From: Dyadobacter sp. 50-39
GTDB taxonomy: Bacteria > Bacteroidota > Bacteroidia > Cytophagales > Spirosomataceae
Length of the DNA: 64,000 nucleotides
Reading direction: 5' to 3'
NCBI GenBank assembly: GCA_001898145.1
Contig: MKSR01000048.1
Location: 62,001-126,000, forward strand
Shown here: piece after piece, positions 1 through 64,000 of the stretch
How the letters are laid out: each line of letters begins with the position of its first letter
How positions within the stretch are numbered: the stretch's first letter is position 1
Translations under genes and position numbers: made by a program
The notes under the pieces: model-generated
Seen by the model: only the letters and a program-made list of their open reading frames with translations
Databases searched by the model: none
What the model was told of the DNA's origin: nothing

Positions 1-120
1 GCACTGGTGGCGCCCGAAAACGAGGCTTCCATTAACGTACTCACCAAGCAGCAGTTCCGCTTTTTCAGGGAAGTGCCCGAAGGCGATGTGGTGCGGCATG
101 ACTACATTCTCGATTTGTAG
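1..120 (+). CDS. C-terminal tail of a GNAT-family acetyltransferase (5' truncated by window edge)
   Basis: Reading frame 1 is open from the first base to a TAG at 118-120 and encodes 39 residues. The peptide contains APENEASINVLTKQQFRF, which resembles the conserved end of RimJ-type GNAT acetyltransferases (N-x-A-S-x-x-V-L-x-K-x-G-F-R-F), where the Asn and Ser contact acetyl-CoA. Here the usual Gly of the KxGF motif is replaced by Gln. The tail EGDVVRHDYILDL fits the last beta strand of that fold. The substrate cannot be inferred because the N-terminal part lies outside the window. The assignment rests on this one motif, so it is moderate. Confidence 0.55.
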   Translation, partial: ALVAPENEASINVLTKQQFRFFREVPEGDVVRHDYILDL

Positions 121-286
121 CTCCGGCCATGTCCGCGAGCTACTTTCGGTCTTTTCGGTGTTGGTATAGGCTACATACTCCACGAATTTCCGGAGCCGGC
201 AGGATCTATTTGTTGCTTGGCATAATTGTTTCTGTCAGGTAAATCAATTCCAAACCATTGCCTGTATGCAAAGAAATTGACACCAA

Positions 287-1192
287 ATGACTGTATCACA
301 ACACATTACACACCAAACTATTGTAGTAGCCGGCGCCACCGGGCAACTGGGCTCATTGATCGTCAGGGAACTTCTCGCACGGCACACGCATGTAAAAGCG
401 CTCGTGCGCAAGGATACGCCGCTGACCAAGACGGCGCCGCTGGAAAAAGCAGGCGCGGTGGTCATACCGGTCGATTTTAAAAATACGGTCACGCTTACCG
501 AAGCGCTCCGGGATAGCCAATGCGTGGTTTCGGCATTGTCGGGTTTGCGCGACGTGATTGTCGAAACGCAATCCGACCTGCTCAAAGCGGCTTTGAATGC
601 AGGCGTGCCGCGTTTTATCCCGTCGGACTATTGTATCGATTTTACAAAGCTTCCCGACGGCTCGAACCGCAATCTCGATTTACGCCGCGAGTTTGCCGCG
701 ATCATCGACAACACACCCATTCACGCGACTTCCATTTTCAACGGCATGTTTACCGACCTGCTCAAAGACGAGGCGCCGCTGATCCTGCCCAAACTCACCC
801 GGGTGATTTACTGGGGCGATGCCGACCAGCCGATGGATTTTACGACCATGGCCAATACCGCCGCATTCACCGCTGCGGCCGCGCTCGATTCGCAGGCGCC
901 CCGATTTTTGCGTGTTGCGGGCGAGGTGGCGACGATCCGCGACTTGCAGCGCGCCGCAAGCCAGGCTTATGGCAAGGAGTTTGGCCTGTGGCGGGTCGGC
1001 AGCCTGGGGTTTCTGGCCACGATGATCCGCATTACGCGTACCATCGCGCCCGGCCGCGACGAGGTTTTCCCGCCCTGGCAAGGTATGCAATACCTTCATA
1101 ACATGCTCAGCGGCCTGCCCAAGCTGGTATCGCTCGACAATGCCCGTTATCCGGAAATCAAATGGACAAGGGTGCGCGAAGTGCTGGCATGA
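287..1192 (+). CDS. NmrA-like NAD(P)-binding protein (isoflavone / aromatic alcohol reductase-like)
   Basis: 301 residues. The N-terminus carries a Rossmann dinucleotide-binding motif, VVAGATGQLGSLIVRELL (about residues 12-29), of the GxxGxxG form used by the atypical short-chain dehydrogenases of the NmrA / isoflavone-reductase type. A VVSALSG segment follows at the usual place for the third beta strand, and FIPSDYCIDF corresponds to the family's FIPSDFG-like stretch. The protein is cytoplasmic with no signal peptide. NmrA-like proteins either reduce aromatic substrates with NADPH or act as redox sensors; nothing here decides between these. The gene is followed without a gap by a convergent hydrolase gene whose stop codon begins at the next base. 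The start chosen is the ATG at 287; an earlier upstream frame does not match the fold. Confidence 0.8.
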   Translation: MTVSQHITHQTIVVAGATGQLGSLIVRELLARHTHVKALVRKDTPLTKTAPLEKAGAVVIPVDFKNTVTLTEALRDSQCVVSALSGLRDVIVETQSDLLKAALNAGVPRFIPSDYCIDFTKLPDGSNRNLDLRREFAAIIDNTPIHATSIFNGMFTDLLKDEAPLILPKLTRVIYWGDADQPMDFTTMANTAAFTAAAALDSQAPRFLRVAGEVATIRDLQRAASQAYGKEFGLWRVGSLGFLATMIRITRTIAPGRDEVFPPWQGMQYLHNMLSGLPKLVSLDNARYPEIKWTRVREVLA

Positions 1193-1978
1193 TCAGTTCC
1201 CTTCCAGGAACTCCCTGACAAGCATAGCCGTGATTTCCTGCTGCCTGCTGCCGGCTTTGGCTGTACAGATTTCTCCCAGTAATGCACCGTGCACTCCGGG
1301 GAGTACCACGAGTTGGGCCTTGGGTATCAGCTTCGAGATTTCGACAATATGCTCGGTTTTGATCACATCCTTATCGCCGGTCATGATCAATGCGGGCGCC
1401 TGAATGCGTGTGAGATCACTTTGCGGCCAGTCTGCAAAGGTCCTGCGGCGCTCGCGGTCTTTATTGAACATGGCCTGCAAGCCTTTCGGATCGGGATTTA
1501 CCTTGAGATAATGTTCTTTCAAAGGGGCAGGCATATTATCGAGGGACGCATCGTCCATCATTTCAAAAAAACCGTCGATCATCCCGGCGCGGGTGTAGTT
1601 GGAGGCCACTACGACAATCCTGTTAACCAGTTCCGGATGCCGTCCGGCCAGTTGCATGGTGGTACAGCCGCCATCGCTAAAACCGAGTACATTAGCCTTA
1701 CGCACTTTTAAATGCCGGAGTAACGCCGCCACATCGTCAGCATCCTGCTGAAACGACTCGGGCGCATCGCGATCGCCCGTGCGGCCGTGCGCCTGCAATT
1801 CCACGGCGATGATCGGGCTGAATGCAGCCAGTTTGGGAAGAATGTTGCCAAATGTCGTCTCGATCGTCGAGCCGCCACCGTGGATGAGCACCAGCGGCAG
1901 ATCGCCGCTTCCGTAGGTCTCATAATACATTTTCAGCCCGTTGACGGGCGCATAACCAGTTGTTTTTGAATGCTCCAT
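1193..1978 (-). CDS. Alpha/beta-hydrolase fold protein
   Basis: About 261 residues from the ATG at 1978. VLIHGGGSTIETTF supplies the HGGG oxyanion-hole motif, LGFSDGGCTTMQLA is the nucleophile elbow (G-F-S-D-G-G), and GVHGALLGE near the C-terminus supplies the probable catalytic His. TGDKDVIKTEH is the usual position of the acid residue. No signal peptide is visible from this start. A longer form beginning at 2014 is possible, but its first 12 residues resemble the shifted-frame tail of a SRPBCC (AHSA1) remnant lying immediately upstream, so I favour the internal Met. The substrate is unknown; the family includes esterases, lactonases and haloperoxidase-like enzymes. The gene is convergent with the NmrA-like gene. 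Confidence 0.8.
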   Translation of the reverse strand: MEHSKTTGYAPVNGLKMYYETYGSGDLPLVLIHGGGSTIETTFGNILPKLAAFSPIIAVELQAHGRTGDRDAPESFQQDADDVAALLRHLKVRKANVLGFSDGGCTTMQLAGRHPELVNRIVVVASNYTRAGMIDGFFEMMDDASLDNMPAPLKEHYLKVNPDPKGLQAMFNKDRERRRTFADWPQSDLTRIQAPALIMTGDKDVIKTEHIVEISKLIPKAQLVVLPGVHGALLGEICTAKAGSRQQEITAMLVREFLEGN

Positions 1979-2262
1979 GATCGTTTGTTGTGCTTTAACG
2001 GATAAACTTAGCATAGCAGCCAGCGCAGGAACGTCTGCTCTCCCCGGCCCTCAAACTCTATGGTAGCCAGAAAACTCGGCGCAAAATGCTGGTATACAAT
2101 CTTCTTGAAGGGAATAACTTCCTTGAATATACTCTTGTTATGGTACTCTTTGCCATCGGGCCCATGCATCACCAGCTCCCATACGCCCCGGGCACAAGGT
2201 CTTAATTTTGAAGTATCGAAAAGAGCGCTTCAATTTGGCGCACCCACCCCCTGTGAATGTCC
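1979..2262 (-). pseudogene. Decayed remnant of an AHSA1/SRPBCC-domain gene
   Basis: Reading the minus strand from about 2220 down to 2008 gives an open stretch containing GVWELVMHGPDGKEYHNKS, then FKEVIPFKKIVYQHF and IEFEGRGEQTFLRW, in the order and spacing of AHSA1-type SRPBCC proteins. It ends at TAA (2008-2010). Upstream, the frame has an in-frame TGA next to a residue group (VGAPN) that resembles the family's WWGP motif. Downstream, a shift of one frame gives MLSLSVKAQQTIM, which resembles the family's C-terminal helix. There is no intact start or C-terminus. I see a gene broken by at least one stop and one frameshift. An intact relative occurs at 20561-21070 in this window. Confidence 0.6.
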
Positions 2263-2355
2263 TTTTTAGGGAGCATGCGTGACGTTGCGAGGCTATACTT
2301 TTGCACCTGTCAACAATCTAAAATCTAGTCTGTTCACTTTTTAAATCTTTTAGCT

Positions 2356-2784
2356 ATGCCCAAAGTCAATCCTTACCTCAACTTCGACGGAACTGCCGAA
2401 GAGGCCTTCAATTTTTACAAATCCGTTTTCGGCGGAGAATTCACCAGCGTTCACAGGATGGACAGCACACCGGGAAGTGAAAACCTGCCGGAGAATGAAA
2501 GAAACAGGATCATGCACATCTCATTGCCGGTGGGTGACGAGTTGCTGATGGCCTCCGACATTATGCCTTCCATGGGCCATACCCTCACCGTGGGCAACAA
2601 CAACTATATTTCCCTTTTTGCTGACAGCCGCGAACAAGCCGATGAGTACTTCAACGGCCTTTCAGTGGGGGGCGCCATCGAAATGCCGATGGAAGACCAG
2701 TTCTGGGGCGACTATTTCGGTGCATTCCGCGATCAGTACGGTGTCAACTGGATGATCAACTTCCCCGCGCAGCAAGGCGCATAA
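2356..2784 (+). CDS. VOC-family protein, PhnB / 3-demethylubiquinone methyltransferase-like subgroup
   Basis: 142 residues, a single vicinal-oxygen-chelate domain. The opening YLNFDGTAEEAFNFYKSVFG is the standard start of PhnB-like proteins, RIMHISLPVGDELLMASD is the central strand pair, and FWGDYFGAFRDQYGVNWMIN is the typical closing motif with the WGxxxGxxxDxxGxxWxxN pattern. Proteins of this type are cytoplasmic dimers; members bind metals or antibiotics, but most have no proven reaction. The gene stands alone, with a plausible -7 element (TACTTTTG, 2296-2303) upstream and a strong hairpin terminator at 2801-2836. The ATG at 2356 directly precedes the conserved domain start, so the start is secure. 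Confidence 0.88.
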   Translation: MPKVNPYLNFDGTAEEAFNFYKSVFGGEFTSVHRMDSTPGSENLPENERNRIMHISLPVGDELLMASDIMPSMGHTLTVGNNNYISLFADSREQADEYFNGLSVGGAIEMPMEDQFWGDYFGAFRDQYGVNWMINFPAQQGA

Positions 2785-2800
2785 TGTACCGTTGCCATGC

Positions 2801-2836
2801 AAAAGGCCGGTTCACGCAGCTGTGAACCGGCCTTTT
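2801..2836. terminator. Bidirectional rho-independent terminator
   Basis: A 14-bp perfect inverted repeat (AAAGGCCGGTTCAC and its complement) surrounds a short loop, with A residues on the left and T residues on the right. It lies between the convergent VOC gene and the S41 peptidase gene, so it can serve both strands. Confidence 0.9.
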
Positions 2837-2855
2837 CAGCTAATATGTAGTACCA

Positions 2856-3974
2856 TCATTTCCCTGCCTTATCTCTTTTAGCATAGTATTGCTGCACAAA
2901 AGCAGGCCAGTCCTGCTCGTTTCCGGGAATGCGCACGTCGGGTGCAAAACCGACATTGTCGATACGGAATTCCCTCACCCAGCCATTACGGCCCCAAGGT
3001 GTCGCCAGGCTGAACGTCCCATCGCACAACTTGAAATCCTGGTCGGAGCCATAATCCATCACACCGTGGGAGTTGGTCCCGAAAATCGTCACTTTTTTAC
3101 TCTGCTTTCCTTCGTAGATGAAAAACTCCGTCGCGCTGCCACAGTCTTTGTCGATCAGGAATGCAATGTGCTGCGGATAAGCTTGGGGATTGACATCGTA
3201 GGTCCGTCGCAGGTCTTCGCCAGCGCTCACCAGCTTTCCGGGATTTTCTTTAATCTTCTTCAAAAGCAGCTGTCCTCTCACATAATAGGGATTCAACGTA
3301 TCTTTCTGTGATTTGAAATACTTCTCCATCGACCGGATATATTCTTCGCTCGACCGGTAGTCCCAGGACGGGTAAACGATCGGATTCGTATAGATCAGTT
3401 TGACCATTTCGTCGGAAGTGCTGGCATTTCCGCCCCCATTGCCCCGCAAATCGAAAATCAGGTAAGGTGTTTTAGCCAGAAGCTCCTTATTAGCCAGCAG
3501 AATGCTGTCAATCCTGTTTACCTCCGGCTGATTGAATACGGCGAGTTTCAAGTACAGAAACTGGTCGTTCAACTGCTTGAACTGCACAAGTTCCTTACGC
3601 GGAGCGTGTTTCGGTGTCGCGTCTGCATTACCGGCCTTCCATCCCTGCCAAACCACAAAGACGTGGCTATCCTTGAAGAATGCGGCATAATCTTGCAGGA
3701 TTTTCAGGCATGCGCCCTCGGTTTTGGCTTTGGGCGCACGTTTCCGGAGGTCTTTTACCATCTTTTCATACGCAGGCCGCGTCGAGGCGGTTACCTTGTC
3801 GTCGAACCCTGCGTAGATGCGGGTTACCTTGTCGATAGCCTGATCCAGCGTTGCCTCGCAGCCGCAACCGGAACTTAGTTTTTTCGACAGTTCAGCGCTG
3901 GATTGCGCGATCGCCCAGTTCGCCTGACACAACAGGCTGAGCACACAAAGTTTGAGTAAGTGGTCGAATTTCAT
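2856..3974 (-). CDS. Secreted S41-family (C-terminal processing) peptidase-like protein
   Basis: 372 residues. The first ~23 residues form a signal peptide ending AIAQ. The core contains LIFDLRGNGGGN (around residue 172), the hallmark strand and glycine turn of S41/tail-specific peptidases, and DKDCGSATEFFIYEG (around 275), where the Ser of GSATE is at the position of the catalytic nucleophile. The expected basic partner is less obvious: KQSKKVTIFG follows at the correct distance. There is no visible PDZ domain; a Cys-rich segment (GCGC) lies just after the signal peptide. It probably acts in the periplasm. It is a single gene, separated by about 100 bp from the divergent LytTR regulator. Confidence 0.82.
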   Translation of the reverse strand: MKFDHLLKLCVLSLLCQANWAIAQSSAELSKKLSSGCGCEATLDQAIDKVTRIYAGFDDKVTASTRPAYEKMVKDLRKRAPKAKTEGACLKILQDYAAFFKDSHVFVVWQGWKAGNADATPKHAPRKELVQFKQLNDQFLYLKLAVFNQPEVNRIDSILLANKELLAKTPYLIFDLRGNGGGNASTSDEMVKLIYTNPIVYPSWDYRSSEEYIRSMEKYFKSQKDTLNPYYVRGQLLLKKIKENPGKLVSAGEDLRRTYDVNPQAYPQHIAFLIDKDCGSATEFFIYEGKQSKKVTIFGTNSHGVMDYGSDQDFKLCDGTFSLATPWGRNGWVREFRIDNVGFAPDVRIPGNEQDWPAFVQQYYAKRDKAGK

Positions 3975-4072
3975 GGTATGAGATGATGTAACTGTTTTTG
4001 ATTTAGATAAAAAGGTTTGCTACTTTCATGCGGTTACCTCGGGCCGCCAAGCGGTCACAAATCTGATCCCAC

Positions 4073-4819
4073 ATGTCCAATACTCTTTGCTGTGCCATTA
4101 TAGAGGATGAACCGCTGGCACAGGAACTGCTCGAAAAGTACATCCGCCGCGTTTCCTTCCTGAAACTGACCGGTACTTTCGATGATGCCGTCGTGGCATT
4201 TACCGAACTGCCTGCCCTGGCGCCGCATATTATTTTCCTGGATATCAACATGCCCGAGATGAACGGTATCGAGTTTTTGAAAGCCCTTCCCGCCCCGCAC
4301 CCGCTTGTGGTAATGACCACCGCAAACCCGAGCCATGCCCTCGACGGCTTTGAACTTGGTGTGGCCGATTACCTGCTGAAACCCATCACTTTCGACCGAT
4401 TTCTGAAAACGATCGGTCGCATTCGCGAGCGATTCCCGGCTGCTTCCCACGACAATGCAGCTGCGCCTGTGCCCGAACCCGCGCCTGTCGAAGCCGGATT
4501 CGCCTATTTCAAAACCGACAAGCGCCTCGAACAGGTGCTGTTCCCGGACATCGAGTATGTGGAGGCATTGGGCGATTACCTGCGCATCTTTCTGCCCGGC
4601 AGGAGCATCGTCACACACCTGACCGTCAAAAAACTGCTCGAAATCCTCCCGAAAGAGCATTTTATACGAATACACCGTTCGTACATCGTCCAGCTGAGGC
4701 ACATCCGGTGCACCGAAGGCAACATGCTTTTCCTGTCGTCCGGCAAGGAGCTGCTCATCGGCCCCAGCTACCGCGACGATGTCCGGAATGTCATGCGAAA
4801 ATGGTTGGCGAATAGCTGA
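4073..4819 (+). CDS. LytTR-type DNA-binding response regulator
   Basis: 248 residues. The N-terminal receiver domain shows the acidic pair in CAIIEDEPLAQELL, the phospho-acceptor Asp in IIFLDINMPEMNGIEFL and the conserved Lys in DYLLKPITFDRFL. A linker rich in Ala and Pro (about residues 125-142) joins it to a C-terminal LytTR domain, with KLLEILPKEHFIRIHRSYIV being the typical DNA-contacting region. The gene for a LytS-type kinase follows 200 bp downstream on the same strand, so the pair probably forms one two-component system. The target is unknown; no obvious tandem LytTR boxes were found nearby. Confidence 0.92.
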   Translation: MSNTLCCAIIEDEPLAQELLEKYIRRVSFLKLTGTFDDAVVAFTELPALAPHIIFLDINMPEMNGIEFLKALPAPHPLVVMTTANPSHALDGFELGVADYLLKPITFDRFLKTIGRIRERFPAASHDNAAAPVPEPAPVEAGFAYFKTDKRLEQVLFPDIEYVEALGDYLRIFLPGRSIVTHLTVKKLLEILPKEHFIRIHRSYIVQLRHIRCTEGNMLFLSSGKELLIGPSYRDDVRNVMRKWLANS

Positions 4820-4824
4820 CATAT

Positions 4825-4852
4825 GCTGCTGAACAGGGTTGATTTCAGCAGC
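4825..4852 (+). other. Hairpin after the LytTR regulator gene
   Basis: GCTGCTGAA and TTCAGCAGC form a perfect 9-bp stem with a 10-nt loop directly after the stop codon. There is no T-run, so it may be a weak terminator or an mRNA 3'-end stabiliser between regulator and kinase. Confidence 0.4.
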
Positions 4853-5021
4853 GAAAATAGGCGGCGATTATGCGGCCGCTAAATTTATTCGGTGAAGCGG
4901 CGCCGGTTTTCGATCAACATGCTTCCAGCGTTTTCATCGAAAATCAAGCCATGTTCGTCGAAACCAAGCAACGGACCGTGCTAAAACGGGGTATTTTAGT
5001 TCGGTATTCAAAAATTTACTT

Positions 5022-6179
5022 ATGGTACAACGCCTGCTAGCCATTCTCACCGACGAAAACCGTTACCGCGGTTTCACCCGCCTGGCATTCCACGGCCTGC
5101 TGATCGTCGGGATATTCCTGCTGATTTTTTCCGCCTATATCCCATGGTTCCTTTATCCGGCTGCGCCGCTGGATTTCGAATTCCTGACCTACGCGGGCCC
5201 GATTCTGCGGGATTCGCTTTGCGTGATTGTGCAGTATTATATACTTGTGTATCTCGTGAAGCATTACACGCGGAAACCGCTCGTGCTCATTCCCGGGCTG
5301 GCGGTCTATTACTTCGTGCTTTTCACCTGCTACTATTATGCTTCCTATGCCGTAAAACACTATTTCGGCCTGCCCGACGATTACACGGGTTCGCTTAACC
5401 ATTTCGACAGGATGCCCTTCTGGAAAGCGTTATACCATCCGGCTACCTTTTTCCATCTGATGTTTATCATTGAAAGGGCATTTTACCCGCTCGCCGCACG
5501 GCTGCTGATAGAAATCTACCGCCGGCAGGTCCGAAACCTTCGTTTAGAAAAACAATACACGCGCCTGGAACTGGATTTCCTGAAAAGCCAGATCAACCCG
5601 CATTTTCTTTTCAATGTACTCAACAGCATTTACGCGCTCACGGAGGAGGAGAATCCGAGGGCGGCCCGTATCGTAGAGCAGCTTTCGGCCATGATGCGTT
5701 ATTCGCTGTATGAAACGAACGGCGCTCTCGTGCCGCTGCATAAGGAGCTTGCATTCATTCAAGACTACGCCGGCCTGGAACAGCTGCGGACGGCAAAGCG
5801 CCTCCAACTTGAACTGGTATTCCCTGAGCAGCCTGACGAGGATCTGCTGATAGCTCCATTCATCCTCATCATATTCGTGGAGAATGCATTTAAGCATGGC
5901 GTGCATAACACCATCCGGAAATCATGGGTAAAACTAAAAATCGGATTGGAAGGCGAGGAATTGACACTGACCATCAGCAACCAGAAAACGCCGGACGCCC
6001 GGCAGCAAACAGGCGGGATCGGCCTCGTGAATGTCAGGAAGCGGCTGGATGCTTTCTACCCCGGCCACGACCTGGCCGTCCTCGACGAGGAAGGGGCTTA
6101 CCATATTGTTTTAAAAATCAAACTGACGCGGAATGCCAAAACCGGCGACCTGCGAATGCGGCCTCATGCCCTTGCTTGA
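5022..6179 (+). CDS. LytS-type sensor histidine kinase (His_kinase / HATPase_c)
   Basis: 385 residues. Four hydrophobic segments occupy roughly residues 25-45, 60-82, 88-115 and 145-165, forming an integral membrane sensor. A short coiled region leads into the dimerisation/phosphoacceptor box, SQINPHFLFNVLNSIYAL, where His (about residue 192) is the expected phosphorylation site. The ATP-binding domain follows with FVENAFKHG (N box) and GGIGLVNVRKRLDAFYP (G box). No periplasmic sensor domain is visible, so signal detection is probably within the membrane part. It is the likely partner of the LytTR regulator just upstream, although the order regulator-kinase is reversed compared with the second such system at 13-15 kb. 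Confidence 0.92.
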   Translation: MVQRLLAILTDENRYRGFTRLAFHGLLIVGIFLLIFSAYIPWFLYPAAPLDFEFLTYAGPILRDSLCVIVQYYILVYLVKHYTRKPLVLIPGLAVYYFVLFTCYYYASYAVKHYFGLPDDYTGSLNHFDRMPFWKALYHPATFFHLMFIIERAFYPLAARLLIEIYRRQVRNLRLEKQYTRLELDFLKSQINPHFLFNVLNSIYALTEEENPRAARIVEQLSAMMRYSLYETNGALVPLHKELAFIQDYAGLEQLRTAKRLQLELVFPEQPDEDLLIAPFILIIFVENAFKHGVHNTIRKSWVKLKIGLEGEELTLTISNQKTPDARQQTGGIGLVNVRKRLDAFYPGHDLAVLDEEGAYHIVLKIKLTRNAKTGDLRMRPHALA

Positions 6180-6187
6180 CAGCAGCG

Positions 6188-7597
6188 TTACTTATGCTGA
6201 GCGAACATCCATTCCATAATGCCTTCCTTGCTCACATTATCCCAGATCCCGTGGCCTGCAAATTCGTATTCGGTGTATTTAGGATGGCCGCCGGCCTTGC
6301 GGATAGCTGTGATCATATCGCGGGAGTGCGCCACTGGTGCCAGCTTGTCGCGCGCGCCATGAAAGGCCCATATCGGCACATCCACGAGTTGGGGGCCATA
6401 TTGGGGGTCGCCCCCGCCGCAGATGGGGATGGCCGCTGCGAATAGCTCCGGGTGCATACTGGCGAAATGCCAGGAACCGTACCCACCTCCGGAAATACCC
6501 AGCACATAAATGCGCTTGCGATCGATCGGCAGGCGGCCCATCAGTTCCCGCATGGTCCTGAAAACGAGCGAATCCACACTCGCATTTCCATAAGCGCCGC
6601 TGAAACCCATTCCTTTCGGGCTTTGCGGCATAAACAGGAACGCAGGATACTTCCTTCGGGTAGGCAATTCCATGAGAAAAGGCGCGGGATCGGCAGATAG
6701 CTGCTGCATATTATCCTTCCCATGGGCGCCCCCGTGGTGCAGGCACACGATCAGCGGGTACTGCCTGGTCGAATCGTAATCGAGGGGGGTGAGCAGACGA
6801 TAGGGCAGTACGTCGCCGCTCTTATCGACAAAATGGTAGGACCCCATGGCCTTCGAACGGCGTAATTCGGTTGCGGAGGGCTTGTAAGGCATGCTGTACC
6901 TGATCGCTTCTACCGAGAAGTTGAACCCCAGAAACAGCAGTCCTACAAATGCGGCCAGCTTTACGAGTGCAGGCACGGTTTGCGCTGGTGCCTGCCCGGC
7001 CACCGCCAGCCGCTTGTTTTCCAGCCTAAAATGAATGATCAGCCAAACCGCCCCGAAAGCACCGAAGAGCGAAATCCACCGACTCGCCTTATCCAGCAAC
7101 AGCTTGGTACCCCCTTCGCCGGCTTGAAAATAGAGGATGAATGTGCCTGCCAGCAAAATCGAGATGAATACAGTGAAAATGCCGCTTAACCGCAGCCATC
7201 GCTTCTCTCCCGCTCTGGTGAATATCAGGCTCAGCCCCCATAATATACTCGTACCGAACAGAACGGAAGCTACCGCGTGATAATGCTCCTGGTAAAACAC
7301 CCTCAGTTCACGGTGGAGGATCAGCGTGTAATGGAAAAACACGACCAGCGTCGAAACCAGGCATGCTACCGCCGACAGCCGGTAGCCATGGTGCCAAAGG
7401 TAGCGGATCAATGCTCCATTGGTGGCTGCTATCACGAAAAGAACAAGCCACATCCATGAGTCAAACGATTCCAGGCCCATCATTGCCGAACCGATAACGA
7501 CCAATGCCACCGACTGAATCAGTGCGATGATGAACGAGATCGACAAGAAGAAAATTACAAAGGAATAGAATTCCCCGCTGAGCGGCCTGGCTGTCAT
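6188..7597 (-). CDS. Membrane-anchored alpha/beta hydrolase (prolyl-oligopeptidase / dienelactone hydrolase type)
   Basis: 469 residues in two parts. Residues 1-235 contain six or so hydrophobic helices, the last being FVGLLFLGFNFSVEAI. The C-terminal ~230 residues form a hydrolase domain: LIVCLHHGGAHGKDN (oxyanion region), VLGISGGGYGSW with the nucleophilic Ser at about 367, GARDKLAPVAHS for the acid residue, and FAGHGIWDNV for the catalytic His near 449. This layout suggests a catalytic domain held at the membrane surface, likely on the periplasmic side. The substrate is unknown; similar soluble domains are feruloyl-esterase-like peptidases. The gene is convergent with the LytS kinase gene, 8 bp away. 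Confidence 0.8.
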   Translation of the reverse strand: MTARPLSGEFYSFVIFFLSISFIIALIQSVALVVIGSAMMGLESFDSWMWLVLFVIAATNGALIRYLWHHGYRLSAVACLVSTLVVFFHYTLILHRELRVFYQEHYHAVASVLFGTSILWGLSLIFTRAGEKRWLRLSGIFTVFISILLAGTFILYFQAGEGGTKLLLDKASRWISLFGAFGAVWLIIHFRLENKRLAVAGQAPAQTVPALVKLAAFVGLLFLGFNFSVEAIRYSMPYKPSATELRRSKAMGSYHFVDKSGDVLPYRLLTPLDYDSTRQYPLIVCLHHGGAHGKDNMQQLSADPAPFLMELPTRRKYPAFLFMPQSPKGMGFSGAYGNASVDSLVFRTMRELMGRLPIDRKRIYVLGISGGGYGSWHFASMHPELFAAAIPICGGGDPQYGPQLVDVPIWAFHGARDKLAPVAHSRDMITAIRKAGGHPKYTEYEFAGHGIWDNVSKEGIMEWMFAQHK

Positions 7598-7818
7598 GGT
7601 GAAGAAAGTTTGTGAAGGATGAGCTTTTTACAATTATCAATAAAGCAAACTTCGATAACGTTTTTGGCTTCTGTTACACAACCGGACGCCGCTTTGTTTG
7701 AATGGCAATTCGATTTGTGCAAACAATGAATGGAATTGCAACAAATGCATTCCATATTTGCGTAATTTGAGCGGACACAATCGCTCCATATTATTCATTT
7801 CAAAACCAAATTACAGCC

Positions 7819-9246
7819 ATGAAAAACAGCGGTTTGAAAGTATTTTTACTGATTTTAGCAGTTATACATTGCTTTGCAAGCAAATCAATGGCGCAATCGC
7901 TTCCTGATGATTCGCCGGGTGATCTGTACAATCGATTCAACACTTTTACACAAATAAACCTCAATGAAGCCTCGGCATTAGTTTGCATTCAAAAACTGGC
8001 TGCCAATAAAATGGGATATAATTTGTTGCAGGACCTTGTCCACAATTCGTACGCCCAGGTAGTGATCGATCGCCCATTTCCTGCTGGAATGGACAGTGCG
8101 AAAATCAAAAAAGGAATCATACTGCGCGACTTCAATAAAATCCTGCTAGCCACTATTATGCAAGACACCAGTAAGGTATTGGTGCACATGGTCAAACCGC
8201 TTTTCATTTATTCAAAAATTGAAACTGCGGCTGGAAATAGTGTGCAACTTGCCGCTTTGACGGATCAATTTATCAAAGAAGAATTATCGGATACGGATAT
8301 TTATTCAAACCGAGCCGGTCGTTATGCATTGATGATTTATGGCAGAATCAATGCAATACCTGAACTGAAACAGCAATCTGAAAAGCTTTTCAAAATAGTT
8401 TATGATCACCTTGAAAAAGGGCAAATACCTATACTGGAAACGCCCAACCGATACAAGTCAGAGGAGCGTGGCTGGTTCAGATATCTTTATGCTTATGCCA
8501 ATTATATTCAGTCGCAACAGGAAAATAATTTAACTGAAAAGAAAGCCTATCTCAAAAAAGCATTCGATTACAGCCCCGATCTCGACGACAATAATCATAA
8601 ATCGGGCTATTTCTATGATATGCATTTAATACTTGAAAATGGTAAGGATTCTTTCCGGGAAGATTACCTCGCATTTCTGACTGAACAAGCCTCCAATCAA
8701 GACGACCTGCTTGCGACCTTAGTACAAATCACATTGCAGCAACCGGAATATAAACCGCAGCTCAAAACAGCTTACAGCAAGGCAAAAGGTAATGAAGCGG
8801 GTTTTGCCCAATACTGGATGGAAAATGTCAATCAGAATGCCAAAGCAGCCCCTCCCATTTCGCTTTCCATGCTGGACAAGTCAAAGTTTTCGAGCAAAGG
8901 CGGAACCGGCAAATGGCTCCTGCTTGATTTTTGGGGTACCTGGTGCGGACCATGCCGCGCCGAACACCCCGACATGCAGAAATTTTACGATTCGACGCTC
9001 AAAACCAATACGGACAAGATCACATTTCTGACCATTGCCTGCCGCGACACGGAAGACAGGGTGAAGAATTACATGACCGACAAGCAGTTTTCTTTCCCGG
9101 TAGCGATGTCGGACAATCAGATCGAAAAAACTTACAAAGTGCCTGGCTATCCCACCAAGCTGCTCGTGACCCCTGGCGGAAAATACGTTCTCGTGCCTTT
9201 CGGCGTCGATTGGATCAGCTTCGTAAAGCATTACACCGATCTTTAA
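7819..9246 (+). CDS. Secreted TlpA-like thioredoxin-fold protein with long N-terminal helical domain
   Basis: 475 residues. A signal peptide of ~25 residues ends SMAQ. Residues ~30-345 are a helical, tetratricopeptide-like region of no recognised family. The C-terminal ~130 residues are a TlpA/ResA-type thioredoxin domain with LLDFWGTWCGPCRAEHPDM (active site Cys-Gly-Pro-Cys at about 376-379) and the cis-proline loop VPGYPTKLLV. It likely acts as a periplasmic thiol reductase or disulfide carrier. The composition changes inside the gene: the N-terminal two-thirds is clearly AT-richer than the thioredoxin part. The AT-rich 200 bp upstream presumably holds its promoter. It is convergent with the von Willebrand A gene, 14 bp apart. 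Confidence 0.85.
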   Translation: MKNSGLKVFLLILAVIHCFASKSMAQSLPDDSPGDLYNRFNTFTQINLNEASALVCIQKLAANKMGYNLLQDLVHNSYAQVVIDRPFPAGMDSAKIKKGIILRDFNKILLATIMQDTSKVLVHMVKPLFIYSKIETAAGNSVQLAALTDQFIKEELSDTDIYSNRAGRYALMIYGRINAIPELKQQSEKLFKIVYDHLEKGQIPILETPNRYKSEERGWFRYLYAYANYIQSQQENNLTEKKAYLKKAFDYSPDLDDNNHKSGYFYDMHLILENGKDSFREDYLAFLTEQASNQDDLLATLVQITLQQPEYKPQLKTAYSKAKGNEAGFAQYWMENVNQNAKAAPPISLSMLDKSKFSSKGGTGKWLLLDFWGTWCGPCRAEHPDMQKFYDSTLKTNTDKITFLTIACRDTEDRVKNYMTDKQFSFPVAMSDNQIEKTYKVPGYPTKLLVTPGGKYVLVPFGVDWISFVKHYTDL

Positions 9247-9260
9247 CGCATTTCCGAGCC

Positions 9261-12068
9261 CTACTTACCGGCCATTTTTTTTGCCTGCGCTTCCAGGATC
9301 AGTTGCAGGTCGGCGCTTGCATCGGTTACGTGCGCATATGACCCCATGCCCAGTTCGCTCAGTTTTTTGAGTTTTTGGCCCATATGCTCGTTACGCCCGA
9401 AGGTGAAAACGCTGAGGTACACATCCTGCCGGGCATTCTGACGGATCATATCCACCACCTCGTCGCTGACGGGAAACTCCCCGTCGGTGGCGAGCACAAT
9501 GCGATTGTTCCCGGCCCGGATGTACTGTTTATTGGCGGTTTTGTAAGCGAGTTTGATCCCCTCGTTACCGTCCGTATCGCCGTCTGATTGCAGCAGGTCG
9601 ATCATTCTGGCAATTTCGGATGCCTTGGTGCCAGACGTCGGTTTGAGTACCACCCTCGCCTTCCCCGAGTAGAGCACGATGGAAATCATATCTTCCGGCC
9701 GCACGAGCGTCAGCAGCGACTTGATCGACCGTTTCAGCAAAGGCAACTTGTAAGGCGAGTTCATGGACGACGAGACGTCGAGCAGGAGCACCATATTATT
9801 CGGGGCAAAACCTTCCAGAGAGCGGGTGACGTTTTGCAGCTGCGCGTTACGGTCCACATACACGGTATCCACGCGCACGCGCTCCACATATACGGTATCG
9901 CGCTTCACCTGCGCGACGGTCGCGTGCCCGGCCTCATTGGCGAGCGGGCGCGTATCCTCGCGGACAACCGGCCTGGATACCGCCGGGATCTCCGCATGAT
10001 TGGCCTCAACCTGCGCCGTTTCGGCCGGTTTCTCCGATCTCGGCTTTTCAATTTTCGGCTCTTCGACCTTCGCTGGGGGCGCCGCCGGTTTCTGGGGGGC
10101 GGTCCGCCGGAATGCGAAAACATCGGGTTGGTTAATGGTTTTCAAAAGCCCTGCTTTCGAAAGCGCTATGAAATTGTTGTATTCGTACACCAGCTCATTG
10201 TTGTAGAAATAATAGAAGGACTCGTAGGGATGAGCGGCATAGCCCGAAGCGGCCGGCTTGTATTTCTGCACATTCTCCGCAAACCGCCCCGCATTGGCTC
10301 CCAGATCCTCGTAGGGCGTGTACGGACAGAGCCCATTGCTCCTTCCGTAGCGTTGAAGACCTTTCATGTTTTTGTATTCGTCGGCAATCAGCTGGCGGCT
10401 GTCGGCTTCCAGATTCGTCGTTTCGGGAAGTTTAGACGTTTTTCCTCCGAGATAATCGCGCATTCCAAACATCACATCATGGCTGTTGTCCATTGTTTTC
10501 AGCATCGCATTGCCGGCGATGTACCACGAGCTCGTCGGTGTGGCATTGGGGTAACTTTCGTGGATGCGGCGGATGTCGTTATAAAGTTGCTCTTTCTTTT
10601 GATCCAGTATACCAAACAAGGCGAAGTAGCGGTCAAGAATGGCATCGGAGCGTTGAAGCTGGTCTTTCAGATAGTCCTTTTCGGAAGTATAGCGGATCAG
10701 CTCTACGCTCAGGCCATCCATTTCCTGCAAGATGTTCATCAATACTTCCGCCTGGCCGGTTACCGACTTGCGGTACGGCTCCGGAATGGCAGCACTGGCG
10801 CCCAGCAGCAGGGCGTATTCCGAGGATGGCACCTTAAATTCCTCATGCGAATAGCTCAGATTGGCCCGTTTTTGCGCCCTGGCCGGATAGCGGTAGTACT
10901 CCGCCGAGCTCTGGTAATTGCGAACGATCATTTGCAGTAAATGCATTTGCCGCAGCGACTGGTTGATCCAGTCCACATATTGGTTCAATGTTTTGATCAA
11001 TGCGGCATTGGCCGGGGCAGCCGCCTTTTTCACATTCAGCGGCTGAAAAGATTTGTCCTGAAAAGGCGGGGTAAGTTTGCTGTCCGCAACAGCCCCGCCC
11101 GAAGCGTCGGCCTTCATGACCGGGCTGAAAAAAGGATAATTCAGCAGTAAGTGCTCCGGCTTGCTGTATCCGGCAAAAGCCTTGTAAAATTCCAACATAT
11201 CGTGGTTAAACTGCTCCACCAGGGACAAATACACCGCATTACCATGCCGCGCCGATTGTTGTGCCGCGAAATTGTGATCGTCCAGCGCCCGCCTTTTAAT
11301 GTCCTGCATGGAAGCGAGCGCGGATTTGAACGTCCCCACCATATCCGATGCCGGGTATTGCAGTTGGGAAGCCGTGTTCCCGATCGTAGCCAACGCCTTC
11401 TCATCGTCCAGCAAGCTCTGCCGTACGAGCGCCGCCGGCCATTCGGCCTTCGTATCCTCGTCCAGGTAATAGGGCAGCGCATCCAGCAAACGCTGCTGCG
11501 CGGCGATCACCTCCCCCATCGCCTTTTCCGTCACAATGTAGGGATCCGCAGCCGGGCGGTTTTGAACGCCGGCATACACCTGCCGGATTTGTGTGTATAA
11601 TGCATTTTTATCGTGTGCATAGCGTTCAAAAAGCGATTGCATGTCGGCTACTAATGCGTCCGACTTTTTCAGGTTATCCCGTTCATAGTCCTTTAAACGC
11701 ACATAGGTTTCCAGGGCCTTGCAGGTTTCGTCCAGCTTGTTAAGCACTTGCCAGACGTTTTGCAGCCCGGCATTCAGCTGCCTTCGTTTGCCGGCCTCAA
11801 TGCCCAAGCCGCCCATCGCCTTTTTGTAATAATACTCCTCCAACGGCCCCGACGACGCCAAACGCAATCCGTAATCCGGCTTTTTACGGTAATGGCTCAC
11901 AGCATCCTGGTAATCGCGCAGCATTTTGAAGCGATGGATCACCATTTCGGACGACTCGCTCAAAAATTCGATATAATTGTTCAGCGACGTCTGCGGCGCT
12001 TCCTGCTGCGCGGTGACGGGGCTGGTAATGAATGTAAAAAGGATGATCATGATGGAGAATGGCCTCAT
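9261..12068 (-). CDS. Large secreted von Willebrand factor type A domain protein
   Basis: 935 residues. A 20-residue signal peptide ends VTAQ. Residues ~25-655 are a repetitive helical region in two halves that look like an internal duplication: each half has a similar order of motifs (a segment ending in KMLRDY or QMIVRNY, then a YYYKKAM or YYRYPAR segment). A Pro/Glu/Lys-rich linker (~665-720) follows, then a C-terminal VWA domain with the metal site DVSSS (about 762-766) and the matching TDGEF strand. Such proteins bind partners or surfaces through a metal ion. It has no operon partner: the next gene on this strand begins 190 bp upstream. The biological role is unknown. Confidence 0.8.
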   Translation of the reverse strand: MRPFSIMIILFTFITSPVTAQQEAPQTSLNNYIEFLSESSEMVIHRFKMLRDYQDAVSHYRKKPDYGLRLASSGPLEEYYYKKAMGGLGIEAGKRRQLNAGLQNVWQVLNKLDETCKALETYVRLKDYERDNLKKSDALVADMQSLFERYAHDKNALYTQIRQVYAGVQNRPAADPYIVTEKAMGEVIAAQQRLLDALPYYLDEDTKAEWPAALVRQSLLDDEKALATIGNTASQLQYPASDMVGTFKSALASMQDIKRRALDDHNFAAQQSARHGNAVYLSLVEQFNHDMLEFYKAFAGYSKPEHLLLNYPFFSPVMKADASGGAVADSKLTPPFQDKSFQPLNVKKAAAPANAALIKTLNQYVDWINQSLRQMHLLQMIVRNYQSSAEYYRYPARAQKRANLSYSHEEFKVPSSEYALLLGASAAIPEPYRKSVTGQAEVLMNILQEMDGLSVELIRYTSEKDYLKDQLQRSDAILDRYFALFGILDQKKEQLYNDIRRIHESYPNATPTSSWYIAGNAMLKTMDNSHDVMFGMRDYLGGKTSKLPETTNLEADSRQLIADEYKNMKGLQRYGRSNGLCPYTPYEDLGANAGRFAENVQKYKPAASGYAAHPYESFYYFYNNELVYEYNNFIALSKAGLLKTINQPDVFAFRRTAPQKPAAPPAKVEEPKIEKPRSEKPAETAQVEANHAEIPAVSRPVVREDTRPLANEAGHATVAQVKRDTVYVERVRVDTVYVDRNAQLQNVTRSLEGFAPNNMVLLLDVSSSMNSPYKLPLLKRSIKSLLTLVRPEDMISIVLYSGKARVVLKPTSGTKASEIARMIDLLQSDGDTDGNEGIKLAYKTANKQYIRAGNNRIVLATDGEFPVSDEVVDMIRQNARQDVYLSVFTFGRNEHMGQKLKKLSELGMGSYAHVTDASADLQLILEAQAKKMAGK

Positions 12069-12256
12069 ACGTATCGTCTTGGAAGTATGTGTATTGCTGC
12101 CGCGAATTTCGGAATTTTCAACTGAAATCCGGCGCGGTACATGCTTCCGTAAAATAAGTGGCCTGCCGGGTTATTCCCCTTTGTTCCACTCCTCCACCGG
12201 CCAAAATGGAGATAAAAAAAATGACCGGCGCCAACCAGCAATCGACGAGCGACGTT

Positions 12257-13072
12257 TTAAATAGATAAATGCGGTGTTTGCTGTCCGCCCGAATGCAGGT
12301 AACTGGTGATTTCCGAAATATCGACTTTGAGCATCCGGCTTTTGAAAAGATCTGCTTTGTATTTGAAAATGAAGTTGCGGAGCGACATGCCTGTCTGGTT
12401 GAGCACGCACAGGTTCGCAAGGTCCTCCGAAATATTGAAGCGCATCAGCAACTCCGGCACACGGATGTTTTTGTTCTGATGCAATTCCTGGCGCAGGTAA
12501 TCGATGATCGCACCGGCCAGTTGCTGGCGAGAAGTAACTTCTTCTACCTTTTTACTTTCGAAATTATTTCTTGCCAAAATCGTGACGATCAGATCAATAC
12601 TGCCCCGGATCAGCTTGTTGTGCGAGGTTGGCTGCTGGGTTATTTCAAAGAGGATCTGATTGATAAGGTAAGTGATGGTTTGTGCGTCGCGCTCGTTTTG
12701 CAGGGGCTGGCCCTGGGTAAGCCGCACACCGTCACACAGGTGCTCGGCTTGTTTGTAGATGTCGGCGAAATCCGGACTAAACTCCTTTTTCTGCAAAAAA
12801 TCGTCGGAAAGCCAGGTATCGAATGCAATGATGAAAATCTCCGCGCTATTATCTTCCTGGAAAATAGGGTGCTGACCAGGCCGGAGCAAAATGACGCCCT
12901 GCGCGTGATAGGCGTACAATTTCCCGTCCAGACTGAATTGACCTTCTCCGCTGCGAATAAAGATAATGCGGTAATGCGGGGTCAACTCGTTATGCGTTTC
13001 CCAAACACGGGTTTTACTTTGAAGCACATGGTACTTCTTGTGGGCATTGAATTGGATTACAGACATACACAA
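12257..13072 (-). CDS. AraC-family transcriptional regulator, C-terminus possibly frameshifted
   Basis: 271 residues. The N-terminal half is a cupin-like sensing domain (GEGQFSLDGKLYAYHAQG, ILLRPGQHPIF). The C-terminal half starts an AraC helix-turn-helix pair: IRVPELLMRFNISEDLANLC is the first helix-turn-helix and GMSLRNFIFKYKADLFKSRML the connecting helix. The second helix-turn-helix begins at VDISEITSYL but then ends after 12 residues without the usual F-x-R-x-F-K-K helix. Another frame on the same strand continues with residues resembling that helix (NTAFIYLKRR), so a single-base frameshift near 12285 is possible. If the end is real, DNA binding would depend on one helix-turn-helix only. 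It is a neighbour of, but not clearly in one operon with, the LytTR/LytS genes upstream on the same strand. Confidence 0.75.
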   Translation of the reverse strand: MCMSVIQFNAHKKYHVLQSKTRVWETHNELTPHYRIIFIRSGEGQFSLDGKLYAYHAQGVILLRPGQHPIFQEDNSAEIFIIAFDTWLSDDFLQKKEFSPDFADIYKQAEHLCDGVRLTQGQPLQNERDAQTITYLINQILFEITQQPTSHNKLIRGSIDLIVTILARNNFESKKVEEVTSRQQLAGAIIDYLRQELHQNKNIRVPELLMRFNISEDLANLCVLNQTGMSLRNFIFKYKADLFKSRMLKVDISEITSYLHSGGQQTPHLSI

Positions 13073-13190
13073 ACCTCCTGCTGTTTGGCTGTAAGTTGGT
13101 CAAGCGATATCTAGAATGAAAATCCAAATCGCGGAACACCCATTTTAAGGGGCTGAAACGGCAATTTTAAATGCAGAAGTCAACGCGGGG

Positions 13191-13934
13191 TTATTTACCC
13201 AGCCAGTTTTTAAACTCGGTCACACGCTCGGAACTCACATAAACTTCCTGTGCATGCGCCGGGTTCAGCTCGATTTTCAGCTTTCCGGCCGACATCGCGT
13301 GCATTTCTCGGATCGCGTGCAGCGACAGCAGCATGGTACGGTTGATCCGGAAGAATGCTGCGGGATCCAGGATTTGCGAGAGCTTTTCGAGGCTGTACTC
13401 CACTGCGAAATGCCGCCCATCGAATAGCCGGAGGAACGTCGCGCGTTCCTCTATCGTAAAGTAGGCGATTTCGGAAGTGTTAAAGGTAAATATCCGCGAG
13501 CCGGCCGTTACCAGAAAACGGTCTTTGTATTTTTCGGGTGCCGGATGCTCCTCGGTTTGCGGCACTGCATTTGTCCTGATCTTCCTGAACTTGTTCAGCG
13601 ACGCCTGTAATTCAAGCGGATTAATCGGTTTGAGCAGATAATCGATGCTATGCACTTTGAATGCGCGGAGGAGGTAATCGTCAAATGCGGTCGTGAAAAT
13701 GACCGGGATCATGAGGTCCTGGTTTTCGATGATCCTGAAACCGTTATCGTCTTCGAGGTGAATGTCCAGGAAAATGAGGTCGGGCTGCGTGTTGGCACTG
13801 CTTTGCAAATAAGCAATGGTTTCAAAAACCGACGGGATAATGCCAAGCACGCGAATCGTGGGGTCGATATTGCGGATCAGGTTTTGCAGACGCTCCGCAC
13901 TCAGTTCCTCATCCTCGACGATCAGTACATTCAT
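13191..13934 (-). CDS. LytTR-type DNA-binding response regulator
   Basis: 247 residues. Receiver domain: acidic pair in VLIVEDEELSAERL, phospho-acceptor Asp in LIFLDIHLEDDNGF, conserved Lys in DYLLKPINPLEL. A LytTR DNA-binding domain fills the C-terminal ~105 residues (IAYFTIEERATFLRLFDG, then KLSQILDPAAFFRINRTMLL). The start codon overlaps the end of the kinase gene by four bases (ATGA), a sign of coupled translation, so kinase and regulator form a pair. The target genes are unknown; the divergently transcribed DUF1080 gene at 15123 is a candidate by position only. Confidence 0.93.
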   Translation of the reverse strand: MNVLIVEDEELSAERLQNLIRNIDPTIRVLGIIPSVFETIAYLQSSANTQPDLIFLDIHLEDDNGFRIIENQDLMIPVIFTTAFDDYLLRAFKVHSIDYLLKPINPLELQASLNKFRKIRTNAVPQTEEHPAPEKYKDRFLVTAGSRIFTFNTSEIAYFTIEERATFLRLFDGRHFAVEYSLEKLSQILDPAAFFRINRTMLLSLHAIREMHAMSAGKLKIELNPAHAQEVYVSSERVTEFKNWLGK

Positions 13935-15019
13935 GATAGCAATGGTATTTTCACTGTGAAATGGGTGGAAGTCTTTTCGATCACCACCGCCTTGTCCTGC
14001 AACAGCTTATAGCGGCTGATGATGTTTTTCAAGCCCAGACGCGTAGTAGGCTGGTCCTGTTGCCTCAGTTGCAGCGGATTGCTTACCACCAGCATTTGAT
14101 CCTCAATATTTATACTGATTACCAAAGGATTAACCACCGACATCGTGTTATGTTTCACCGCGTTTTCTACCAATAACTGTAACGTAAGCGGAATAATGGA
14201 GTACCGCTCTTCATCGGCCGGCGAAAGCGTCGAATCGAGCATGACCTTCTCCTTGAAACGCGTCCGCAGCAGGTACATATAGGTATCCAGAAATTTCATT
14301 TCTTCCTTCAAGCTGATCTTGTCCAGCTCCGATTGCTCCAATATATAGCGGTACGCCGACGACAGCTCCTGTATAAATTCGCCCGATTGCTCAGGCCTCG
14401 ACTCGACCAGCGACGACAGCACACTGAGGTTATTGAACAGGAAATGCGGGCTGACCTGGTTTTTCAATGCCAGAAAACGCGCGTGCATGTTCTCCTTTTC
14501 CAGCCGCTCGGAGTCTACGAGCAGCTTTTTCATCTTTTCCTGCACCTGGCTGCTCACGCAGAGGTAATAAGCTGCAATGAGCGCGAGGATCGTAAGCGCC
14601 TGCCCGGCACGCCAGCGCGTAAACATGAGGTCGCGCACACGGGGATCTGACATGGAGGGCCGTGGCAACGGGTTCCACCAGTGGCTCATGAGGCCCCATG
14701 TCCGGGCCAGCATCATATTGAACAGGAATGCAAGCAGTACTGCCGGAACGAGGGTAATGAGCTGGTCGCGGATACTGAATGCGGGAGACTTGTCGGAACC
14801 GCTGAGAGACGCCTGTTTTCGGAGAAACCAGTCCATGAGGTAAATCCAGGAGGTATAGAAAACAGTACTGATCACAATTTCCAGTCCGAAAAGCGGCAGG
14901 TTGCGGGGGATAGTGTGCCAGGATTGCTGTGGGACATTGATGTACGTTCGGAGTGGAATGTAAACCAGCGCAAGGGCGAAACCCAGCAGCCATTTTTGCC
15001 CAAAAAGATAAGGCCGCAT
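13931..15019 (-). CDS. LytS-type sensor histidine kinase
   Basis: 362 residues from the ATG at 15019. A longer frame opens at 15142 but would run through the promoter region of the divergent DUF1080 gene, so I chose the internal start, which is followed at once by the first hydrophobic segment. Four membrane segments precede a coiled coil (about 185-210). The phosphoacceptor box ALKNQVSPHFLFNNLSVL carries the active His, and the ATP-binding domain shows LLVENAVKHN and TRLGLKNIISRY. It lacks a recognisable extracellular ligand domain. It is translationally coupled to the LytTR regulator that follows. Confidence 0.9.
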   Translation of the reverse strand: MRPYLFGQKWLLGFALALVYIPLRTYINVPQQSWHTIPRNLPLFGLEIVISTVFYTSWIYLMDWFLRKQASLSGSDKSPAFSIRDQLITLVPAVLLAFLFNMMLARTWGLMSHWWNPLPRPSMSDPRVRDLMFTRWRAGQALTILALIAAYYLCVSSQVQEKMKKLLVDSERLEKENMHARFLALKNQVSPHFLFNNLSVLSSLVESRPEQSGEFIQELSSAYRYILEQSELDKISLKEEMKFLDTYMYLLRTRFKEKVMLDSTLSPADEERYSIIPLTLQLLVENAVKHNTMSVVNPLVISINIEDQMLVVSNPLQLRQQDQPTTRLGLKNIISRYKLLQDKAVVIEKTSTHFTVKIPLLS

Positions 15020-15122
15020 AGTTAAGAGGTCAGTTAGGATGCCCAAAAATAAGGTAATTTCATGAAAATTTATCAGTATTTTGCAAGACACAAACCAATC
15101 AAAAACACTTAAATCTGCCCCT

Positions 15123-15845
15123 ATGACCCGTTTTTTCGTCACCGCAATAGCTGTACTGCTTTCTCTGAACGCCTATTCACAGGCACTCAACACCCTTACC
15201 GCCAGCGAAAAAAAGGAAGGCTGGAAATTGTTGTTTGACGGCAAAGACCTGAAAGGCTGGCATGCCTATAACGGCAAGGAGCCCGGATCCGCCTGGCTGA
15301 TCGAGGATGGTGCCATTAAACTGAATGTGCCCGAAAGAGCCGGTAACAAAGCCAAAAACGGGGGCGACATTGTGATTGACGACGTCATAAATGGTGATTT
15401 CGAATTCAAGGCGGAATGGAAGGTCAGTAAATATGCCAATAGCGGCATCTTCTTTTTTGTGCAGGAATCTCCCAACTACAAAAATATGCACGATACCGGG
15501 CTGGAATTGCAGGTAATCGACGATAAAATCTATGAAGGCGCGAAAGAAAATACGCACCGTGCCAGCGACTTTTTCGGTGTAGCGAATGCCCGCCTCCGCG
15601 AGGGCAACCCGCAGGGAGAGTGGAACAAGATCCATTTCATTGTCAAAAAAGGCAAACTGACTGTGTACCAGAACGAGTTCATGGTGCAGGAGCACGACCT
15701 CAACGGCGCCGACTGGAAACAGCGCATTGCCAACAGCGGACTCAAAGCGGCACCCATTGCCAAGGGCAACTACAAGGGGCGTATCGGCTTGCAGGATTGG
15801 GGAAGCACGGTTTGGTACCGCAATATCAAGTTGAGAAAATTGTAA
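15123..15845 (+). CDS. Secreted DUF1080 (3-keto-disaccharide hydrolase-like) protein
   Basis: 240 residues from the ATG at 15123; the frame extends upstream to 15081, but this Met starts a clean signal peptide ending AYSQ. The domain opens with WKLLFDGKDLKGWHAYNG, the standard start of DUF1080, and includes FEFKAEWKVSKYANSGIFF, the GIFxR-like strand, and RIGLQDWGSTVWYRNIKL, the conserved final strand with H/W before the VWYRNI motif. The fold is a concanavalin-like beta sandwich; members hydrolyse 3-keto sugars or act as sugar-binding proteins. A second DUF1080 protein lies at 30399. A terminator follows at once. Confidence 0.9.
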   Translation: MTRFFVTAIAVLLSLNAYSQALNTLTASEKKEGWKLLFDGKDLKGWHAYNGKEPGSAWLIEDGAIKLNVPERAGNKAKNGGDIVIDDVINGDFEFKAEWKVSKYANSGIFFFVQESPNYKNMHDTGLELQVIDDKIYEGAKENTHRASDFFGVANARLREGNPQGEWNKIHFIVKKGKLTVYQNEFMVQEHDLNGADWKQRIANSGLKAAPIAKGNYKGRIGLQDWGSTVWYRNIKLRKL

Positions 15846-15882
15846 AAACCGGGGATGTCGCACTGTTCCCACAAACACTTCC

Positions 15883-15912
15883 AAAGCCGGGGCCAGCGCT
15901 CCGGCTTTTTTT
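15883..15912 (+). terminator. Rho-independent terminator of the DUF1080 gene
   Basis: AAAGCCGG and CCGGCTTT flank a 10-nt loop and are followed by a run of T. The T-run reaches the stop codon of the convergent gene. Confidence 0.85.
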
Positions 15913-16324
15913 AGTCGTCTTTCAAAAAACGCTCCTGTAAGTACCAGCGGGCACAGGAGTCGCTGCCTATTCTGCGGACGAAACTGAAATACATATCGGA
16001 AGGACATCCGTATGCCCCTACAAACATGATCCCTATTTTGGGATATTTCCTAACGATGCTATCCGGCACCATCAGTTGGTTAGAAGTCGAGGTGGCGTAG
16101 TAGGGCAAAAAGGTCTGCGCACCGGAAGTATCCTTTAATGGCGCAATCACCCAATCCAGGCTGGTGGCAGAAGGCGAATCCGCGGTCAGCAAAAGACCGG
16201 CATTACCTTCGTAGCAATCCGCCGAAACCGTCACCCGCTCCACCGGTACGCAGTCATCACGTTTATCAACTTTCTTTTCGGAACAGGCCAATGCGATAGT
16301 CGCCAGGGCCAGGAGTTTTTTCAT
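15911..16324 (-). CDS. Predicted lipoprotein of unknown function
   Basis: 137 residues. The N-terminus MKKLLALATIALACSEKK is a lipoprotein signal with a lipobox (LALAC) placing the acylated Cys at residue 14. The mature part begins with charged residues and contains four further Cys (around residues 24, 32, 106 and 123), which could form disulfides in the periplasm. I do not recognise the family. It is a lone gene, convergent with the DUF1080 gene. The divergent neighbour is imuA; the two share the 195 bp between them. Confidence 0.65.
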   Translation of the reverse strand: MKKLLALATIALACSEKKVDKRDDCVPVERVTVSADCYEGNAGLLLTADSPSATSLDWVIAPLKDTSGAQTFLPYYATSTSNQLMVPDSIVRKYPKIGIMFVGAYGCPSDMYFSFVRRIGSDSCARWYLQERFLKDD

Positions 16325-16442
16325 GGGAAAACAGATTTTTAATATGCGACACGCTGGTGTATAATGTGGTTGGAGGTAGCATCCGTATAAAAAGGCAGCA
16401 TTACCATTTGCTTACTAATGCAAACCACAAAAGTCATTTTAG

Positions 16443-16509
16443 TTCTTGCATTCAGTTTTGAGTTTTGTTATTTTTGAAATCCAATTATTGATATTTTAAG
16501 TATCAATAA
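16443..16509 (+). promoter_or_regulatory. Promoter and palindromic operator of imuA
   Basis: A Bacteroidota-type promoter is visible: TTCTTG (16443-16448), a 20-bp spacer, and TATTTTTG (16469-16476) matching TAnnTTTG. Transcription would start near 16483. Immediately downstream lies a perfect 9-bp inverted repeat, TTATTGATA, seven bases (TTTTAAG), TATCAATAA (16485-16509), well placed to block RNA polymerase. The core TTGATATTTTAA recurs in front of imuB. This is likely a repressor site of a DNA-damage response; the repressor is not encoded in the window. Confidence 0.65.
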
Positions 16510-16519
16510 GTTACTCAAA

Positions 16520-17269
16520 ATGTTCCTTATGGCTCTCCCGCTCCTGAAAAACGATATGTTTAGCAGGTTGCAAGAAGATATTCTTGCATTGCAGGGCTTT
16601 CGAGCGCCCGCCGGGGCGAGAAGAATCGATTTCGGGTTGGGCATAATGGACGCTTCATTCCCGAATCACACATTTCCTACCGGAGCCGTGCATGAATTTA
16701 TCAGCAACGATCCTGAAAGTGCTGCGGCAACGACCGGCTTCATGGCCGGGCTGCTGGGCAAGCTGATGGGGGAATATGGGATATGCCTCTGGATTGGTAC
16801 AAGGCCGATTGTCTTTGCGGCCGCATTGAAAGCTTTTGGTGTGGAGCCCCACCGGGTTATTTTTATTGATCTGGCCAAAGAGAAAGATGTGATCTGGGCC
16901 GTGGAGGAAGCGTTGAAGTGTGAATCATTGGCGGCAGTGGTAGGGGAACTGCATGAACTCACCTTCACCGAATCGCGGCGGCTGCAACTGGCAGTGGAGC
17001 AGAGCCGGGTCACAGGCTTTGTGCACCGCGTCAATCCGCGAGCCGTAAACACCCTCGCATGCGTGTCGCGCTGGCAGATAACGCCTATCGCAAGCCAGTT
17101 GGAGGAAGGTATGCCGGGCGTAGGCCATCCATGCTGGCGGGTACAGCTGCAAAAAATCCGGAATGGCGAGCCGGGCGAATGGGAAATGCAATGGGTGGCA
17201 GGGCGGTTTGAATACCTCCCGAAAGAAGCAGCGGACCCCGCTCCTGTTTATTTCCTACAAACCGGTTGA
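16520..17269 (+). CDS. imuA: ImuA, RecA-like accessory protein of the ImuA-ImuB-DnaE2 mutasome
   Basis: 249 residues. The sequence follows the ImuA fold (LDFGLGIMDASFPNHTFPTG-like opening, then GAVHEFISNDPESAAATTGF), similar to the RecA core, but the phosphate-binding loop GKT is absent, as is usual for ImuA proteins of this phylum. VVGELHELTFTESRRLQLAVE matches the central strand and helix. ImuA supports damage-induced translesion synthesis by ImuB and DnaE2. The usual partners lie 4.4 kb downstream rather than adjacent. A strong operator-like palindrome precedes the gene. An alternative start at 16529 would remove three residues. Confidence 0.85.
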   Translation: MFLMALPLLKNDMFSRLQEDILALQGFRAPAGARRIDFGLGIMDASFPNHTFPTGAVHEFISNDPESAAATTGFMAGLLGKLMGEYGICLWIGTRPIVFAAALKAFGVEPHRVIFIDLAKEKDVIWAVEEALKCESLAAVVGELHELTFTESRRLQLAVEQSRVTGFVHRVNPRAVNTLACVSRWQITPIASQLEEGMPGVGHPCWRVQLQKIRNGEPGEWEMQWVAGRFEYLPKEAADPAPVYFLQTG

Positions 17270-17410
17270 GCCGTTATCCGCGTACGTGCGCCGGCAGTAG
17301 CGCTACCACTTATCACTTTATCACGACCTTCATCCTGAACGGTTCGCATTATTGTGCCCGCAAGCCTTATATTAGGGCACATTCGATCCCCCAATTTTAT
17401 CATCCTTGCC

Positions 17411-19131
17411 ATGAAAACATCACTACGCCTTCTTATCCCCTTCCTGATATTCGCTGTAAGCTGTCAATCCGCACAATGCCAGGCAACCCGCCATGCTGCC
17501 AAAGCGGATTCACTGTTTGCAGAATGGAACAAGCCCGGAATGCCCGGCGCAGCCGTGGGCGTGGTGCACGGCGGGAAGCTTGTTTATGCCAAAGGATTCG
17601 GTGAGGCTGACGTGGAAACGGGCGCTAAAATTGGTCCTGAAACGATATTTCATGTAGCGTCGGTATCTAAACAATTCACGGCCTACGCCATTGTACTCCT
17701 GACCGAGCAGGGCAAGCTTTCGCTCGACGACGATATTCGTAAGCACATTCCGGAAGTACCTGATTTTGGAAAAACCATTACCATCCGGCATCTGCTCAAC
17801 CACACCAGCGGCCTCCGCGACCAGTGGAACCTGCTGGCCATGGCTGGCTGGCAGCTCGACGACGTGATCACGAAACAGCACGTCATGAACCTCGTTACCC
17901 GCCAGAAAGAACTGAACTTCGAACCCGGAAGCACATATACCTATTGCAATACCGGTTACACCCTGCTCGCCGAAGCCGTAAGCCGCGTCACCAAGCAGCC
18001 ATTTGCCTACTGGATGGAACGCAATGTGTTTAAGCCGCTGGGCATGAAGAACACCCAATTTTTTGATAATCAGGAAGGTGTGGTTAAAGGACGAGCCTAC
18101 TCGTTTCACCGCACGCCCGGCGCCATCGGGCCTACTATGTTCAGTAAGAGCATATTGAGCTACGGCAATGTGGGTGCCACGAGCCTTTTTACCACTGTCA
18201 ACGACCTGGCGATGTGGATCGGCAACTTCCGCAACCCGCAGGTGGGCAGCCCCGACATCATGAAACAAATGCTCGAACGCGGCAGGCTTACAAAAGGCGA
18301 CACGCTTCCCTATGCATCGGGGCTCATTCACGGCAAATACAAAGGACGTGCCTATTACGGCCATGATGGTGCCGACGCAGGCTTCCGCTCCTCGCTGCTG
18401 TATTTTCCGAAAGAGGATTACGGGTTGATCGTGCTGAGCAACCAGGCGGAATTCAACCCCGCCAGGAAGAACCTGGAAATGGCCGACTTCTATCTTTCCA
18501 GCTTCATCAAAGAAGATAAGCCCAGCGCTACTGCCCCGAAACCGGCCGAATCTGCTCCATACGCATTCGACTCCACGCTTTTCCGCGCCTACGCCGGTTC
18601 CTACTCATTGGATGAAGCCCCGGGTTTCGTATTGAAATTCTGGCGCGATGGCAGCACTTACTATACGCAGGGTTCCGGACAGCCGCAGCGATTTTTCCAT
18701 CATCGGACTCTACATTTTTTCTCAAAGTCGTGGAGGCCTCCGTCGTGTTTCATAAGGGAAAAGATGGCAAGGTCAACCGCATTACCTTGAAACAAAACGG
18801 AAATCACCCCGGAACGAGGGTCAATACACAGGAAGCTCCGGCCATCGATCCTGCTCAGTTCGCCGGCCGGTATTACAGCCCTGAACTCGAAACGATCTAC
18901 ACGATTGCTAAAAAAGGCGATGCATTGAAACTCGTCCATGTACACCACGGGGAGGTAGACCTGACAGTGGCGGGCAAAGACAAGCTGAATGCGCCCTGGT
19001 GGTTCATCCAGAATATCGAGGTGGTACGCAATGCTGCCGGCGCCGTCTCGGGCATCAAGGTATCGAATGGCCGGGTCATGAATTTATGGTTCACGAAGCT
19101 GCCGGACGACTTTGCAGGTAACGGTAAATAG
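17411..19131 (+). pseudogene. Class C beta-lactamase-like serine hydrolase, frameshifted near its C-terminal domain
   Basis: From ATG 17411, a signal peptide (ending QCQA) and a serine hydrolase domain follow: HVASVSKQFTAYAI gives the Ser-x-x-Lys motif, YCNTGYTLLAEA the Tyr-x-Asn motif, and GHDGADAGF the third motif. The frame then ends at 18790 in a non-homologous tail. A different frame, open from about 18690 to TAA at 19131, encodes the expected continuation (FLKVVEASVVFHKGKDGKV and a DUF3471-like beta-rich domain). Adding one T to the T5 run at 18692-18696 joins the two frames and gives a coherent protein of about 573 residues. Either the gene is broken, or this is a sequencing error. It lies in the segment that separates imuA from imuB. 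Confidence 0.85.
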
Positions 19132-19151
19132 CCGTGCTGGGGCAGCTATTT
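19126..19151. terminator. Possible bidirectional terminator
   Basis: AAATAGC and GCTATTT pair across a 12-nt loop. It overlaps the ends of the two convergent genes (serine hydrolase and esterase). The U-tract is short on both sides. Confidence 0.45.
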
Positions 19152-20018
19152 GCCTATTTGTCTCTTGAAAAAATTCCACGACTCCTCGAACATATCGAAA
19201 TCCGTCACAAACTCGTGCCTGCCGTTGACTACTTTCAGCAACGTCACTTCCGGCTTGCCTTTCTTTTGATACGTGTATTTTTCAACCGTGATATCGTTGG
19301 AAGTATCGCCATCCGGCATCATTGATTTGACAGGCTCGCCGGTATAACCATCCAGTTTCGCCCAATATTGGAATGATTGCTCGGTAGACCGCACAGTTCC
19401 CAGCGTGACGCCGGGGGTTTTTACTTCGCCTCCATCGTAGGGGTTGGTTTGATCCGCCGTGCCATTTGTGATCATCACCGGAATGGGCACATTCATCGGC
19501 GAACAGTCCATATTCGCATCGGTAGGCAGGTTGGCGACCACTGCCGAGACCGCCCGGATTTTACCTGGCATCGTGAGCGCCAGCTTGTATGACATATGAC
19601 CGCCACCCGAGAATCCGGTTGCAAAAACCTGCTTTTTATTAATCTTGTATTTCGAAGCAAAAAGGTCGATCAGTGCACTAAAAAATGCTTCCTCATTCAC
19701 GTTCTCCATATTGGCCACAGCGGTGGAAGCCTTGCGGCACTCATTCCAGTACCTTTTATATCCACCGGGATATACCACCAATACATTATCCGACTCCGAA
19801 TGAGATTCCAATTTCGCACCGCGGTTCACAAGGCCCATTGGCTCCCCGCCCGATCCGTGCATCACAAATACCAGACTAGCGCCCGGCTTCACCTTCACCG
19901 ACGGATTGTAAGCATATATCCGGTGACGGCCTTCAATCAAAAGTGAATCCAGCACGTGCTGGGCGCGGGCGGTGAATGCGGAAAGGATCAGGAGTGCGGA
20001 AAGTAGCGGCTTGGACAT
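19146..20018 (-). CDS. Secreted PHB-depolymerase / LpqC-like esterase
   Basis: 290 residues from the ATG at 20018; the frame continues upstream to 20063 but this Met starts the signal peptide (LLILSAFTARAQ). Motifs: FVMHGSGGEPMGL (oxyanion loop), FATGFSGGGHMSYKLAL (nucleophile elbow with the Ser in GFSGG), and GRHEFV near the end for the catalytic His. TNGTADQTNPYDGG fits the acidic residue and lid. The family cleaves short ester polymers or feruloyl esters outside the cytoplasm. It is a single gene; the neighbouring VOC gene on the same strand starts 438 bp upstream. Confidence 0.85.
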   Translation of the reverse strand: MSKPLLSALLILSAFTARAQHVLDSLLIEGRHRIYAYNPSVKVKPGASLVFVMHGSGGEPMGLVNRGAKLESHSESDNVLVVYPGGYKRYWNECRKASTAVANMENVNEEAFFSALIDLFASKYKINKKQVFATGFSGGGHMSYKLALTMPGKIRAVSAVVANLPTDANMDCSPMNVPIPVMITNGTADQTNPYDGGEVKTPGVTLGTVRSTEQSFQYWAKLDGYTGEPVKSMMPDGDTSNDITVEKYTYQKKGKPEVTLLKVVNGRHEFVTDFDMFEESWNFFKRQIGK

Positions 20019-20063
20019 GGATCGTGAAATTGGATTTTGTTTTACGCAAGTTACATAAACCAT

Positions 20064-20456
20064 TTAAATCCTGCTTTCAAACATCCATACATGCCCGAAC
20101 GGGTCGACCACATCGCCCTGCCGGTAGCCGTAATCATAATCCTGCGCAGGGGAAACAACCTTTGCACCCGCTGCCACGGCACTTGCCATACAAGCATCCA
20201 CATCCTGAACGAACAATCCAATCGTGACGGTGGACCCATGATGACGCAACGGGCTGAACGAGTCCCGGTTGCGGGTTTCCTCGTGCAAATGGAAGATGGC
20301 GCCATGGATGGACAACTCAGAAACGTGAATGGTACCGTCGTCGTTACTGAAACGGCGAAGCTCCACAGCGCCCAGGCCATTGATATAAAAATCCACATCC
20401 GTCACGCCATTGGGAATATAAAGCTGAGGGGCAAACGTTGGTGTAACTGTTTCCAT
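20064..20456 (-). CDS. VOC-family protein (glyoxalase/PhnB-like)
   Basis: 130 residues from Met 20456, chosen because the upstream extension to 20477 adds a short unrelated tail. The start QLYIPNGVTDVDFYINGLG is the usual VOC opening. The end PAQDYDYGYRQGDVVDPFGHVWMFE shows the YGYRxGxxxDPFGHxW motif typical of the PhnB-like subgroup, with metal-binding His and Glu. It is the last gene of an ArsR-SRPBCC-VOC group (20064-21413) and is probably co-transcribed, with a ~105-bp gap after the SRPBCC gene. Confidence 0.85.
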   Translation of the reverse strand: METVTPTFAPQLYIPNGVTDVDFYINGLGAVELRRFSNDDGTIHVSELSIHGAIFHLHEETRNRDSFSPLRHHGSTVTIGLFVQDVDACMASAVAAGAKVVSPAQDYDYGYRQGDVVDPFGHVWMFESRI

Positions 20457-20560
20457 AGCTATAATTTTTACATACAATATAATTCCATTTCCCTTCTCAA
20501 TCCGCCTTTACTACCCTCCTGATCAAGAAGATTTTAAGTTAATGGCACACCTCAGAAGCA

Positions 20561-21070
20561 TTAGCCCTGCACTTTGGCAAGATAGGTATCGAGCTGGCCC
20601 CAGGTACCTTCATAACCCTGGTTCATGCTCGGGTTAAGATCCGTAAATGTTTTCTCTTGCGCCGGTGTGGCGTTGACCGGCTCGGCGTAAAGCGTGAGCG
20701 TGGTAATGCCATTCGTTTCACTCAAAGTAATGTGATTGTAAATTTCCAACGGGAAATCCATCGGGAAGGGTGAGCTGGTAATATTCCCCTCAGGGTCTGT
20801 AAAGGAGCTCAGAAACTCGATCGAATCGGACTCGCGGATTTTTTGGTAACGGAAAAGTGCCCACATCAGCATGCCTCTGTTATCGAGCTTGTAATGGGTA
20901 CTGCCGCCTTCGCGAAAATCGAAGCGGAGGACGGTGAGTTCCGATCCCTTCGGCCCCCACCATTCTGCAAATGCCTCTTTGGAAGCAAAAGCGTTGAAAA
21001 CGAGCGATTGCGGCGCTTTGAACTGGCGTACGATCCTAAGTTCTGCCTTTTGGGTTACCTTGTTTTCCAT
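20561..21070 (-). CDS. SRPBCC (AHSA1-like) domain protein
   Basis: 169 residues. The N-terminal strand ELRIVRQFKAPQSLVFNAF and the helix ASKEAFAEWWGPKGSELTVL are the classical beginning of an AHSA1/START-like helix-grip fold; WWGP is the family signature. FDFREGGSTHYKLD follows as the second sheet. Such proteins bind hydrophobic ligands in a central cavity. It is located two bases downstream of an ArsR-type regulator gene and before a VOC gene, an arrangement often seen with ArsR regulators and detoxification proteins. It is likely translated from the same mRNA. Confidence 0.88.
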   Translation of the reverse strand: MENKVTQKAELRIVRQFKAPQSLVFNAFASKEAFAEWWGPKGSELTVLRFDFREGGSTHYKLDNRGMLMWALFRYQKIRESDSIEFLSSFTDPEGNITSSPFPMDFPLEIYNHITLSETNGITTLTLYAEPVNATPAQEKTFTDLNPSMNQGYEGTWGQLDTYLAKVQG

Positions 21071-21071
21071 G

Positions 21072-21413
21072 TTACTGATCGGATTGATGGTTGTTTTGGA
21101 TTCGGTTCAGATAATTATCCAGAGAATCGAATTGCGTGTTCCAGAACTCGCGGTACTGTTCAACCCAGGCGGCAACTTCTTTCAAAGCATCCAGCCTGGC
21201 TTCGCAATACCGCTCCCGCCCTTCCTGCCTCACCATTACCATCCCGCATTCCATTAAAATCTTAATGTGCTGGGAAACGGCCGGCCTGCTGATCGAAAAA
21301 TTCTCAGCAATAGCATTCAGGTTCATCGGCTGGTAAGCGATCAGGTTAATGATCTGCCTGCGGGTAGGATCTGCAATCGCCTGAAAAACATCTCTTCTTG
21401 CTTCAACGGACAT
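21072..21413 (-). CDS. ArsR-family transcriptional repressor
   Basis: 113 residues with a winged helix-turn-helix. RDVFQAIADPTRRQIINLI is the standard start; NAIAENFSISRPAVSQHIKIL contains the recognition helix with the SRPAVSQHI motif; RQEGRERYCEARLDAL forms the wing. The metal-binding ELCVCDL motif of ArsR/SmtB metal sensors is absent, so this belongs to the metal-independent group that often pairs with SRPBCC proteins. Two palindromes overlap its own promoter, so the gene probably represses its own operon (ArsR-SRPBCC-VOC). Confidence 0.92.
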   Translation of the reverse strand: MSVEARRDVFQAIADPTRRQIINLIAYQPMNLNAIAENFSISRPAVSQHIKILMECGMVMVRQEGRERYCEARLDALKEVAAWVEQYREFWNTQFDSLDNYLNRIQNNHQSDQ

Positions 21414-21417
21414 ATGC

Positions 21418-21466
21418 GTAAGTATTTACTTACACAATAGTATATGTAAGTATTTGCTTACGCAAA
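21418..21466 (-). promoter_or_regulatory. Promoter with two ArsR-type operator palindromes
   Basis: Two palindromes, GTAAGTATTTACTTAC (21418-21433) and GTAAGTATTTGCTTAC (21446-21461), have centres 28 bp apart. On the minus strand, TTTG (21463-21466), a 20-bp spacer and TACTATTG (21435-21442) form a promoter with one mismatch in the -7 box. The upstream palindrome fills the spacer and the second lies just after the -7 box. This arrangement indicates autorepression by the adjacent ArsR protein. Confidence 0.75.
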
Positions 21467-21618
21467 TTTGACGTAAGAATTTTTTATATCCTCAATAGGC
21501 CTGGAAAATCACGGACATGTTGTGAAGTCATACTATTTCAAATTTTAGGTGTGCAGTTCATTTGAACAAAGCAAAAAAATTACTCGCACTTTTCAAAGCA
21601 TTTTGATATTATTGTAAT

Positions 21619-21649
21619 CTATTTTGAGATATTTAAAATATCAAATAGA
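21619..21649 (+). promoter_or_regulatory. Palindromic operator upstream of imuB
   Basis: The sequence contains a near-palindrome centred on ATATTTAAAATAT. On the minus strand it reads TTGATATTTTAAATATC, which differs from the imuA site (TTGATATTTTAAGTATC) at one position over 17 bases. A second partial copy, TTTTGATATT, starts at 21601. The nearby TATTTTGA is close to a -7 box. It is probably the second site of the same regulator. Confidence 0.6.
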
Positions 21650-21679
21650 AAATAAACACTTCATCATCAAGACGTTAAA

Positions 21680-23191
21680 ATGCCTTCCCGCTTTGTTTTG
21701 ATATGGCTTCCAAACCTGGCAACGGACCATCGGATCCGCGTCAGACCGGAGCTTTATGGGCTCGAATTTGTCCTTGCCGCGCCCGAACGGGGACGGATGG
21801 TGGTAAAGGCGGTGAGCGCCGAAGCGGGGGCATTAGGGGTGGAAACCGGTATGGTAGTTGCGGATGCCCGGGCCATTTTACCTTCCCTTATTGTATTGGA
21901 CGAGGAGCCTGAAATGACCCGCGAAGCATTGCATGCCCTGGCCGAATGGTGCCTGCGTTATACGCCGACAGTCGCCTTGAATGCCCCGGATGGACTGATC
22001 CTCGACGTGACCGGGTGCACCTATCTGTGGGGCAGCGAGCGTGCATACCTGAACGACCTCGTCGCTAAACTTACCCATGCGGGATATACGATACGCTGCG
22101 CAATGGCCGATACGATCGGGACAGCCTGGGCTTATGCGCATTTCGGGCGCCCCGGGGGCATTATTCCGCCCGGTGAACAGCGGAATGCATTGCTGAAACT
22201 CCCACCCGCCGCATTGCGCCTTCCCTCCGAAACCCTGGAAAAAATGCAAAAGCTGGGTTTTTATCAGATTCAAAGCTTCATTCAGATACCCGCAAGAATG
22301 CTCCGGCGGCGATTCGGAACGGATTTGCTTGAAAAACTGAACCAGGCACTGGGATACTCGCAGGAATTCATCGAGCCGATCCGGCAAGCGGTTCCCTACC
22401 AGGAACGACTCCCCTGTTTGGAACCCATTGTCACTGCCACGGGCATTGAGATCGCATTACAAAAACTATTGGAAATGCTTTGCGGGCGACTGGTGAAGGA
22501 AGGCAAAGGGCTTCGCAAAAGTGTTTTAACTTGCTTTCGGGTGGATGGCAGAGTGCAGCAAATCGATATTGTCACCAACCGGGCCTCGCATCATGTCAAA
22601 CACCTTTTCCGGCTTTTCGAGCTCAAAATCAAGACTATCGCGCCCGGCTTTGGCATTGAACTGTTCCTGCTCGAAGCTCCTGAGGTAGAAGACATGACCG
22701 CTGCCCAGGAAACCATGTGGGATACGGCCGGCGGTTTCGAAAACGCCTCCATTACCGAGTTGCTGGATGCCGTTACCGGACGCGCAGGTACCGAAACCAT
22801 TCATCGTTACCTGCCTGATGAACATCACTGGCCCGAAAGGTCGGTCAAAGCGGTGACCTCCCTGCGTGAGAAGCCGAAAACGAATTGGCGCACGGACCGG
22901 CAAAGGCCTGTTTTCCTTCTGCCGAAACCAGAGATCGTTGAAGTGACAGCCCCTGTCCCGGATTATCCGCCCACCGTTTTCCGGTACAAAGGGAAAGTGC
23001 ATTATATCAAAAAATCCGAAGGCCCGGAGCGCATCGAGCAGGAATGGTGGCTGCAAGAAGGCCTGCATCGTGACTACTATACCCTGGAAGACCAGGACGG
23101 GCGGCGTTACTGGATTTTCCGGCTGGGACCCTATTCAGAAGAAGTGGAAGAAGCGCTGCCGGAATGGTTTATACATGGCTTTTTTGCCTGA
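21680..23191 (+). CDS. imuB: ImuB, catalytically inactive Y-family polymerase-like mutasome protein
   Basis: 503 residues. The N-terminus FVLIWLPNLATDHR has the ImuB form: the Y-family metal-binding Asp residues of the D-x-D type are replaced, so the protein cannot polymerise. The palm/fingers region continues with LDVTGCTYLWGSE and AWAYAHFGRPGGIIPPGEQ, which align in order with ImuB. The C-terminal part (about 350-503) is rich in charged residues and ends YWIFRLGPYSEEVEEALPEWFIHGFFA, typical of the DnaE2- and clamp-binding tail. ImuB bridges DnaE2 and the sliding clamp. The gene lies 31 bp before dnaE2. Confidence 0.92.
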   Translation: MPSRFVLIWLPNLATDHRIRVRPELYGLEFVLAAPERGRMVVKAVSAEAGALGVETGMVVADARAILPSLIVLDEEPEMTREALHALAEWCLRYTPTVALNAPDGLILDVTGCTYLWGSERAYLNDLVAKLTHAGYTIRCAMADTIGTAWAYAHFGRPGGIIPPGEQRNALLKLPPAALRLPSETLEKMQKLGFYQIQSFIQIPARMLRRRFGTDLLEKLNQALGYSQEFIEPIRQAVPYQERLPCLEPIVTATGIEIALQKLLEMLCGRLVKEGKGLRKSVLTCFRVDGRVQQIDIVTNRASHHVKHLFRLFELKIKTIAPGFGIELFLLEAPEVEDMTAAQETMWDTAGGFENASITELLDAVTGRAGTETIHRYLPDEHHWPERSVKAVTSLREKPKTNWRTDRQRPVFLLPKPEIVEVTAPVPDYPPTVFRYKGKVHYIKKSEGPERIEQEWWLQEGLHRDYYTLEDQDGRRYWIFRLGPYSEEVEEALPEWFIHGFFA

Positions 23192-23222
23192 TAACCAATC
23201 CTTAAAAATACACTTCATCATC

Positions 23223-26200
23223 ATGGACTATACTGAATTACAAGTCACTACCAATTTCAGCTTCCTGCGCGGCGGGTCGCACCCGGAAGAAATGGTGGGG
23301 CACGCGATTGAACTGGGCTACAAGGCCATAGCGATCACCGATCGCAACACACTCGCAGGTATCGTACGTGCGCATGCGGCCGCGAAGGGCAAAGATTTCC
23401 GCATTATCCCCGCCTGCCGCCTCGACTTGCTCGATGGCCCCAGTCTGCTGGCCTACCCTACCGACCGGGAGGCTTACAGCCGCCTTTCCGCTTTGCTTAC
23501 CGAAGGGAACCTGCGCACCGAAAAAGGGAAATGCGACCTTTACAAGGCGGATGTTTACCGCCATGCAGAAGGCATCAAGTTCATTGTTGTCCCGCCGTCG
23601 GCTTTAAATGAATCTTTCGATTTCGATCCTTCCTTTCCCCGGAACCTGAGGGAATACCGCGAAGCACTGGGGAGCAACCTCTACCTCGGCGCCATACGCT
23701 CTTACCAGGGCGATGACATGAAAAAACTCTTTCGCCTGGACCAGCTATCCCACCAGCTCGGTATCCCCCTCGTAGCGACGAACGACGTGCATTACCACAA
23801 CCTGCAAAGGCGTGAATTGCAGGATATCCTCACTTGCGTGCGCGAGAAATGCACCATTTACAATGCCGGTTACCGGCTGCACGAAAATGCAGAACGGTAT
23901 TTGAAACCCGCCCCCGAAATGCAGCGGCTCTTTATGAAATTCCCGGAAGCCATCGAGCGCACGCAGGAGATCGCGGATGCCTGCCGGTTTTCGCTGAATA
24001 GTTTGAAATATGTATATCCCGAAGAGCTGACGACGGAAGGGCGGACACCATTGCGGGAACTTGAAATCCTGGCCTGGCACGGAGCTGTTGAACGATTTGG
24101 AGCATGTATTCCTCAAAAAGTTGAAGATGCGATCGAACATGAACTGACATTTATAGAAGAAATGGATTATGCTCCATATTTTCTTACTGTTTACGACATT
24201 GTCAGGTTCGCAAAATCCCAGAATATCCTTTGCCAGGGAAGAGGCTCAGCAGCCAATTCAACCATATGCTATTGCCTGGGTATTACCTCCGTAGACCCCG
24301 TTGAAATAGATCTGCTTTTCGAACGATTTATATCCTCTTCCCGAAATGAACCGCCCGACATCGATGTGGATTTCGAGCATGAGCGGCGGGAAGAGGTAAT
24401 GCAGTACATTTACAATAAGTATGGCCGCGACCGGGCCGGCATTGTCGCAACCGTCACGCAGGTGCATCAAAAAGGAGCTGTGAGGGATGTCGCAAAGGCT
24501 ATGGGAATGTCTATGGACGCTATCAATAGGCTTTCAAGTTCGTTATGGGAATTTACCGACGAATGGTTCGATGGTAAACTTATAACCGAACACGGTTTCA
24601 ATCCCAATGACCCGCATTTAATTAAAATCCTCGATCTGACCCGTCAATACATGGGTTTCCCGCGGCAGTTAGGCCAGCATACCGGAGGTTTCGTGATTAC
24701 ACAAGGCAAGCTTTCCGACCTCTGCCCCATTCTCAATGCCCGTATGGAAGACCGTACCTGCATTGAATGGAACAAGGACGATATTGACACATTAGGTTTT
24801 CTGAAAATAGATGTGCTGGCGCTAGGCATGCTTACCTGCATTCGCAAAGCTTTTGATCTGCTTCGCAAGCATTATAACATTATTCACGATCTCGCGAGTA
24901 TTCCACCAGAGGATGAGGCGGTCTACGACATGATTTGCGCAGCGGATACGATCGGCGTTTTTCAGATTGAAAGCCGGGCGCAGCAGTCGATGCTGCCACG
25001 GTTAAAGCCAAGGTGTTTCTACGATTTGGTCATTGAGGTGGCAATCGTCAGGCCGGGACCTATTCAAGGCGATATGGTACATCCGTATTTAAGGCGACGG
25101 GACAAAATCGAAGCAGAAGAATACCCCAGTGAAGAGTTGAGAAAAATTCTGGAAAAGACCAAAGGAGTCCCCCTTTTTCAGGAACAGGCAATGAATATCG
25201 CCATTGTTGCTGCCAACTTCACTCCCACGGAGGCAGATGAGTTGAGGAGAAGCATGGCAACTTTTAAAGCCAAAGGGGTTGTATCCAGATTACGGGACAA
25301 GCTGGTAGCCGGAATGGTGAAAAAGGGTTACGAAAAAGACTTCGCCGAGCGTATTTTCAAACAACTCGAAGGCTTTGGAAGCTATGGTTTTCCTGAAAGT
25401 CATGCAGCCAGCTTCGCATTGCTGGTGTATGTTTCATCCTGGATCAAATGCCATCACCCCGATGTATTCGCAGCGGCATTGCTCAATAGCCAGCCGATGG
25501 GTTTTTACCGCCCGGCGCAGATCGTGATCGATGCCCGGAATCATCAGGTTAAGGTAAGGGAAATCGATATCAATTATTCTTACTGGGATAATACCCTCGA
25601 AAATATTCCTGGTGAGCGGTGCGCACTAAGGCTTGGTTTCAGGCAGGTTAAAGGACTTAGAGAGGAAGAAGTACAGATTCTGATCGCCGCCCGTACCCAA
25701 TCCTTTACCCATATCCATCAATTGCTCGAAGCCGGGATTTCGCATACTGCATTGGAAAAACTCGCTGATGCAGATGCATTCCGGTCAATAGGCTTCGACC
25801 GGCGGCAGGCTTTCTGGGAAGCCTCGGCATTGGCCGACCGGCCGGTAGGACTTTTCCACGGACAACCTTTGGCGCGTGAAGCGGATGTGGATTTGCCAGC
25901 CATGTCGCTTTCCGAGCATGTGATTCATGATTATGCCACCACCTCGCTTTCGTTGAAACAGCATCCCGTGGGCTTTGTGCGGGAGCAGTTGAATGCGCTC
26001 GGTGTGGTATCCAGCAAATCGCTTGGCACGATCGCTGATGGCAAAATCGTGAAAGTGGCAGGCCTGGTACTCGTTCGGCAGCGACCGGGCACAGCCAGCG
26101 GGATTTGTTTTATCACCATTGAAGACGAGACGGGCACAGCCAATCTGGTTGTTTTCCAAAATCTGTTCGATACCTATCGCAAAGAAGTGCTGCGCTCCAA

Positions 26201-26447
26201 ATTGCTGATGGTCGAGGGCAAGGTACAAAAGGAGGGCGCGGTGATACATGTAGTGGTGAGTAAATGCATCAATGCATCCGGATTACTGCGAAAACTGGGT
26301 CCTAATGAAGAACATGAACCGGAAGTACTCACCCTGTCACGGGCCGATGAAAAGGACGAATACGAATCGCAGGCCAAAGGGCGGAAGTTGCAGCCCCGTA
26401 GAAATGTACAGGCTGAGATTTTCCCGGCATCCCGGGATTTCCGGTGA
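23223..26447 (+). CDS. dnaE2: Error-prone DNA polymerase DnaE2
   Basis: 1074 residues from ATG 23223; the frame is open upstream to 23070 inside imuB, but the conserved protein starts at MDYTELQVTTNFSFLRGGS. Order of domains: PHP domain (1-~270), polymerase core with GRGSAANSTICYCLGITS (about 339), PDIDVDFEHERREEVM (about 378, two catalytic Asp) and the third Asp in FLKIDVLALG (about 528), then helix-hairpin-helix and an OB-fold (VKVAGLVLVRQRPGT, ~940). It performs translesion synthesis with ImuA and ImuB. The central third (about 24060-25620) is AT-richer than both ends. The leader ACACTTCATCATC just before the start also occurs before imuB. Confidence 0.95.
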   Translation: MDYTELQVTTNFSFLRGGSHPEEMVGHAIELGYKAIAITDRNTLAGIVRAHAAAKGKDFRIIPACRLDLLDGPSLLAYPTDREAYSRLSALLTEGNLRTEKGKCDLYKADVYRHAEGIKFIVVPPSALNESFDFDPSFPRNLREYREALGSNLYLGAIRSYQGDDMKKLFRLDQLSHQLGIPLVATNDVHYHNLQRRELQDILTCVREKCTIYNAGYRLHENAERYLKPAPEMQRLFMKFPEAIERTQEIADACRFSLNSLKYVYPEELTTEGRTPLRELEILAWHGAVERFGACIPQKVEDAIEHELTFIEEMDYAPYFLTVYDIVRFAKSQNILCQGRGSAANSTICYCLGITSVDPVEIDLLFERFISSSRNEPPDIDVDFEHERREEVMQYIYNKYGRDRAGIVATVTQVHQKGAVRDVAKAMGMSMDAINRLSSSLWEFTDEWFDGKLITEHGFNPNDPHLIKILDLTRQYMGFPRQLGQHTGGFVITQGKLSDLCPILNARMEDRTCIEWNKDDIDTLGFLKIDVLALGMLTCIRKAFDLLRKHYNIIHDLASIPPEDEAVYDMICAADTIGVFQIESRAQQSMLPRLKPRCFYDLVIEVAIVRPGPIQGDMVHPYLRRRDKIEAEEYPSEELRKILEKTKGVPLFQEQAMNIAIVAANFTPTEADELRRSMATFKAKGVVSRLRDKLVAGMVKKGYEKDFAERIFKQLEGFGSYGFPESHAASFALLVYVSSWIKCHHPDVFAAALLNSQPMGFYRPAQIVIDARNHQVKVREIDINYSYWDNTLENIPGERCALRLGFRQVKGLREEEVQILIAARTQSFTHIHQLLEAGISHTALEKLADADAFRSIGFDRRQAFWEASALADRPVGLFHGQPLAREADVDLPAMSLSEHVIHDYATTSLSLKQHPVGFVREQLNALGVVSSKSLGTIADGKIVKVAGLVLVRQRPGTASGICFITIEDETGTANLVVFQNLFDTYRKEVLRSKLLMVEGKVQKEGAVIHVVVSKCINASGLLRKLGPNEEHEPEVLTLSRADEKDEYESQAKGRKLQPRRNVQAEIFPASRDFR

Positions 26448-27212
26448 TCAATGCACGGCCACATCCAGGTCGATCACCTGCATTTTGTAGTTTTCCGGCA
26501 GAAGCATATTGCGAAGCAATTCGCCCACGCCCATTCGCCGGCTGATTTTATAAACAGGAAGCAGTAAATCGACCAGCCAGCCGTGCCCCAGGCCGAGCAA
26601 TGCATTTACCCGCTTCGGTACGAGCTTCATTTGCACATTTTTCAGCAAATAATACCGGTACCAGCCCAGGTGTTTCCGGTATTGTTTGTAGAGGTCAATG
26701 GCGAAATGGCTTTGGATGAGATTTTGCTGCAAATGCTCCGCGCGCATGCGTTCCCACGCACGCATGTCCGCAGGCAGCCCGGGCACGCCCATACCCTCAC
26801 CTACCGCGTGGAAAACCTTGAACAGCTCTTCCTTTTCCGAAGCCGTAAGTTTTCTTTCTAGCAATTCGAATGACCTGATGGAATAGTCGATCAGCATAAA
26901 AAGCACGTCGCGGTAGGCGCTGTCGGGGATGCGGGCATTGCGGCTCCGCTCCACGCCCTGGTGGATAGCGGCGATCTGCCGGATGGCACGCATAGCGTCG
27001 TCGTATTCCGAAAACACGATCTGGCGGGCATAGCCGACGGTCGAAAACAGCCTACCCAGCGGATCAGCCGGCAGTTTGCCGGTGTAATAGAGCCAATCGA
27101 CGGATTTATTCAAGGCAAATTCCGCCGATGCTCCCGCAAAAATGAACAGGATCGTATCCGCCTTACCCCATACTTCCCGCACAATCGACCCCTCATTCAC
27201 AAACCACTTCAT
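26448..27212 (-). CDS. MpaB-like oxygenase (DUF2236) family protein
   Basis: 254 residues. The sequence matches the DUF2236/MpaB pattern: the start SIVREVWGKADTILFIFAG, DWLYYTGKLPADPLGRLFST as the family's HPxVA-DPxGR region, followed by the helix RNARIPDSAYRDVLFMLIDY and WERMRAEHLQQNLIQSH. Members include latex-clearing oxygenase and mycophenolic acid oxygenase, which are haem or iron enzymes; the key His residues cannot be placed firmly here. There is no signal peptide. The gene is convergent with dnaE2 (their ends touch) and stands alone. Confidence 0.75.
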   Translation of the reverse strand: MKWFVNEGSIVREVWGKADTILFIFAGASAEFALNKSVDWLYYTGKLPADPLGRLFSTVGYARQIVFSEYDDAMRAIRQIAAIHQGVERSRNARIPDSAYRDVLFMLIDYSIRSFELLERKLTASEKEELFKVFHAVGEGMGVPGLPADMRAWERMRAEHLQQNLIQSHFAIDLYKQYRKHLGWYRYYLLKNVQMKLVPKRVNALLGLGHGWLVDLLLPVYKISRRMGVGELLRNMLLPENYKMQVIDLDVAVH

Positions 27213-27349
27213 AATGCCTGTTTTTTAATAATCCTCTGCAACCACCTGTGTAAGAAGCTTTGCATCCTTCAAATGTAAAGTACTTTGCAATACAAAGCAA
27301 ATTAACGATTTTGAAGCAAACAACATCTACCGGGTCAATCGGGGCAAAT

Positions 27350-27381
27350 AAAAAACGGCCTCGGAAAATCAGAGGCCGTTT
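27350..27381 (-). terminator. Rho-independent terminator
   Basis: AAACGGCCTC and GAGGCCGTTT form a perfect 10-bp stem with a 9-nt loop; on the minus strand it is followed by a T-run. It serves the gene ending at 27407. Confidence 0.9.
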
Positions 27382-27406
27382 CGCGACTCACAATCACACT
27401 ACAACA

Positions 27407-28093
27407 TCATTTCAGGTCTTCGAGCCGATAACCCAGGTAATCGTCGATGACCAGTTTATAATTCAATTTCTTTCTGGGACTGCTGATATGCACGCTGTAA
27501 GTCCCCTCGCCAAGCTTCGACATATCGAACCATCGTCCGTAAGTCAGGTCTTTAACCTGTTCGTGGTAAATCATACGCAGCGCACTGTCGACAATGCGGA
27601 TGTCATAATTTTCCTGCGCAGGATTTTTAAGGATCACTTTCATTTTCCCTTTCTGCACCACATACACGTTTGAAGTGGCCGTTTTCATCGTCACGCTCGG
27701 CGCCGACCATTCCGGTTCCGACATGCTGCGATAGTCCGTGCGGCTATCGGCCACGATATCATAGGCTTTTACCTTTTCAGACAGCAGCTCGCGGGCCATC
27801 AACTTGGCGAGCAACTCATCAAACAGCCGCACATTTCGATTGGAGAGCTTCACATACTTCCGCGCCATCGTCTCCTGGTACAACAAATGGTTCTCTCCAT
27901 CAAAAAACTGCACGACGGTGTTGCGGGAATTCGGGTCGGTGTGGACCTGCCAGTAACCTTTATCGGATTCAACGTAGGCGGTCTGCGCGACTCCGGTCTG
28001 CGCGACTGCGGTCTGCGCGACGGCGGAATCAAAACTGGCCATCCATAGGGTGGGCGCCAGCAAAAGGGCAAGGTGGATTTTGTTCGTTTTCAT
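27407..28093 (-). CDS. Secreted protein of unknown function with tandem repeat at the signal cleavage region
   Basis: 228 residues from Met 28093. A signal peptide (LALLLAPTLWMASF...VAQ) is followed by three copies of a VAQT-type pentapeptide encoded by a 15-bp repeat, so several alternative AXA-type signal peptidase sites are present. The mature part is mostly beta-strand, starting YWQVHTDPNSRNTVVQFFDG and ending KLVIDDYLGYRLEDLK, like the T9SS-independent small beta-sandwich proteins of Bacteroidota, but I do not recognise the family. The protein is likely periplasmic. It is transcribed alone and ends at a strong terminator. Confidence 0.65.
   Translation of the reverse strand: MKTNKIHLALLLAPTLWMASFDSAVAQTAVAQTGVAQTAYVESDKGYWQVHTDPNSRNTVVQFFDGENHLLYQETMARKYVKLSNRNVRLFDELLAKLMARELLSEKVKAYDIVADSRTDYRSMSEPEWSAPSVTMKTATSNVYVVQKGKMKVILKNPAQENYDIRIVDSALRMIYHEQVKDLTYGRWFDMSKLGEGTYSVHISSPRKKLNYKLVIDDYLGYRLEDLK
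27978..28022. repeat. Three tandem copies of a 15-bp unit
   Basis: GCGGTCTGCGCGACT, CCGGTCTGCGCGACT and GCGGTCTGCGCGACG follow each other without gaps (one or two base differences). In frame they encode repeated Val-Ala-Gln-Thr-X residues right at the signal peptide cleavage site of the gene on the minus strand. Confidence 0.85.
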
Positions 28094-28265
28094 GGCTATC
28101 AAGGGTGGAATATTTTTGAATAAAAACACAAAAAGTACTCAACGGGAAGAGCTTTCCCATTCCATTATTGATGGCCATCAATTTGTTTCAAGGAGAATCT
28201 TTTAAATATGAAAGTTGCAGCGAATGCGAATTCTTTTCGAGATTGGGTTACAAAACAAAAAAGCT

Positions 28266-28559
28266 ATGGTAACGATCACGCAATTCGTTTATGTTAAGCC
28301 CGGTAAGGAGGAAATTTTCCAGCAATTCGAGTCGCTCGTGCTGCCGCTGATACCCCAATATAATGGAAAACTGCTCCTGAGGCTGCGTATGGGCCCGGAG
28401 CAGTTGATCGAAGGTGAGCTGGAAGCACCTTATGAAGTACATCTGGTCAGTTTCGAAACGGAAGCGGACCTGGCTGCCTACATGGGCGACCAGACCCGCG
28501 AACAATATCTTTATTTGAAAGAAGATTCCGTCGTGAAAGTAATGACCGTCAAACAGTAG
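28266..28559 (+). CDS. DUF1330-like small protein (dimeric alpha/beta barrel)
   Basis: 97 residues from Met 28266; the frame is open from 28215 but the conserved part starts here. ITQFVYVKPGKEEIFQQFE is the first strand and helix of a DUF1330 ferredoxin-like barrel; VHLVSFETEADLAAYMGDQ is the third strand and helix. No catalytic residues are clear. It probably acts as a small cytoplasmic dimer. The gene is isolated: the cytochrome gene next to it converges, with 9 bp between them. Confidence 0.7.
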   Translation: MVTITQFVYVKPGKEEIFQQFESLVLPLIPQYNGKLLLRLRMGPEQLIEGELEAPYEVHLVSFETEADLAAYMGDQTREQYLYLKEDSVVKVMTVKQ

Positions 28560-28568
28560 CCTCGCGGC

Positions 28569-29183
28569 TCAGGGTGCCGGCGGAATGTAGGAAGGCACCA
28601 CGTTCGAAACCGGTTTAATCGATTTCAGGTAAGCAAAAATGGCGCGCATATCCTCGTCGGCCATATTGACGTAGTTGAACCACGGCATGGGCGGCATCAG
28701 CGGACGGCTGTTTTCTAGCCCTTTGAATTTCCCTTTCCGCATAGCTGTGTTGAACTGCTCGAACGACCAGCTACCGATGCCCGTCGCATCGGGCGTCAGG
28801 TTGGCAGCGAACGACATCCCCCATGGACCTGCAAAAGCCGTGCTCTGGCCATTGAACACCACCCATTCGCCGGTTTTGAGAATGCTTTTGTCAAATGTCC
28901 CGAGCGGTTGCGAGCTGTTATGCCCCGACAAAAAACGGTCCATATCAGGCGCCGGACCCTGCGGCGTCATTTTCTTGGGCGCATGGCAATCTGCGCAGCC
29001 CATAATGGTAACGAGGTACTCTCCTCTTTTCACAGCATCCTCTTTTGATACGACAACTGCTTTTTGATCTGCTGTGGCTACTGCCAGATTGGTAAGCACC
29101 GCCGTTTTAGGCGTTTCAGCCTGTTTTGTAAAGGCACAGATAGACCACACAGCCGCCGACGCGGCCAGATAAACGAGTTTCAT
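28569..29183 (-). CDS. Periplasmic cytochrome c protein (single haem)
   Basis: 204 residues. A signal peptide of about 20 residues precedes the haem motif CADCH in EYLVTIMGCADCHAPKK. The C-terminal region MPPMPWFNYVNMADEDMRAIFAYLKSI provides the probable axial Met and the last helix of a class I cytochrome c. The protein is presumably an electron carrier or a subunit of a periplasmic oxidoreductase, but no oxidoreductase gene is adjacent. The AraC-like gene immediately upstream on the same strand ends 29 bp before its start. Confidence 0.87.
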   Translation of the reverse strand: MKLVYLAASAAVWSICAFTKQAETPKTAVLTNLAVATADQKAVVVSKEDAVKRGEYLVTIMGCADCHAPKKMTPQGPAPDMDRFLSGHNSSQPLGTFDKSILKTGEWVVFNGQSTAFAGPWGMSFAANLTPDATGIGSWSFEQFNTAMRKGKFKGLENSRPLMPPMPWFNYVNMADEDMRAIFAYLKSIKPVSNVVPSYIPPAP

Positions 29184-29212
29184 GGTAAACAGATTTAAAG
29201 TTAAAAACTGGT

Positions 29213-30055
29213 TCAGGCAAACCTTACCTGCTTGTCGGGCAACCTGAAATACTGATATTGATCCTGAAATATATTGGTAGGCACTTCCTGCGTAAACTCT
29301 TTGAAATCACGAATGAAATGCGCCTGGTCGGAATAGCCGAATTGATACGAAACTTCTGCCCAATTGGGCGTCGAAGACATACTGCAAAACGACTCGTACG
29401 CGCTTCTGAACCGGATAATACGCTGGTACATCTTGGGCGTCGTTCCATAATGGTCCTTAAAAATCCTTTCCAGCTGCCGCCTCCCGATGTACAGGTTTTC
29501 GCTCAAAGCATCGATCGACAAACGGCCCTGCGTCTGACGGATCAGCCGCGTCGCCTCCGAAATATGGTGGTGCTTCGCCCGTGTATTTTTCAGGAGCCCG
29601 CGCAGGAACCTTTCCGTTGTCCGGACCACCTCGTTCATGTCCTTTACCCCATATACGTCATCCACCAGCCGGTTGATTTCCTTTCCGAAATAGCTCTCGA
29701 CGTCGGTAAACTGGTTGAACAATGGCGCGATGGGTATCCTGAACAATTCCAGTGCGCTTTCCGGCCGCAGCCGTATCCCGAACTTCCTGCAAGAACCGAC
29801 GGTTTTCCACTGTACGGCGTCACGGTACAATCCTACTAGAAATGCGGGCGGCAACTTTTCCCATTGCCCGTTAAACAGTGCGTCGCAACGGTTATCATCC
29901 AGATGAAGAATCAATTCCAGCGTTCCGAACGGCATGCATCGCTGCACAGGCGACTCGCGCTCGCCTTCGGTTTCGAACCGATGCAACCAATAACATTCCA
30001 CATAGGGCTGTAATTCGGCGGATGGTTTAAATTCCTGATAACCTGAGCTCATCAT
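29213..30055 (-). CDS. AraC-family transcriptional regulator
   Basis: 280 residues. The N-terminal domain starts QEFKPSAELQPYVECYWLHRFE, of the type common in Bacteroidota AraC regulators (DUF6597-like sensing domain). The C-terminal AraC helix-turn-helix pair is complete: LIRQTQGRLSIDALSENLYI, RQLERIFKDHYGTTPKMYQR, then SYQFGYSDQAHFIRDFKEFT with the F-x-D-FKE motif. It likely controls neighbouring genes, possibly the cytochrome gene downstream; that is inference. It is followed by 343 bp of non-coding DNA on the upstream side. Confidence 0.9.
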   Translation of the reverse strand: MMSSGYQEFKPSAELQPYVECYWLHRFETEGERESPVQRCMPFGTLELILHLDDNRCDALFNGQWEKLPPAFLVGLYRDAVQWKTVGSCRKFGIRLRPESALELFRIPIAPLFNQFTDVESYFGKEINRLVDDVYGVKDMNEVVRTTERFLRGLLKNTRAKHHHISEATRLIRQTQGRLSIDALSENLYIGRRQLERIFKDHYGTTPKMYQRIIRFRSAYESFCSMSSTPNWAEVSYQFGYSDQAHFIRDFKEFTQEVPTNIFQDQYQYFRLPDKQVRFA

Positions 30056-30398
30056 TTATGAAAAGGGCTTGTGGGTATTGACGCAACAAAACTAGGGCTA
30101 TTCTGAACACGTGTATTGTAAAAAAGCGACATACAACCGCGAAATACTTAAAAATCAATGCATTATTCATTGTTGTAGTTAGTAAACGGCATTAAAAGCA
30201 GCAAAGATTTGTGGTTCGTGTCGGTCCCCAAACCGTGTTTCGCCCATCATGCTTCCCTCAAATGAATATCCGTTATCTGCGAAATCCGTTACCTAGCTGT
30301 CACTTTGTTTCGTTCAAATTACATGAGAAAACCGCTGCAATAACTGACCAATTGAATTTTATCTCTAACTTTCAAGCCCTTTAATACCTAAAAAATTT
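30056..30398. other. Non-coding intergenic region between divergent AraC and DUF1080 genes
   Basis: AT-rich DNA with no convincing ORF, repeat or terminator. It should contain promoters for both flanking genes; I could not place a TAnnTTTG box with a matching -33 element with confidence. Confidence 0.5.
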
Positions 30399-31367
30399 AT
30401 GAAGAAAGTATTCCAAACCAACCTGTACCGATTTTCCCGGAACTTGATGCTTTCGGCGGGTGCACTGCTGATGGCAACCTTTTCGACCCAGGCCGACAAT
30501 GCGCCCCTTGCTTCCGCTATCGAGGGACGCTGGGACATTTCCGTCGACGCAAATGGCAAAGTTTTACCCTCGTGGCTGGAAGTACGCCACTCGGGCAACA
30601 AAACGCTCGTAGGCCAGTTTACAGGCTTTTCGGGCAGTGCCCGGCCGATCTCTGTCGTGCACTTCAAAGACGGCAAGTTCGACTTCGCGATCCCGCCGCA
30701 ATGGGAGCGCGGCGAGAGCGATCTGAAAGTAGAAGGCACAGTGTCTGGCGACGCCATCAGCGGATCGCTGACTACCCCTGACGGCAAGACGTTCACTTAC
30801 AAAGGTGTGCGCGCACCCTCACTGCGCGGCAAAGCGACACCCGCATGGGGCGCGCCGATCAAACTCACGGCGGGCAATGAAATCAAAGGATGGCATGCGA
30901 CAGGCGAGAACCAGTGGCTCGCCGAAAACGGCATTCTGCGCAGCCCAAAATCAGGCGCGAACCTGGTTACAGATCAAAAGTTCGGTGACTTCAAGCTGCA
31001 TATCGAATTCCGCATTCCGAAAGGCAGCAACAGCGGCGTCTACCTGCGTGGCCGTTATGAAGTGCAGATTACAGACGGCAAAGGCATGGAGCCGGCACTC
31101 GACCAAATGGGCGCTATTTACGGCTTCATCACGCCCAGCGAAATGGTAGCTAAAGAAGCCGGCGAGTGGAATACATTCGACATCACACTGATAGGCAGAA
31201 TGCTCACACTCGTTGCCAACGGCAAAACGGTGATCAGCAATCAGGAAATCCCCGGCATTACCGGCGGTGCATTGGATAGCAACGAAGGCGAGCCGGGCCC
31301 GCTCTACATCCAGGGTGACCATGGCCCGGTGGAGTACCGCAATATCGTGATCACACCAGCGAAATAA
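30399..31367 (+). CDS. Secreted DUF1080-domain protein
   Basis: 322 residues. A signal peptide runs to about residue 32 (LLMATFSTQA). Residues ~35-150 form a beta-rich N-terminal domain (ALASAIEGRWDISVDANGK onward) seen in longer DUF1080 proteins, and residues ~165-322 carry the DUF1080 sandwich (FKLHIEFRIPKGSNSGVYLRG; GPLYIQGDHGPVEYRNI), whose last strand contains the conserved His and a YRNI motif. It is likely a periplasmic sugar-binding or keto-sugar-hydrolysing protein. A strong terminator follows at 31420. Confidence 0.88.
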   Translation: MKKVFQTNLYRFSRNLMLSAGALLMATFSTQADNAPLASAIEGRWDISVDANGKVLPSWLEVRHSGNKTLVGQFTGFSGSARPISVVHFKDGKFDFAIPPQWERGESDLKVEGTVSGDAISGSLTTPDGKTFTYKGVRAPSLRGKATPAWGAPIKLTAGNEIKGWHATGENQWLAENGILRSPKSGANLVTDQKFGDFKLHIEFRIPKGSNSGVYLRGRYEVQITDGKGMEPALDQMGAIYGFITPSEMVAKEAGEWNTFDITLIGRMLTLVANGKTVISNQEIPGITGGALDSNEGEPGPLYIQGDHGPVEYRNIVITPAK

Positions 31368-31419
31368 TGCATTTTAGGGCGCGGGATTTTACCATCCCGG
31401 CTTAGCCGGCCCTGCCCAT

Positions 31420-31473
31420 TGCCGCTATCATAACCTTGCAGCCGTGCCAGGAACATGATAGCGGCATTTTTTT
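31420..31473 (+). terminator. Rho-independent terminator of the DUF1080 gene
   Basis: TGCCGCTATCAT and ATGATAGCGGCA pair over a 23-nt loop and are followed by seven T. A smaller hairpin (CGGGAT/ATCCCG) precedes it. Confidence 0.9.
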
Positions 31474-31557
31474 GACCAAAACATTCAAACATAACCCTCG
31501 GGTAACAGCCGGTAACGCTCCCGCGAATATTTTTGAAGTCCTAAACTCACGATATCC

Positions 31558-34065
31558 ATGGATTCACGGAGAGATTTTCTAAAAAAAGCGGCTGTCCTGG
31601 CCGGCACGCGTGTGGTTGCAAACACGCTTCCCGCCGTTATCCAAAAAGCGCTGGCGATCGACCCTGCCCCGGGGAGCACGTTTTACGACGCGGAGCACAT
31701 TGTGTTCCTGATGCAGGAAAACCGCTCGTTCGACCACCAGCTCGGTATGCTGCAAGGTGTCCGGGGCTTCAACGATCCACGGGCGATCGACCTGGCCGAC
31801 CGGAACAAAGTGTGGTTCCAGACCAACAAAGCCGGCGAAACCTACGGTCCTTTCCGCCTGAATGTAAAGGATACCAAAGTGGCCTGGATGGGCTCCATTC
31901 CGCACGGCTGGACTGACCAGACCGACGCCATGAACAATGGCAAGTATGACCGATGGCTGGACGTGAAAGCGCCCAGGAACAAGGAATATGCGCATATCCC
32001 GCTCACGATGGGCTATTGCGACCGCAACGATTTCCCATTCTACTATTCCCTCGCCGACGCATTCACTGTTTGCGACCACAACTTTTGTTCGAGCATTACC
32101 GGCACGCACCCCAACCGCTACTATTGGATGACCGGCACCGTACGCGAGAAAAACGAGCCTTCCGGCATCGCGCATCTGTGGAATATCAGCAACTACGAAT
32201 ATCCCGAGCTCGAATGGAAAACCTATCCCGAGCGCCTCGAAGAGCATGGCATCCACTGGAAAGTGTACCAGAATGAGCTCACAATGGGATATGGGCTCAA
32301 AGGCGAAGAAAGCGCGTGGCTCAGCAATTTTGGTACCAATGTTCTGGAGTATTTCAAAGCTTACAATGTGCGGTTCCACGAAGGCGGGATCGCTAATCTT
32401 GAAAGTAAAAGGCAAACGGTCATCCGGACGATCGCCGATCTGGAAAAGGAAGCTGCCACCGATGCCCGCGCCGCTACCAGGGTTGCGGCTGCCAAAAGAT
32501 TGCTGAAAAACATCGAAACCGCGCAAACGAAATTTAACAAAGACACTTACGCCAGCCTTTCGGACAAGGATAAAAAACTGAATGATAAAGCTTTCGCTAC
32601 CAATATCAAAGACCCGCATTTCCATGAGCTCGTGCCGATGCAGTACTCCGACAACGGCACCGAAAGAACATTGAATGTCCCCAAAGGCGATGTCTTCCAC
32701 CAGTTCCGGGAAGATGTGAAGAATGGTACATTACCGACGGTTTCGTGGCTGATGCCGCCTGCTCATTTCTCCGACCACCCGGGAGAGCCCTGGTTTGGCC
32801 CCTGGTATGTGAGCGAAGCCATGGAGATTTTGCTTCAAAATCCCGAGGTTTGGAAAAAGACCATCTTCATCGTGACTTATGATGAAAACGACGGCTATTT
32901 CGACCATTTGCCGCCATTCACCGTCCCTAATCCTTATAAAGAGGGTAGCGGAAAAGTATCCGCAGGCATCGATCCGAAGCTCGATTTTGCATTGGCGGAC
33001 CAGCAAACCAACCCCTCTGCCAACCCGGCCAGCATTCGCGAAGGTTCCATTGGTTTGGGTTACCGCGTGCCAATGATTATTGCTTCACCCTGGTCGAGAG
33101 GCGGTTATGTCAATTCAGAAATATTTGATCACACTTCTTCACTTCAATTCCTCGAAAACTTCCTGGAAAAGAAGTTTAACAAAAAGATACACGAAGAAAA
33201 TATCACCAAATGGCACCGGACGATCTGCGGTGACCTGACGTCGGTTTTCCGGCCTTACAATGGCGAGAAGATCGAAAAGCCGGTTTTCCTGGAACAAAAG
33301 CCGTTCATCGAAAGCATTCATCAGGCGCAATTCAAAGGGGCTCCTGAGAATTTCAAAAAGCTTGCTACTTCCGAGTTGGCCGAGCTGAATAAAGACCCGA
33401 AAAAATCGGCACTGTTTCCCGTTCAGGAGAAGGGCGTGCGGCCTGCCTGTGCATTGCCTTATGAACCATTTGTGAATGCGCAACTGAGCCAATCGGGCGA
33501 GACGCTTCAACTCTCATTCAAAGCTGGCAATCAGGTTTTCGGCACAAAATCCAGCGGTATTCCGTACCGCGTGTATGCCATGAAACCTTACCGCAAAGAA
33601 GTATTGCGCTCGTGGGATTACAGCATATCAGCTGGCGACGCGCTCACCGATGATTTCAAACTAGCTGATTTTGAAAACAATGCCTACCACCTGCGTGTGT
33701 ACGGCCCGAATGGCTTCTACCGCGAGTTTACCGGCAATGCAACCAATCCGAAGCTGAAAGTAAGCTGCGAATACGAGGTGCATTCTTCGAAACCGACTGG
33801 CAATGTAATGGTAACCATCGAGAACCTCGATTCGACGCCGCACACCGTGAGCATTGCAGATAACAGTTACAAAACTGGCGTCAAAAACAAGGCGTTCGCC
33901 GTCGGCGGCAAGGCTTCCCTGGTGCTGGATTTGCGTAGATCATTCCACTGGTACGATTTCAGCGTGAAAGTGGAAGGCTATGACGGCTACGAAGAACGTT
34001 TCGCCGGGCACGTTGAAACCGGCGCTGTCACGAAAACCGATCCGCTGATGGGTGGCATTGTGTAA
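31558..34065 (+). CDS. plcN: Phosphocholine-specific phospholipase C (Tat-exported)
   Basis: 835 residues. The N-terminus DSRRDFLKKAAVLAG contains a twin-arginine signal (RRDFLKK). The catalytic part shows MQENRSFDHQLGMLQGVRGF, the metal-binding Asn/Ser segment of the phosphoesterase family, and IVTYDENDGYFDHLPPF. The C-terminal ~180 residues hold two copies of the DUF756 beta-rich domain characteristic of the phosphocholine-specific enzyme. It hydrolyses phosphatidylcholine or sphingomyelin in the periplasm or outside. The upstream TATTTTTG (31528-31535) is a candidate -7 box. The symbol is given for the family; orthology to a named Pseudomonas gene is not established. Confidence 0.92.
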   Translation: MDSRRDFLKKAAVLAGTRVVANTLPAVIQKALAIDPAPGSTFYDAEHIVFLMQENRSFDHQLGMLQGVRGFNDPRAIDLADRNKVWFQTNKAGETYGPFRLNVKDTKVAWMGSIPHGWTDQTDAMNNGKYDRWLDVKAPRNKEYAHIPLTMGYCDRNDFPFYYSLADAFTVCDHNFCSSITGTHPNRYYWMTGTVREKNEPSGIAHLWNISNYEYPELEWKTYPERLEEHGIHWKVYQNELTMGYGLKGEESAWLSNFGTNVLEYFKAYNVRFHEGGIANLESKRQTVIRTIADLEKEAATDARAATRVAAAKRLLKNIETAQTKFNKDTYASLSDKDKKLNDKAFATNIKDPHFHELVPMQYSDNGTERTLNVPKGDVFHQFREDVKNGTLPTVSWLMPPAHFSDHPGEPWFGPWYVSEAMEILLQNPEVWKKTIFIVTYDENDGYFDHLPPFTVPNPYKEGSGKVSAGIDPKLDFALADQQTNPSANPASIREGSIGLGYRVPMIIASPWSRGGYVNSEIFDHTSSLQFLENFLEKKFNKKIHEENITKWHRTICGDLTSVFRPYNGEKIEKPVFLEQKPFIESIHQAQFKGAPENFKKLATSELAELNKDPKKSALFPVQEKGVRPACALPYEPFVNAQLSQSGETLQLSFKAGNQVFGTKSSGIPYRVYAMKPYRKEVLRSWDYSISAGDALTDDFKLADFENNAYHLRVYGPNGFYREFTGNATNPKLKVSCEYEVHSSKPTGNVMVTIENLDSTPHTVSIADNSYKTGVKNKAFAVGGKASLVLDLRRSFHWYDFSVKVEGYDGYEERFAGHVETGAVTKTDPLMGGIV

Positions 34066-34091
34066 TGTATGCCGCAGGCATGCAACAACAA

Positions 34092-34125
34092 AACGGCCGG
34101 GAACACAAAAATGCTCCCGGCCTGA
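34092..34125. terminator. Bidirectional terminator between phospholipase and DoxX-like genes
   Basis: GGCCGGGA and TCCCGGCC form an 8-bp stem with a 12-nt loop. On the minus strand T-rich sequence follows (GTTTTGTTG). Confidence 0.7.
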
Positions 34126-34153
34126 ATATTAAAGATGAAGTGTAATCTGACTG

Positions 34154-34558
34154 CTATTTCCTGAAAGGAATTAATGCCCGGATCTTCTCGTCACGAAGGT
34201 ACAAGCCAGCCCACACCAGCACGCCAAATACTGCTGCAAAGTATATCGGCTGCTCCGCCCGGACCATGACCGCGATCGCACCGCCGAGGTAGCCGGTGAT
34301 CAGAATCGCTCCCAGGATGGCTGTGCGCGGGATAATGTAGAGGATCGTCGATACAAGCAATGCGATACCGATGCTCTGCACCTGGTCCGCCGGCCAGCCC
34401 AGCGCCACAGAACCTTCCATGGAAATGGGGTGCGCGATCACCTTCATAATCGCATCCACAAGCAGGAACAGAACACACAATACACTGATGATCCTGCCAA
34501 TAAGGGCAGCTTTGTCGGTACGGGGTTTCTCGATCGGGGCAACAAATGTAGCTTCCAT
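34154..34558 (-). CDS. DoxX-like four-helix membrane protein
   Basis: 134 residues with four hydrophobic helices: IGRIISVLCVLFLLVDAIM, QSIGIALLVSTILYIIPR, AILGAILITGYLGGAIAVMV and YFAAVFGVLVWAGLYL. The pattern and the GYLGGAIA motif fit the DoxX-like group (DUF4267/DoxX). These are small inner-membrane proteins with mostly unknown roles, some in oxidative-stress complexes. The gene is alone; the sigma factor remnant follows on the other side in the opposite direction. Confidence 0.78.
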   Translation of the reverse strand: MEATFVAPIEKPRTDKAALIGRIISVLCVLFLLVDAIMKVIAHPISMEGSVALGWPADQVQSIGIALLVSTILYIIPRTAILGAILITGYLGGAIAVMVRAEQPIYFAAVFGVLVWAGLYLRDEKIRALIPFRK

Positions 34559-34802
34559 GATTTCTTTTGGTTTATAAAGGTTTTGTTTGACTGATTGGTT
34601 GATACAAAACTAATAGCTATCAAAAGGACGGGTGCTGTATGAAAACGACAGTATTAGGGGGCATTTGCGCCAGTAACAGAACGTTCTATGCATAAGCGGA
34701 TACAATGGATGCGTTTCTATTGCGTTTTAGGTTACAAAAAGTAGAAATTATTAGTAACTTGCTTATAACTGAAATTCCAACGTAGCCCGCAAAAACTGAA
34801 AC

Positions 34803-35105
34803 ATGAAAGAACCGATCATGCAGGATCACATCCTTGCAGCAAGTATACGCAATGGCGACATACCCTCTTTCACACGGGTTTATGAGACCTACCACGCCTA
34901 TTTGTTCCGCTTCGCACTTCGGTTTCTAAAATCCACAGAACATGCCGAAGAAGCTGTACACGATGTATTCCTGAAATTGTGGGAAAACCGCGATGGCCTG
35001 AATAACGAATCTTCGCTGAAATGCTACCTGCTTAAAATCTGCAAAAGCCACATTTTTCACATGCTGACGCGTGCGGGCAAAGAACAGCCTGTATTGCAAC
35101 TTTGA
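34803..35105 (+). CDS. Short ECF sigma factor with region 2 only
   Basis: 100 residues. The sequence FTRVYETYHAYLFRFALRFL followed by HAEEAVHDVFLKLWEN is sigma-70 region 2 of Bacteroidota ECF factors (-10 binding and core binding). The frame stops right after the region 2 helix (KEQPVLQL), so region 4, which reads the -35 element, is missing; the next gene begins 25 bp later, and no frame between holds a region 4. It is not clear whether the short protein works. An alternative start is at 34818. Confidence 0.75.
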   Translation: MKEPIMQDHILAASIRNGDIPSFTRVYETYHAYLFRFALRFLKSTEHAEEAVHDVFLKLWENRDGLNNESSLKCYLLKICKSHIFHMLTRAGKEQPVLQL

Positions 35106-35127
35106 CCATTCCGACCGGGCCAGATCC

Positions 35128-35466
35128 ATGGATAAGGAAATTCATATCAGGAACCTCATTTACAAATACATCTCGAACCAGTGCGACGGTCACGAGCAGG
35201 ACGAACTGCTCCGGCACCTGCAAACGCCTGCGGGCAAGTGGGTTTTTGATGAAGTAATGACGTCGGAGGCAGGCAAAATATTTACCAAAAGTGAAGAAAT
35301 AGAGCCGGCCGTTTCCAGTCGGCTCTTGGGACGTTTGCGGCAAAGTATGATTGCGGAAGAAAACCCGCAAGAACAACCGGTACCTTTTTATGGCAAAGGC
35401 ATTTTCAGGTGGGTAGCGGCATTGCTTGTGCTGGCCGCATTGATCGCTTACTGGTTCATGGCCTAG
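35128..35466 (+). CDS. Truncated FecR-like anti-sigma protein (cytoplasmic domain plus membrane segment)
   Basis: 112 residues from Met 35128, chosen because the upstream frame overlaps the sigma gene. The N-terminal part (IRNLIYKYISNQCDGHEQDELL) resembles the sigma-binding domain of FecR-type anti-sigma proteins of Bacteroidota, and the C-terminus GIFRWVAALLVLAALIAYWFM is one transmembrane helix. The frame stops directly after the helix, so the large periplasmic FecR domain and the STN/DUF4974 part are missing. It follows the short sigma gene, in the usual order. No SusC receptor follows. Confidence 0.65.
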   Translation: MDKEIHIRNLIYKYISNQCDGHEQDELLRHLQTPAGKWVFDEVMTSEAGKIFTKSEEIEPAVSSRLLGRLRQSMIAEENPQEQPVPFYGKGIFRWVAALLVLAALIAYWFMA

Positions 35467-35478
35467 GCCGACACTCCC

Positions 35479-36042
35479 CTACTTTTTAATATACTCATGT
35501 GTAAAATGCGTCCTGGCTTTGGGCTGCGAGAACTTTTCGCTGTTGTATCCCTGCGATCTGCCGCGCGGAATCGAGAGCGACGACCATTTTTCATCCAGCG
35601 CCATTTTGCCGATGAAAACGATCTGCCCCACGTGGTAAGGATAATGGGCCAGCTGACGGTTCACAGCTTCCATGACAGAATGCCCCTGGTTTCGTATATA
35701 AATGATAGTATCCCAATTAGACGCGTTCAGGAAATCCAGTGCATTGAAAAGGCAAGTCCATCCCTCGTTCCATTTCGCGAGCAGTTCCATGCGGTCGCGG
35801 ATATCGTTGTCAAATTCAGCCTCCCGGTTACGCGATTCCTTTTCTCCGTCGGTTGTGAGGAAATCCGTCCAGCGGGAAAGCATATTACCCCATAAATGTG
35901 TGACAATGGTGGCAATGCTATTGCTTTCTTCATTGTATTTCCAGAAGAGCTGTTCGTCGTCCAGCTGCGCGATCGTCTTTTCGCCCAGCATTTTATAGTA
36001 TTCAAATTGCTTTCTGACACTGTCTATATACTCCTGGTTCAT
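35479..36042 (-). CDS. DinB-like / DUF1572 family protein
   Basis: 187 residues forming a four-helix bundle. KQFEYYKMLGEKTIAQLDDEQLFW and IATIVTHLWGNMLSRWTDF, followed by HYPYHVGQIVFIGKMALDEKW, give the three spaced His residues of a DinB-type metal site (H-W, H-V, H). Members include bacillithiol transferases and other thiol-dependent enzymes; the reaction here is unknown. Its end overlaps nothing. It begins 43 bp after the cobC gene on the same strand and may be transcribed with the cobalamin operon, but its function gives no reason for that. Confidence 0.8.
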   Translation of the reverse strand: MNQEYIDSVRKQFEYYKMLGEKTIAQLDDEQLFWKYNEESNSIATIVTHLWGNMLSRWTDFLTTDGEKESRNREAEFDNDIRDRMELLAKWNEGWTCLFNALDFLNASNWDTIIYIRNQGHSVMEAVNRQLAHYPYHVGQIVFIGKMALDEKWSSLSIPRGRSQGYNSEKFSQPKARTHFTHEYIKK

Positions 36043-36085
36043 GGCCTGGCAGTTAAATGGATGAGATCATCCAAATTACGAATTA

Positions 36086-36613
36086 TCAGCCATTAATGCG
36101 AACCCGGATTACCTCGCCGTAGGCTATTTTGATATCAAAAACACGGTTCAGCGGTATCTGATCGACGATCGACAAGATCAGGCGGATCACGCCAGCGTGC
36201 GTCACGACGACCGCCTTACCACCACCGGATTGCCCCAGTTCCATCCAGAATTCTCGTACGCGAGCATACATCTGCATCATGCTTTCGCCCCCGGGCGTGC
36301 GTACGTTCACGTAGTCGTCCATCCACAGCTGCAAAGCCTCCTGATCGACGGTGTCCCATGTTTTGCCTTCCCATTCCCCAAAATCCAGCTCTTGTAAACG
36401 AAAGTCGGTCGAAAATGCTGGTGAAATTGCGCGCGCGAGCTCCGTGCACCGGAATGCGGGGCTGGAATAAACGATATCGAAACCGGTACCCAGCCGGGTT
36501 CGGACCGCATCGAGTTCGGAAGGGAAATCTGCATGCAGTAAAAGCTCCGTCCGGCCATAAATGAGGCCGGGCGCGAAAACGGGCGTCGTGTGCCGGATCA
36601 GGTAAACTTCCAT
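36086..36613 (-). CDS. cobC: Alpha-ribazole-5'-phosphate phosphatase CobC (histidine phosphatase)
   Basis: 175 residues of the phosphoglycerate-mutase-like superfamily. VYLIRHTTPVFAPGLIYG gives the catalytic RHTxP motif; FGEWEGKTWD is the second signature; VTHAGVIRLILSIV supplies the second His. CobC removes the phosphate from alpha-ribazole phosphate before or after attachment to the corrinoid in nucleotide-loop assembly. Its first 16 bp overlap the end of cobS. It is the last cobalamin gene of this operon. Confidence 0.9.
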   Translation of the reverse strand: MEVYLIRHTTPVFAPGLIYGRTELLLHADFPSELDAVRTRLGTGFDIVYSSPAFRCTELARAISPAFSTDFRLQELDFGEWEGKTWDTVDQEALQLWMDDYVNVRTPGGESMMQMYARVREFWMELGQSGGGKAVVVTHAGVIRLILSIVDQIPLNRVFDIKIAYGEVIRVRING

Positions 36614-37383
36614 GATACGACGACAAAGAAGTAAAACGCGACCTCACAAACCTGCTGGATAGCACCCAAGCAATCGCCGGTATAACCACCAATCCATTTT
36701 TTGAAATACCGGGCCAGCAGAATTGTGATCAGTCCCAGGAATGGGAATGCCGCCAAAAGTAATGGCTCCCGAAGCTGTATGGCCATTGCAAGCAACGGCA
36801 GCACCCCAAGCAGGATAGCCATGACCAGCACCCAAAAAGGCGGTTTCTCGGCAACCGGCTTCGCTTTGCTATCCGTATCCCGTGAATAGGGCAGCATATA
36901 AATAACAAATACGGGCATGAGCCTGCTCAGTGCATGTCCGCCTACAAGCGCCATAAGGATGCCCTTTTCGGCACCGACGATGGTATGCAGCAATGCGAAT
37001 TTCAATGCAAGGATCAATATCAGACCTACGGAGGCATAAGTTCCAACGCGGCTGTCTTTCATGATTTCCAGGATTTTCTCCCTTGTCCATCCGCCACCGA
37101 AACCATCGCAAACATCCGCAAAACCATCTTCATGAAATGCTCCGGTCAGCAAAATGGAGATGATCATAGAGCAGAGTACGGCTATCGACGGGTTTGTGAG
37201 ATAATCCCCTGCCAACCACGCGCCACCCGCTATCAGCCCTACCAACCAGCCGATCAATGGCAGGTACGCCGTGGCAAGGCTCAGGTATTCCGGCCGGTAA
37301 ATCACCCATTGCGGAGCCGGAATGCGCGTATAAAATTGCAGCGCAGTGAAAAATAAAGTGAAATGCCGGCGAATGCGTGACAT
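36598..37383 (-). CDS. cobS: Cobalamin synthase CobS (adenosylcobinamide-GDP ribazoletransferase)
   Basis: 261 residues with six or so membrane helices. The conserved acidic motif HEDGFADVCDGFGGG (about 85-100) and REKILEIMKDSRVGTYASVG identify CobS, an inner-membrane enzyme that joins alpha-ribazole to adenosylcobinamide-GDP. The N-terminal FYTRIPAPQW segment is also typical. Position between cobT and cobC supports the role. The gene overlaps cobC by 16 bp. Confidence 0.93.
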   Translation of the reverse strand: MSRIRRHFTLFFTALQFYTRIPAPQWVIYRPEYLSLATAYLPLIGWLVGLIAGGAWLAGDYLTNPSIAVLCSMIISILLTGAFHEDGFADVCDGFGGGWTREKILEIMKDSRVGTYASVGLILILALKFALLHTIVGAEKGILMALVGGHALSRLMPVFVIYMLPYSRDTDSKAKPVAEKPPFWVLVMAILLGVLPLLAMAIQLREPLLLAAFPFLGLITILLARYFKKWIGGYTGDCLGAIQQVCEVAFYFFVVVSWKFT

Positions 37384-37408
37384 AGGTTCTGGATTGTCAG
37401 CTTTGAGT

Positions 37409-38437
37409 TCAATTCTCGGCCTTTTGGCTTACGCCCGCGCTCTCAAAGCTGGCCATTTCATTCAGGAAGGCAACGGCACTCTGCAAAAGCGGATACGCGA
37501 GTGCACAACCGGTACCCTCACCCAGGCGCATATCAAGTTTCAGCAGCGCATCCGCTTCCAGCGATTGAAGCAGCAAACGATGGCCTTTTTCATTGGATTG
37601 ATGGCAAAAAACAGCATGGGTGCGAATCGACGCGTCCATTTTGAAAGCAGCCAAATAACTTACCGACGCGATGAAACCATCCACCAGCACCAGCATTCCC
37701 AGCCGCGCAGCTTCCAGCATGGCACCGCACATCATGGCGATTTCAAAACCACCCATGGCTGCCAGTACCGAAACCGGGTCATTTCCTGTCTGCTGATGAT
37801 GCTCCAATGCACTGGTTAGTACGGCTATTTTTCGGCTTAGCTGCGCATCGTCGAGCCCGGTTCCCTTGCCCACGCATTCGGCAACAGGGATATCCAGCAG
37901 CTTGCTCATAACCGACGAGGCCGACGAGGTGTTTCCGATGCCCATTTCCCCGAAACCGATCACATTGCATCCTGTTTCGCGCACCTCACGTACCAGCTCC
38001 GCTCCCTTTTCGAGGCATTGCCTGCATTCCGCATCCGTCATGGCCGACTGCCGTACAAAGCTTTTGGTACCAAAATTAACCTTGGCGTCGATCAGCTTTT
38101 CGTTTTTCCCAAAATCATGATCCACACCTGCATCCACCAGCAAGAGCTTGATACCGTGCTGCTCCGTAAAAACATTGATCGCAGCACCGCCTCCGATAAA
38201 GTTGAGCACCATCTGCGGCGTTACTTCCGACGGATAGGCACTCACACCTTCCGAAGCGATCCCGTGACTGGCTGCAAATACAATGATATGCGGGTTTGTA
38301 AGACGCGGCGACAATGTATCCTGTACCGAAGCAATCCGGAATGCCAGTTTCTCCAGTTGGCCCAATGCACCCAGCGGCTTGGTTTTGAAATCAATTTTTG
38401 CCTGAATTTCCTGGCTGGTAATAGTGGCAGTATGCAT
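37409..38437 (-). CDS. cobT: Nicotinate-nucleotide:dimethylbenzimidazole phosphoribosyltransferase CobT
   Basis: 342 residues, the full family length. FKTKPLGALGQLEKLAFRIA is the standard start; FGEMGIGNTSSASSVMSKLL is the phosphate-binding turn; and MRLGEGTGCALAYPLLQSA near the end contains the catalytic Glu. CobT makes alpha-ribazole phosphate from a lower-ligand base and nicotinate mononucleotide. Which base is used (DMB or other) cannot be said: no bluB gene is visible here. It starts two bases after cobU ends. Confidence 0.95.
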   Translation of the reverse strand: MHTATITSQEIQAKIDFKTKPLGALGQLEKLAFRIASVQDTLSPRLTNPHIIVFAASHGIASEGVSAYPSEVTPQMVLNFIGGGAAINVFTEQHGIKLLLVDAGVDHDFGKNEKLIDAKVNFGTKSFVRQSAMTDAECRQCLEKGAELVREVRETGCNVIGFGEMGIGNTSSASSVMSKLLDIPVAECVGKGTGLDDAQLSRKIAVLTSALEHHQQTGNDPVSVLAAMGGFEIAMMCGAMLEAARLGMLVLVDGFIASVSYLAAFKMDASIRTHAVFCHQSNEKGHRLLLQSLEADALLKLDMRLGEGTGCALAYPLLQSAVAFLNEMASFESAGVSQKAEN

Positions 38438-38439
38438 AG

Positions 38440-38952
38440 TTATGAAATTGATTTTAAGGTTAATGGCAGCCCCGACACCATCAGGATCGCCTCCTGCGCC
38501 GCCGCGGCCACATATTGATTGGCCCAGCCCTGCAAGTCGGTAAACTTTCGCCCAGCTGCCGTTTCCGCATGGACGCCCATGCCGATTTCATTGGAAATGA
38601 TTATCAGCGTCGCGTCAATGGCCGCCAGCGCATCGACCTCGGTTTTGAATGCAGCCAGCGATTTTTCAACATCGTATTCAGATGCCGCAAACAAATTGGC
38701 CAGCCACAATGTAACGCAGTCGATCACCGCCACTTTTCCTGCAAGCGGCAGCAAGTGAATGTCCCGCTCGCTTTCCAGCGACGTCCATTCCGGGCCGCGC
38801 TCGTCGCGGTGCCGCTTTACACGTTCGGCAAAATCCTCGTCCCAGATCTTCGATGTCGCCACATAAACGGGGCTAGCGCTCTTGCGCAATGCCAGATCCA
38901 TCGCAAACCTGCTTTTCCCGCTGCGAACACCGCCTGTCACGTAAATAATCAT
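38440..38952 (-). CDS. cobU: Adenosylcobinamide kinase / guanylyltransferase CobU
   Basis: 170 residues. The P-loop VTGGVRSGKSRFAMDLAL opens the protein; VKRHRDERGPEWTSLE contains the His that carries GMP; and SNEIGMGVHAETAAGRKF is the conserved end motif. It phosphorylates and then guanylylates adenosylcobinamide, including salvaged cobinamide. The start ATG overlaps the end of pduO by four bases (ATGA), consistent with coupled translation. Confidence 0.95.
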   Translation of the reverse strand: MIIYVTGGVRSGKSRFAMDLALRKSASPVYVATSKIWDEDFAERVKRHRDERGPEWTSLESERDIHLLPLAGKVAVIDCVTLWLANLFAASEYDVEKSLAAFKTEVDALAAIDATLIIISNEIGMGVHAETAAGRKFTDLQGWANQYVAAAAQEAILMVSGLPLTLKSIS

Positions 38953-39533
38953 GACGGCTCGGCACTTTTAAAGCGTTTGTACAGGAAAAGCTGCCATTTT
39001 TCCTCCGCCACACCGGCCTTATCCATTTCGGCACGGGCAAGCGTGAAAAACAGGTCTGAAAGACGGTTGATATAAGCCGGAATAGCCTCATGCACTTCAT
39101 CGGTTTTGATCAGCGAAACCAATCGGCGCTCGCCCCGGCGCATTTGCGTACGCGCGACGTGGCATAATGCCGACACCTCGTTTCCGCCCGGAAGCAGAAA
39201 ATAGTCCGAGGGAGAAGTCATAGCCGCTTCCAGCGCATCGATCCACTCCTCACAAAAAACAGCGCCATCTACCGGCATTGGATTTTTATTCTCCTTCTTG
39301 GCATCCGATGGCCGGGCCAGATGCGACATCATATCCATCAGGTCTTTCTGGATTTTGTGCAACTGAGGCTGCCATTCATGCCCCGCACCCAGCTTCACGC
39401 GCAGCAAACCAATCGTTGAATTGGCTTCGTCCAGCGTCCCAATGCACTCGATACGGACGTCATCTTTGCTTACGCGGCTTCCGCCGAACAGCCCGGTAGT
39501 GCCCTTATCGCCCTTCTTTGTATATATTTTCAT
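38949..39533 (-). CDS. pduO: PduO-type ATP:cob(I)alamin adenosyltransferase
   Basis: 194 residues. MKIYTKKGDKGTTGLFGG is the ATP-binding start of the PduO family; CHVARTQMRRGERRLVSL contains the conserved Arg residues of the active site; and YINRLSDLFFTLARAEM closes the helical bundle. It attaches the adenosyl group of ATP to reduced corrinoid and so feeds the CobU/CobS steps. It is the second gene of the riboswitch-controlled operon, one base after the binding-protein gene. Confidence 0.95.
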   Translation of the reverse strand: MKIYTKKGDKGTTGLFGGSRVSKDDVRIECIGTLDEANSTIGLLRVKLGAGHEWQPQLHKIQKDLMDMMSHLARPSDAKKENKNPMPVDGAVFCEEWIDALEAAMTSPSDYFLLPGGNEVSALCHVARTQMRRGERRLVSLIKTDEVHEAIPAYINRLSDLFFTLARAEMDKAGVAEEKWQLFLYKRFKSAEPS

Positions 39534-39534
39534 T

Positions 39535-40707
39535 TTAATTGATTGATTTATAATAGATCAGCTCGTGTTTCGGCAGCAGCTCGGGGTGGATAATGCGGAT
39601 CAGATCCGCCAGGACCAGGTGCGGGTTTACCGCGCCGGATTCCCAATAATCATTCGCCCCCTGGGTATTCATGCGGTTGTTGTAGCTGTAAATCCGGTTG
39701 GTTTTGAACGCTTTGAAATCGGCATAGCGCACATCCCGCGCGAGCACGTCCTCCTTCGTCTGCACATTGCCAATGCTGACATTCAGCCAAAAATCGGCTT
39801 GCAATGCAACAGGGTACACGGTTTCAAAGCTCAACCGCAGGCTTCCGGTAGCCTTAGTCCCGGACCAATGGTAGGAAGCGCCGGCATCCCGAAAGAAGCG
39901 GCTTACATAACTGTCGCCGTTCGGAACATTCCAGGCGTCTTTGGAATTCATGCCGGTGATCAGGCCCGGTCGTGTTTTGACATTTCTGGTCATGCGCGCC
40001 AGGCGTTCATATTCCTTTTCCACATCGGCAAACTTGCGGTTCACTTCCGCTTCGCCATTGATCAGCGCCGCGAGCAACTTCACCCACTCGGCCCGGCCCA
40101 GGGGTGTCGTTTCCACCCACTCCGAATTGACCATTACCGGAATCCCCGCCTGATGCAGCGACTCGTAGCGGCTCACCCTGGAAACCGGGCTTCCGGTCGC
40201 CATGATCAGATCAGGATGCATACTCACCAGAAGTTCTTCATTAAGCCCCTGCTCTTTACCCACTTCGACGATCTTGCCAGACCTGATCCGGGCAAGGACT
40301 TTTTCCGATGAAACGTATTTGAGGTTACCCATTCCCGAGAGGATATGCTCGCAGCCGAGGAAGCCGATCAGCCCGATGTGAAGCGATGACATGGCCACCA
40401 TGCTCCGCACCGGAATTTCGATCAACTGGCTATCGCGATACCCGATCGGCCGCGGCGTGCCTCGCTGGACCAGTACGTACGTCAGCGTATCCGTCGATTT
40501 CTCGAACGGGCTCATGATTTTTACGACCTTATAATGCTTGTGATAGGTGATTTTAAAGCCTTTGGCGTGCGCCACTCTGACTTTTTCAGGAAACAGATCC
40601 GGACCTGAGTAATGGGAATCGCCTTTTTCGTAAAGCGACGAAGATGTGCTGCAACCGGTCAACAGACCGAACAGCAGCAGGGCTGCAAGTATTTGTCGAA
40701 TAATCAT
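39535..40707 (-). CDS. BtuF-like ABC-transporter substrate-binding lipoprotein
   Basis: 390 residues from Met 40707; the frame continues to 40776 into the riboswitch, so I took the Met that starts a lipoprotein signal (LLLFGLLTGC, acylated Cys). The fold is a periplasmic-binding protein of the class used for B12 and siderophores: two lobes joined by a long helix (LVSMHPDLIMATGSPVSRVS, DVEKEYERLARMTRNVKTRP). The end IYSYNNRMNTQGANDYWESG is typical of this group in Bacteroidota. It presumably binds corrinoids, as its mRNA starts with a cobalamin riboswitch. No ABC permease or ATPase gene is nearby. Confidence 0.88.
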   Translation of the reverse strand: MIIRQILAALLLFGLLTGCSTSSSLYEKGDSHYSGPDLFPEKVRVAHAKGFKITYHKHYKVVKIMSPFEKSTDTLTYVLVQRGTPRPIGYRDSQLIEIPVRSMVAMSSLHIGLIGFLGCEHILSGMGNLKYVSSEKVLARIRSGKIVEVGKEQGLNEELLVSMHPDLIMATGSPVSRVSRYESLHQAGIPVMVNSEWVETTPLGRAEWVKLLAALINGEAEVNRKFADVEKEYERLARMTRNVKTRPGLITGMNSKDAWNVPNGDSYVSRFFRDAGASYHWSGTKATGSLRLSFETVYPVALQADFWLNVSIGNVQTKEDVLARDVRYADFKAFKTNRIYSYNNRMNTQGANDYWESGAVNPHLVLADLIRIIHPELLPKHELIYYKSIN

Positions 40708-40751
40708 GTAGTCATCGGCCTTTCTTCCGAAAGCCATGTTAACAGCGTTTG

Positions 40752-40905
40752 CAGGCAGGTCTTCTGACTCGTTCAACCCTTGTGCCTTCCCGGGGCAAGC
40801 CCAGTGACATCTTACAAGAGCCTCGTAATGAACTCACAGCAGCGGAGACTGTTCCGGATTCTCACCGGATTCCCTTTTAACCACGCATGAGGCGTGTACC
40901 TGGAT
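40752..40905 (-). ncRNA. Cobalamin riboswitch (btuF-pduO-cobUTSC operon)
   Basis: On the minus strand the conserved elements occur in order: GGTTAAAAGGGAATCCGG, then GAATCCGGAACAGTCTCC, GCTGCTGTGAGTTC (the L5-L13 contact), and the closing GTCAGAAGACCTGCC (the B12 box). The peripheral helix between them is short (CACTGG..CCCGGG with a small loop). The end lies 45 bp before the start codon of the binding-protein gene, so control of translation is plausible. Confidence 0.95.
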
Positions 40906-40910
40906 GGCCG

Positions 40911-40918
40911 CAAAACTA
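40911..40918 (-). promoter_or_regulatory. Candidate -7 element of the btuF-cob operon
   Basis: On the minus strand the sequence reads TAGTTTTG, matching TAnnTTTG, a few bases upstream of the aptamer. A possible TTTG (-33) is 24 bp away, slightly more than the usual spacing. Confidence 0.55.
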
Positions 40919-40968
40919 GCAATATTTTATTGCTTATCATTGCAAAGACTCATTTACACACACGCAGA

Positions 40969-41990
40969 ATGAAACGCGACGACACCCTCTGGAAATCGAT
41001 TCTGGAAGATATTTTTGAAGATTTCCTGATCTTCTTCTATCCGGATGCAGGCTCATTCTTCGATTTTCGAAAGATTTCGAATACCTCGACAAGGAGTTGG
41101 GACAATTGTTTCCGCCGGAGGGTAATTCATACCAGAACCGGTTTGTAGACAAACTTGTAAAAGTGCCTTGCCGAAATGGCGACAATGAATGGATTCTGGT
41201 GCACATCGAAGTGCAAGGCTATCGTGATCCTGATTTTGCCCGGCGAATGTTCACTTATTACTCACGGATACTGGATAAATATGGTAAGCCAATCACTGCA
41301 TTTGCCATTTTCACAGAAGGCAATGCCGCATTCATGCCCTGTGAATATTACAGGGAATTTATGGGCACGAGTGTTTCATACAGGTACAATGCATTCAAGA
41401 TCCTGGATCAGGACGAGCAGGCGCTTCGAGAAAACGACAATCCGTTTGCGATGGTGGTACTGACGGTGCTGATCGCCCTAAAGCGTAAACATTTCACCGA
41501 GAAGGAACTACTTACATTAAAGACCGATCTGATTAAGGCCCTGCTTAGCAGAAACTTACGCAAGTCGAAGGTCAGACGCCTGTTAATTTTCATCAGGTGT
41601 ACCATTCGCTTTGAGAATCGCCACGCCGAGGCTAAATTTGATAAAGTGTTTAACAAACTCACACGAACACGAGAAGCTATGGGTATCGAGGAATTAATGA
41701 AAGACGAATTGGAAAAAACCGGATTCGGCAAATTAGTCGATCAGCTCCTGGAAACCCGTGAGGCCATGGGTATCGAAAAATTCATGGCCCACTGGGACAG
41801 AGAAATGGCGAGGTTTGAAATCGAGCAAAAAATCGAAGCGGAGATTGTAAAGAAGGTTACAGCTCAGAATAATGCTAAGATTGTCAGCAATCTTTTGAAA
41901 GAAACGTCCTTCTCTACTGAAGAAATTGCACGATTGGTGGGCGTTTCTCCCGAATTTGTCCAAAAGCTCAAAATAGAGAGTCAGCGCTAA
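40969..41990 (+). pseudogene. Rpn/PD-(D/E)XK family nuclease, frameshifted near the start
   Basis: The N-terminal 34 residues (MKRDDTLWKSILEDIFEDF, then FFYPDAGSFFDF) are in one frame and the rest (KDFEYLDKELGQLFPPEGNS, then NEWILVHIEVQGYRDPDFA) in another. A single missing A in AAA at 41070-41072 explains the shift; the combined product has about 340 residues. WILVHIEVQG is the core strand of the PD-(D/E)XK nuclease fold of Rpn/transposase-like proteins (formerly DUF4351/PDDEXK_2), which promote recombination. A helical, repeat-containing C-terminus (two copies of TREAMGIE) follows. It lies in a gap between the two B12 operons and overlaps cbiB by 23 bp at its 3' end. Confidence 0.8.
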
Positions 41991-42918
41991 AACTCAGATG
42001 CGCGAGGATAATCATCAACACCATCGCCAAACAAGTCCGCTGGTTAACCCTTGCCGCAATGGTAATTTCATTCGATTCAATAACCCTGTCATTCTCGCCG
42101 ATAAACGGCTTCTCTACCAGCTTCCCGTGGTACACGTTGGGGCCGCCAAAGCGGCAGTCCAGGATCCCGGCGAACGCGGCCTCGGGATAGCCGGCATTGG
42201 GGCTCTTATGCTTACTGCCAAATCGGAAAATAAACCGCAATCCGCGCCTGCTTCCTACTACCAATACCATGAGTGTCGCCGTCAGCCGCGCGGGAATGAA
42301 GTTAGCCACGTCATCCAGCCTGGCCGCAAATTTCCCAAACCATTCATACCGCTCGCTACGGTACCCAAGCATGGAGTCCATCGTATTGACCATTTTGTAG
42401 GCCATCATACCCGGCACGCCTGCCACCGCGTAGTAGAAGAGCGGCGCAATCACCCCGTCACTCAGGTTTTCGGACATGGTTTCCAGTACGGCAATGCGTA
42501 TTTGCTGTGCGTTCAGCTTCGAAGTGTCCCTGCCTACAATCCTTGAAAGTTGCCTCCTCCCCGCGCCCAGCCCCTCATATTCAAGTACTGAAAACACCTT
42601 CCGGCCTTCCGCGATAAGCGAATGATTTGCCAGGCCATAGTATACCCAAGCACTGTTCACGGCCAAATACAAAGCCGGTACGCTCAACAGGATCACATTC
42701 AGACAGTAAAAGAATGCAAACACCGATGCCACCAACATAATGCTCATCCCCGCCCCCTTCAAAAAACGGAAACGGCCCTGATTCAACCATTTTTCACCTT
42801 TTGCAATTGCATTACCGAACACCCGCACCGGGTGCGGCCGGTTGTCAGGGTCGCCGAGCCACAAATCGAGCAGGTATCCCGCTAGCAATGGAACAGTTAG
42901 TAATAGAGCGCCTGCCAT
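41968..42918 (-). CDS. cbiB: Adenosylcobinamide-phosphate synthase CbiB
   Basis: 316 residues with several membrane helices. LDLWLGDPDNRPHPVRVFG is the conserved start motif of CbiB/CobD; SENLSDGVIAPLFYYAVAG and YKMVNTMDSMLGY follow; DDVANFIPARLTA is the last signature. It attaches the aminopropanol phosphate arm to adenosylcobyric acid at the membrane. The gene overlaps cobD by 22 bp and is the last of the CbiA-CobN-chelatase-CbiP-CobD-CbiB operon. Its 3' end overlaps the Rpn gene on the other strand. Confidence 0.95.
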   Translation of the reverse strand: MAGALLLTVPLLAGYLLDLWLGDPDNRPHPVRVFGNAIAKGEKWLNQGRFRFLKGAGMSIMLVASVFAFFYCLNVILLSVPALYLAVNSAWVYYGLANHSLIAEGRKVFSVLEYEGLGAGRRQLSRIVGRDTSKLNAQQIRIAVLETMSENLSDGVIAPLFYYAVAGVPGMMAYKMVNTMDSMLGYRSERYEWFGKFAARLDDVANFIPARLTATLMVLVVGSRRGLRFIFRFGSKHKSPNAGYPEAAFAGILDCRFGGPNVYHGKLVEKPFIGENDRVIESNEITIAARVNQRTCLAMVLMIILAHLSFSADSLF

Positions 42919-43919
42919 TCTCCCAATGCGTTGATCATCTTCAGGTTATCATCCGGTCGCTGGGTGGCGAGGCGGAAATGCTGCCGGGTAAGGCCGCGGA
43001 AATTGCCTGCGTCCCGGATAAGGAGGCCATGCTTTTCGATGAGAAATTCCTTCAATTGGGCGGCATTCCTCACCAATGTACGTGCCAGAAAAAAATGCGT
43101 CTCACTATCCAGCACTTCCAGGCATTCCAGCTTCCTCAATTCTTGAACGAACGTTCTTTTATCGTAAAAAAGTTGCGATACCGGCGGCTGAATGCTGCGG
43201 AATTGATCGTATATGAAATGCCCGGCGGCCATCGCCAGCGTGTTGACGGTCCACGGCTGCTTGATATTCGTCAGTGATTCAACCACTTCTTCCCGCGTAA
43301 GCAAGTAGCCGAGGCGCAGCCCCGGGATCGCGTAGGTTTTGGTCAGCGAGCGCATGATCAGCAGATTTGAAAACCTGGCCAGCAGCGAGGTGGCCGATTC
43401 GGCTCCTTCCGTGAAGTCGATAAACGCTTCATCCACCACAAACAGGCACTGCGGGTTCAGTTTCAGCCAATACTGTAAGTCATTAAAAATAAGTCCCGTA
43501 GGATTATTAGGACTGCAAACGAACACCAGATCGGTTTTCAGCCTGGGTAGTTCCAAAGCGTTTTGCCAGCTTAAACTGCTGATTTCATGACCGAATGCCA
43601 AAGCTGCGTCTTCATATTCGGAAAATGAGGGTGTGACCACCGTTGTCCGTTTTCCGGAAAACAGATGTGCAATCAGGTAAATGCTTTCCGTTGTACCGCT
43701 GCAGACCAGCACTTGCCCCACAGGCAGCCGATGATGACTGGCGATCTTTTCCCTCAAACTCTCCGCGAGTACTTCCGGATAGCGATTGATTTCATCCCAT
43801 TTTCCGAAAACACATTCTTTCAAACCATCCGGCTCTCCGCCGTACCAGACATTCGTGCTGAAATCCGCAACGATATTCCCGCCGTAGCGATAACCGTCAT
43901 CACCGTGTCCATGCAACAT
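42897..43919 (-). CDS. cobD: L-threonine-O-3-phosphate decarboxylase CobD (PLP aminotransferase fold)
   Basis: 340 residues. HGHGDDGYRYGGNIVADFS is typical of CobD, and FVCSPNNPTGLIF and MRSLTKTYAIPGLRLGYLL show the class I aminotransferase fold, with the Lys of SLTKTYA as the PLP-binding residue. It produces (R)-1-amino-2-propanol phosphate for CbiB. The gene starts two bases after cbiP ends and overlaps cbiB, so the three are co-translated. Confidence 0.93.
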   Translation of the reverse strand: MLHGHGDDGYRYGGNIVADFSTNVWYGGEPDGLKECVFGKWDEINRYPEVLAESLREKIASHHRLPVGQVLVCSGTTESIYLIAHLFSGKRTTVVTPSFSEYEDAALAFGHEISSLSWQNALELPRLKTDLVFVCSPNNPTGLIFNDLQYWLKLNPQCLFVVDEAFIDFTEGAESATSLLARFSNLLIMRSLTKTYAIPGLRLGYLLTREEVVESLTNIKQPWTVNTLAMAAGHFIYDQFRSIQPPVSQLFYDKRTFVQELRKLECLEVLDSETHFFLARTLVRNAAQLKEFLIEKHGLLIRDAGNFRGLTRQHFRLATQRPDDNLKMINALGEWQALYY

Positions 43920-43921
43920 AT

Positions 43922-45397
43922 TTATAATGCTATACTCTTGTAAATCAATTCCATATCGATGTTTGCGCGCAGTAAATCCGCCAGCTTATCGTATTGCTGC
44001 TCTTTGTAATCCTGGTAGCTGTACGATATTCCTTTTTCACGGGTGTAGGGCTCCAAAATACTGTCGATCACAAGCTGGTTATCCAGGATGCCGTGCAGGT
44101 AAGTGCCCCATGTTTTCGCGTCGAGGTAGTAGCCGTCGCGGCGTCCGTCGGGGAATGTGGCGACGGGTTCTCCCGGGTGCAATGCATCGGTACGCCCCAT
44201 ATGAATCTCATAGCCAACACATTGCTCCTCATTACCCCTGAAATGAAACGTGCATTGCTGTGTCGTTTTCTCCGGTTGCAGCACCGTCTTCACCGGCAGA
44301 AGCCCAAGCCCCGGCAGCTCCTCGATTTCGCTTTCAACATGGCCCGGGTCCAGAATCGCCTCGCCGAGCATCTGATAACCACCGCAAATGCCGATCACCG
44401 TTTTTCCTTCCTTATGCGCGTCGTAAATGGCTTTGGCGACGCCGTTATTTTTAATCGCCAGCATATCCCCGATCGTGTTTTTACTTCCGGGAATGATGAC
44501 GATCGAAGCGTTTGCGATTTCGGATGGCTCATTGGTATAATACAAATTTACCCGCGGGTCCTTTTCCAGGCGGTCAAAATCGGTGAAGTTCGACAGCCTC
44601 TTCAACAAAATCACCGCCACATTCACCTTCCCTTCCACGGCCGACCGGTACTTGAGTTCCAATGATACAGAATCCTCCTGCTCGATGTAAATATCTCTGA
44701 AATAGGGCAAAACACCCACAACGGGAAGCCCGGTCAACTCTTCCAGCATTTGTTTACCATCCTCGAACAGCCGGGCATCGCCACGGAATTTGTTGATGAT
44801 AATGCCTTTCATACATGCACATTCCTCGGGCGTCAGCAAGGCGATGGTACCATACACACTGCCGAACACTCCCCCTTTATCGATGTCGGCGACCAGGTAG
44901 GTCGCTGCACCGGCGTGGGCCGCCATTCTTAGATTAGTGATATCACGATGTTTCAGATTAAGCTCTGAAATGCTTCCCGCGCCTTCCATTACAATGGGCG
45001 AGTACCTGGCGGCGAGCCGGTCAAATGCCTCCTTCACTGCTGAAAACAGCTCCTGACGGTCGTTGGCCATGAAATATTCGTAGGCCGACTGGTTCCCTAC
45101 CGGTTTACCGTTTAAAACCACCTGCGAAGTTTTGTCATTGGTAGGTTTGAGCAGCACCGGGTTCATGTCCGACTCACACGGAACTTGCGCCGCTTCGGCC
45201 TGTACCGCCTGCGCACGACCTAATTCCAGGCCGTCTGCCGTCACGTAGCTGTTCAGGGACATATTTTGCGCCTTGAATGGCGCAGGTTGGTAGCCATCTT
45301 GTTTGAATATCCTGCAAAAACCGGCCGTAATCACACTTTTACCCACATCCGAGCCGGTGCCCACAAACATGATCGGGCGTAGTTTCTTTGTATTCAT
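43922..45397 (-). CDS. cbiP: Cobyric acid synthase CbiP/CobQ
   Basis: 491 residues from Met 45397; the frame extends upstream to 45520 into the chelatase gene, but the family starts here. MFVGTGSDVGKSVITAGF is the P-loop of the amidoligase domain; APFKAQNMSLNSYVTADG and LGRAQAVQAEAAQV are family signatures; GKTVIGICGGYQMLG contains the glutaminase Cys. It amidates four side chains of cobyrinic acid a,c-diamide. The stop of the chelatase gene lies four bases upstream. Confidence 0.95.
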   Translation of the reverse strand: MNTKKLRPIMFVGTGSDVGKSVITAGFCRIFKQDGYQPAPFKAQNMSLNSYVTADGLELGRAQAVQAEAAQVPCESDMNPVLLKPTNDKTSQVVLNGKPVGNQSAYEYFMANDRQELFSAVKEAFDRLAARYSPIVMEGAGSISELNLKHRDITNLRMAAHAGAATYLVADIDKGGVFGSVYGTIALLTPEECACMKGIIINKFRGDARLFEDGKQMLEELTGLPVVGVLPYFRDIYIEQEDSVSLELKYRSAVEGKVNVAVILLKRLSNFTDFDRLEKDPRVNLYYTNEPSEIANASIVIIPGSKNTIGDMLAIKNNGVAKAIYDAHKEGKTVIGICGGYQMLGEAILDPGHVESEIEELPGLGLLPVKTVLQPEKTTQQCTFHFRGNEEQCVGYEIHMGRTDALHPGEPVATFPDGRRDGYYLDAKTWGTYLHGILDNQLVIDSILEPYTREKGISYSYQDYKEQQYDKLADLLRANIDMELIYKSIAL

Positions 45398-45401
45398 CTT
45401 A

Positions 45402-47246
45402 TCAAATATCAATTCGATCCGAAATCGTCTCGGTGATTTCGCTGGCCGAGAGTTCTTGCAGCAACAAATATTCCCCTCCCAGCGCATCTGCCAGTTCCTT
45501 CGCCTTTCCATACCGGACATAGCCGCTTTCTGTATCCAGCACCAATGCCGGGTATTTCAGATTTTCAGCCAGTTGCAGCGACTGCTTCCAGGCATCCCCG
45601 CCCCAGGCAGGCAAAGGTACATTGGCCTTCCCATCGCTTAATATGACCACAAAGGGCTGAGTTTGCTCTCTTTTCGCCCAGGATGCCAGCATCTCCGCCG
45701 CCAGTTGCAACGCATGCGGCAAGGGCGTTCTGCCACCGGTTGGTAATTTTTCCAAAGCCTCCCCGGCCGATTCCGTACTTCGTGTCGGTTCGAGCAAAAC
45801 CGTAGCTTCTACCCCGCGGAAGGCTATTACCGACACCATATTGCGTTTCTGATAAGCGTCTTGCAACAGATTCATTACACTTCCTTTTACCGCCTCCATC
45901 CGCTTGCCTGCGCCCATCGATCCGGACGCGTCCACGACAAACAGGATAAGGTGCCCGGCCTTTCCGCTTCGAACTTTCTGATGCAAATCCTGCCTGCCGA
46001 TATGCAGTTGACCGGGATCACGCGTCAGTGCGTGCAATACGGTATCCGTAAAGGCAATATCGGTTGCGGAATCATTTTGTACCGCCCTGACCTGAAAGCC
46101 CTTCGGAGTTTGCATTGCCTTGACTCCCCGCCCGTGAAGTGCATCCGGCAGGGCCGCAGGCTCGCCCTGAGTTATTTCTGGAATACCCATTCTAAAATCA
46201 ATGCCGGCAATACTCTCGCCGGCGCCATCTTCACATTTCCCTTCCCCGCATTCACCCTCTTTCGGATCATGCATATTATCTGTACCAGAACTCGAAGGCT
46301 GTGGTTGATCTTTTGATGGTGTATTTTGCTCCGAATGATCCTTACGGTCATCAGATGGCTGGCCCGTTTGCGGCGGCAACGCTTTTTTCCCTTTCCTGTG
46401 TGCCAATACCAACCCGGCCCCCTCGCGTATATCCTCTGGGGTGACGATGGTGCGACCGTTCAACGCGGCAAGCGTAACAGCCGTTTTATACAATACAATA
46501 TCTGCCCGCAGGCTGCTTACGCCCCATTCAATGCACAGCTGGCTGATCATGCCAAACAGGCCGTCAGGCATTTGCACAAGCGGCAAAAGTTTTCTTGCGC
46601 TATCGATTTGCCTTCTGATAACCTCCTGAGCATTAGCCCAATGATACACAAATGCGTCGGGAGCATTTTCAAATGCGATTCGCCTCCGTACCACTTCTGT
46701 CCTAGCCTGCACATCTGCCTGGGCTTGCACTTCGACCATTAGCCCGAAGCGGTCCAGAAACTGCGGCCTCAGATTTCCTTCCTCGGGGTTCATCGTGCCG
46801 ATCAGCACAAACCGCGCCGGATGGCTCACCGACAATCCTTCGCGCTGCACAGTATTCACACCCGACGCTGCCACATCCAACAGCACATCCACCAGATGAT
46901 CGGCCAGGAGATTCACTTCATCTATATATAAAATGCCTTCGTGCGCACGCGCGAGCAGGCCGGGCAGGAGTTTTCTGGTTTTAGTGGAGAGGATCGCCTC
47001 GATATCCAGGCTGCCGAGCACCCGGTCCTCCGAAGCACCCAGCGGCAAATCCACGAACGGGACCGGCTCGCCCGAATGCTCCAACGCAGGCATTATCTCC
47101 GCCAGCCCGCGCACCGCGGTACTTTTGGCCGTGCCTTTCTCCCCCTTGATAAGCACCCCGCCAATGCCCGGGTTGACCGCGCAAAGCAGCAATGCCTTTT
47201 TCAATTCCTCCTGGCCGACAATCGCGGAAAACGGGTATAAATTCAT
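45402..47246 (-). CDS. Fused ChlI/ChlD-type chelatase subunit (AAA+ plus VWA), probable partner of CobN
   Basis: 614 residues. The N-terminal AAA+ part has the P-loop GEKGTAKST (35-43), the Walker B segment [14 protein letters not shown] and the arginine-finger region [19 protein letters not shown] charged, low-complexity linker (about 305-345) joins it to a VWA domain with the metal site [11 protein letters not shown] (about 437). It combines both small chelatase subunits (ChlI and ChlD) in one protein. Beside cobN in the operon it is most likely the ATP-driven subunit for cobalt insertion, in place of separate CobS/CobT chelatase subunits. Confidence 0.9.
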
Positions 47247-47275
47247 TTCAATATTTATTTCAGCAAGCTAATATG

Positions 47276-50200
47276 CTACTCCGTTCTGGATTCGAGCAAA
47301 GCCTCACTTTTGAGATACAAATTTTTCAAACCTTCGAGCGCCGCTTCGGATGGCTTCTCCCAAAGCCCACGCTGCGCCGCTTCCAGCAAACGCTCCGCGA
47401 TCGCGTGAAGCGCCCAGGGACTGTTTGCTTCAAAAAACTCCTGCATAGCATCATTCAATGCATAGGTTTCAGCCACTTTTTCGTACATCCAATCGTCGAC
47501 AATACCGGCGGTGGCATCATAGCCAAACAGGTAGTCGACGGTGGCCGTCAGTTCCAGCCCGCCTTTGTAGCCGTGCTTTTTAATGCTTTCAATCCATTTC
47601 GGATTCACCACCCGTGACCGGAAAACGCGCAGGGTTTCTTCTTTGAGGTCCCTAACCACAGGCCGCGCGGGATTCTGGGAATCACCGAAATAGTGCTTCG
47701 GCTGCTGGCCTGTGAGGTTACGGATGGTGGCGATCATTCCGCCGTGGAATTGCAGGTAATCGTCGCTGTCGAACAAGTCGTGCTCGCGGTTGTCCTGGTT
47801 GTGCAATGCTACTTCCACACCGGACAATCGTTGCGTAAACTCCCGGCGGGCATCTACACCCTGGGCGTTACGGGAATAAGCGTAGCCGCCCCAATTAATA
47901 TATGCCTGTGCAAAATCGCCATCGGTCTGCCAGTTTTTTTGGTTGATTAACGGCAGGATACCCGCCCCGTAACTCCCCGGCGCTGCACCGAAAATGCGGT
48001 AAGCGGCGCGCTCTTCTGCCTGTTCCAGGGATAATGCATCGTCCTTTTGCAGTTCTGCGAGCTCTTTCAGGTAATGTTTTTTTACAAAGTTCTCTTCCAA
48101 AGGCTCGTCTGCCGAGATAACCATTTGTACGGCCTCGTCCATCAGTTCGATGAGGTGCGGGAATGCGTCCCTAAAAAACCCGCTGATACGCGTCGTAACG
48201 TCGATCCGAGGGCGGCCAAGTTCTTCTAAGGGAATGATTTCCAGCCCATTGATGCGCCTGCTTTCCGCCTGCCACACCGGCCTCACCCCCAGCAATGCCA
48301 GTACTTCGGCCACATCGTCGCCGTGGGTACGCATGGCGCTCGTACCCCAAATGCTGATACCCACACTCTCGGGATACCTGCCAGCTTCTTTCCAATGCCG
48401 GTCGAGTACTTCCCGGGCCAGTTGCTGGCCTACCTCCCAGGCAGCTTTGGAAGGCAACACCCTTGGATCGACCGCATAAAAATTCCTTCCCGTAGGTAGA
48501 ATGTGCGCCATCCCCCGCGTAGGCGCGCCACTCGGGCCCGCAGGTACATATCCACCCGAAAGCCCGTGCAACAGATGGGTGATTTCGTCGTCTGTACTGG
48601 CCAGATTAGGGACCAGTTCTTTGGACACAAAACCCAGGATCTGACGAAGACCGGCTATTTGGGGCGAATGCGGATTTTGATTGAGCGCCTCAAACACAAC
48701 CCGGTCAATCATGGCTGCATCAAACCTGTAATGCTCGAACAGCCGCACAATATGGCCTGCCATTTCGTCCAGGACTTCCAACGCATCAGCCGCCGTTACG
48801 ACGGGTCTCCCCGCCCAAAGCGCCAGGTTTTCAGCTGACAATGGCAACTTTTGCCCTTTTTGCTGATGCAGTATGTCAATATCCAGGCTATATAATTTTG
48901 CCAGAACCGCCTGCATACCCGGCACCGGGCCGTTCGGAAGCCGGGTAAGCGATTGCAGCATATCCAACAATGCATCGCCTTCCGGCATTTCGCCGAGCGT
49001 ATGCAAGCCGTTACGGATTTGCGCCGCGCCTAGCTCACACAAATAGCCGTCAATATCCTCGATCAAATGTGCTATGTCCTTCCCGTCCATCTCGGCCAGG
49101 CTCACAGGCACCCCTTCCGGCGTCATATCGTCGTCCCAATCGTGTTTATGGTCCCCGTGGTCGCGGCTCAGCATCGCCGCGAGGTCGGCATCGAGGTTTG
49201 TCTGCTGGATCAAATCCCAAATCTGTCGCTGCAACAACGGCAATTTCGAAGGATCGAGGCTCTCTACCTGATAATATTCGTCCACCAGTTGGGTGAGCTG
49301 TGCCAGCTCACCATACGTATCCGCAGAGGTCATCGGGGGCGTCAAATGATCGATCACCACGGCATGCGCGCGCCGTTTTGCCTGTGAACCTTCGCCCGGG
49401 TCATTGATGATAAATGGGTAAAATAATGGCATGTCCCCCAGAAAAGCATCAGGAAAGCAATTCTCCGACAACCCTATCCCCTTCCCCGGCAGCCATTCCA
49501 ATGTTCCATGCTTACCCACATGCACGATCGCGTCTGCGCCCCATCCATCGCGCAGCCAGCGGTACAATGCGTAATAATGATGTGTAGGCGGCAGGTCAGG
49601 CTGGTGGTAGATCGCGTCCGGGTCCATACCATACCCTCGCGGCGGCTGCAATGCCACGAATGCATGACCCAGATCGAGCCCGGCCAATGCGATATGGCCG
49701 TCATGTACATAAGTTTCGCCGGGGGGAGGGCCCCATTGTTTCAGTATTTTCTGACGGGCTGCCTCGGGAAGTTCGTCAAACCACCGTGCATACCGGGCAG
49801 CCGGAACCTTCGCAGCTGCCTGTGCCAGCTGGCCGGACGTCAGAAAATCCTCGTCATACGCACATCGGTCGATCACGGAATGGATTAATTCAGTGCCCGT
49901 CGCTGGGAGGTTATCGATCTGGTACCCTTCTGCCTGCATCGCGCGAAGGATATTCAGCAGCGACGCCGGGGCGTCCAGGCCCACGGCATTCCCGATCTGG
50001 GAAGCTTTTGTATTGGAATTGGTAAAAATGAAGGCAACTTTTTTATCTGCATTCTTCAAATGCCTTAGCCGGGCGAACCGGAGCGCAATACCGGCAACGC
50101 GATCGATACGATTATCCAGCGGCTCATAGCCTCTCGTATCCTTCCCTTTTTCTTTAAATGAAACAGGCACCGTGATAATGCGCCCGTCGAATTCCGGAAT

Positions 50201-51556
50201 GGCGACATTCATGGCCGTATCCAGCGGGTTGAGCCCCCTCGCAGACGACTCCCACGGCCCGCGCCCCATGCCGCTCGTGATCGCCTGCAAAACCGGTACA
50301 TCCAAATCCAGCAATGCCCTGGAAGCATTGTTACCTTGCCCCACCGGCCGGATTTCGGTCGTCGCGAACGAAATCGTATTCAGCAGCACGTCGATCCCCA
50401 TTCCCGATTCCGTCTCGAAATAGCCGAACGCGAGTGGTTTGCCTGTATCCGGATCAACAGCTTTGAGGGAAGAAGTAAAAACCGGCAGCGCATTTAAACC
50501 GCGCTCTTCCAGCGAACGAATCATCGCATCCACGAAATGGGTATTCCCGCTTAGCCAATGCGCCCGGTAAAATGTGATCCCTACCGTTGCCAGCGTCGGA
50601 TCGCGGTATTTAAGCCAGTCGGATTTGTCTGCGAATTCAGGCAGATCGGGATGGTAAATGCCGTGTTCCGGCAAATGCACGGGTGCTTCCGCCCCGAAAC
50701 CCGTCATAAGCAGGTGATCGGAAAGGTAACACAGGAGCGAAATGAGGTTGCTATAACCTCCGGCCTGCAAGTAGGCGAGCGTTTCATGCAAAATGGCCGG
50801 CGATACCGTCGATACGGCTGCAAATTCAGGATTCAACTCGCCGGTACCGCTCACTACGATGAGGTGTTGTCCGCGTTGCCCGGCCAGTTTCACCAATTCA
50901 TTGAAACCGGGAATGCTGCTTAGCCTGCCGTGGATGCGGATCACAATGATGCGCGCCTCCGCGATCTCGCGTTGCAGCAGCTGCTGCATTTGCTCTTCGC
51001 TCTTGATCGCCATCAGGCTGATACCCGTTGTTTTGGGAAAGTCGTCCGGCAGAAGCTGCATCGCACGGTCGAGCGTGAGCAAGTCTGTATCCGCATGCGT
51101 GAGAAACACGATCCCGTCGGTTGGAACGGCCGTTTGCCCCAGTTCTGTGGAAGTTTCGGAACCTTTCCAGGTGTAAAATTGAAATACATACTCGGCCAGG
51201 TCCGAGGGTGGTACGAGGTATCGGTCCGCCTTCACCATGCTCTCGATATAATCAAAAATGGCGATGATCTGCCAGTCGTAGTTGATCGAATGGAACCACA
51301 CCGAGTGCCCGTCGAACAGCAGCGTTACGACGTTCGCCAGTGTGCAAGGCCCCAGGCAACCGCCCTTGGTCATGTGCACGACATTCCGCAGTTTGCGCCG
51401 CAGCCACTCGTTCTTGTACAATTCCACCGGAATGGGTGCATAGCCGCGATCCACACGCCCGCAGCAGCACGCATTGTAGCAATACGAAAGGTGCCCGCGC
51501 CGCTGCACGAGATTAATGGACTTTCCATCCGACCGGGTAATGCGCTGGCGTTTCAT
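47276..51556 (-). CDS. cobN: CobN-type cobaltochelatase with N-terminal thioredoxin-like ferredoxin domain
   Basis: 1426 residues, longer than the usual ~1250-residue CobN. The first ~110 residues look like a thioredoxin-like [2Fe-2S] ferredoxin: Cys at 26, 30-32 and, in [11 protein letters not shown], at 67 and 71. The large chelatase subunit follows, with [30 protein letters not shown]-like and the conserved [17 protein letters not shown] and [16 protein letters not shown] motifs. It inserts cobalt into the corrin ring with the ChlID protein. The gene overlaps cbiA by four bases. Separate ferredoxin genes near cobN exist in other bacteria, but a fusion is uncommon in my knowledge. Confidence 0.93.
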
Positions 51557-52947
51557 GGGAGGCTGTGGGCTTTCGGCTGTCGGCCGTCGGCTGATTTTGT
51601 GGTTTGGTTGATGAGCTGTTGGATAAATCCGGGTTGATCTGCCCAGTATAAATGCGTGTAAGCAGCAAATGTATTTTTCACCCTGAAAAGCTGCGTATCC
51701 ACCGGCATGCCTCGCGCATTGGTCATTTGTGCAAGCGACGCTTGCCCTAATGCGTCCTTCAATCCAGAATAATGGAACTCATGCCCTTTGATTTCCAGCC
51801 CATCCCAATGCATGACCCGGTAGCCCAGCGTCATTTTTGCATGCTGCATCGTCGTCGCCAGATCCAGTACCCCAGCCATTTCAAACGAGTTGCCCTTTCC
51901 ATCCACCAGCTCCCTGGCCAGGTACATCAGTCCGCCGCATTCCGCGTAAGCCACCCCGTCATTGAAGCAATAATTGCGGATACTTTCCAGCATGGTTTGA
52001 TTTTCAGCCAATTGCCTGGCAAACAACTCCGGATAACCGCCCGGCAGATAAAGCAGGTCTGTTTCGGGCAAAACTCGGTCATGCAATAGGCTGACCCACT
52101 GAACTTCTCCGAAAGCGCGCAAACACTCGATATTTTGGTGGTATAAAAAAGAAAATGCCTCATCCCGCGCGACGGTGATCCGCAGGGGTTTGCTATTTAG
52201 TTGACTTAAATAAATGGGACCAGCAAGAACGCGATCGTCCGATGCATTGTCTGTCCCGTCGGCATGCACGGCAGTAATTTCCAGCAGGCGATCCAGATTG
52301 ACCGTCCGCGGAATCAGCTCAGCAAGCCTTTGGATAATCTGTTCGTAGTCGGTTTCCGCAGAAATATGCAGCCCGAGATGCCGGGAAGGAATATGCAATG
52401 CTTCGTTTTTGGGCAAATACCCCAATGCCTCCACGCCCGCGTCGGTACAAGCCTCCTGCAAGAACCGGTAATGCGATTCCGTATTTACAAAATTGAAGAT
52501 GACCCCCACCACCCGGATGCCGGAATGGAAATTCTTCAATCCGTAAATCAGCGGTGCCGCCGAGTATGCCATCGACCGCGCATTCATCACCAGCACCACC
52601 GGGATATCCAGCAACGCCGCGATTTCCGCACTGCTGCCTTTCATTTTGTCGGCTCCGTCGAACAGTCCCATCACACCCTCCGTCACGCTCACATCCGCAT
52701 GCGCCGCATAATGCGCATACACGGCACGCATATGCGCTTCCGAAGCCATGAAAGTATCCAGGTTCAGGCTGGTACGCCCTGCCGCGGCAGTATGATGGAT
52801 CGTATCAATATAATCCGGGCCGCATTTGAATGGCTGTACCGCCAGCCCACGCTCCCGGAGCGCCCGCAGCAGTCCCAACGTCAGCGTGGTCTTGCCCGAA
52901 TTGCTCGACGGCGCGGAGATCAGGAAACGGGATTGGGGAACGGACAT
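51553..52947 (-). CDS. cbiA: Cobyrinic acid a,c-diamide synthase CbiA/CobB
   Basis: 464 residues. [20 protein letters not shown] is the P-loop, [19 protein letters not shown] the substrate loop, and [16 protein letters not shown] contains the glutaminase Cys. It amidates the a and c carboxylates using glutamine and ATP. It is the first gene after the minus-strand riboswitch at 53130-53262 and overlaps cobN by four bases (ATGA). Confidence 0.95.
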
Positions 52948-53129
52948 CTTTAAACTATCGATAAATTGAAAGTCAAGGCAACTTCAAATGCATTCGATAG
53001 CAACAAGAATAGAAAGGGATTCCCGGGCGACGATGCCACCCGCTAATCACCGGCACGCCCATGCAAGCGAAAATCCGACGAATATCCAAACCAGACCCTG
53101 CTTCATACCGCGAAAGCATTGTCAACAAG

Positions 53130-53262
53130 GAAAGGATGGGTACTCTGGCTTAGGTCAGTCCAAGATTGACCTTTTACAGTTGCGCGACAGCTCGTGACTT
53201 CCACCCGATGAGTGGCCCGACGATTCCCCCATAATGCGCTGATGCGCATTACCTTTTCCTGT
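53130..53262 (-). ncRNA. Cobalamin riboswitch (cbiA-cobN-chelatase operon), compact form
   Basis: On the minus strand: AATGCGCATCAGCGCATT (first stem), GGGGGAATCG, GGTGGAAGTCACGAGCTGTC, GCGCAACTGTAA (L5 contact) and AAGCCAGAGTACCCATCC (closing box). The conserved elements are in the right order but the aptamer is short, around 130 nt, unlike the two others. About 185 nt separate it from cbiA; this leader has hairpin-forming sequence around GCTTTCGCGGTATGAAGC. Confidence 0.85.
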
Positions 53263-53293
53263 TGGAGAAGTATGTTAAAGAACTCTTATGCCG

Positions 53294-53301
53294 CAAAGTT
53301 A
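53294..53301 (-). promoter_or_regulatory. -7 element of the cbiA operon
   Basis: On the minus strand TAACTTTG matches TAnnTTTG exactly and lies about 30 bp before the compact riboswitch. The -33 element is not distinct. Confidence 0.55.
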
Positions 53302-53316
53302 GCGGTATTCGGGCAT

Positions 53317-53353
53317 TTTTCTGGCTTATCTCCCATAAAAACGCATAGCTTTG
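53317..53353 (+). promoter_or_regulatory. Promoter of the transporter-btuB operon
   Basis: TTTTTCTG (around 53317-53324) and TAGCTTTG (53346-53353) are separated by about 20 bp, as expected in Bacteroidota. Transcription would start at about 53360, at the first base of the aptamer. Confidence 0.6.
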
Positions 53354-53357
53354 CACA

Positions 53358-53606
53358 TTCATTGGTTCACGCCCACGGCGTGATTAAAAGGGAATCCGGT
53401 GTAAATCCGGAGCAGTTCCCGCTGCTGTAAGTTCATAAAACGATGTCCTGGCAATTTGTCACTGGATTGGAATGAGTGAATGAGTCAATGAGTGAATGAG
53501 TGAATATTCTTTACAGCAAAAATATTCACTCATTCACTCATTCGCACATTCACTCATTCTCCCGGGAAGGCGCCAGCGACTTGAACGAGCCAGAAGACCT
53601 GCCGTT
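53358..53606 (+). ncRNA. Cobalamin riboswitch (permease-btuB operon) with repeat insertion
   Basis: Elements in order: CACGCCCACGGCGTG (stem), ATTAAAAGGGAATCCGG, AATCCGGAGCAGTTCCC, GCTGCTGTAAGTTC, and AGCCAGAAGACCTGCC. The sequence is close to the riboswitch at 40752-40905 over most of its length, but the peripheral helix CACTGG..CCCGGG contains an additional ~90-nt hairpin (53470-53559). CCTGCCGTT at the 3' end can pair with AACGGCAGG at 53647-53655, a possible switching helix. Confidence 0.92.
53470..53559. repeat. Hairpin of 8-bp repeats inserted into the riboswitch
   Basis: The left arm contains AATGAGTG repeated four times (the second copy reads AATGAGTC) then AATATT; the right arm is the near-perfect complement. 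35 of 38 paired positions match, around a 12-nt loop. The same element type is a miniature inverted-repeat-like structure, but it has no terminal target-site duplication that I could identify. Confidence 0.9.
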
Positions 53607-53655
53607 GAATAATCCGGTTTTGCTTTCGGGAAGAAAGGCAAGAGGAAACGGCAGG
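53598..53655 (+). promoter_or_regulatory. Possible expression-platform helix
   Basis: CCTGCCGTT (53598-53606, end of the aptamer) is fully complementary to AACGGCAGG (53647-53655). The downstream strand also forms GGCCG/CGGCC. The pairing would compete with closure of the aptamer, a mode used by other cobalamin riboswitches; this is inference. Confidence 0.5.
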
Positions 53656-53723
53656 CCGCACAACGGCCGCGCCACTCCCTGCATTCTCCCATAGGTTATT
53701 TTTTAATTTATGTGGAAATCCAA

Positions 53724-54374
53724 ATGATTCAGTATCTGCTTATTGACTCCCTGCTACTCGGGGTACAGCATTCTTTCGAACCCGACCATATGGCTGCGGT
53801 TTCGGTCCTTGCGACGGAACAAGGGAAGGGATCCGGCCAGCAGGGTGCAGCCCCGCGGAGACCGGTTCGCTGGAAACTTATCTGGCTGTCGTCGCATTGG
53901 GCACTGGGGCATTCGTTTACACTCATTTTGTTTGCCGTACTGGTGCTTTTGCTCAAATCGACCATGTCGCTGCACATCGCCGACCGTGTAGAAATGCTGG
54001 TTGGTCCACTGATGATCTGGCTTGGTATCCTGGCGATCCGGCGGAATTTCAAGGCCGCATCACCGGCTCCCGCCGAACGTAAAGTCAGCCGTTCGTTCTG
54101 GGTCGGAATGGTTCATGGCCTCGCGGGTACGGGCGGTGCGTGCACGGTTGCCCTTACCCTGGCCGCGCGCGATGCTATGACAGCCGTGTGGATCATTGTT
54201 TTGCAAAGTCTGGGCATTATCCTTTCCATGTCGACCTATGGCTATTTTTTCGCCTTTTCCGTCGGGCGTTTTGCCGGCAAGCGCGAACGTTTTCTGATGG
54301 TCGTCAACTACCTGGTGGGTGCCTTTTCCATCCTGATCGGAGCTGTTACCCTTTTTGAATCATTTCAATTCTAA
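53724..54374 (+). CDS. Nickel/cobalt-type permease (HoxN/UreH-like)
   Basis: 217 residues from ATG 53724 (a GTG at 53712 is possible). Six hydrophobic helices. LLGVQHSFEPDHMAAV is the His-x4-Asp-His signature of NiCoT and UreH-type metal transporters, and SSHWALGHSFTLILF and VGMVHGLAGTGGACTV carry further His/Gly motifs of the family. Because its mRNA begins with a cobalamin riboswitch and it precedes btuB, cobalt import for B12 synthesis is the most likely role. Export of metal is the alternative for this group. The gene ends 3 bp before btuB. Confidence 0.85.
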   Translation: MIQYLLIDSLLLGVQHSFEPDHMAAVSVLATEQGKGSGQQGAAPRRPVRWKLIWLSSHWALGHSFTLILFAVLVLLLKSTMSLHIADRVEMLVGPLMIWLGILAIRRNFKAASPAPAERKVSRSFWVGMVHGLAGTGGACTVALTLAARDAMTAVWIIVLQSLGIILSMSTYGYFFAFSVGRFAGKRERFLMVVNYLVGAFSILIGAVTLFESFQF

Positions 54375-54377
54375 ACA

Positions 54378-56582
54378 ATGCATAGCCCATTTTACCGCCC
54401 ACTCCGCCGATCTGCCGGCGGCTGGCTTTTCTCTATCCTGGCCATTTCAAATGTTGCCGTTCCGACAGCTTCCGCCCAGGAAAGCAGCGCCGATTCTTCG
54501 GGCAAAAAACTGCTAGACCCCGTCGTGGTAACGGCTACGCGTTTTGAAACCAAAAAGGAAAAAATCGCTCAAAAGCTCGATATCATTACCCGAGAAGATA
54601 TTCAAATGACGCCGTCCGTGGACATTACCGATATTGTGAGAAAAACGGCTGCGGTAGACGTTATCCAGTACCCCAACTTGTCCTCCGGCATCGGCATCAG
54701 GGGCTTTCGTCCGCAATTTTCGGGGTTAAATCAAAGGACTCTGCTGCTGATCGACGGCCGCCCTGCCGGTGCTACCAACCTCTCGCAGATCAACCTGAAT
54801 GGCATCGAACGCATTGAAGTACTGAAAGGCCCCGCCTCTTCGCTTTACGGTTCGCAGGCGATGGGCGGCGTGATCAATGTGATCACCCAGCGCTCGAAAG
54901 GGACACCGGGTGGTAACGCATTCCTGGAATATGGTAGTTTTAAAACTATACAAATGGGCGTGAACACCGGGGGCAATATTACGTCCAGACTGGATTACGA
55001 CCTGTCATTCAGCTACCTGGAAAGGTCCAGGGACTTTAAAATCGGCGACGACAACTGGCTCCGCAATGCATTCGGGTACCGGCATGCACGGAAGAACTAC
55101 TCCGACCGGCCGGCCGTCGAAACCGATGAAACAACGGGAGATGGCCAACGGCGTCCATTTACCAAACTCCATTATTTTTCGGGTGCATTGCGGTTAGGCT
55201 ATCAGATCACCGAGCATTGGCGTGTGGATGTGCGCGGGGAACAATTCCAGGCGAGGGATGTAGAATCGCCGGGCGAGCTATCTTCCGGAAGCACAGAGGC
55301 CAGTACCAAGGATGTTGACCGGCGCGCGCTGGATATCTCGCTCACCGGCCAGATCGGCCAGCATAGTCCGAGCGTTAAAATGTATGCCTCCGAGGAAAAC
55401 ACCCGAAATTACACGCAGAATGCATCGGGCAAACCGGTGATACCATTCCGTTCAGCGCAAGGTCATAACGCATGGAAAGGCGTTCAGGTGAAAGATGTCT
55501 GGAAACTCGGCAGGCATTCGGTGATATTGGGGTACGATTATCTCCATGCGTCCACCAACAGTCGCCGCTGGACCAATGACACCACCGAGCGGGCTCCTAC
55601 CCAACCGGAATATGCATTGATTTCCAGCGCATTCTTTGCACAAGCGCTGCTGAATGTGGGTAAAATCACCCTGCAACCGGGTATCCGCATCGACCACATT
55701 ACCTTCGATGTCCGCGAAACGCCCTTGTTACCTACCTACAAAGCCGGTAAAAAGACGACGCCATTCACCAGTCCGAGTATGGGCATTACTTACGCCCTCC
55801 TACCCTCGCTCCGCCTGAAAGCCAATATCGGCCGGGCGTTCGTCACTACCGATGCATATAGTGTTGCCGGTTATAATGAAGTCCGCGACGCCAAGGGCAG
55901 GATCGCCGTCACCGCCGGTAATCCGGACCTCAAAAACGAAAGCAGTCTGAGCTGGGACCTCGGCCTCGATTTCCATAAACCGCAATCCGGCTTCGCTGCC
56001 AATGTGACTTTTTACAACACAAAAGTCGAGAACCGGATAGCCAAGATCATTAAAGTTGTGAATGAACCTTTGGAAAACGGCGACGTCATCACTTCAAGAG
56101 CCACATTCGTGAATGCCGCCGACGCGGAGATCACCGGTTTCGAGACTGAACTATCGTACGACTTCGGTGCCAGGAGCAGTTATCGCTATTCCCTGAAAGC
56201 ATTTTGGAACGGTAATTCCATAATTAAAGCCAAAGAGCTCATTGTGGGCACCGACGCGTCCCAACTGCGGCGCGACATTCAGAACGTCGCACGCAATACT
56301 TTCAATTTCGGATTGGCTTATGATAATCTAAAATGGCTGCAACTGCGCCTTTCGGGAAGAGCGATCGGAACGAGGAAGGACATCGACTACACCGACCCCA
56401 TCAACCCGGAGATCGAATATCCGCAATACATGGTACTGGATTTCGTGGCGCAGTTCAAGATTTCAGGCGGCCATACCATCTCATTGAAATTAAACAACCT
56501 GACCGACGAAAATTACTACGAAAAACGAGGATACAACCTACCCGGACGGGCAGTATCGATGCGGTATGTGAAGAGTTTTTAA
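54378..56582 (+). CDS. btuB: BtuB-like TonB-dependent outer-membrane receptor
   Basis: 734 residues. A signal peptide (to about residue 34) ends SAQE. A plug domain follows (DPVVVTATRFETKKEKIAQK as the TonB-box region; INLNGIERIEVLKGPASSLYGSQAMGGVINVIT as two plug motifs, shortened here to their hallmarks), then a 22-strand barrel ending NYYEKRGYNLPGRAVSMRYVKSF. Location behind a cobalamin riboswitch and the permease gene supports corrinoid uptake. There is no CarboxypepD_reg extension, unlike SusC proteins. The last residues end in Phe as needed for barrel insertion. Confidence 0.9.
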   Translation: MHSPFYRPLRRSAGGWLFSILAISNVAVPTASAQESSADSSGKKLLDPVVVTATRFETKKEKIAQKLDIITREDIQMTPSVDITDIVRKTAAVDVIQYPNLSSGIGIRGFRPQFSGLNQRTLLLIDGRPAGATNLSQINLNGIERIEVLKGPASSLYGSQAMGGVINVITQRSKGTPGGNAFLEYGSFKTIQMGVNTGGNITSRLDYDLSFSYLERSRDFKIGDDNWLRNAFGYRHARKNYSDRPAVETDETTGDGQRRPFTKLHYFSGALRLGYQITEHWRVDVRGEQFQARDVESPGELSSGSTEASTKDVDRRALDISLTGQIGQHSPSVKMYASEENTRNYTQNASGKPVIPFRSAQGHNAWKGVQVKDVWKLGRHSVILGYDYLHASTNSRRWTNDTTERAPTQPEYALISSAFFAQALLNVGKITLQPGIRIDHITFDVRETPLLPTYKAGKKTTPFTSPSMGITYALLPSLRLKANIGRAFVTTDAYSVAGYNEVRDAKGRIAVTAGNPDLKNESSLSWDLGLDFHKPQSGFAANVTFYNTKVENRIAKIIKVVNEPLENGDVITSRATFVNAADAEITGFETELSYDFGARSSYRYSLKAFWNGNSIIKAKELIVGTDASQLRRDIQNVARNTFNFGLAYDNLKWLQLRLSGRAIGTRKDIDYTDPINPEIEYPQYMVLDFVAQFKISGGHTISLKLNNLTDENYYEKRGYNLPGRAVSMRYVKSF

Positions 56583-56594
56583 CTGAACGAAAGC

Positions 56595-56783
56595 CTATTC
56601 AGCCTTACCTGCTGAATCGGCTTTCTCCTTTGCAAGTTGAGCTTTGCGAGCGAGGAACCAACTGCTCATCCATTGTCTGTCCTCCTCGGATCTGTTCCCC
56701 TCCCAATGCATCATCGGGCCTTTGGGGTCTCCAAATTCCCATTCTTCAGCCGTTCCTTCGGTTCGCTTTGATATAGATTCCAT
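56595..56783 (-). CDS. Small acidic/Trp-rich protein of unknown function
   Basis: 62 residues: EWEFGDPKGPMMHWEGNRSE and WMSSWFLARKAQLAKEK. It has four Trp, no signal or membrane segment. It may be a real short gene: the frame is the only one that makes sense between btuB and the acetyltransferase gene and it uses the same strand as the latter, 17 bp downstream. No family is recognised. Confidence 0.5.
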   Translation of the reverse strand: MESISKRTEGTAEEWEFGDPKGPMMHWEGNRSEEDRQWMSSWFLARKAQLAKEKADSAGKAE

Positions 56784-56800
56784 AGTTCAATTTAAGTAAA

Positions 56801-57277
56801 TTAGAAATACAAATCAATAAGTTTCATCGCATTAGTGGTCTCAATGATCATGCGTAATCCAAAGAGATGTGTTGCACCAAGCCGCTGATAGTATGGAATC
56901 AATCTGTTCTTCGCATCGAAATAAATGCACCCATCAAGGCCATTGTCCGCAGATACTTTACAGCATAATGCAACCATCGCTTTTCCGACACCCTGATACG
57001 CAGGTTTCCCACGCTTATTAGAAGCACAAACTTCCATATTGGCACATTCAAGGGCGCCCTGAGTGGGTGTAAAAGCTACCAGCCCCTGAATCCCTGACTT
57101 TCCGGCTACTTGCAGTTTATACACCGTGTACTTCTTTCGAAGTGCAAAAAAGTTGAAGACAAAATCATGTCTCGATTCACTCAGATCGCCCGGTCTCGCC
57201 GGCGACGCCACGGCGTCCACTTTCTGGCCCGTTGCATTCAAAGTAAGAGCCGATGAGAGTGTGTATATTTTATTCAT
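56801..57277 (-). CDS. GNAT-like N-acetyltransferase
   Basis: 158 residues. YQGVGKAMVALCCKVSADN is the acetyl-CoA loop (Q-x-x-G-x-G/A) with the following helix, and YYQRLGATHLFGLRMIIE is the C-terminal strand with the family's YxxxG pattern. The N-terminal half (FFALRKKYTVYKLQVAGKSG and IQGLVAFTP) fits the central strands. The substrate is unknown. It is transcribed towards the SusD gene region, opposite to btuB, and may share a transcript with the small gene at 56595. Confidence 0.75.
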   Translation of the reverse strand: MNKIYTLSSALTLNATGQKVDAVASPARPGDLSESRHDFVFNFFALRKKYTVYKLQVAGKSGIQGLVAFTPTQGALECANMEVCASNKRGKPAYQGVGKAMVALCCKVSADNGLDGCIYFDAKNRLIPYYQRLGATHLFGLRMIIETTNAMKLIDLYF

Positions 57278-57335
57278 GGGACAAAAATAATGAGCCCGGT
57301 CGCAACGAACGGTTGTCGCTGCGACCGGCTGCTCA

Positions 57336-58820
57336 TTAGTATTTATCCCACCAATTCTTCGCCCCCTTACTATTTCTACCTCCTAATTTTTCCAATGCCG
57401 TTCGGTAATGCGCACCGTTGAGAGAGTCTTCTACGAGCGGGTAGGTCATACGTCCGGAGATGTCAGTAACGTCCGGGTCGAGGGAGCCGTCGGCAGGGAG
57501 GGCGAAAATAGCCTTGCCGGTGACCGGGTCTTTAAAATCAAGGCGGAGCCGTTCGAGCCACCCCTGAATACCCTGGGTATACATTGCTACCCATTTTTGA
57601 GAACCGATGCTATCCTTCCATTTTGCGGCATTGTAAGGCACCTTTTTAAGGTACGCCGCAATGTTTTCATCCCGTATGCCGGCAAAGCGCATGGACGCCG
57701 CAACACCTTCCTGGTAATACTGGGCTGCGGTGCCGGTGAGCCCTGCTTTCAAGTCCCGGGCCTGAATTTCGGCCAGCATGAATTTGACTTCCGCCAGATC
57801 GAGCCAGACGGTCGGTGCGGTGGCGCCTATCGCGTAGTTGGAAGGCAAACTGACGAGCGTCGGGTCGCCGTTGGAGCTCGCATCGCTGCTTTCCTGACCA
57901 TACACCTCACCGACGTACTCGTCGGTATCCAGCAACGGTTCGGCAAAAACAGGGAGCCGGGGATCATTGTACAGTTTGAGATAGTCGATAAAAGGCTTCG
58001 ACATCGAGAAATCGACCCGCACTTTGAATGCCTGGTTCATCGGATTGTTGTTGGGCGGCGAAGGCAGCCAGCGGAACAGCGCACTCTGCTCCTGGGTGCC
58101 GATGATACCGCCATTGGCAGGATCGAGCGCCTTTTTGATCGCTTCTGTGGCCTCGGCAGGCTTCACGTCTATCATCCGCAACGCAATGCGAAGGCGGAAC
58201 GAATTGGCAAAGCGTTTCCAGGCCGTCACGTCGCCGCCGTAGAGTATGTCCCCCGAAGCGTAGCTCGGCTGTGCTGCATCCAGCGTTTTCACCTGCTCCT
58301 CCAAAGTTGCCAGCAAACCGGCATAGACTTCCTCCCCTGTGTTGTAGGAAGGGGTCACATCGTCGGCGTTCAACGCTTCGGTATAGGGGATCGGGCCGCC
58401 GTAAATGTCGGTCAGGAAATGGTAAGTGTAAGCTTTCATGATCTCGGCGATGGCGATGCGGTTTTTGTAACCCGGCCATTGCGACTCCCGCTCCACCTTC
58501 TGGGCTTCGTGCAGCTCGTTCAGCACGTCGACGTAAAAGGTGTTCCACATAATCTGGTTCGAATTTTCCCGGATCTGGTAGCGGCTTTCCTCGGAATAGT
58601 AAGTAGAAGACCAGTATTGGGCATAATACATCCCGAAGCGGCCATTGTTCCACTCGTCGGTGACGTTGGTGGAGAAATTGTATTGCGCATTCGTCAGCAA
58701 TTGTGCCGAGGTGGCACTTTCCGCCCGGTTGGGATCAGTGTTCATTTCTTCAAAACCGTCGGTACAGGCCAGCACCGATGTCAGCAGGAATGCGGTAGTG
58801 ATTTTCCTGATATTTTTCAT
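57336..58820 (-). CDS. SusD/RagB-like outer-membrane nutrient-binding lipoprotein
   Basis: 494 residues from Met 58820; a longer frame runs into the SusC gene. The lipoprotein signal is MKNIRKITTAFLLTSVLAC (acylated Cys 19). DGFEEMNTDPNRAESATSAQ is the typical start of the SusD-like_2 group, with TPR-like helices after that and a conserved YTYHFLTDIYGGPIPYTEAL segment. SusD proteins cap the SusC barrel and bind the nutrient. No glycosidase or other polymer-degrading enzyme is next to it, so the substrate is unknown. Confidence 0.93.
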   Translation of the reverse strand: MKNIRKITTAFLLTSVLACTDGFEEMNTDPNRAESATSAQLLTNAQYNFSTNVTDEWNNGRFGMYYAQYWSSTYYSEESRYQIRENSNQIMWNTFYVDVLNELHEAQKVERESQWPGYKNRIAIAEIMKAYTYHFLTDIYGGPIPYTEALNADDVTPSYNTGEEVYAGLLATLEEQVKTLDAAQPSYASGDILYGGDVTAWKRFANSFRLRIALRMIDVKPAEATEAIKKALDPANGGIIGTQEQSALFRWLPSPPNNNPMNQAFKVRVDFSMSKPFIDYLKLYNDPRLPVFAEPLLDTDEYVGEVYGQESSDASSNGDPTLVSLPSNYAIGATAPTVWLDLAEVKFMLAEIQARDLKAGLTGTAAQYYQEGVAASMRFAGIRDENIAAYLKKVPYNAAKWKDSIGSQKWVAMYTQGIQGWLERLRLDFKDPVTGKAIFALPADGSLDPDVTDISGRMTYPLVEDSLNGAHYRTALEKLGGRNSKGAKNWWDKY

Positions 58821-58831
58821 AGCTGTTTTAT

Positions 58832-61800
58832 TTAAAATCCGAAAGAAACATTCACACCCATCGAGCGGACAGAGGGCAATGCACCGCCTTCGAGTCCCTG
58901 CCAGTTGGAAATGGAATTGGTGATTGCAGTAGGATCGACGTGTTTGGAATTTGATTTGATCAACCACAGATTCCTGCCCACGACCGATACCCGCACTTTG
59001 TTAAAGGGTGTTTTGGAAACCCAGCCGACCGGCAGACTGTAACCCAGGCTGATCTCCCGCAGATAGATGTAGCTCGCATCCACCACATCGATCGAGTTGA
59101 TATTATAGCCGCCATTTCCGTTGCTGCTGAAATGATTGCGGGCTGGAATGGCCACGTCGTTAGGTGTACCGTCTTCTTTGACGCCCTCCGCAATGATCCC
59201 ATCCTCGCGAATGCTGCCGACCGCGGTTTCTTCCAGGATGCCGGTTTCCCTTCCAAACATTTGCGTCGTCGAAAAGAAGCTCCCGCCTTTCTGGAAATCT
59301 ACAAGCGCCGAAAGATTGAAGTTTTTATAGCGTAATGCGTTGATTACCCCACCTGTAAACGACGGCAGCACCGAGCCGAGTACCTTCTGTTCGTCGGAGC
59401 GCAGGTAAACGCCGTCCTCGTTCACCACCTTCTGGCCTTTTTCGTTGTACACAAAATCATAACCCACAATAGAGCCGAACGACTCCCCTTCACGAGCTTC
59501 CAGCTGCACGGCAAACGACGCATTGGCGAGTACCATCGTTTTCTGGTCCGTTGTAAGCCTTACGATCCTGTTATTGTTCTTCGCCCAGTTGAGAGTAATG
59601 TCCCATTTGAAATTTTCAGTCGACACGGGCGCGGCATTCAGGCTCAGTTCGATGCCCTTGTTTTGCAGCAAACCCGCATTCACGTACTTATAGGTAGCGC
59701 CCGTCGCCGCCGACCGGCTCAACGGGATGATCTGGTTGCGGGTGCGTCGGTTGTAATACGACAAGTTAAGGCCTACCCGGTTGTTCAGGACTTTCAATTC
59801 GGTGCCGAATTCATATTCCGAGGTAATCTCCGGTTTCAGGTTCGCATTCGGCAATGTATTGGGTACCGACACCCGGGAGTCCGTACCGAATGGCTGGTAC
59901 AGCAGGTACGCGAGCGTCACATTGTAGGGATCGGTGTCGTTACCCACCTGTGCAAGCGCCGCACGGAGTTTCAGGAAGTTCAGCCAGTTGGCATCGATGA
60001 GGCCGGAAGCAATCCACGACACCGACCCGGATGGGTAGAAATACGAATTGTGCTTCACCGGCAGCGTCGACGACCAGTCGTTCCGGGCGCCCAGGTCGAG
60101 GAACAGCATGTCTTTATACCCCAATGATGAGCTGGCGAACACGGAGTTAATGCGCTTTTTAGTTTTCCAGTCAGTAATATCCGGCCGCCCCATCGACGCC
60201 TCCAGGCTGAACACATTGGAGCTCAGGCCATCCACCGTTTTCGAGATCAGCGTGGAACCAGTACGCGTCATCCGGTTTACGCCCAGGTTTGCATTCCATG
60301 AAAAGTCTTTGCCAAACGCTTTGTTGTAAGATAACAGACCCTGAAAGTTATTCTCCAAATGGCCGTATTTACTCAGCCAGTATTGCGAGGTATATTGTGA
60401 GCCGATGGCTACCCTTTCTTCCTGTGTCTCAAAATAGGTATCCGTCATATATTTCAGCTCCGCAGTAAGCCCTTCGGCAAGTTTATAGCTGGCGGCGAGG
60501 TTGCCGAAAACACGGGTACGGCCGTCGGTTTCATAGTTTTTATACCTTACCCAATAGGGGTTGTTCGAAAACAGGGGCGTCGGGTTAAACCACGACGACC
60601 GGTTCCAGGAAAGCTGTGTCCCGTCTGGCAGCTCATATTCCTTCAACTTGTTGAAATCGATCTGCCGCTGGCCCCATTGGGTGAACTGCACCATCACGTT
60701 GGCGCCATCGTCGCTATAACCGGTACCGGGCCTTCCCTTGGCCGAATGGGTCACGAAATTGGCGGAACCGGAGACCGTCAGGTTCTTAATGGCTTCATAG
60801 CTCGCATTGATACTCGCGTTATGCCGTACGAGTCTGGAATTGGGAAGGATGAATTTCTGGTCAAAATTGGAATACGAAATGCGGTAGGAGCCTTTATCAT
60901 TGGCACCATCCAGCGACACATTGTGATTGAAAGTGCTTCCTGTTTCAAAAAAGCTTCTGATATTATCCGGTTGCGCCACCCAGGGCACTACCTTCCCGAA
61001 ATCGGGGTTCTTGCTATCCTTATCCCAGCTCCAATAAGGCCGGTAGAGCTGCCCCTCGAATTTCGGCCCCCAAGACTCATCGGTGGCATATTGCGGCAGC
61101 AAATCATAGCGCCCCCGTCCGTCGTTATCGTCATAATTACCCTTGCGGTCGTCCGGGAAAGCTTCGGGGTTATCATTGTAATACAACTTTTGAAAGCGCC
61201 GGCCGCCGCCGTACTTGTTCTGGTAACGCGGCAGCTTGTACACCTTGTCGATATTATAACCAAATGAATAGGACAGGTTGGGTTTGCGCGATTTGCCGCC
61301 TTTCTTCGTCGTGACCACGATCACCCCGTTGGAGCCGCGGCTTCCGTACAATGCCGTAGCGGCGGCACCTTTCAGTACCGTCACATTCTCGACGTCACCG
61401 GGGTTCAAATCCTGGATGGAATTGCCGAAATCATAGCCGCCGGCGCCGCGCTGCTGTTCCAGTGAGTTGGTATTGCGGTTTTCCATGGGCATTCCGTCGA
61501 CGACAAACAGGGGATTGTTGTTGCCATAGATCGTGTTGATCCCCCGGATGTTGATTTTCGCCGAACCGCCCATCGAGCCGGTGTTTCCTGCTACCTGGAC
61601 GCCGGCGAGCTTGCCCGAGAGCGAATGCACGAGGTTGGCCTCGCGCACATTACTCAGCTCTCCCCCATCCAGTTTCTGCGCCCCGAAACCGATCGACTTC
61701 TCCTCCCGCCTGATTCCGAGCGCGGTGACCACCACCTCGCCCAGCTGCCGGGTATCCTGCACCAGTGACACATCGAGCCTCGAACGACTGTCCACTTTGA

Positions 61801-62047
61801 TTTCCTGTGTTTCAAAACCGATGTAGCTGAAAACCAACACCGTGGTATCGCTGCCGACTTTAATTGAATATTCGCCGTTCCCGTTGGTCTGCGTGCCGAT
61901 GTTCGCATTCCTGACCTTGATATTAACTCCCGCAAGCGCGGTACCATCGTCCTGGGCGGTTACCGAGCCGGTCACCATCCTTTCCTGTGCGATCGCATGC
62001 ATTGCAGGGAGCAAAAGCATGCACCAGAGTGAATAGATATTTTTCAT
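58832..62047 (-). CDS. SusC/RagA TonB-linked outer-membrane transporter
   Basis: 1071 residues from Met 62047 (the frame is open upstream but this Met starts the signal peptide ending AIAQ). Order: CarboxypepD_reg domain (VTGSVTAQDDGTALAGVNIK), plug domain (GEVVVTALGIRREEKSIGFG; DNVTVLKGAAATALYGSRG shape at VENVTVLKGAAATALYG), then a beta barrel ending NVSFGF. It forms the TonB-dependent import pair with the SusD protein 11 bp downstream. No ECF sigma factor or FecR gene is adjacent. Confidence 0.95.
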   Translation of the reverse strand: MKNIYSLWCMLLLPAMHAIAQERMVTGSVTAQDDGTALAGVNIKVRNANIGTQTNGNGEYSIKVGSDTTVLVFSYIGFETQEIKVDSRSRLDVSLVQDTRQLGEVVVTALGIRREEKSIGFGAQKLDGGELSNVREANLVHSLSGKLAGVQVAGNTGSMGGSAKINIRGINTIYGNNNPLFVVDGMPMENRNTNSLEQQRGAGGYDFGNSIQDLNPGDVENVTVLKGAAATALYGSRGSNGVIVVTTKKGGKSRKPNLSYSFGYNIDKVYKLPRYQNKYGGGRRFQKLYYNDNPEAFPDDRKGNYDDNDGRGRYDLLPQYATDESWGPKFEGQLYRPYWSWDKDSKNPDFGKVVPWVAQPDNIRSFFETGSTFNHNVSLDGANDKGSYRISYSNFDQKFILPNSRLVRHNASINASYEAIKNLTVSGSANFVTHSAKGRPGTGYSDDGANVMVQFTQWGQRQIDFNKLKEYELPDGTQLSWNRSSWFNPTPLFSNNPYWVRYKNYETDGRTRVFGNLAASYKLAEGLTAELKYMTDTYFETQEERVAIGSQYTSQYWLSKYGHLENNFQGLLSYNKAFGKDFSWNANLGVNRMTRTGSTLISKTVDGLSSNVFSLEASMGRPDITDWKTKKRINSVFASSSLGYKDMLFLDLGARNDWSSTLPVKHNSYFYPSGSVSWIASGLIDANWLNFLKLRAALAQVGNDTDPYNVTLAYLLYQPFGTDSRVSVPNTLPNANLKPEITSEYEFGTELKVLNNRVGLNLSYYNRRTRNQIIPLSRSAATGATYKYVNAGLLQNKGIELSLNAAPVSTENFKWDITLNWAKNNNRIVRLTTDQKTMVLANASFAVQLEAREGESFGSIVGYDFVYNEKGQKVVNEDGVYLRSDEQKVLGSVLPSFTGGVINALRYKNFNLSALVDFQKGGSFFSTTQMFGRETGILEETAVGSIREDGIIAEGVKEDGTPNDVAIPARNHFSSNGNGGYNINSIDVVDASYIYLREISLGYSLPVGWVSKTPFNKVRVSVVGRNLWLIKSNSKHVDPTAITNSISNWQGLEGGALPSVRSMGVNVSFGF

Positions 62048-62140
62048 GGTATGTATGGATTGGTAAAAAATAAGCAAGTAACGCCGGCGGAAGGACGCGG
62101 CAGGAGGACGAAGCCATGCAATGGACATAATGCTTCCTTT

Positions 62141-62161
62141 CACCGGCTTTGCAGGCCGGTG
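62141..62161. other. Hairpin in the 5' region of susC
   Basis: CACCGGC and GCCGGTG pair over a 7-nt loop, between the NTF2-like gene and susC. There is no T-run on the minus strand, so it may be a stabilising or regulatory element rather than a terminator. Confidence 0.4.
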
Positions 62162-62186
62162 CCGGAATGAATGAATGCGTTAATTT

Positions 62187-63107
62187 TTAACGAAACAGGC
62201 TGACCTGCTCTGCAACGATCTTCCAGCCTTCGGGCCGGTGCTGCCACACGCGGGTAAAGAATCCCTCCACGGTTTTGCCGCCTTTGACGGCCTTCGCCTT
62301 GCCATAACAATAAGCAAGGTCGCCCGCTTTGGAAATACCTTGTCCTGACCTGATAAATTGATATGATTGAATCGGCTGTTGTGCTACTGTCGCAAGCGCC
62401 TCCGCTTTGGTTTTGCCGAATGGCCGGTCGCTTCGGAGCAGCACCACTTCGTCGGCTACGAACTGTTTGTAAGCGTGGCCCGGGTCCTTTCCGACGACGG
62501 CCAGGAATGCATCTTCCACTTTCCAGGGCTGCGGGTTGCTGTCAGTGACCTTCGGAGTGGGCAAAATGTAGGCGTAAGCGGTGTTACTCTGCGGTTCCGG
62601 ATCGCGCTGGAATGCCTCCGTGGCATTTTGGGAGTGTATTACCCCACCGTCGAGCATTACCTTGAATTGCCCGGCCGCGTTCTTCTTCCAAACTGAAAAG
62701 AAATAGCCCGAAGCCACTGCATCCTGCGCCCGGTCGGCAAGGAACTGGAAAGGGCCGGACGTAAAGCCCATATCGCCTCCCTGTGAAACGTGACCGATGA
62801 TCGGATACCATTTCAACAGATCCTTCCCTCCTTTGAGCGCTTTACTGTATTGCGCTATGCCGTTCACGGCACCTTCGCCATTGAATATCACACCCGAACT
62901 GTCCAGGTAAGCGAGAAAAGCCGTCGGTACATCCGTTTCCACCGCCTTCGCAGCAAATGCCCTTTCTTCCCTGATCAACATCGCCAAATCCGGGTCGATC
63001 TGCTGTGACCATGCACTATATACGCAACCCAAGATCAACGAGGCACAGCAGGCCCACCGACGGAAAGGCCGGGCATTGCATGGGGTCACAGGTACAGGTT
63101 GGGACAT
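62187..63107 (-). CDS. Secreted protein with two NTF2-like (SnoaL/DUF4440) domains
   Basis: 306 residues. A signal peptide up to about residue 34 ends SAWS. Two repeats of similar shape follow: EERAFAAKAVETDVPTAFLAYLDSSG with GPFQFLADRAQDAVASGYFFSVWKK, and VEDAFLAVVGKDPGHAYKQFVADE with GDLAYCYGKAKAVKGGKTVEGFFTRVW. These match the DUF4440/SnoaL cone fold used by small binding proteins or polyketide cyclases. The function is unknown. The final WKIVAEQVSLFR is the typical ending. It precedes susC on the same strand, with about 140 bp between. Confidence 0.8.
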   Translation of the reverse strand: MSQPVPVTPCNARPFRRWACCASLILGCVYSAWSQQIDPDLAMLIREERAFAAKAVETDVPTAFLAYLDSSGVIFNGEGAVNGIAQYSKALKGGKDLLKWYPIIGHVSQGGDMGFTSGPFQFLADRAQDAVASGYFFSVWKKNAAGQFKVMLDGGVIHSQNATEAFQRDPEPQSNTAYAYILPTPKVTDSNPQPWKVEDAFLAVVGKDPGHAYKQFVADEVVLLRSDRPFGKTKAEALATVAQQPIQSYQFIRSGQGISKAGDLAYCYGKAKAVKGGKTVEGFFTRVWQHRPEGWKIVAEQVSLFR

Positions 63108-63288
63108 CAGGAACGATCTAGTTAGGAGTTATAGCACAATGATACAGGATGTTACGGAATTGTAAAAGCATCCTACCGGCCTATCGACGAACGACCTTAA
63201 GTATCGTCCAAATGCATTTGTAGAATAAAATTGTCGTACAAATGCTTCATTACGCCGTTTGTCTGTTTTTCCAGTGCCTTTAAACAAA

Positions 63289-63322
63289 CAATCCCGCCCC
63301 CGGAAACCGGAGAACGGGATTG
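63289..63322 (-). terminator. Rho-independent terminator of the CHRD gene
   Basis: CAATCCCG and CGGGATTG pair with an inner CCGG/CCGG helix; on the minus strand TTTGTTT follows. It lies about 20 bp after the stop codon at 63343. Confidence 0.8.
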
Positions 63323-63342
63323 CATGCACTATTCTGACGCGA

Positions 63343-64000
63343 TCAGAACACGATCTGTGCGCGGATTTCTCCTCCCGGATGGAGGATATTATGGATATTG
63401 AAATAATACAGCCCGTTCAGCAGCTCCGTTTCCTTGATCTTTACACCGTCCACCATCACCGAATTAGAGAATTCACCCGACAAGGTTTTGGGGAAATTGG
63501 TGAAAAAGTCGTGCTGAATGGGTGCATTAGCCCCTGGTGCTGCCGTACCATGGATATGGGATCCCGTGGGCGTAGATTCAAGGTCTTTCCATTTAATGAA
63601 ATAGCTCAGCAAATGTGTCGACTTGTTGTACATCACATCCACCGTTCCTGTGGCAGCAGTCACTACCGGCGGCACCTGCTGCGATCCCTGAAGCATCAGG
63701 CCTTTGGCAACGACGATATGGGGCTGGTCGTAAAATTCGATTTGGCCCCGGATCTCACCACCCGGGTTAGTCGGTGTGTGGATGTTGAAATAGTACAGCC
63801 CATTCAGCAGATCACTTTCATTAATACTCGTTCCGTCTACCACTACCGAAGTCGAATACGAGCCAGTCGTGGTTTTGGGGATCGAGGAGAAGAAATCGAA
63901 CTTGACACTGGCATTCGTCCCGCGCGCCGCGGTGCCATGTATGTGCGCACCCGTGGGAATCCCGGTCAGGTTGGACCAGTTGAGCGTAAACGAGAGCAAA
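63343..64000 (-). CDS. CHRD-domain protein (N-terminus outside the window)
   Basis: At least 218 residues; the frame continues beyond base 64000. Two CHRD-type repeats are visible: WSNLTGIPTGAHIHGTAARG ... LLNGLYYFNIHTPTNPGGEIRGQI and, after a linker with VAKGLMLQGSQQVPPV, WKDLESTPTGSHIHGTAAPG ... LLNGLYYFNIHNILHPGGEIRAQI. The HIHGxA and GLYYFNIHxxxxPGGEIRxQ motifs are characteristic. CHRD domains form beta sandwiches in secreted proteins; function unknown. The end of the protein is close to the terminator. Confidence 0.88.
   Translation of the reverse strand, partial: LLSFTLNWSNLTGIPTGAHIHGTAARGTNASVKFDFFSSIPKTTTGSYSTSVVVDGTSINESDLLNGLYYFNIHTPTNPGGEIRGQIEFYDQPHIVVAKGLMLQGSQQVPPVVTAATGTVDVMYNKSTHLLSYFIKWKDLESTPTGSHIHGTAAPGANAPIQHDFFTNFPKTLSGEFSNSVMVDGVKIKETELLNGLYYFNIHNILHPGGEIRAQIVF

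Follow-up and report, generated by a model that had tools for sequence, protein, structure and literature searches.

Octamer-repeat palindromes as a variable arm in one loop of Dyadobacter cobalamin riboswitches

The riboswitch locus and its repeat arm

The window analysed here is a stretch of 64,000 nucleotides on contig C48 of the 7.72-Mb genome of Dyadobacter sp. 50-39. The features relevant to this study are the following.

53346-53620, + strand: cobalamin riboswitch aptamer with a repeat arm (RF00174, 98.2 bits, full model 1-189)
53465-53562, + strand: enlarged apical loop, lying between CACTG and CGGGAAGG, 98 nt (the same riboswitch has 6-15 nt there in six relatives with short loops)
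53470-53559, + strand: octamer-repeat hairpin, 90 nt, with 38.3 expected pairs inside and 0.000 with the rest of the RNA
53471-53508, + strand: 5' arm, composed of AATGAGTG, AATGAGTC, AATGAGTG, AATGAGTG and then AATATT
53521-53558, + strand: 3' arm, complementary at 35 of 38 positions
53727-54374, + strand: HupE/UreJ-like permease (weak Pfam match under the cut-off; the ATG start is our choice inside the ORF 53712-54374)
54378-56582, + strand: TonB-dependent receptor, BtuB-like (734-aa ORF, named from sequence and context, without a family-library search)
40736-40918, - strand: second cobalamin riboswitch (RF00174, 107.9 bits), whose homologous loop measures 9 nt, preceding a periplasmic binding protein gene (PF01497)
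53117-53271, - strand: divergent, reduced cobalamin riboswitch without an arm (30.2 bits, just below the gathering score), before cobB (assigned by Pfam)

The score of the RNA at 53346-53620 in cmscan lies above the RF00174 gathering score of 31.5, and cobalamin genes follow it, namely the permease and the BtuB-like receptor, with cobB and the periplasmic binding protein gene as neighbours; by family score and gene context this RNA is a cobalamin riboswitch, for which ligand switching is predicted. The earlier note had described here a riboswitch with a repeat hairpin in a peripheral helix, intact aptamer halves, 35 of 38 matching pairs and a 12-nt loop. All of this was borne out; the full model is matched and the pair count and loop are exact for the arms listed above; an alternative register (53470-53507 with 53522-53559) likewise gives 35 of 38 pairs. 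The motifs that bound the enlarged loop, CACTG (53460-53464) and CGGGAAGG (53563-53570), are separated by 98 nt, compared with 9 nt in the second riboswitch, and 94 positions of the CACUG..CGGGAAGG hairpin are left unshown in the cmscan alignment.

The folding energy of the arm has a z of -11.0 against 60 dinucleotide shuffles. In the predicted ensemble the insert pairs with itself and not with the remainder of the riboswitch (values above), and when the flanks are joined without the insert, 47 of the 50 confident pairs of the remaining riboswitch are predicted to be unchanged. The arm is thus, by prediction, a nonconserved stem-loop at a fixed site that leaves the core fold untouched. A chance inverted repeat is ruled out by this z value and by the absence of reversed-control matches for the repeat 15-mer described below. 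An assembly artefact, which the earlier note had also considered, is ruled out as well, similar arms being read in many separately assembled genomes. Matches of miRNA families to the window hairpin lie far under their gathering scores.

Six cobalamin riboswitches were found in this genome, one of them just under the cut-off, and two carry repeat arms, the window riboswitch and that at C48:154310-154581, both in the same loop; the chance of this is estimated at p of about 0.005, assuming a 10% non-coding share. The view of the window arm as a single insertion has consequently to be given up. The second riboswitch of the window, which had been proposed as an empty site for comparison, does have a 9-nt loop, but counterparts identified by their downstream gene are filled (L168 and L174 among others). 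Read by eye, the reduced riboswitch at 53117-53271 has a degenerate B12 box, and a short simple hairpin replaces the peripheral domain of its relatives; the cobB riboswitches of relatives keep the motif intact, and two of them bear arms (L063, L094). When the downstream permease was searched against the genome collection, the best 15 rows were from Dyadobacter, the first eight being 81-86% identical.

A dispersed palindrome family and one riboswitch loop

Other copies of the hairpin, whose existence the earlier note had thought worth checking, make up a dispersed family. The 15-mer AATGAGTGAATGAGT (at most one mismatch) occurs 93 + 115 = 208 times in the 7.72 Mb, with no match of the reversed control. 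The exact 15-mer is present in 34 of 48 Dyadobacter genomes (control 0), and a degenerate three-unit 22-mer pattern in 39 of the 48, with 1 to 216 matches each (control 0). Members are built from tandem GAATGANT units, a loop, and then reverse-complement units, and are mostly intergenic; merging by hand the matches listed puts the number of dispersed copies in this genome at about 70 or more. Polarity, scored by runs of GAATG and CATTC, is forward-then-reverse in 26 of 28 own-genome elements and in all 48 elements of other fetched loci, giving 74 (riboswitch arms included) against two; the two opposite elements are mispairings with an unrelated CATTC pair.

Among 24 placed own-genome elements, counted without the genome's riboswitch arms (two) and the mispaired elements (two), none lies wholly inside an ORF of at least 120 aa; by a cruder count, 2 of 51 clusters of units fall within ORFs of at least 100 aa. 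Between most of the 24 and the adjacent ORF there are no more than a few tens of bases, and at least six own elements overlap an ORF end by at least 31 bases, where the ORF start may be mis-called. The flanking genes are arranged as -- in ten cases, ++ in eight, +- in four and -+ in two. The idea that the dispersed sites hold another known RNA was rejected: in 35 loci surrounding elements of this genome, cmscan found one tRNA and no other Rfam match at gathering level, and no other family coincides with the elements. At the densest cluster (contig C36, L152:2769-6906), octamer units occupy four successive gaps of an ABC exporter and two-component operon; the third gap shows reverse units only, and the last element extends over about 400 nt. 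The idea of a transposition operon there was discarded, a scan of six proteins having revealed no transposase. The octamer arms of L071, L057, L169, L178 and L181 enclose a 22-nt GC-rich unit, GACCGGGTCGCCGGNGCGATGA or a sequence close to it; GACCGGGTCGCCGGNGCGATGA is found in 37 of 48 Dyadobacter genomes (at most one mismatch, control 0), in places with a 24-nt spacing that equals three octamers.

In the riboswitches, the extra DNA recurs at one place. The survey comprised 150 cobalamin riboswitches among the matches listed in 48 Dyadobacter genomes, taken with stricter filters, as were the TPP riboswitches and RNase P RNAs used as controls. Fifty-eight of the 150, in 30 of the 48 genomes, are at least 250 nt long, and in all 55 of these that were read the extra DNA lies in the same loop. 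A strict unit rule, of at least two forward and at least two reverse unit matches, is passed by 51 of the 55, the other four being degenerate. Six shorter repeat arms (three passing the rule, two failing it yet showing units, and one unparsed and read by eye) bring the total to 61 repeat arms among the 150 listed riboswitches. The site is one apical loop of the peripheral domain, with the CUGUAA segment on one side and the B12 box on the other. The same loop holds a 58-nt non-octamer hairpin in a D. tibetensis riboswitch (G047, L097). Judged by match length alone, the control RNAs are uniform: 116 of 119 TPP matches measure 93-97 nt, the other three 111-121 nt (two of them below the cut-off), and all 48 RNase P RNAs measure 394-416 nt. 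The comparison with the 119 TPP matches gives p = 4e-19; the genomes are related, so this is not a true probability.

By a rough grouping of ORFs, the arms precede five downstream gene groups: permease-btuB, the periplasmic binding protein, a TonB-receptor, a second receptor-like group and cobB. The receptor ORFs that follow the riboswitch at several loci (L034, L170, L180, L184 and L197; L080, L087, L131 and L183 on the - strand) resemble each other at the N-terminus (MF.FTTRCPRYG or MQTQKNCFPRTGN), and a cobB ORF (L056) begins with MQTLQNCRPRTDD; these similar N-termini possibly reflect a shared leader peptide or a mis-called start.

Probable inheritance and turnover of the arm

In local alignments the window arm is closest to its counterpart at the orthologous riboswitch of D. 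soli (score 140), followed by that of BIN28 (128), by the best of the other own-genome copies compared, an intergenic one (122), and by the arm of the other own riboswitch (119). Since both of these orthologous counterparts outscore every own-genome copy compared, the window arm was probably inherited, with turnover, rather than freshly inserted. The earlier note had offered a mobile element or an expanded repeat; the dispersed repeat family agrees with this, but a recent hop is unlikely given the order of these scores.

The comparison with close relatives covers the permease-btuB riboswitch in 28 species, that is, the window and 27 named loci. Octamer arms are present in 20, other-sequence hairpins in two (D. 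luteus and D. tibetensis) and short loops in six. On a tree of the permease, which resolves the window's own group poorly, at least six changes are needed, whether the states are coded as 22 long and six short or as 20 octamer and eight not. Arm length ranges from 36 to about 237 nt. The permease-side riboswitch of L181 (G029) bears an arm of about 190 nt made of GAGTTAGT/ACTCACTC-type variant repeats. The 42-nt arm of SG02 retains two units, AGTC and GTGCG, that the window and D. soli arms have, and looks like a shortened form of this type. The short loops vary freely in sequence among relatives, as expected of a loop without fixed contact. It had been reasoned that the same hairpin in distant relatives would mark an ancient riboswitch arm; the arm is indeed partly old and shared within the genus, but it does not occur in the same form in those outside relatives that were examined.

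Tolerated insertion or functional module

The most likely explanation, to which we assign a probability of about 0.62, is that a genomic repeat palindrome has been repeatedly accommodated as the variable arm of cobalamin riboswitches in Dyadobacter, where it is mostly tolerated and not used. Repeat palindromes fill intergenic gaps across the genus and recur in one cobalamin riboswitch loop, which they would first have reached from the dispersed pool, although their entry is seen at no site. The arm is predicted to fold by itself without pairing to the aptamer, and its turnover and closest similarity to orthologues are those of a variable insertion that is inherited, lengthened, shortened and sometimes lost or replaced; repeat slippage and copying between arms may maintain its complementarity, ligand sensing would survive its presence, and the long duplex would mostly be tolerated rather than used.

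A miniature transposable element inserting recently and independently in each riboswitch loop would account for the dispersed inverted-repeat copies with their fixed polarity, for an intergenic copy (C40:173891-173971) that is 88% identical over 89 of 100 query bases, and for the match between the genome's two riboswitch arms, which is better with one of them turned round with respect to its RNA (104 versus 80.6 bits). Such an element would be expected to have defined ends and a uniform length, whereas own-genome elements measure 59 to 352 nt, often with unequal arms, and the nearest match of the window arm is the orthologous riboswitch of D. soli. The opposite orientation could come from inversion within a palindrome, and the arm at the orthologous site of BIN28 also scores higher reversed (128 versus 105); recent insertion is thus regarded as improbable. 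Still less probable, and in our judgement very unlikely, is growth in situ, in which slippage and template switching would have extended a small loop and the dispersed family would have contributed nothing. Arms of intermediate length, 36-59 nt (L049, L050, L055, L177, L198), are what this process would leave behind, but the unit sequence of a genome-wide family would need to arise in many riboswitches, and the SG02 arm is more easily read as a shortened one.

A serious rival, although an unlikely one, is a domesticated functional arm, in which selection would keep the long duplex, for example because RNase III enters there and sets mRNA half-life, because the duplex stabilises the peripheral domain, or because it delays folding ahead of B12-box transcription. 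Restriction to one loop, before five downstream gene groups, is in line with it, as is the retention of arms in species with few dispersed array matches (D. koreensis 1, LHD-138 4, diqingensis 4), some of which are possibly the arms themselves. Conversely, jiangsuensis, with 72 array matches, has no arm at its permease-btuB riboswitch and one at another riboswitch (L180). In rank tests, which leave out D. psychrotolerans, the relation between arm presence and dispersed copy number gives p = 0.096 for octamer arms against short loops (20 + 5 species) and p = 0.014 against all non-octamer loops (20 + 7 species); arm presence follows copy number weakly, which argues against pure drift from the dispersed pool. 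The apex of the koreensis-group arms, sought in 10 genomes with at most three mismatches, gave seven matches in four genomes, all seven inside cobalamin riboswitches, with one reversed-control match (G014), and it aligns between both riboswitches in each of four species compared, loosely in D. koreensis. An apex confined to riboswitches in this group points to some specific conservation, but at the same threshold it has no match in four group members with known arms (G030, G038, G040, G042). Selection for the duplex also fits poorly with the six of 28 species, near relatives of arm bearers among them, whose permease-btuB riboswitch has just a short loop, and with the wide range of arm lengths. 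Folding of the 58 long loops gave z values from -11.3 to +0.2, and not every arm beats its shuffles. In the single set analysed with RNAalifold, eight koreensis-group arms, one of 35 pairs is changed on both sides and the covariation term is +0.63, almost no support, because repeat registers shift between species. Arms favour their own partners over those of other elements: a swapped 3' arm pairs as well as the own one in a fraction of 0.25 of cases for 38 riboswitch arms and 0.29 for 36 intergenic elements, samples that include related sequences with kinship uncorrected; own-partner pairing being equally strong in intergenic copies, complementarity is a property of the whole family and not specific to riboswitches. 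Taken together, we regard the tolerated variable insertion as most likely.

Related situations are known. STRR sequences have reportedly been found in the RNase P RNA of heterocyst-forming cyanobacteria, as the title of a 1997 paper by Vioque has it. The Dyadobacter family likewise consists of short tandem units, intergenic and inside a structured RNA, but differs from the cyanobacterial case in phylum, repeat and RNA, being a palindrome with both arms in a ligand-sensing leader, in a genus whose RNase P RNAs are without extra length. Barrick and Breaker (2007; PMC2258182) describe an optional P8-P10-P11 domain in the AdoCbl aptamer and, in riboswitches, variable insertions: long stem-loops, not conserved, which sit at particular places and leave the aptamer core undisturbed. 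Like these insertions, the Dyadobacter arm is a stem-loop at a set site sparing the core; unlike them, it belongs to a repeat family visible genome-wide that occupies one loop of several riboswitches, a link to repeats that the available part of that paper does not make. MITEs and Rickettsia palindromic elements are dispersed palindromes that insert elsewhere and give stable transcript structures, MITEs possibly forming riboswitches or terminators; inserts in existing riboswitches are not mentioned in the portion of this source at hand (PMC10969869). The Dyadobacter family resembles them in being dispersed and palindromic but its copies lack fixed ends or length. Another lineage-specific peripheral extension of a cobalamin riboswitch is uMetE2, the P9-P10 extension of the mycobacterial metE switch, for which an effect on expression is reported (PMC11260477); it holds a translated uORF, whereas the Dyadobacter extension is a repeat palindrome. 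Stable variable insertions and repeats in structured RNA are hence already known, and in the literature, incompletely covered here, no report was found of repeats inserted into cobalamin riboswitches, of a riboswitch arm made from the repeat family of a genome, or of the present Dyadobacter repeat.

A parallel in Siphonobacter (Cytophagales, Cytophagaceae) bears on the wider reading and lends something to the functional alternative. At three loci brought in by the permease search (L091, L093, L095), cobalamin riboswitches hold a long hairpin, imperfectly paired and built from repeats of the AACTCTAAAC or GTTTGCCGTTT type, a different family in a different helix from the Dyadobacter arm, between the CTGTAA segment and CCACT. 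Copies of the repeat were counted for the L093 arm, whose 105-nt query has 32 + 28 matches in two Siphonobacter genomes, its own place included. These three loci suggest that, within the order, repeat palindromes peculiar to a lineage have been taken into cobalamin riboswitches on more than one occasion. It is a bolder and doubtful proposal that Cytophagales cobalamin riboswitches repeatedly recruit the dispersed palindromes of their own genome and keep them as a working arm, GAATGANT repeats in one loop in Dyadobacter, with the riboswitch-only apex of the koreensis group, and unrelated AACTCTAAAC-type repeats in another helix in Siphonobacter; if true, the long duplex would serve as a functional module, a processing site for example, and any repeat could be used to rebuild it.

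Riboswitches with arms of this kind may be overlooked or cut short by filters on length or repeats. The origin of the variable peripheral arms of riboswitches is rarely visible; in Dyadobacter, dispersed palindromes, arms of many lengths and short loops coexist in one genus and even in one genome, which makes the capture of a repeat by a regulatory RNA traceable.
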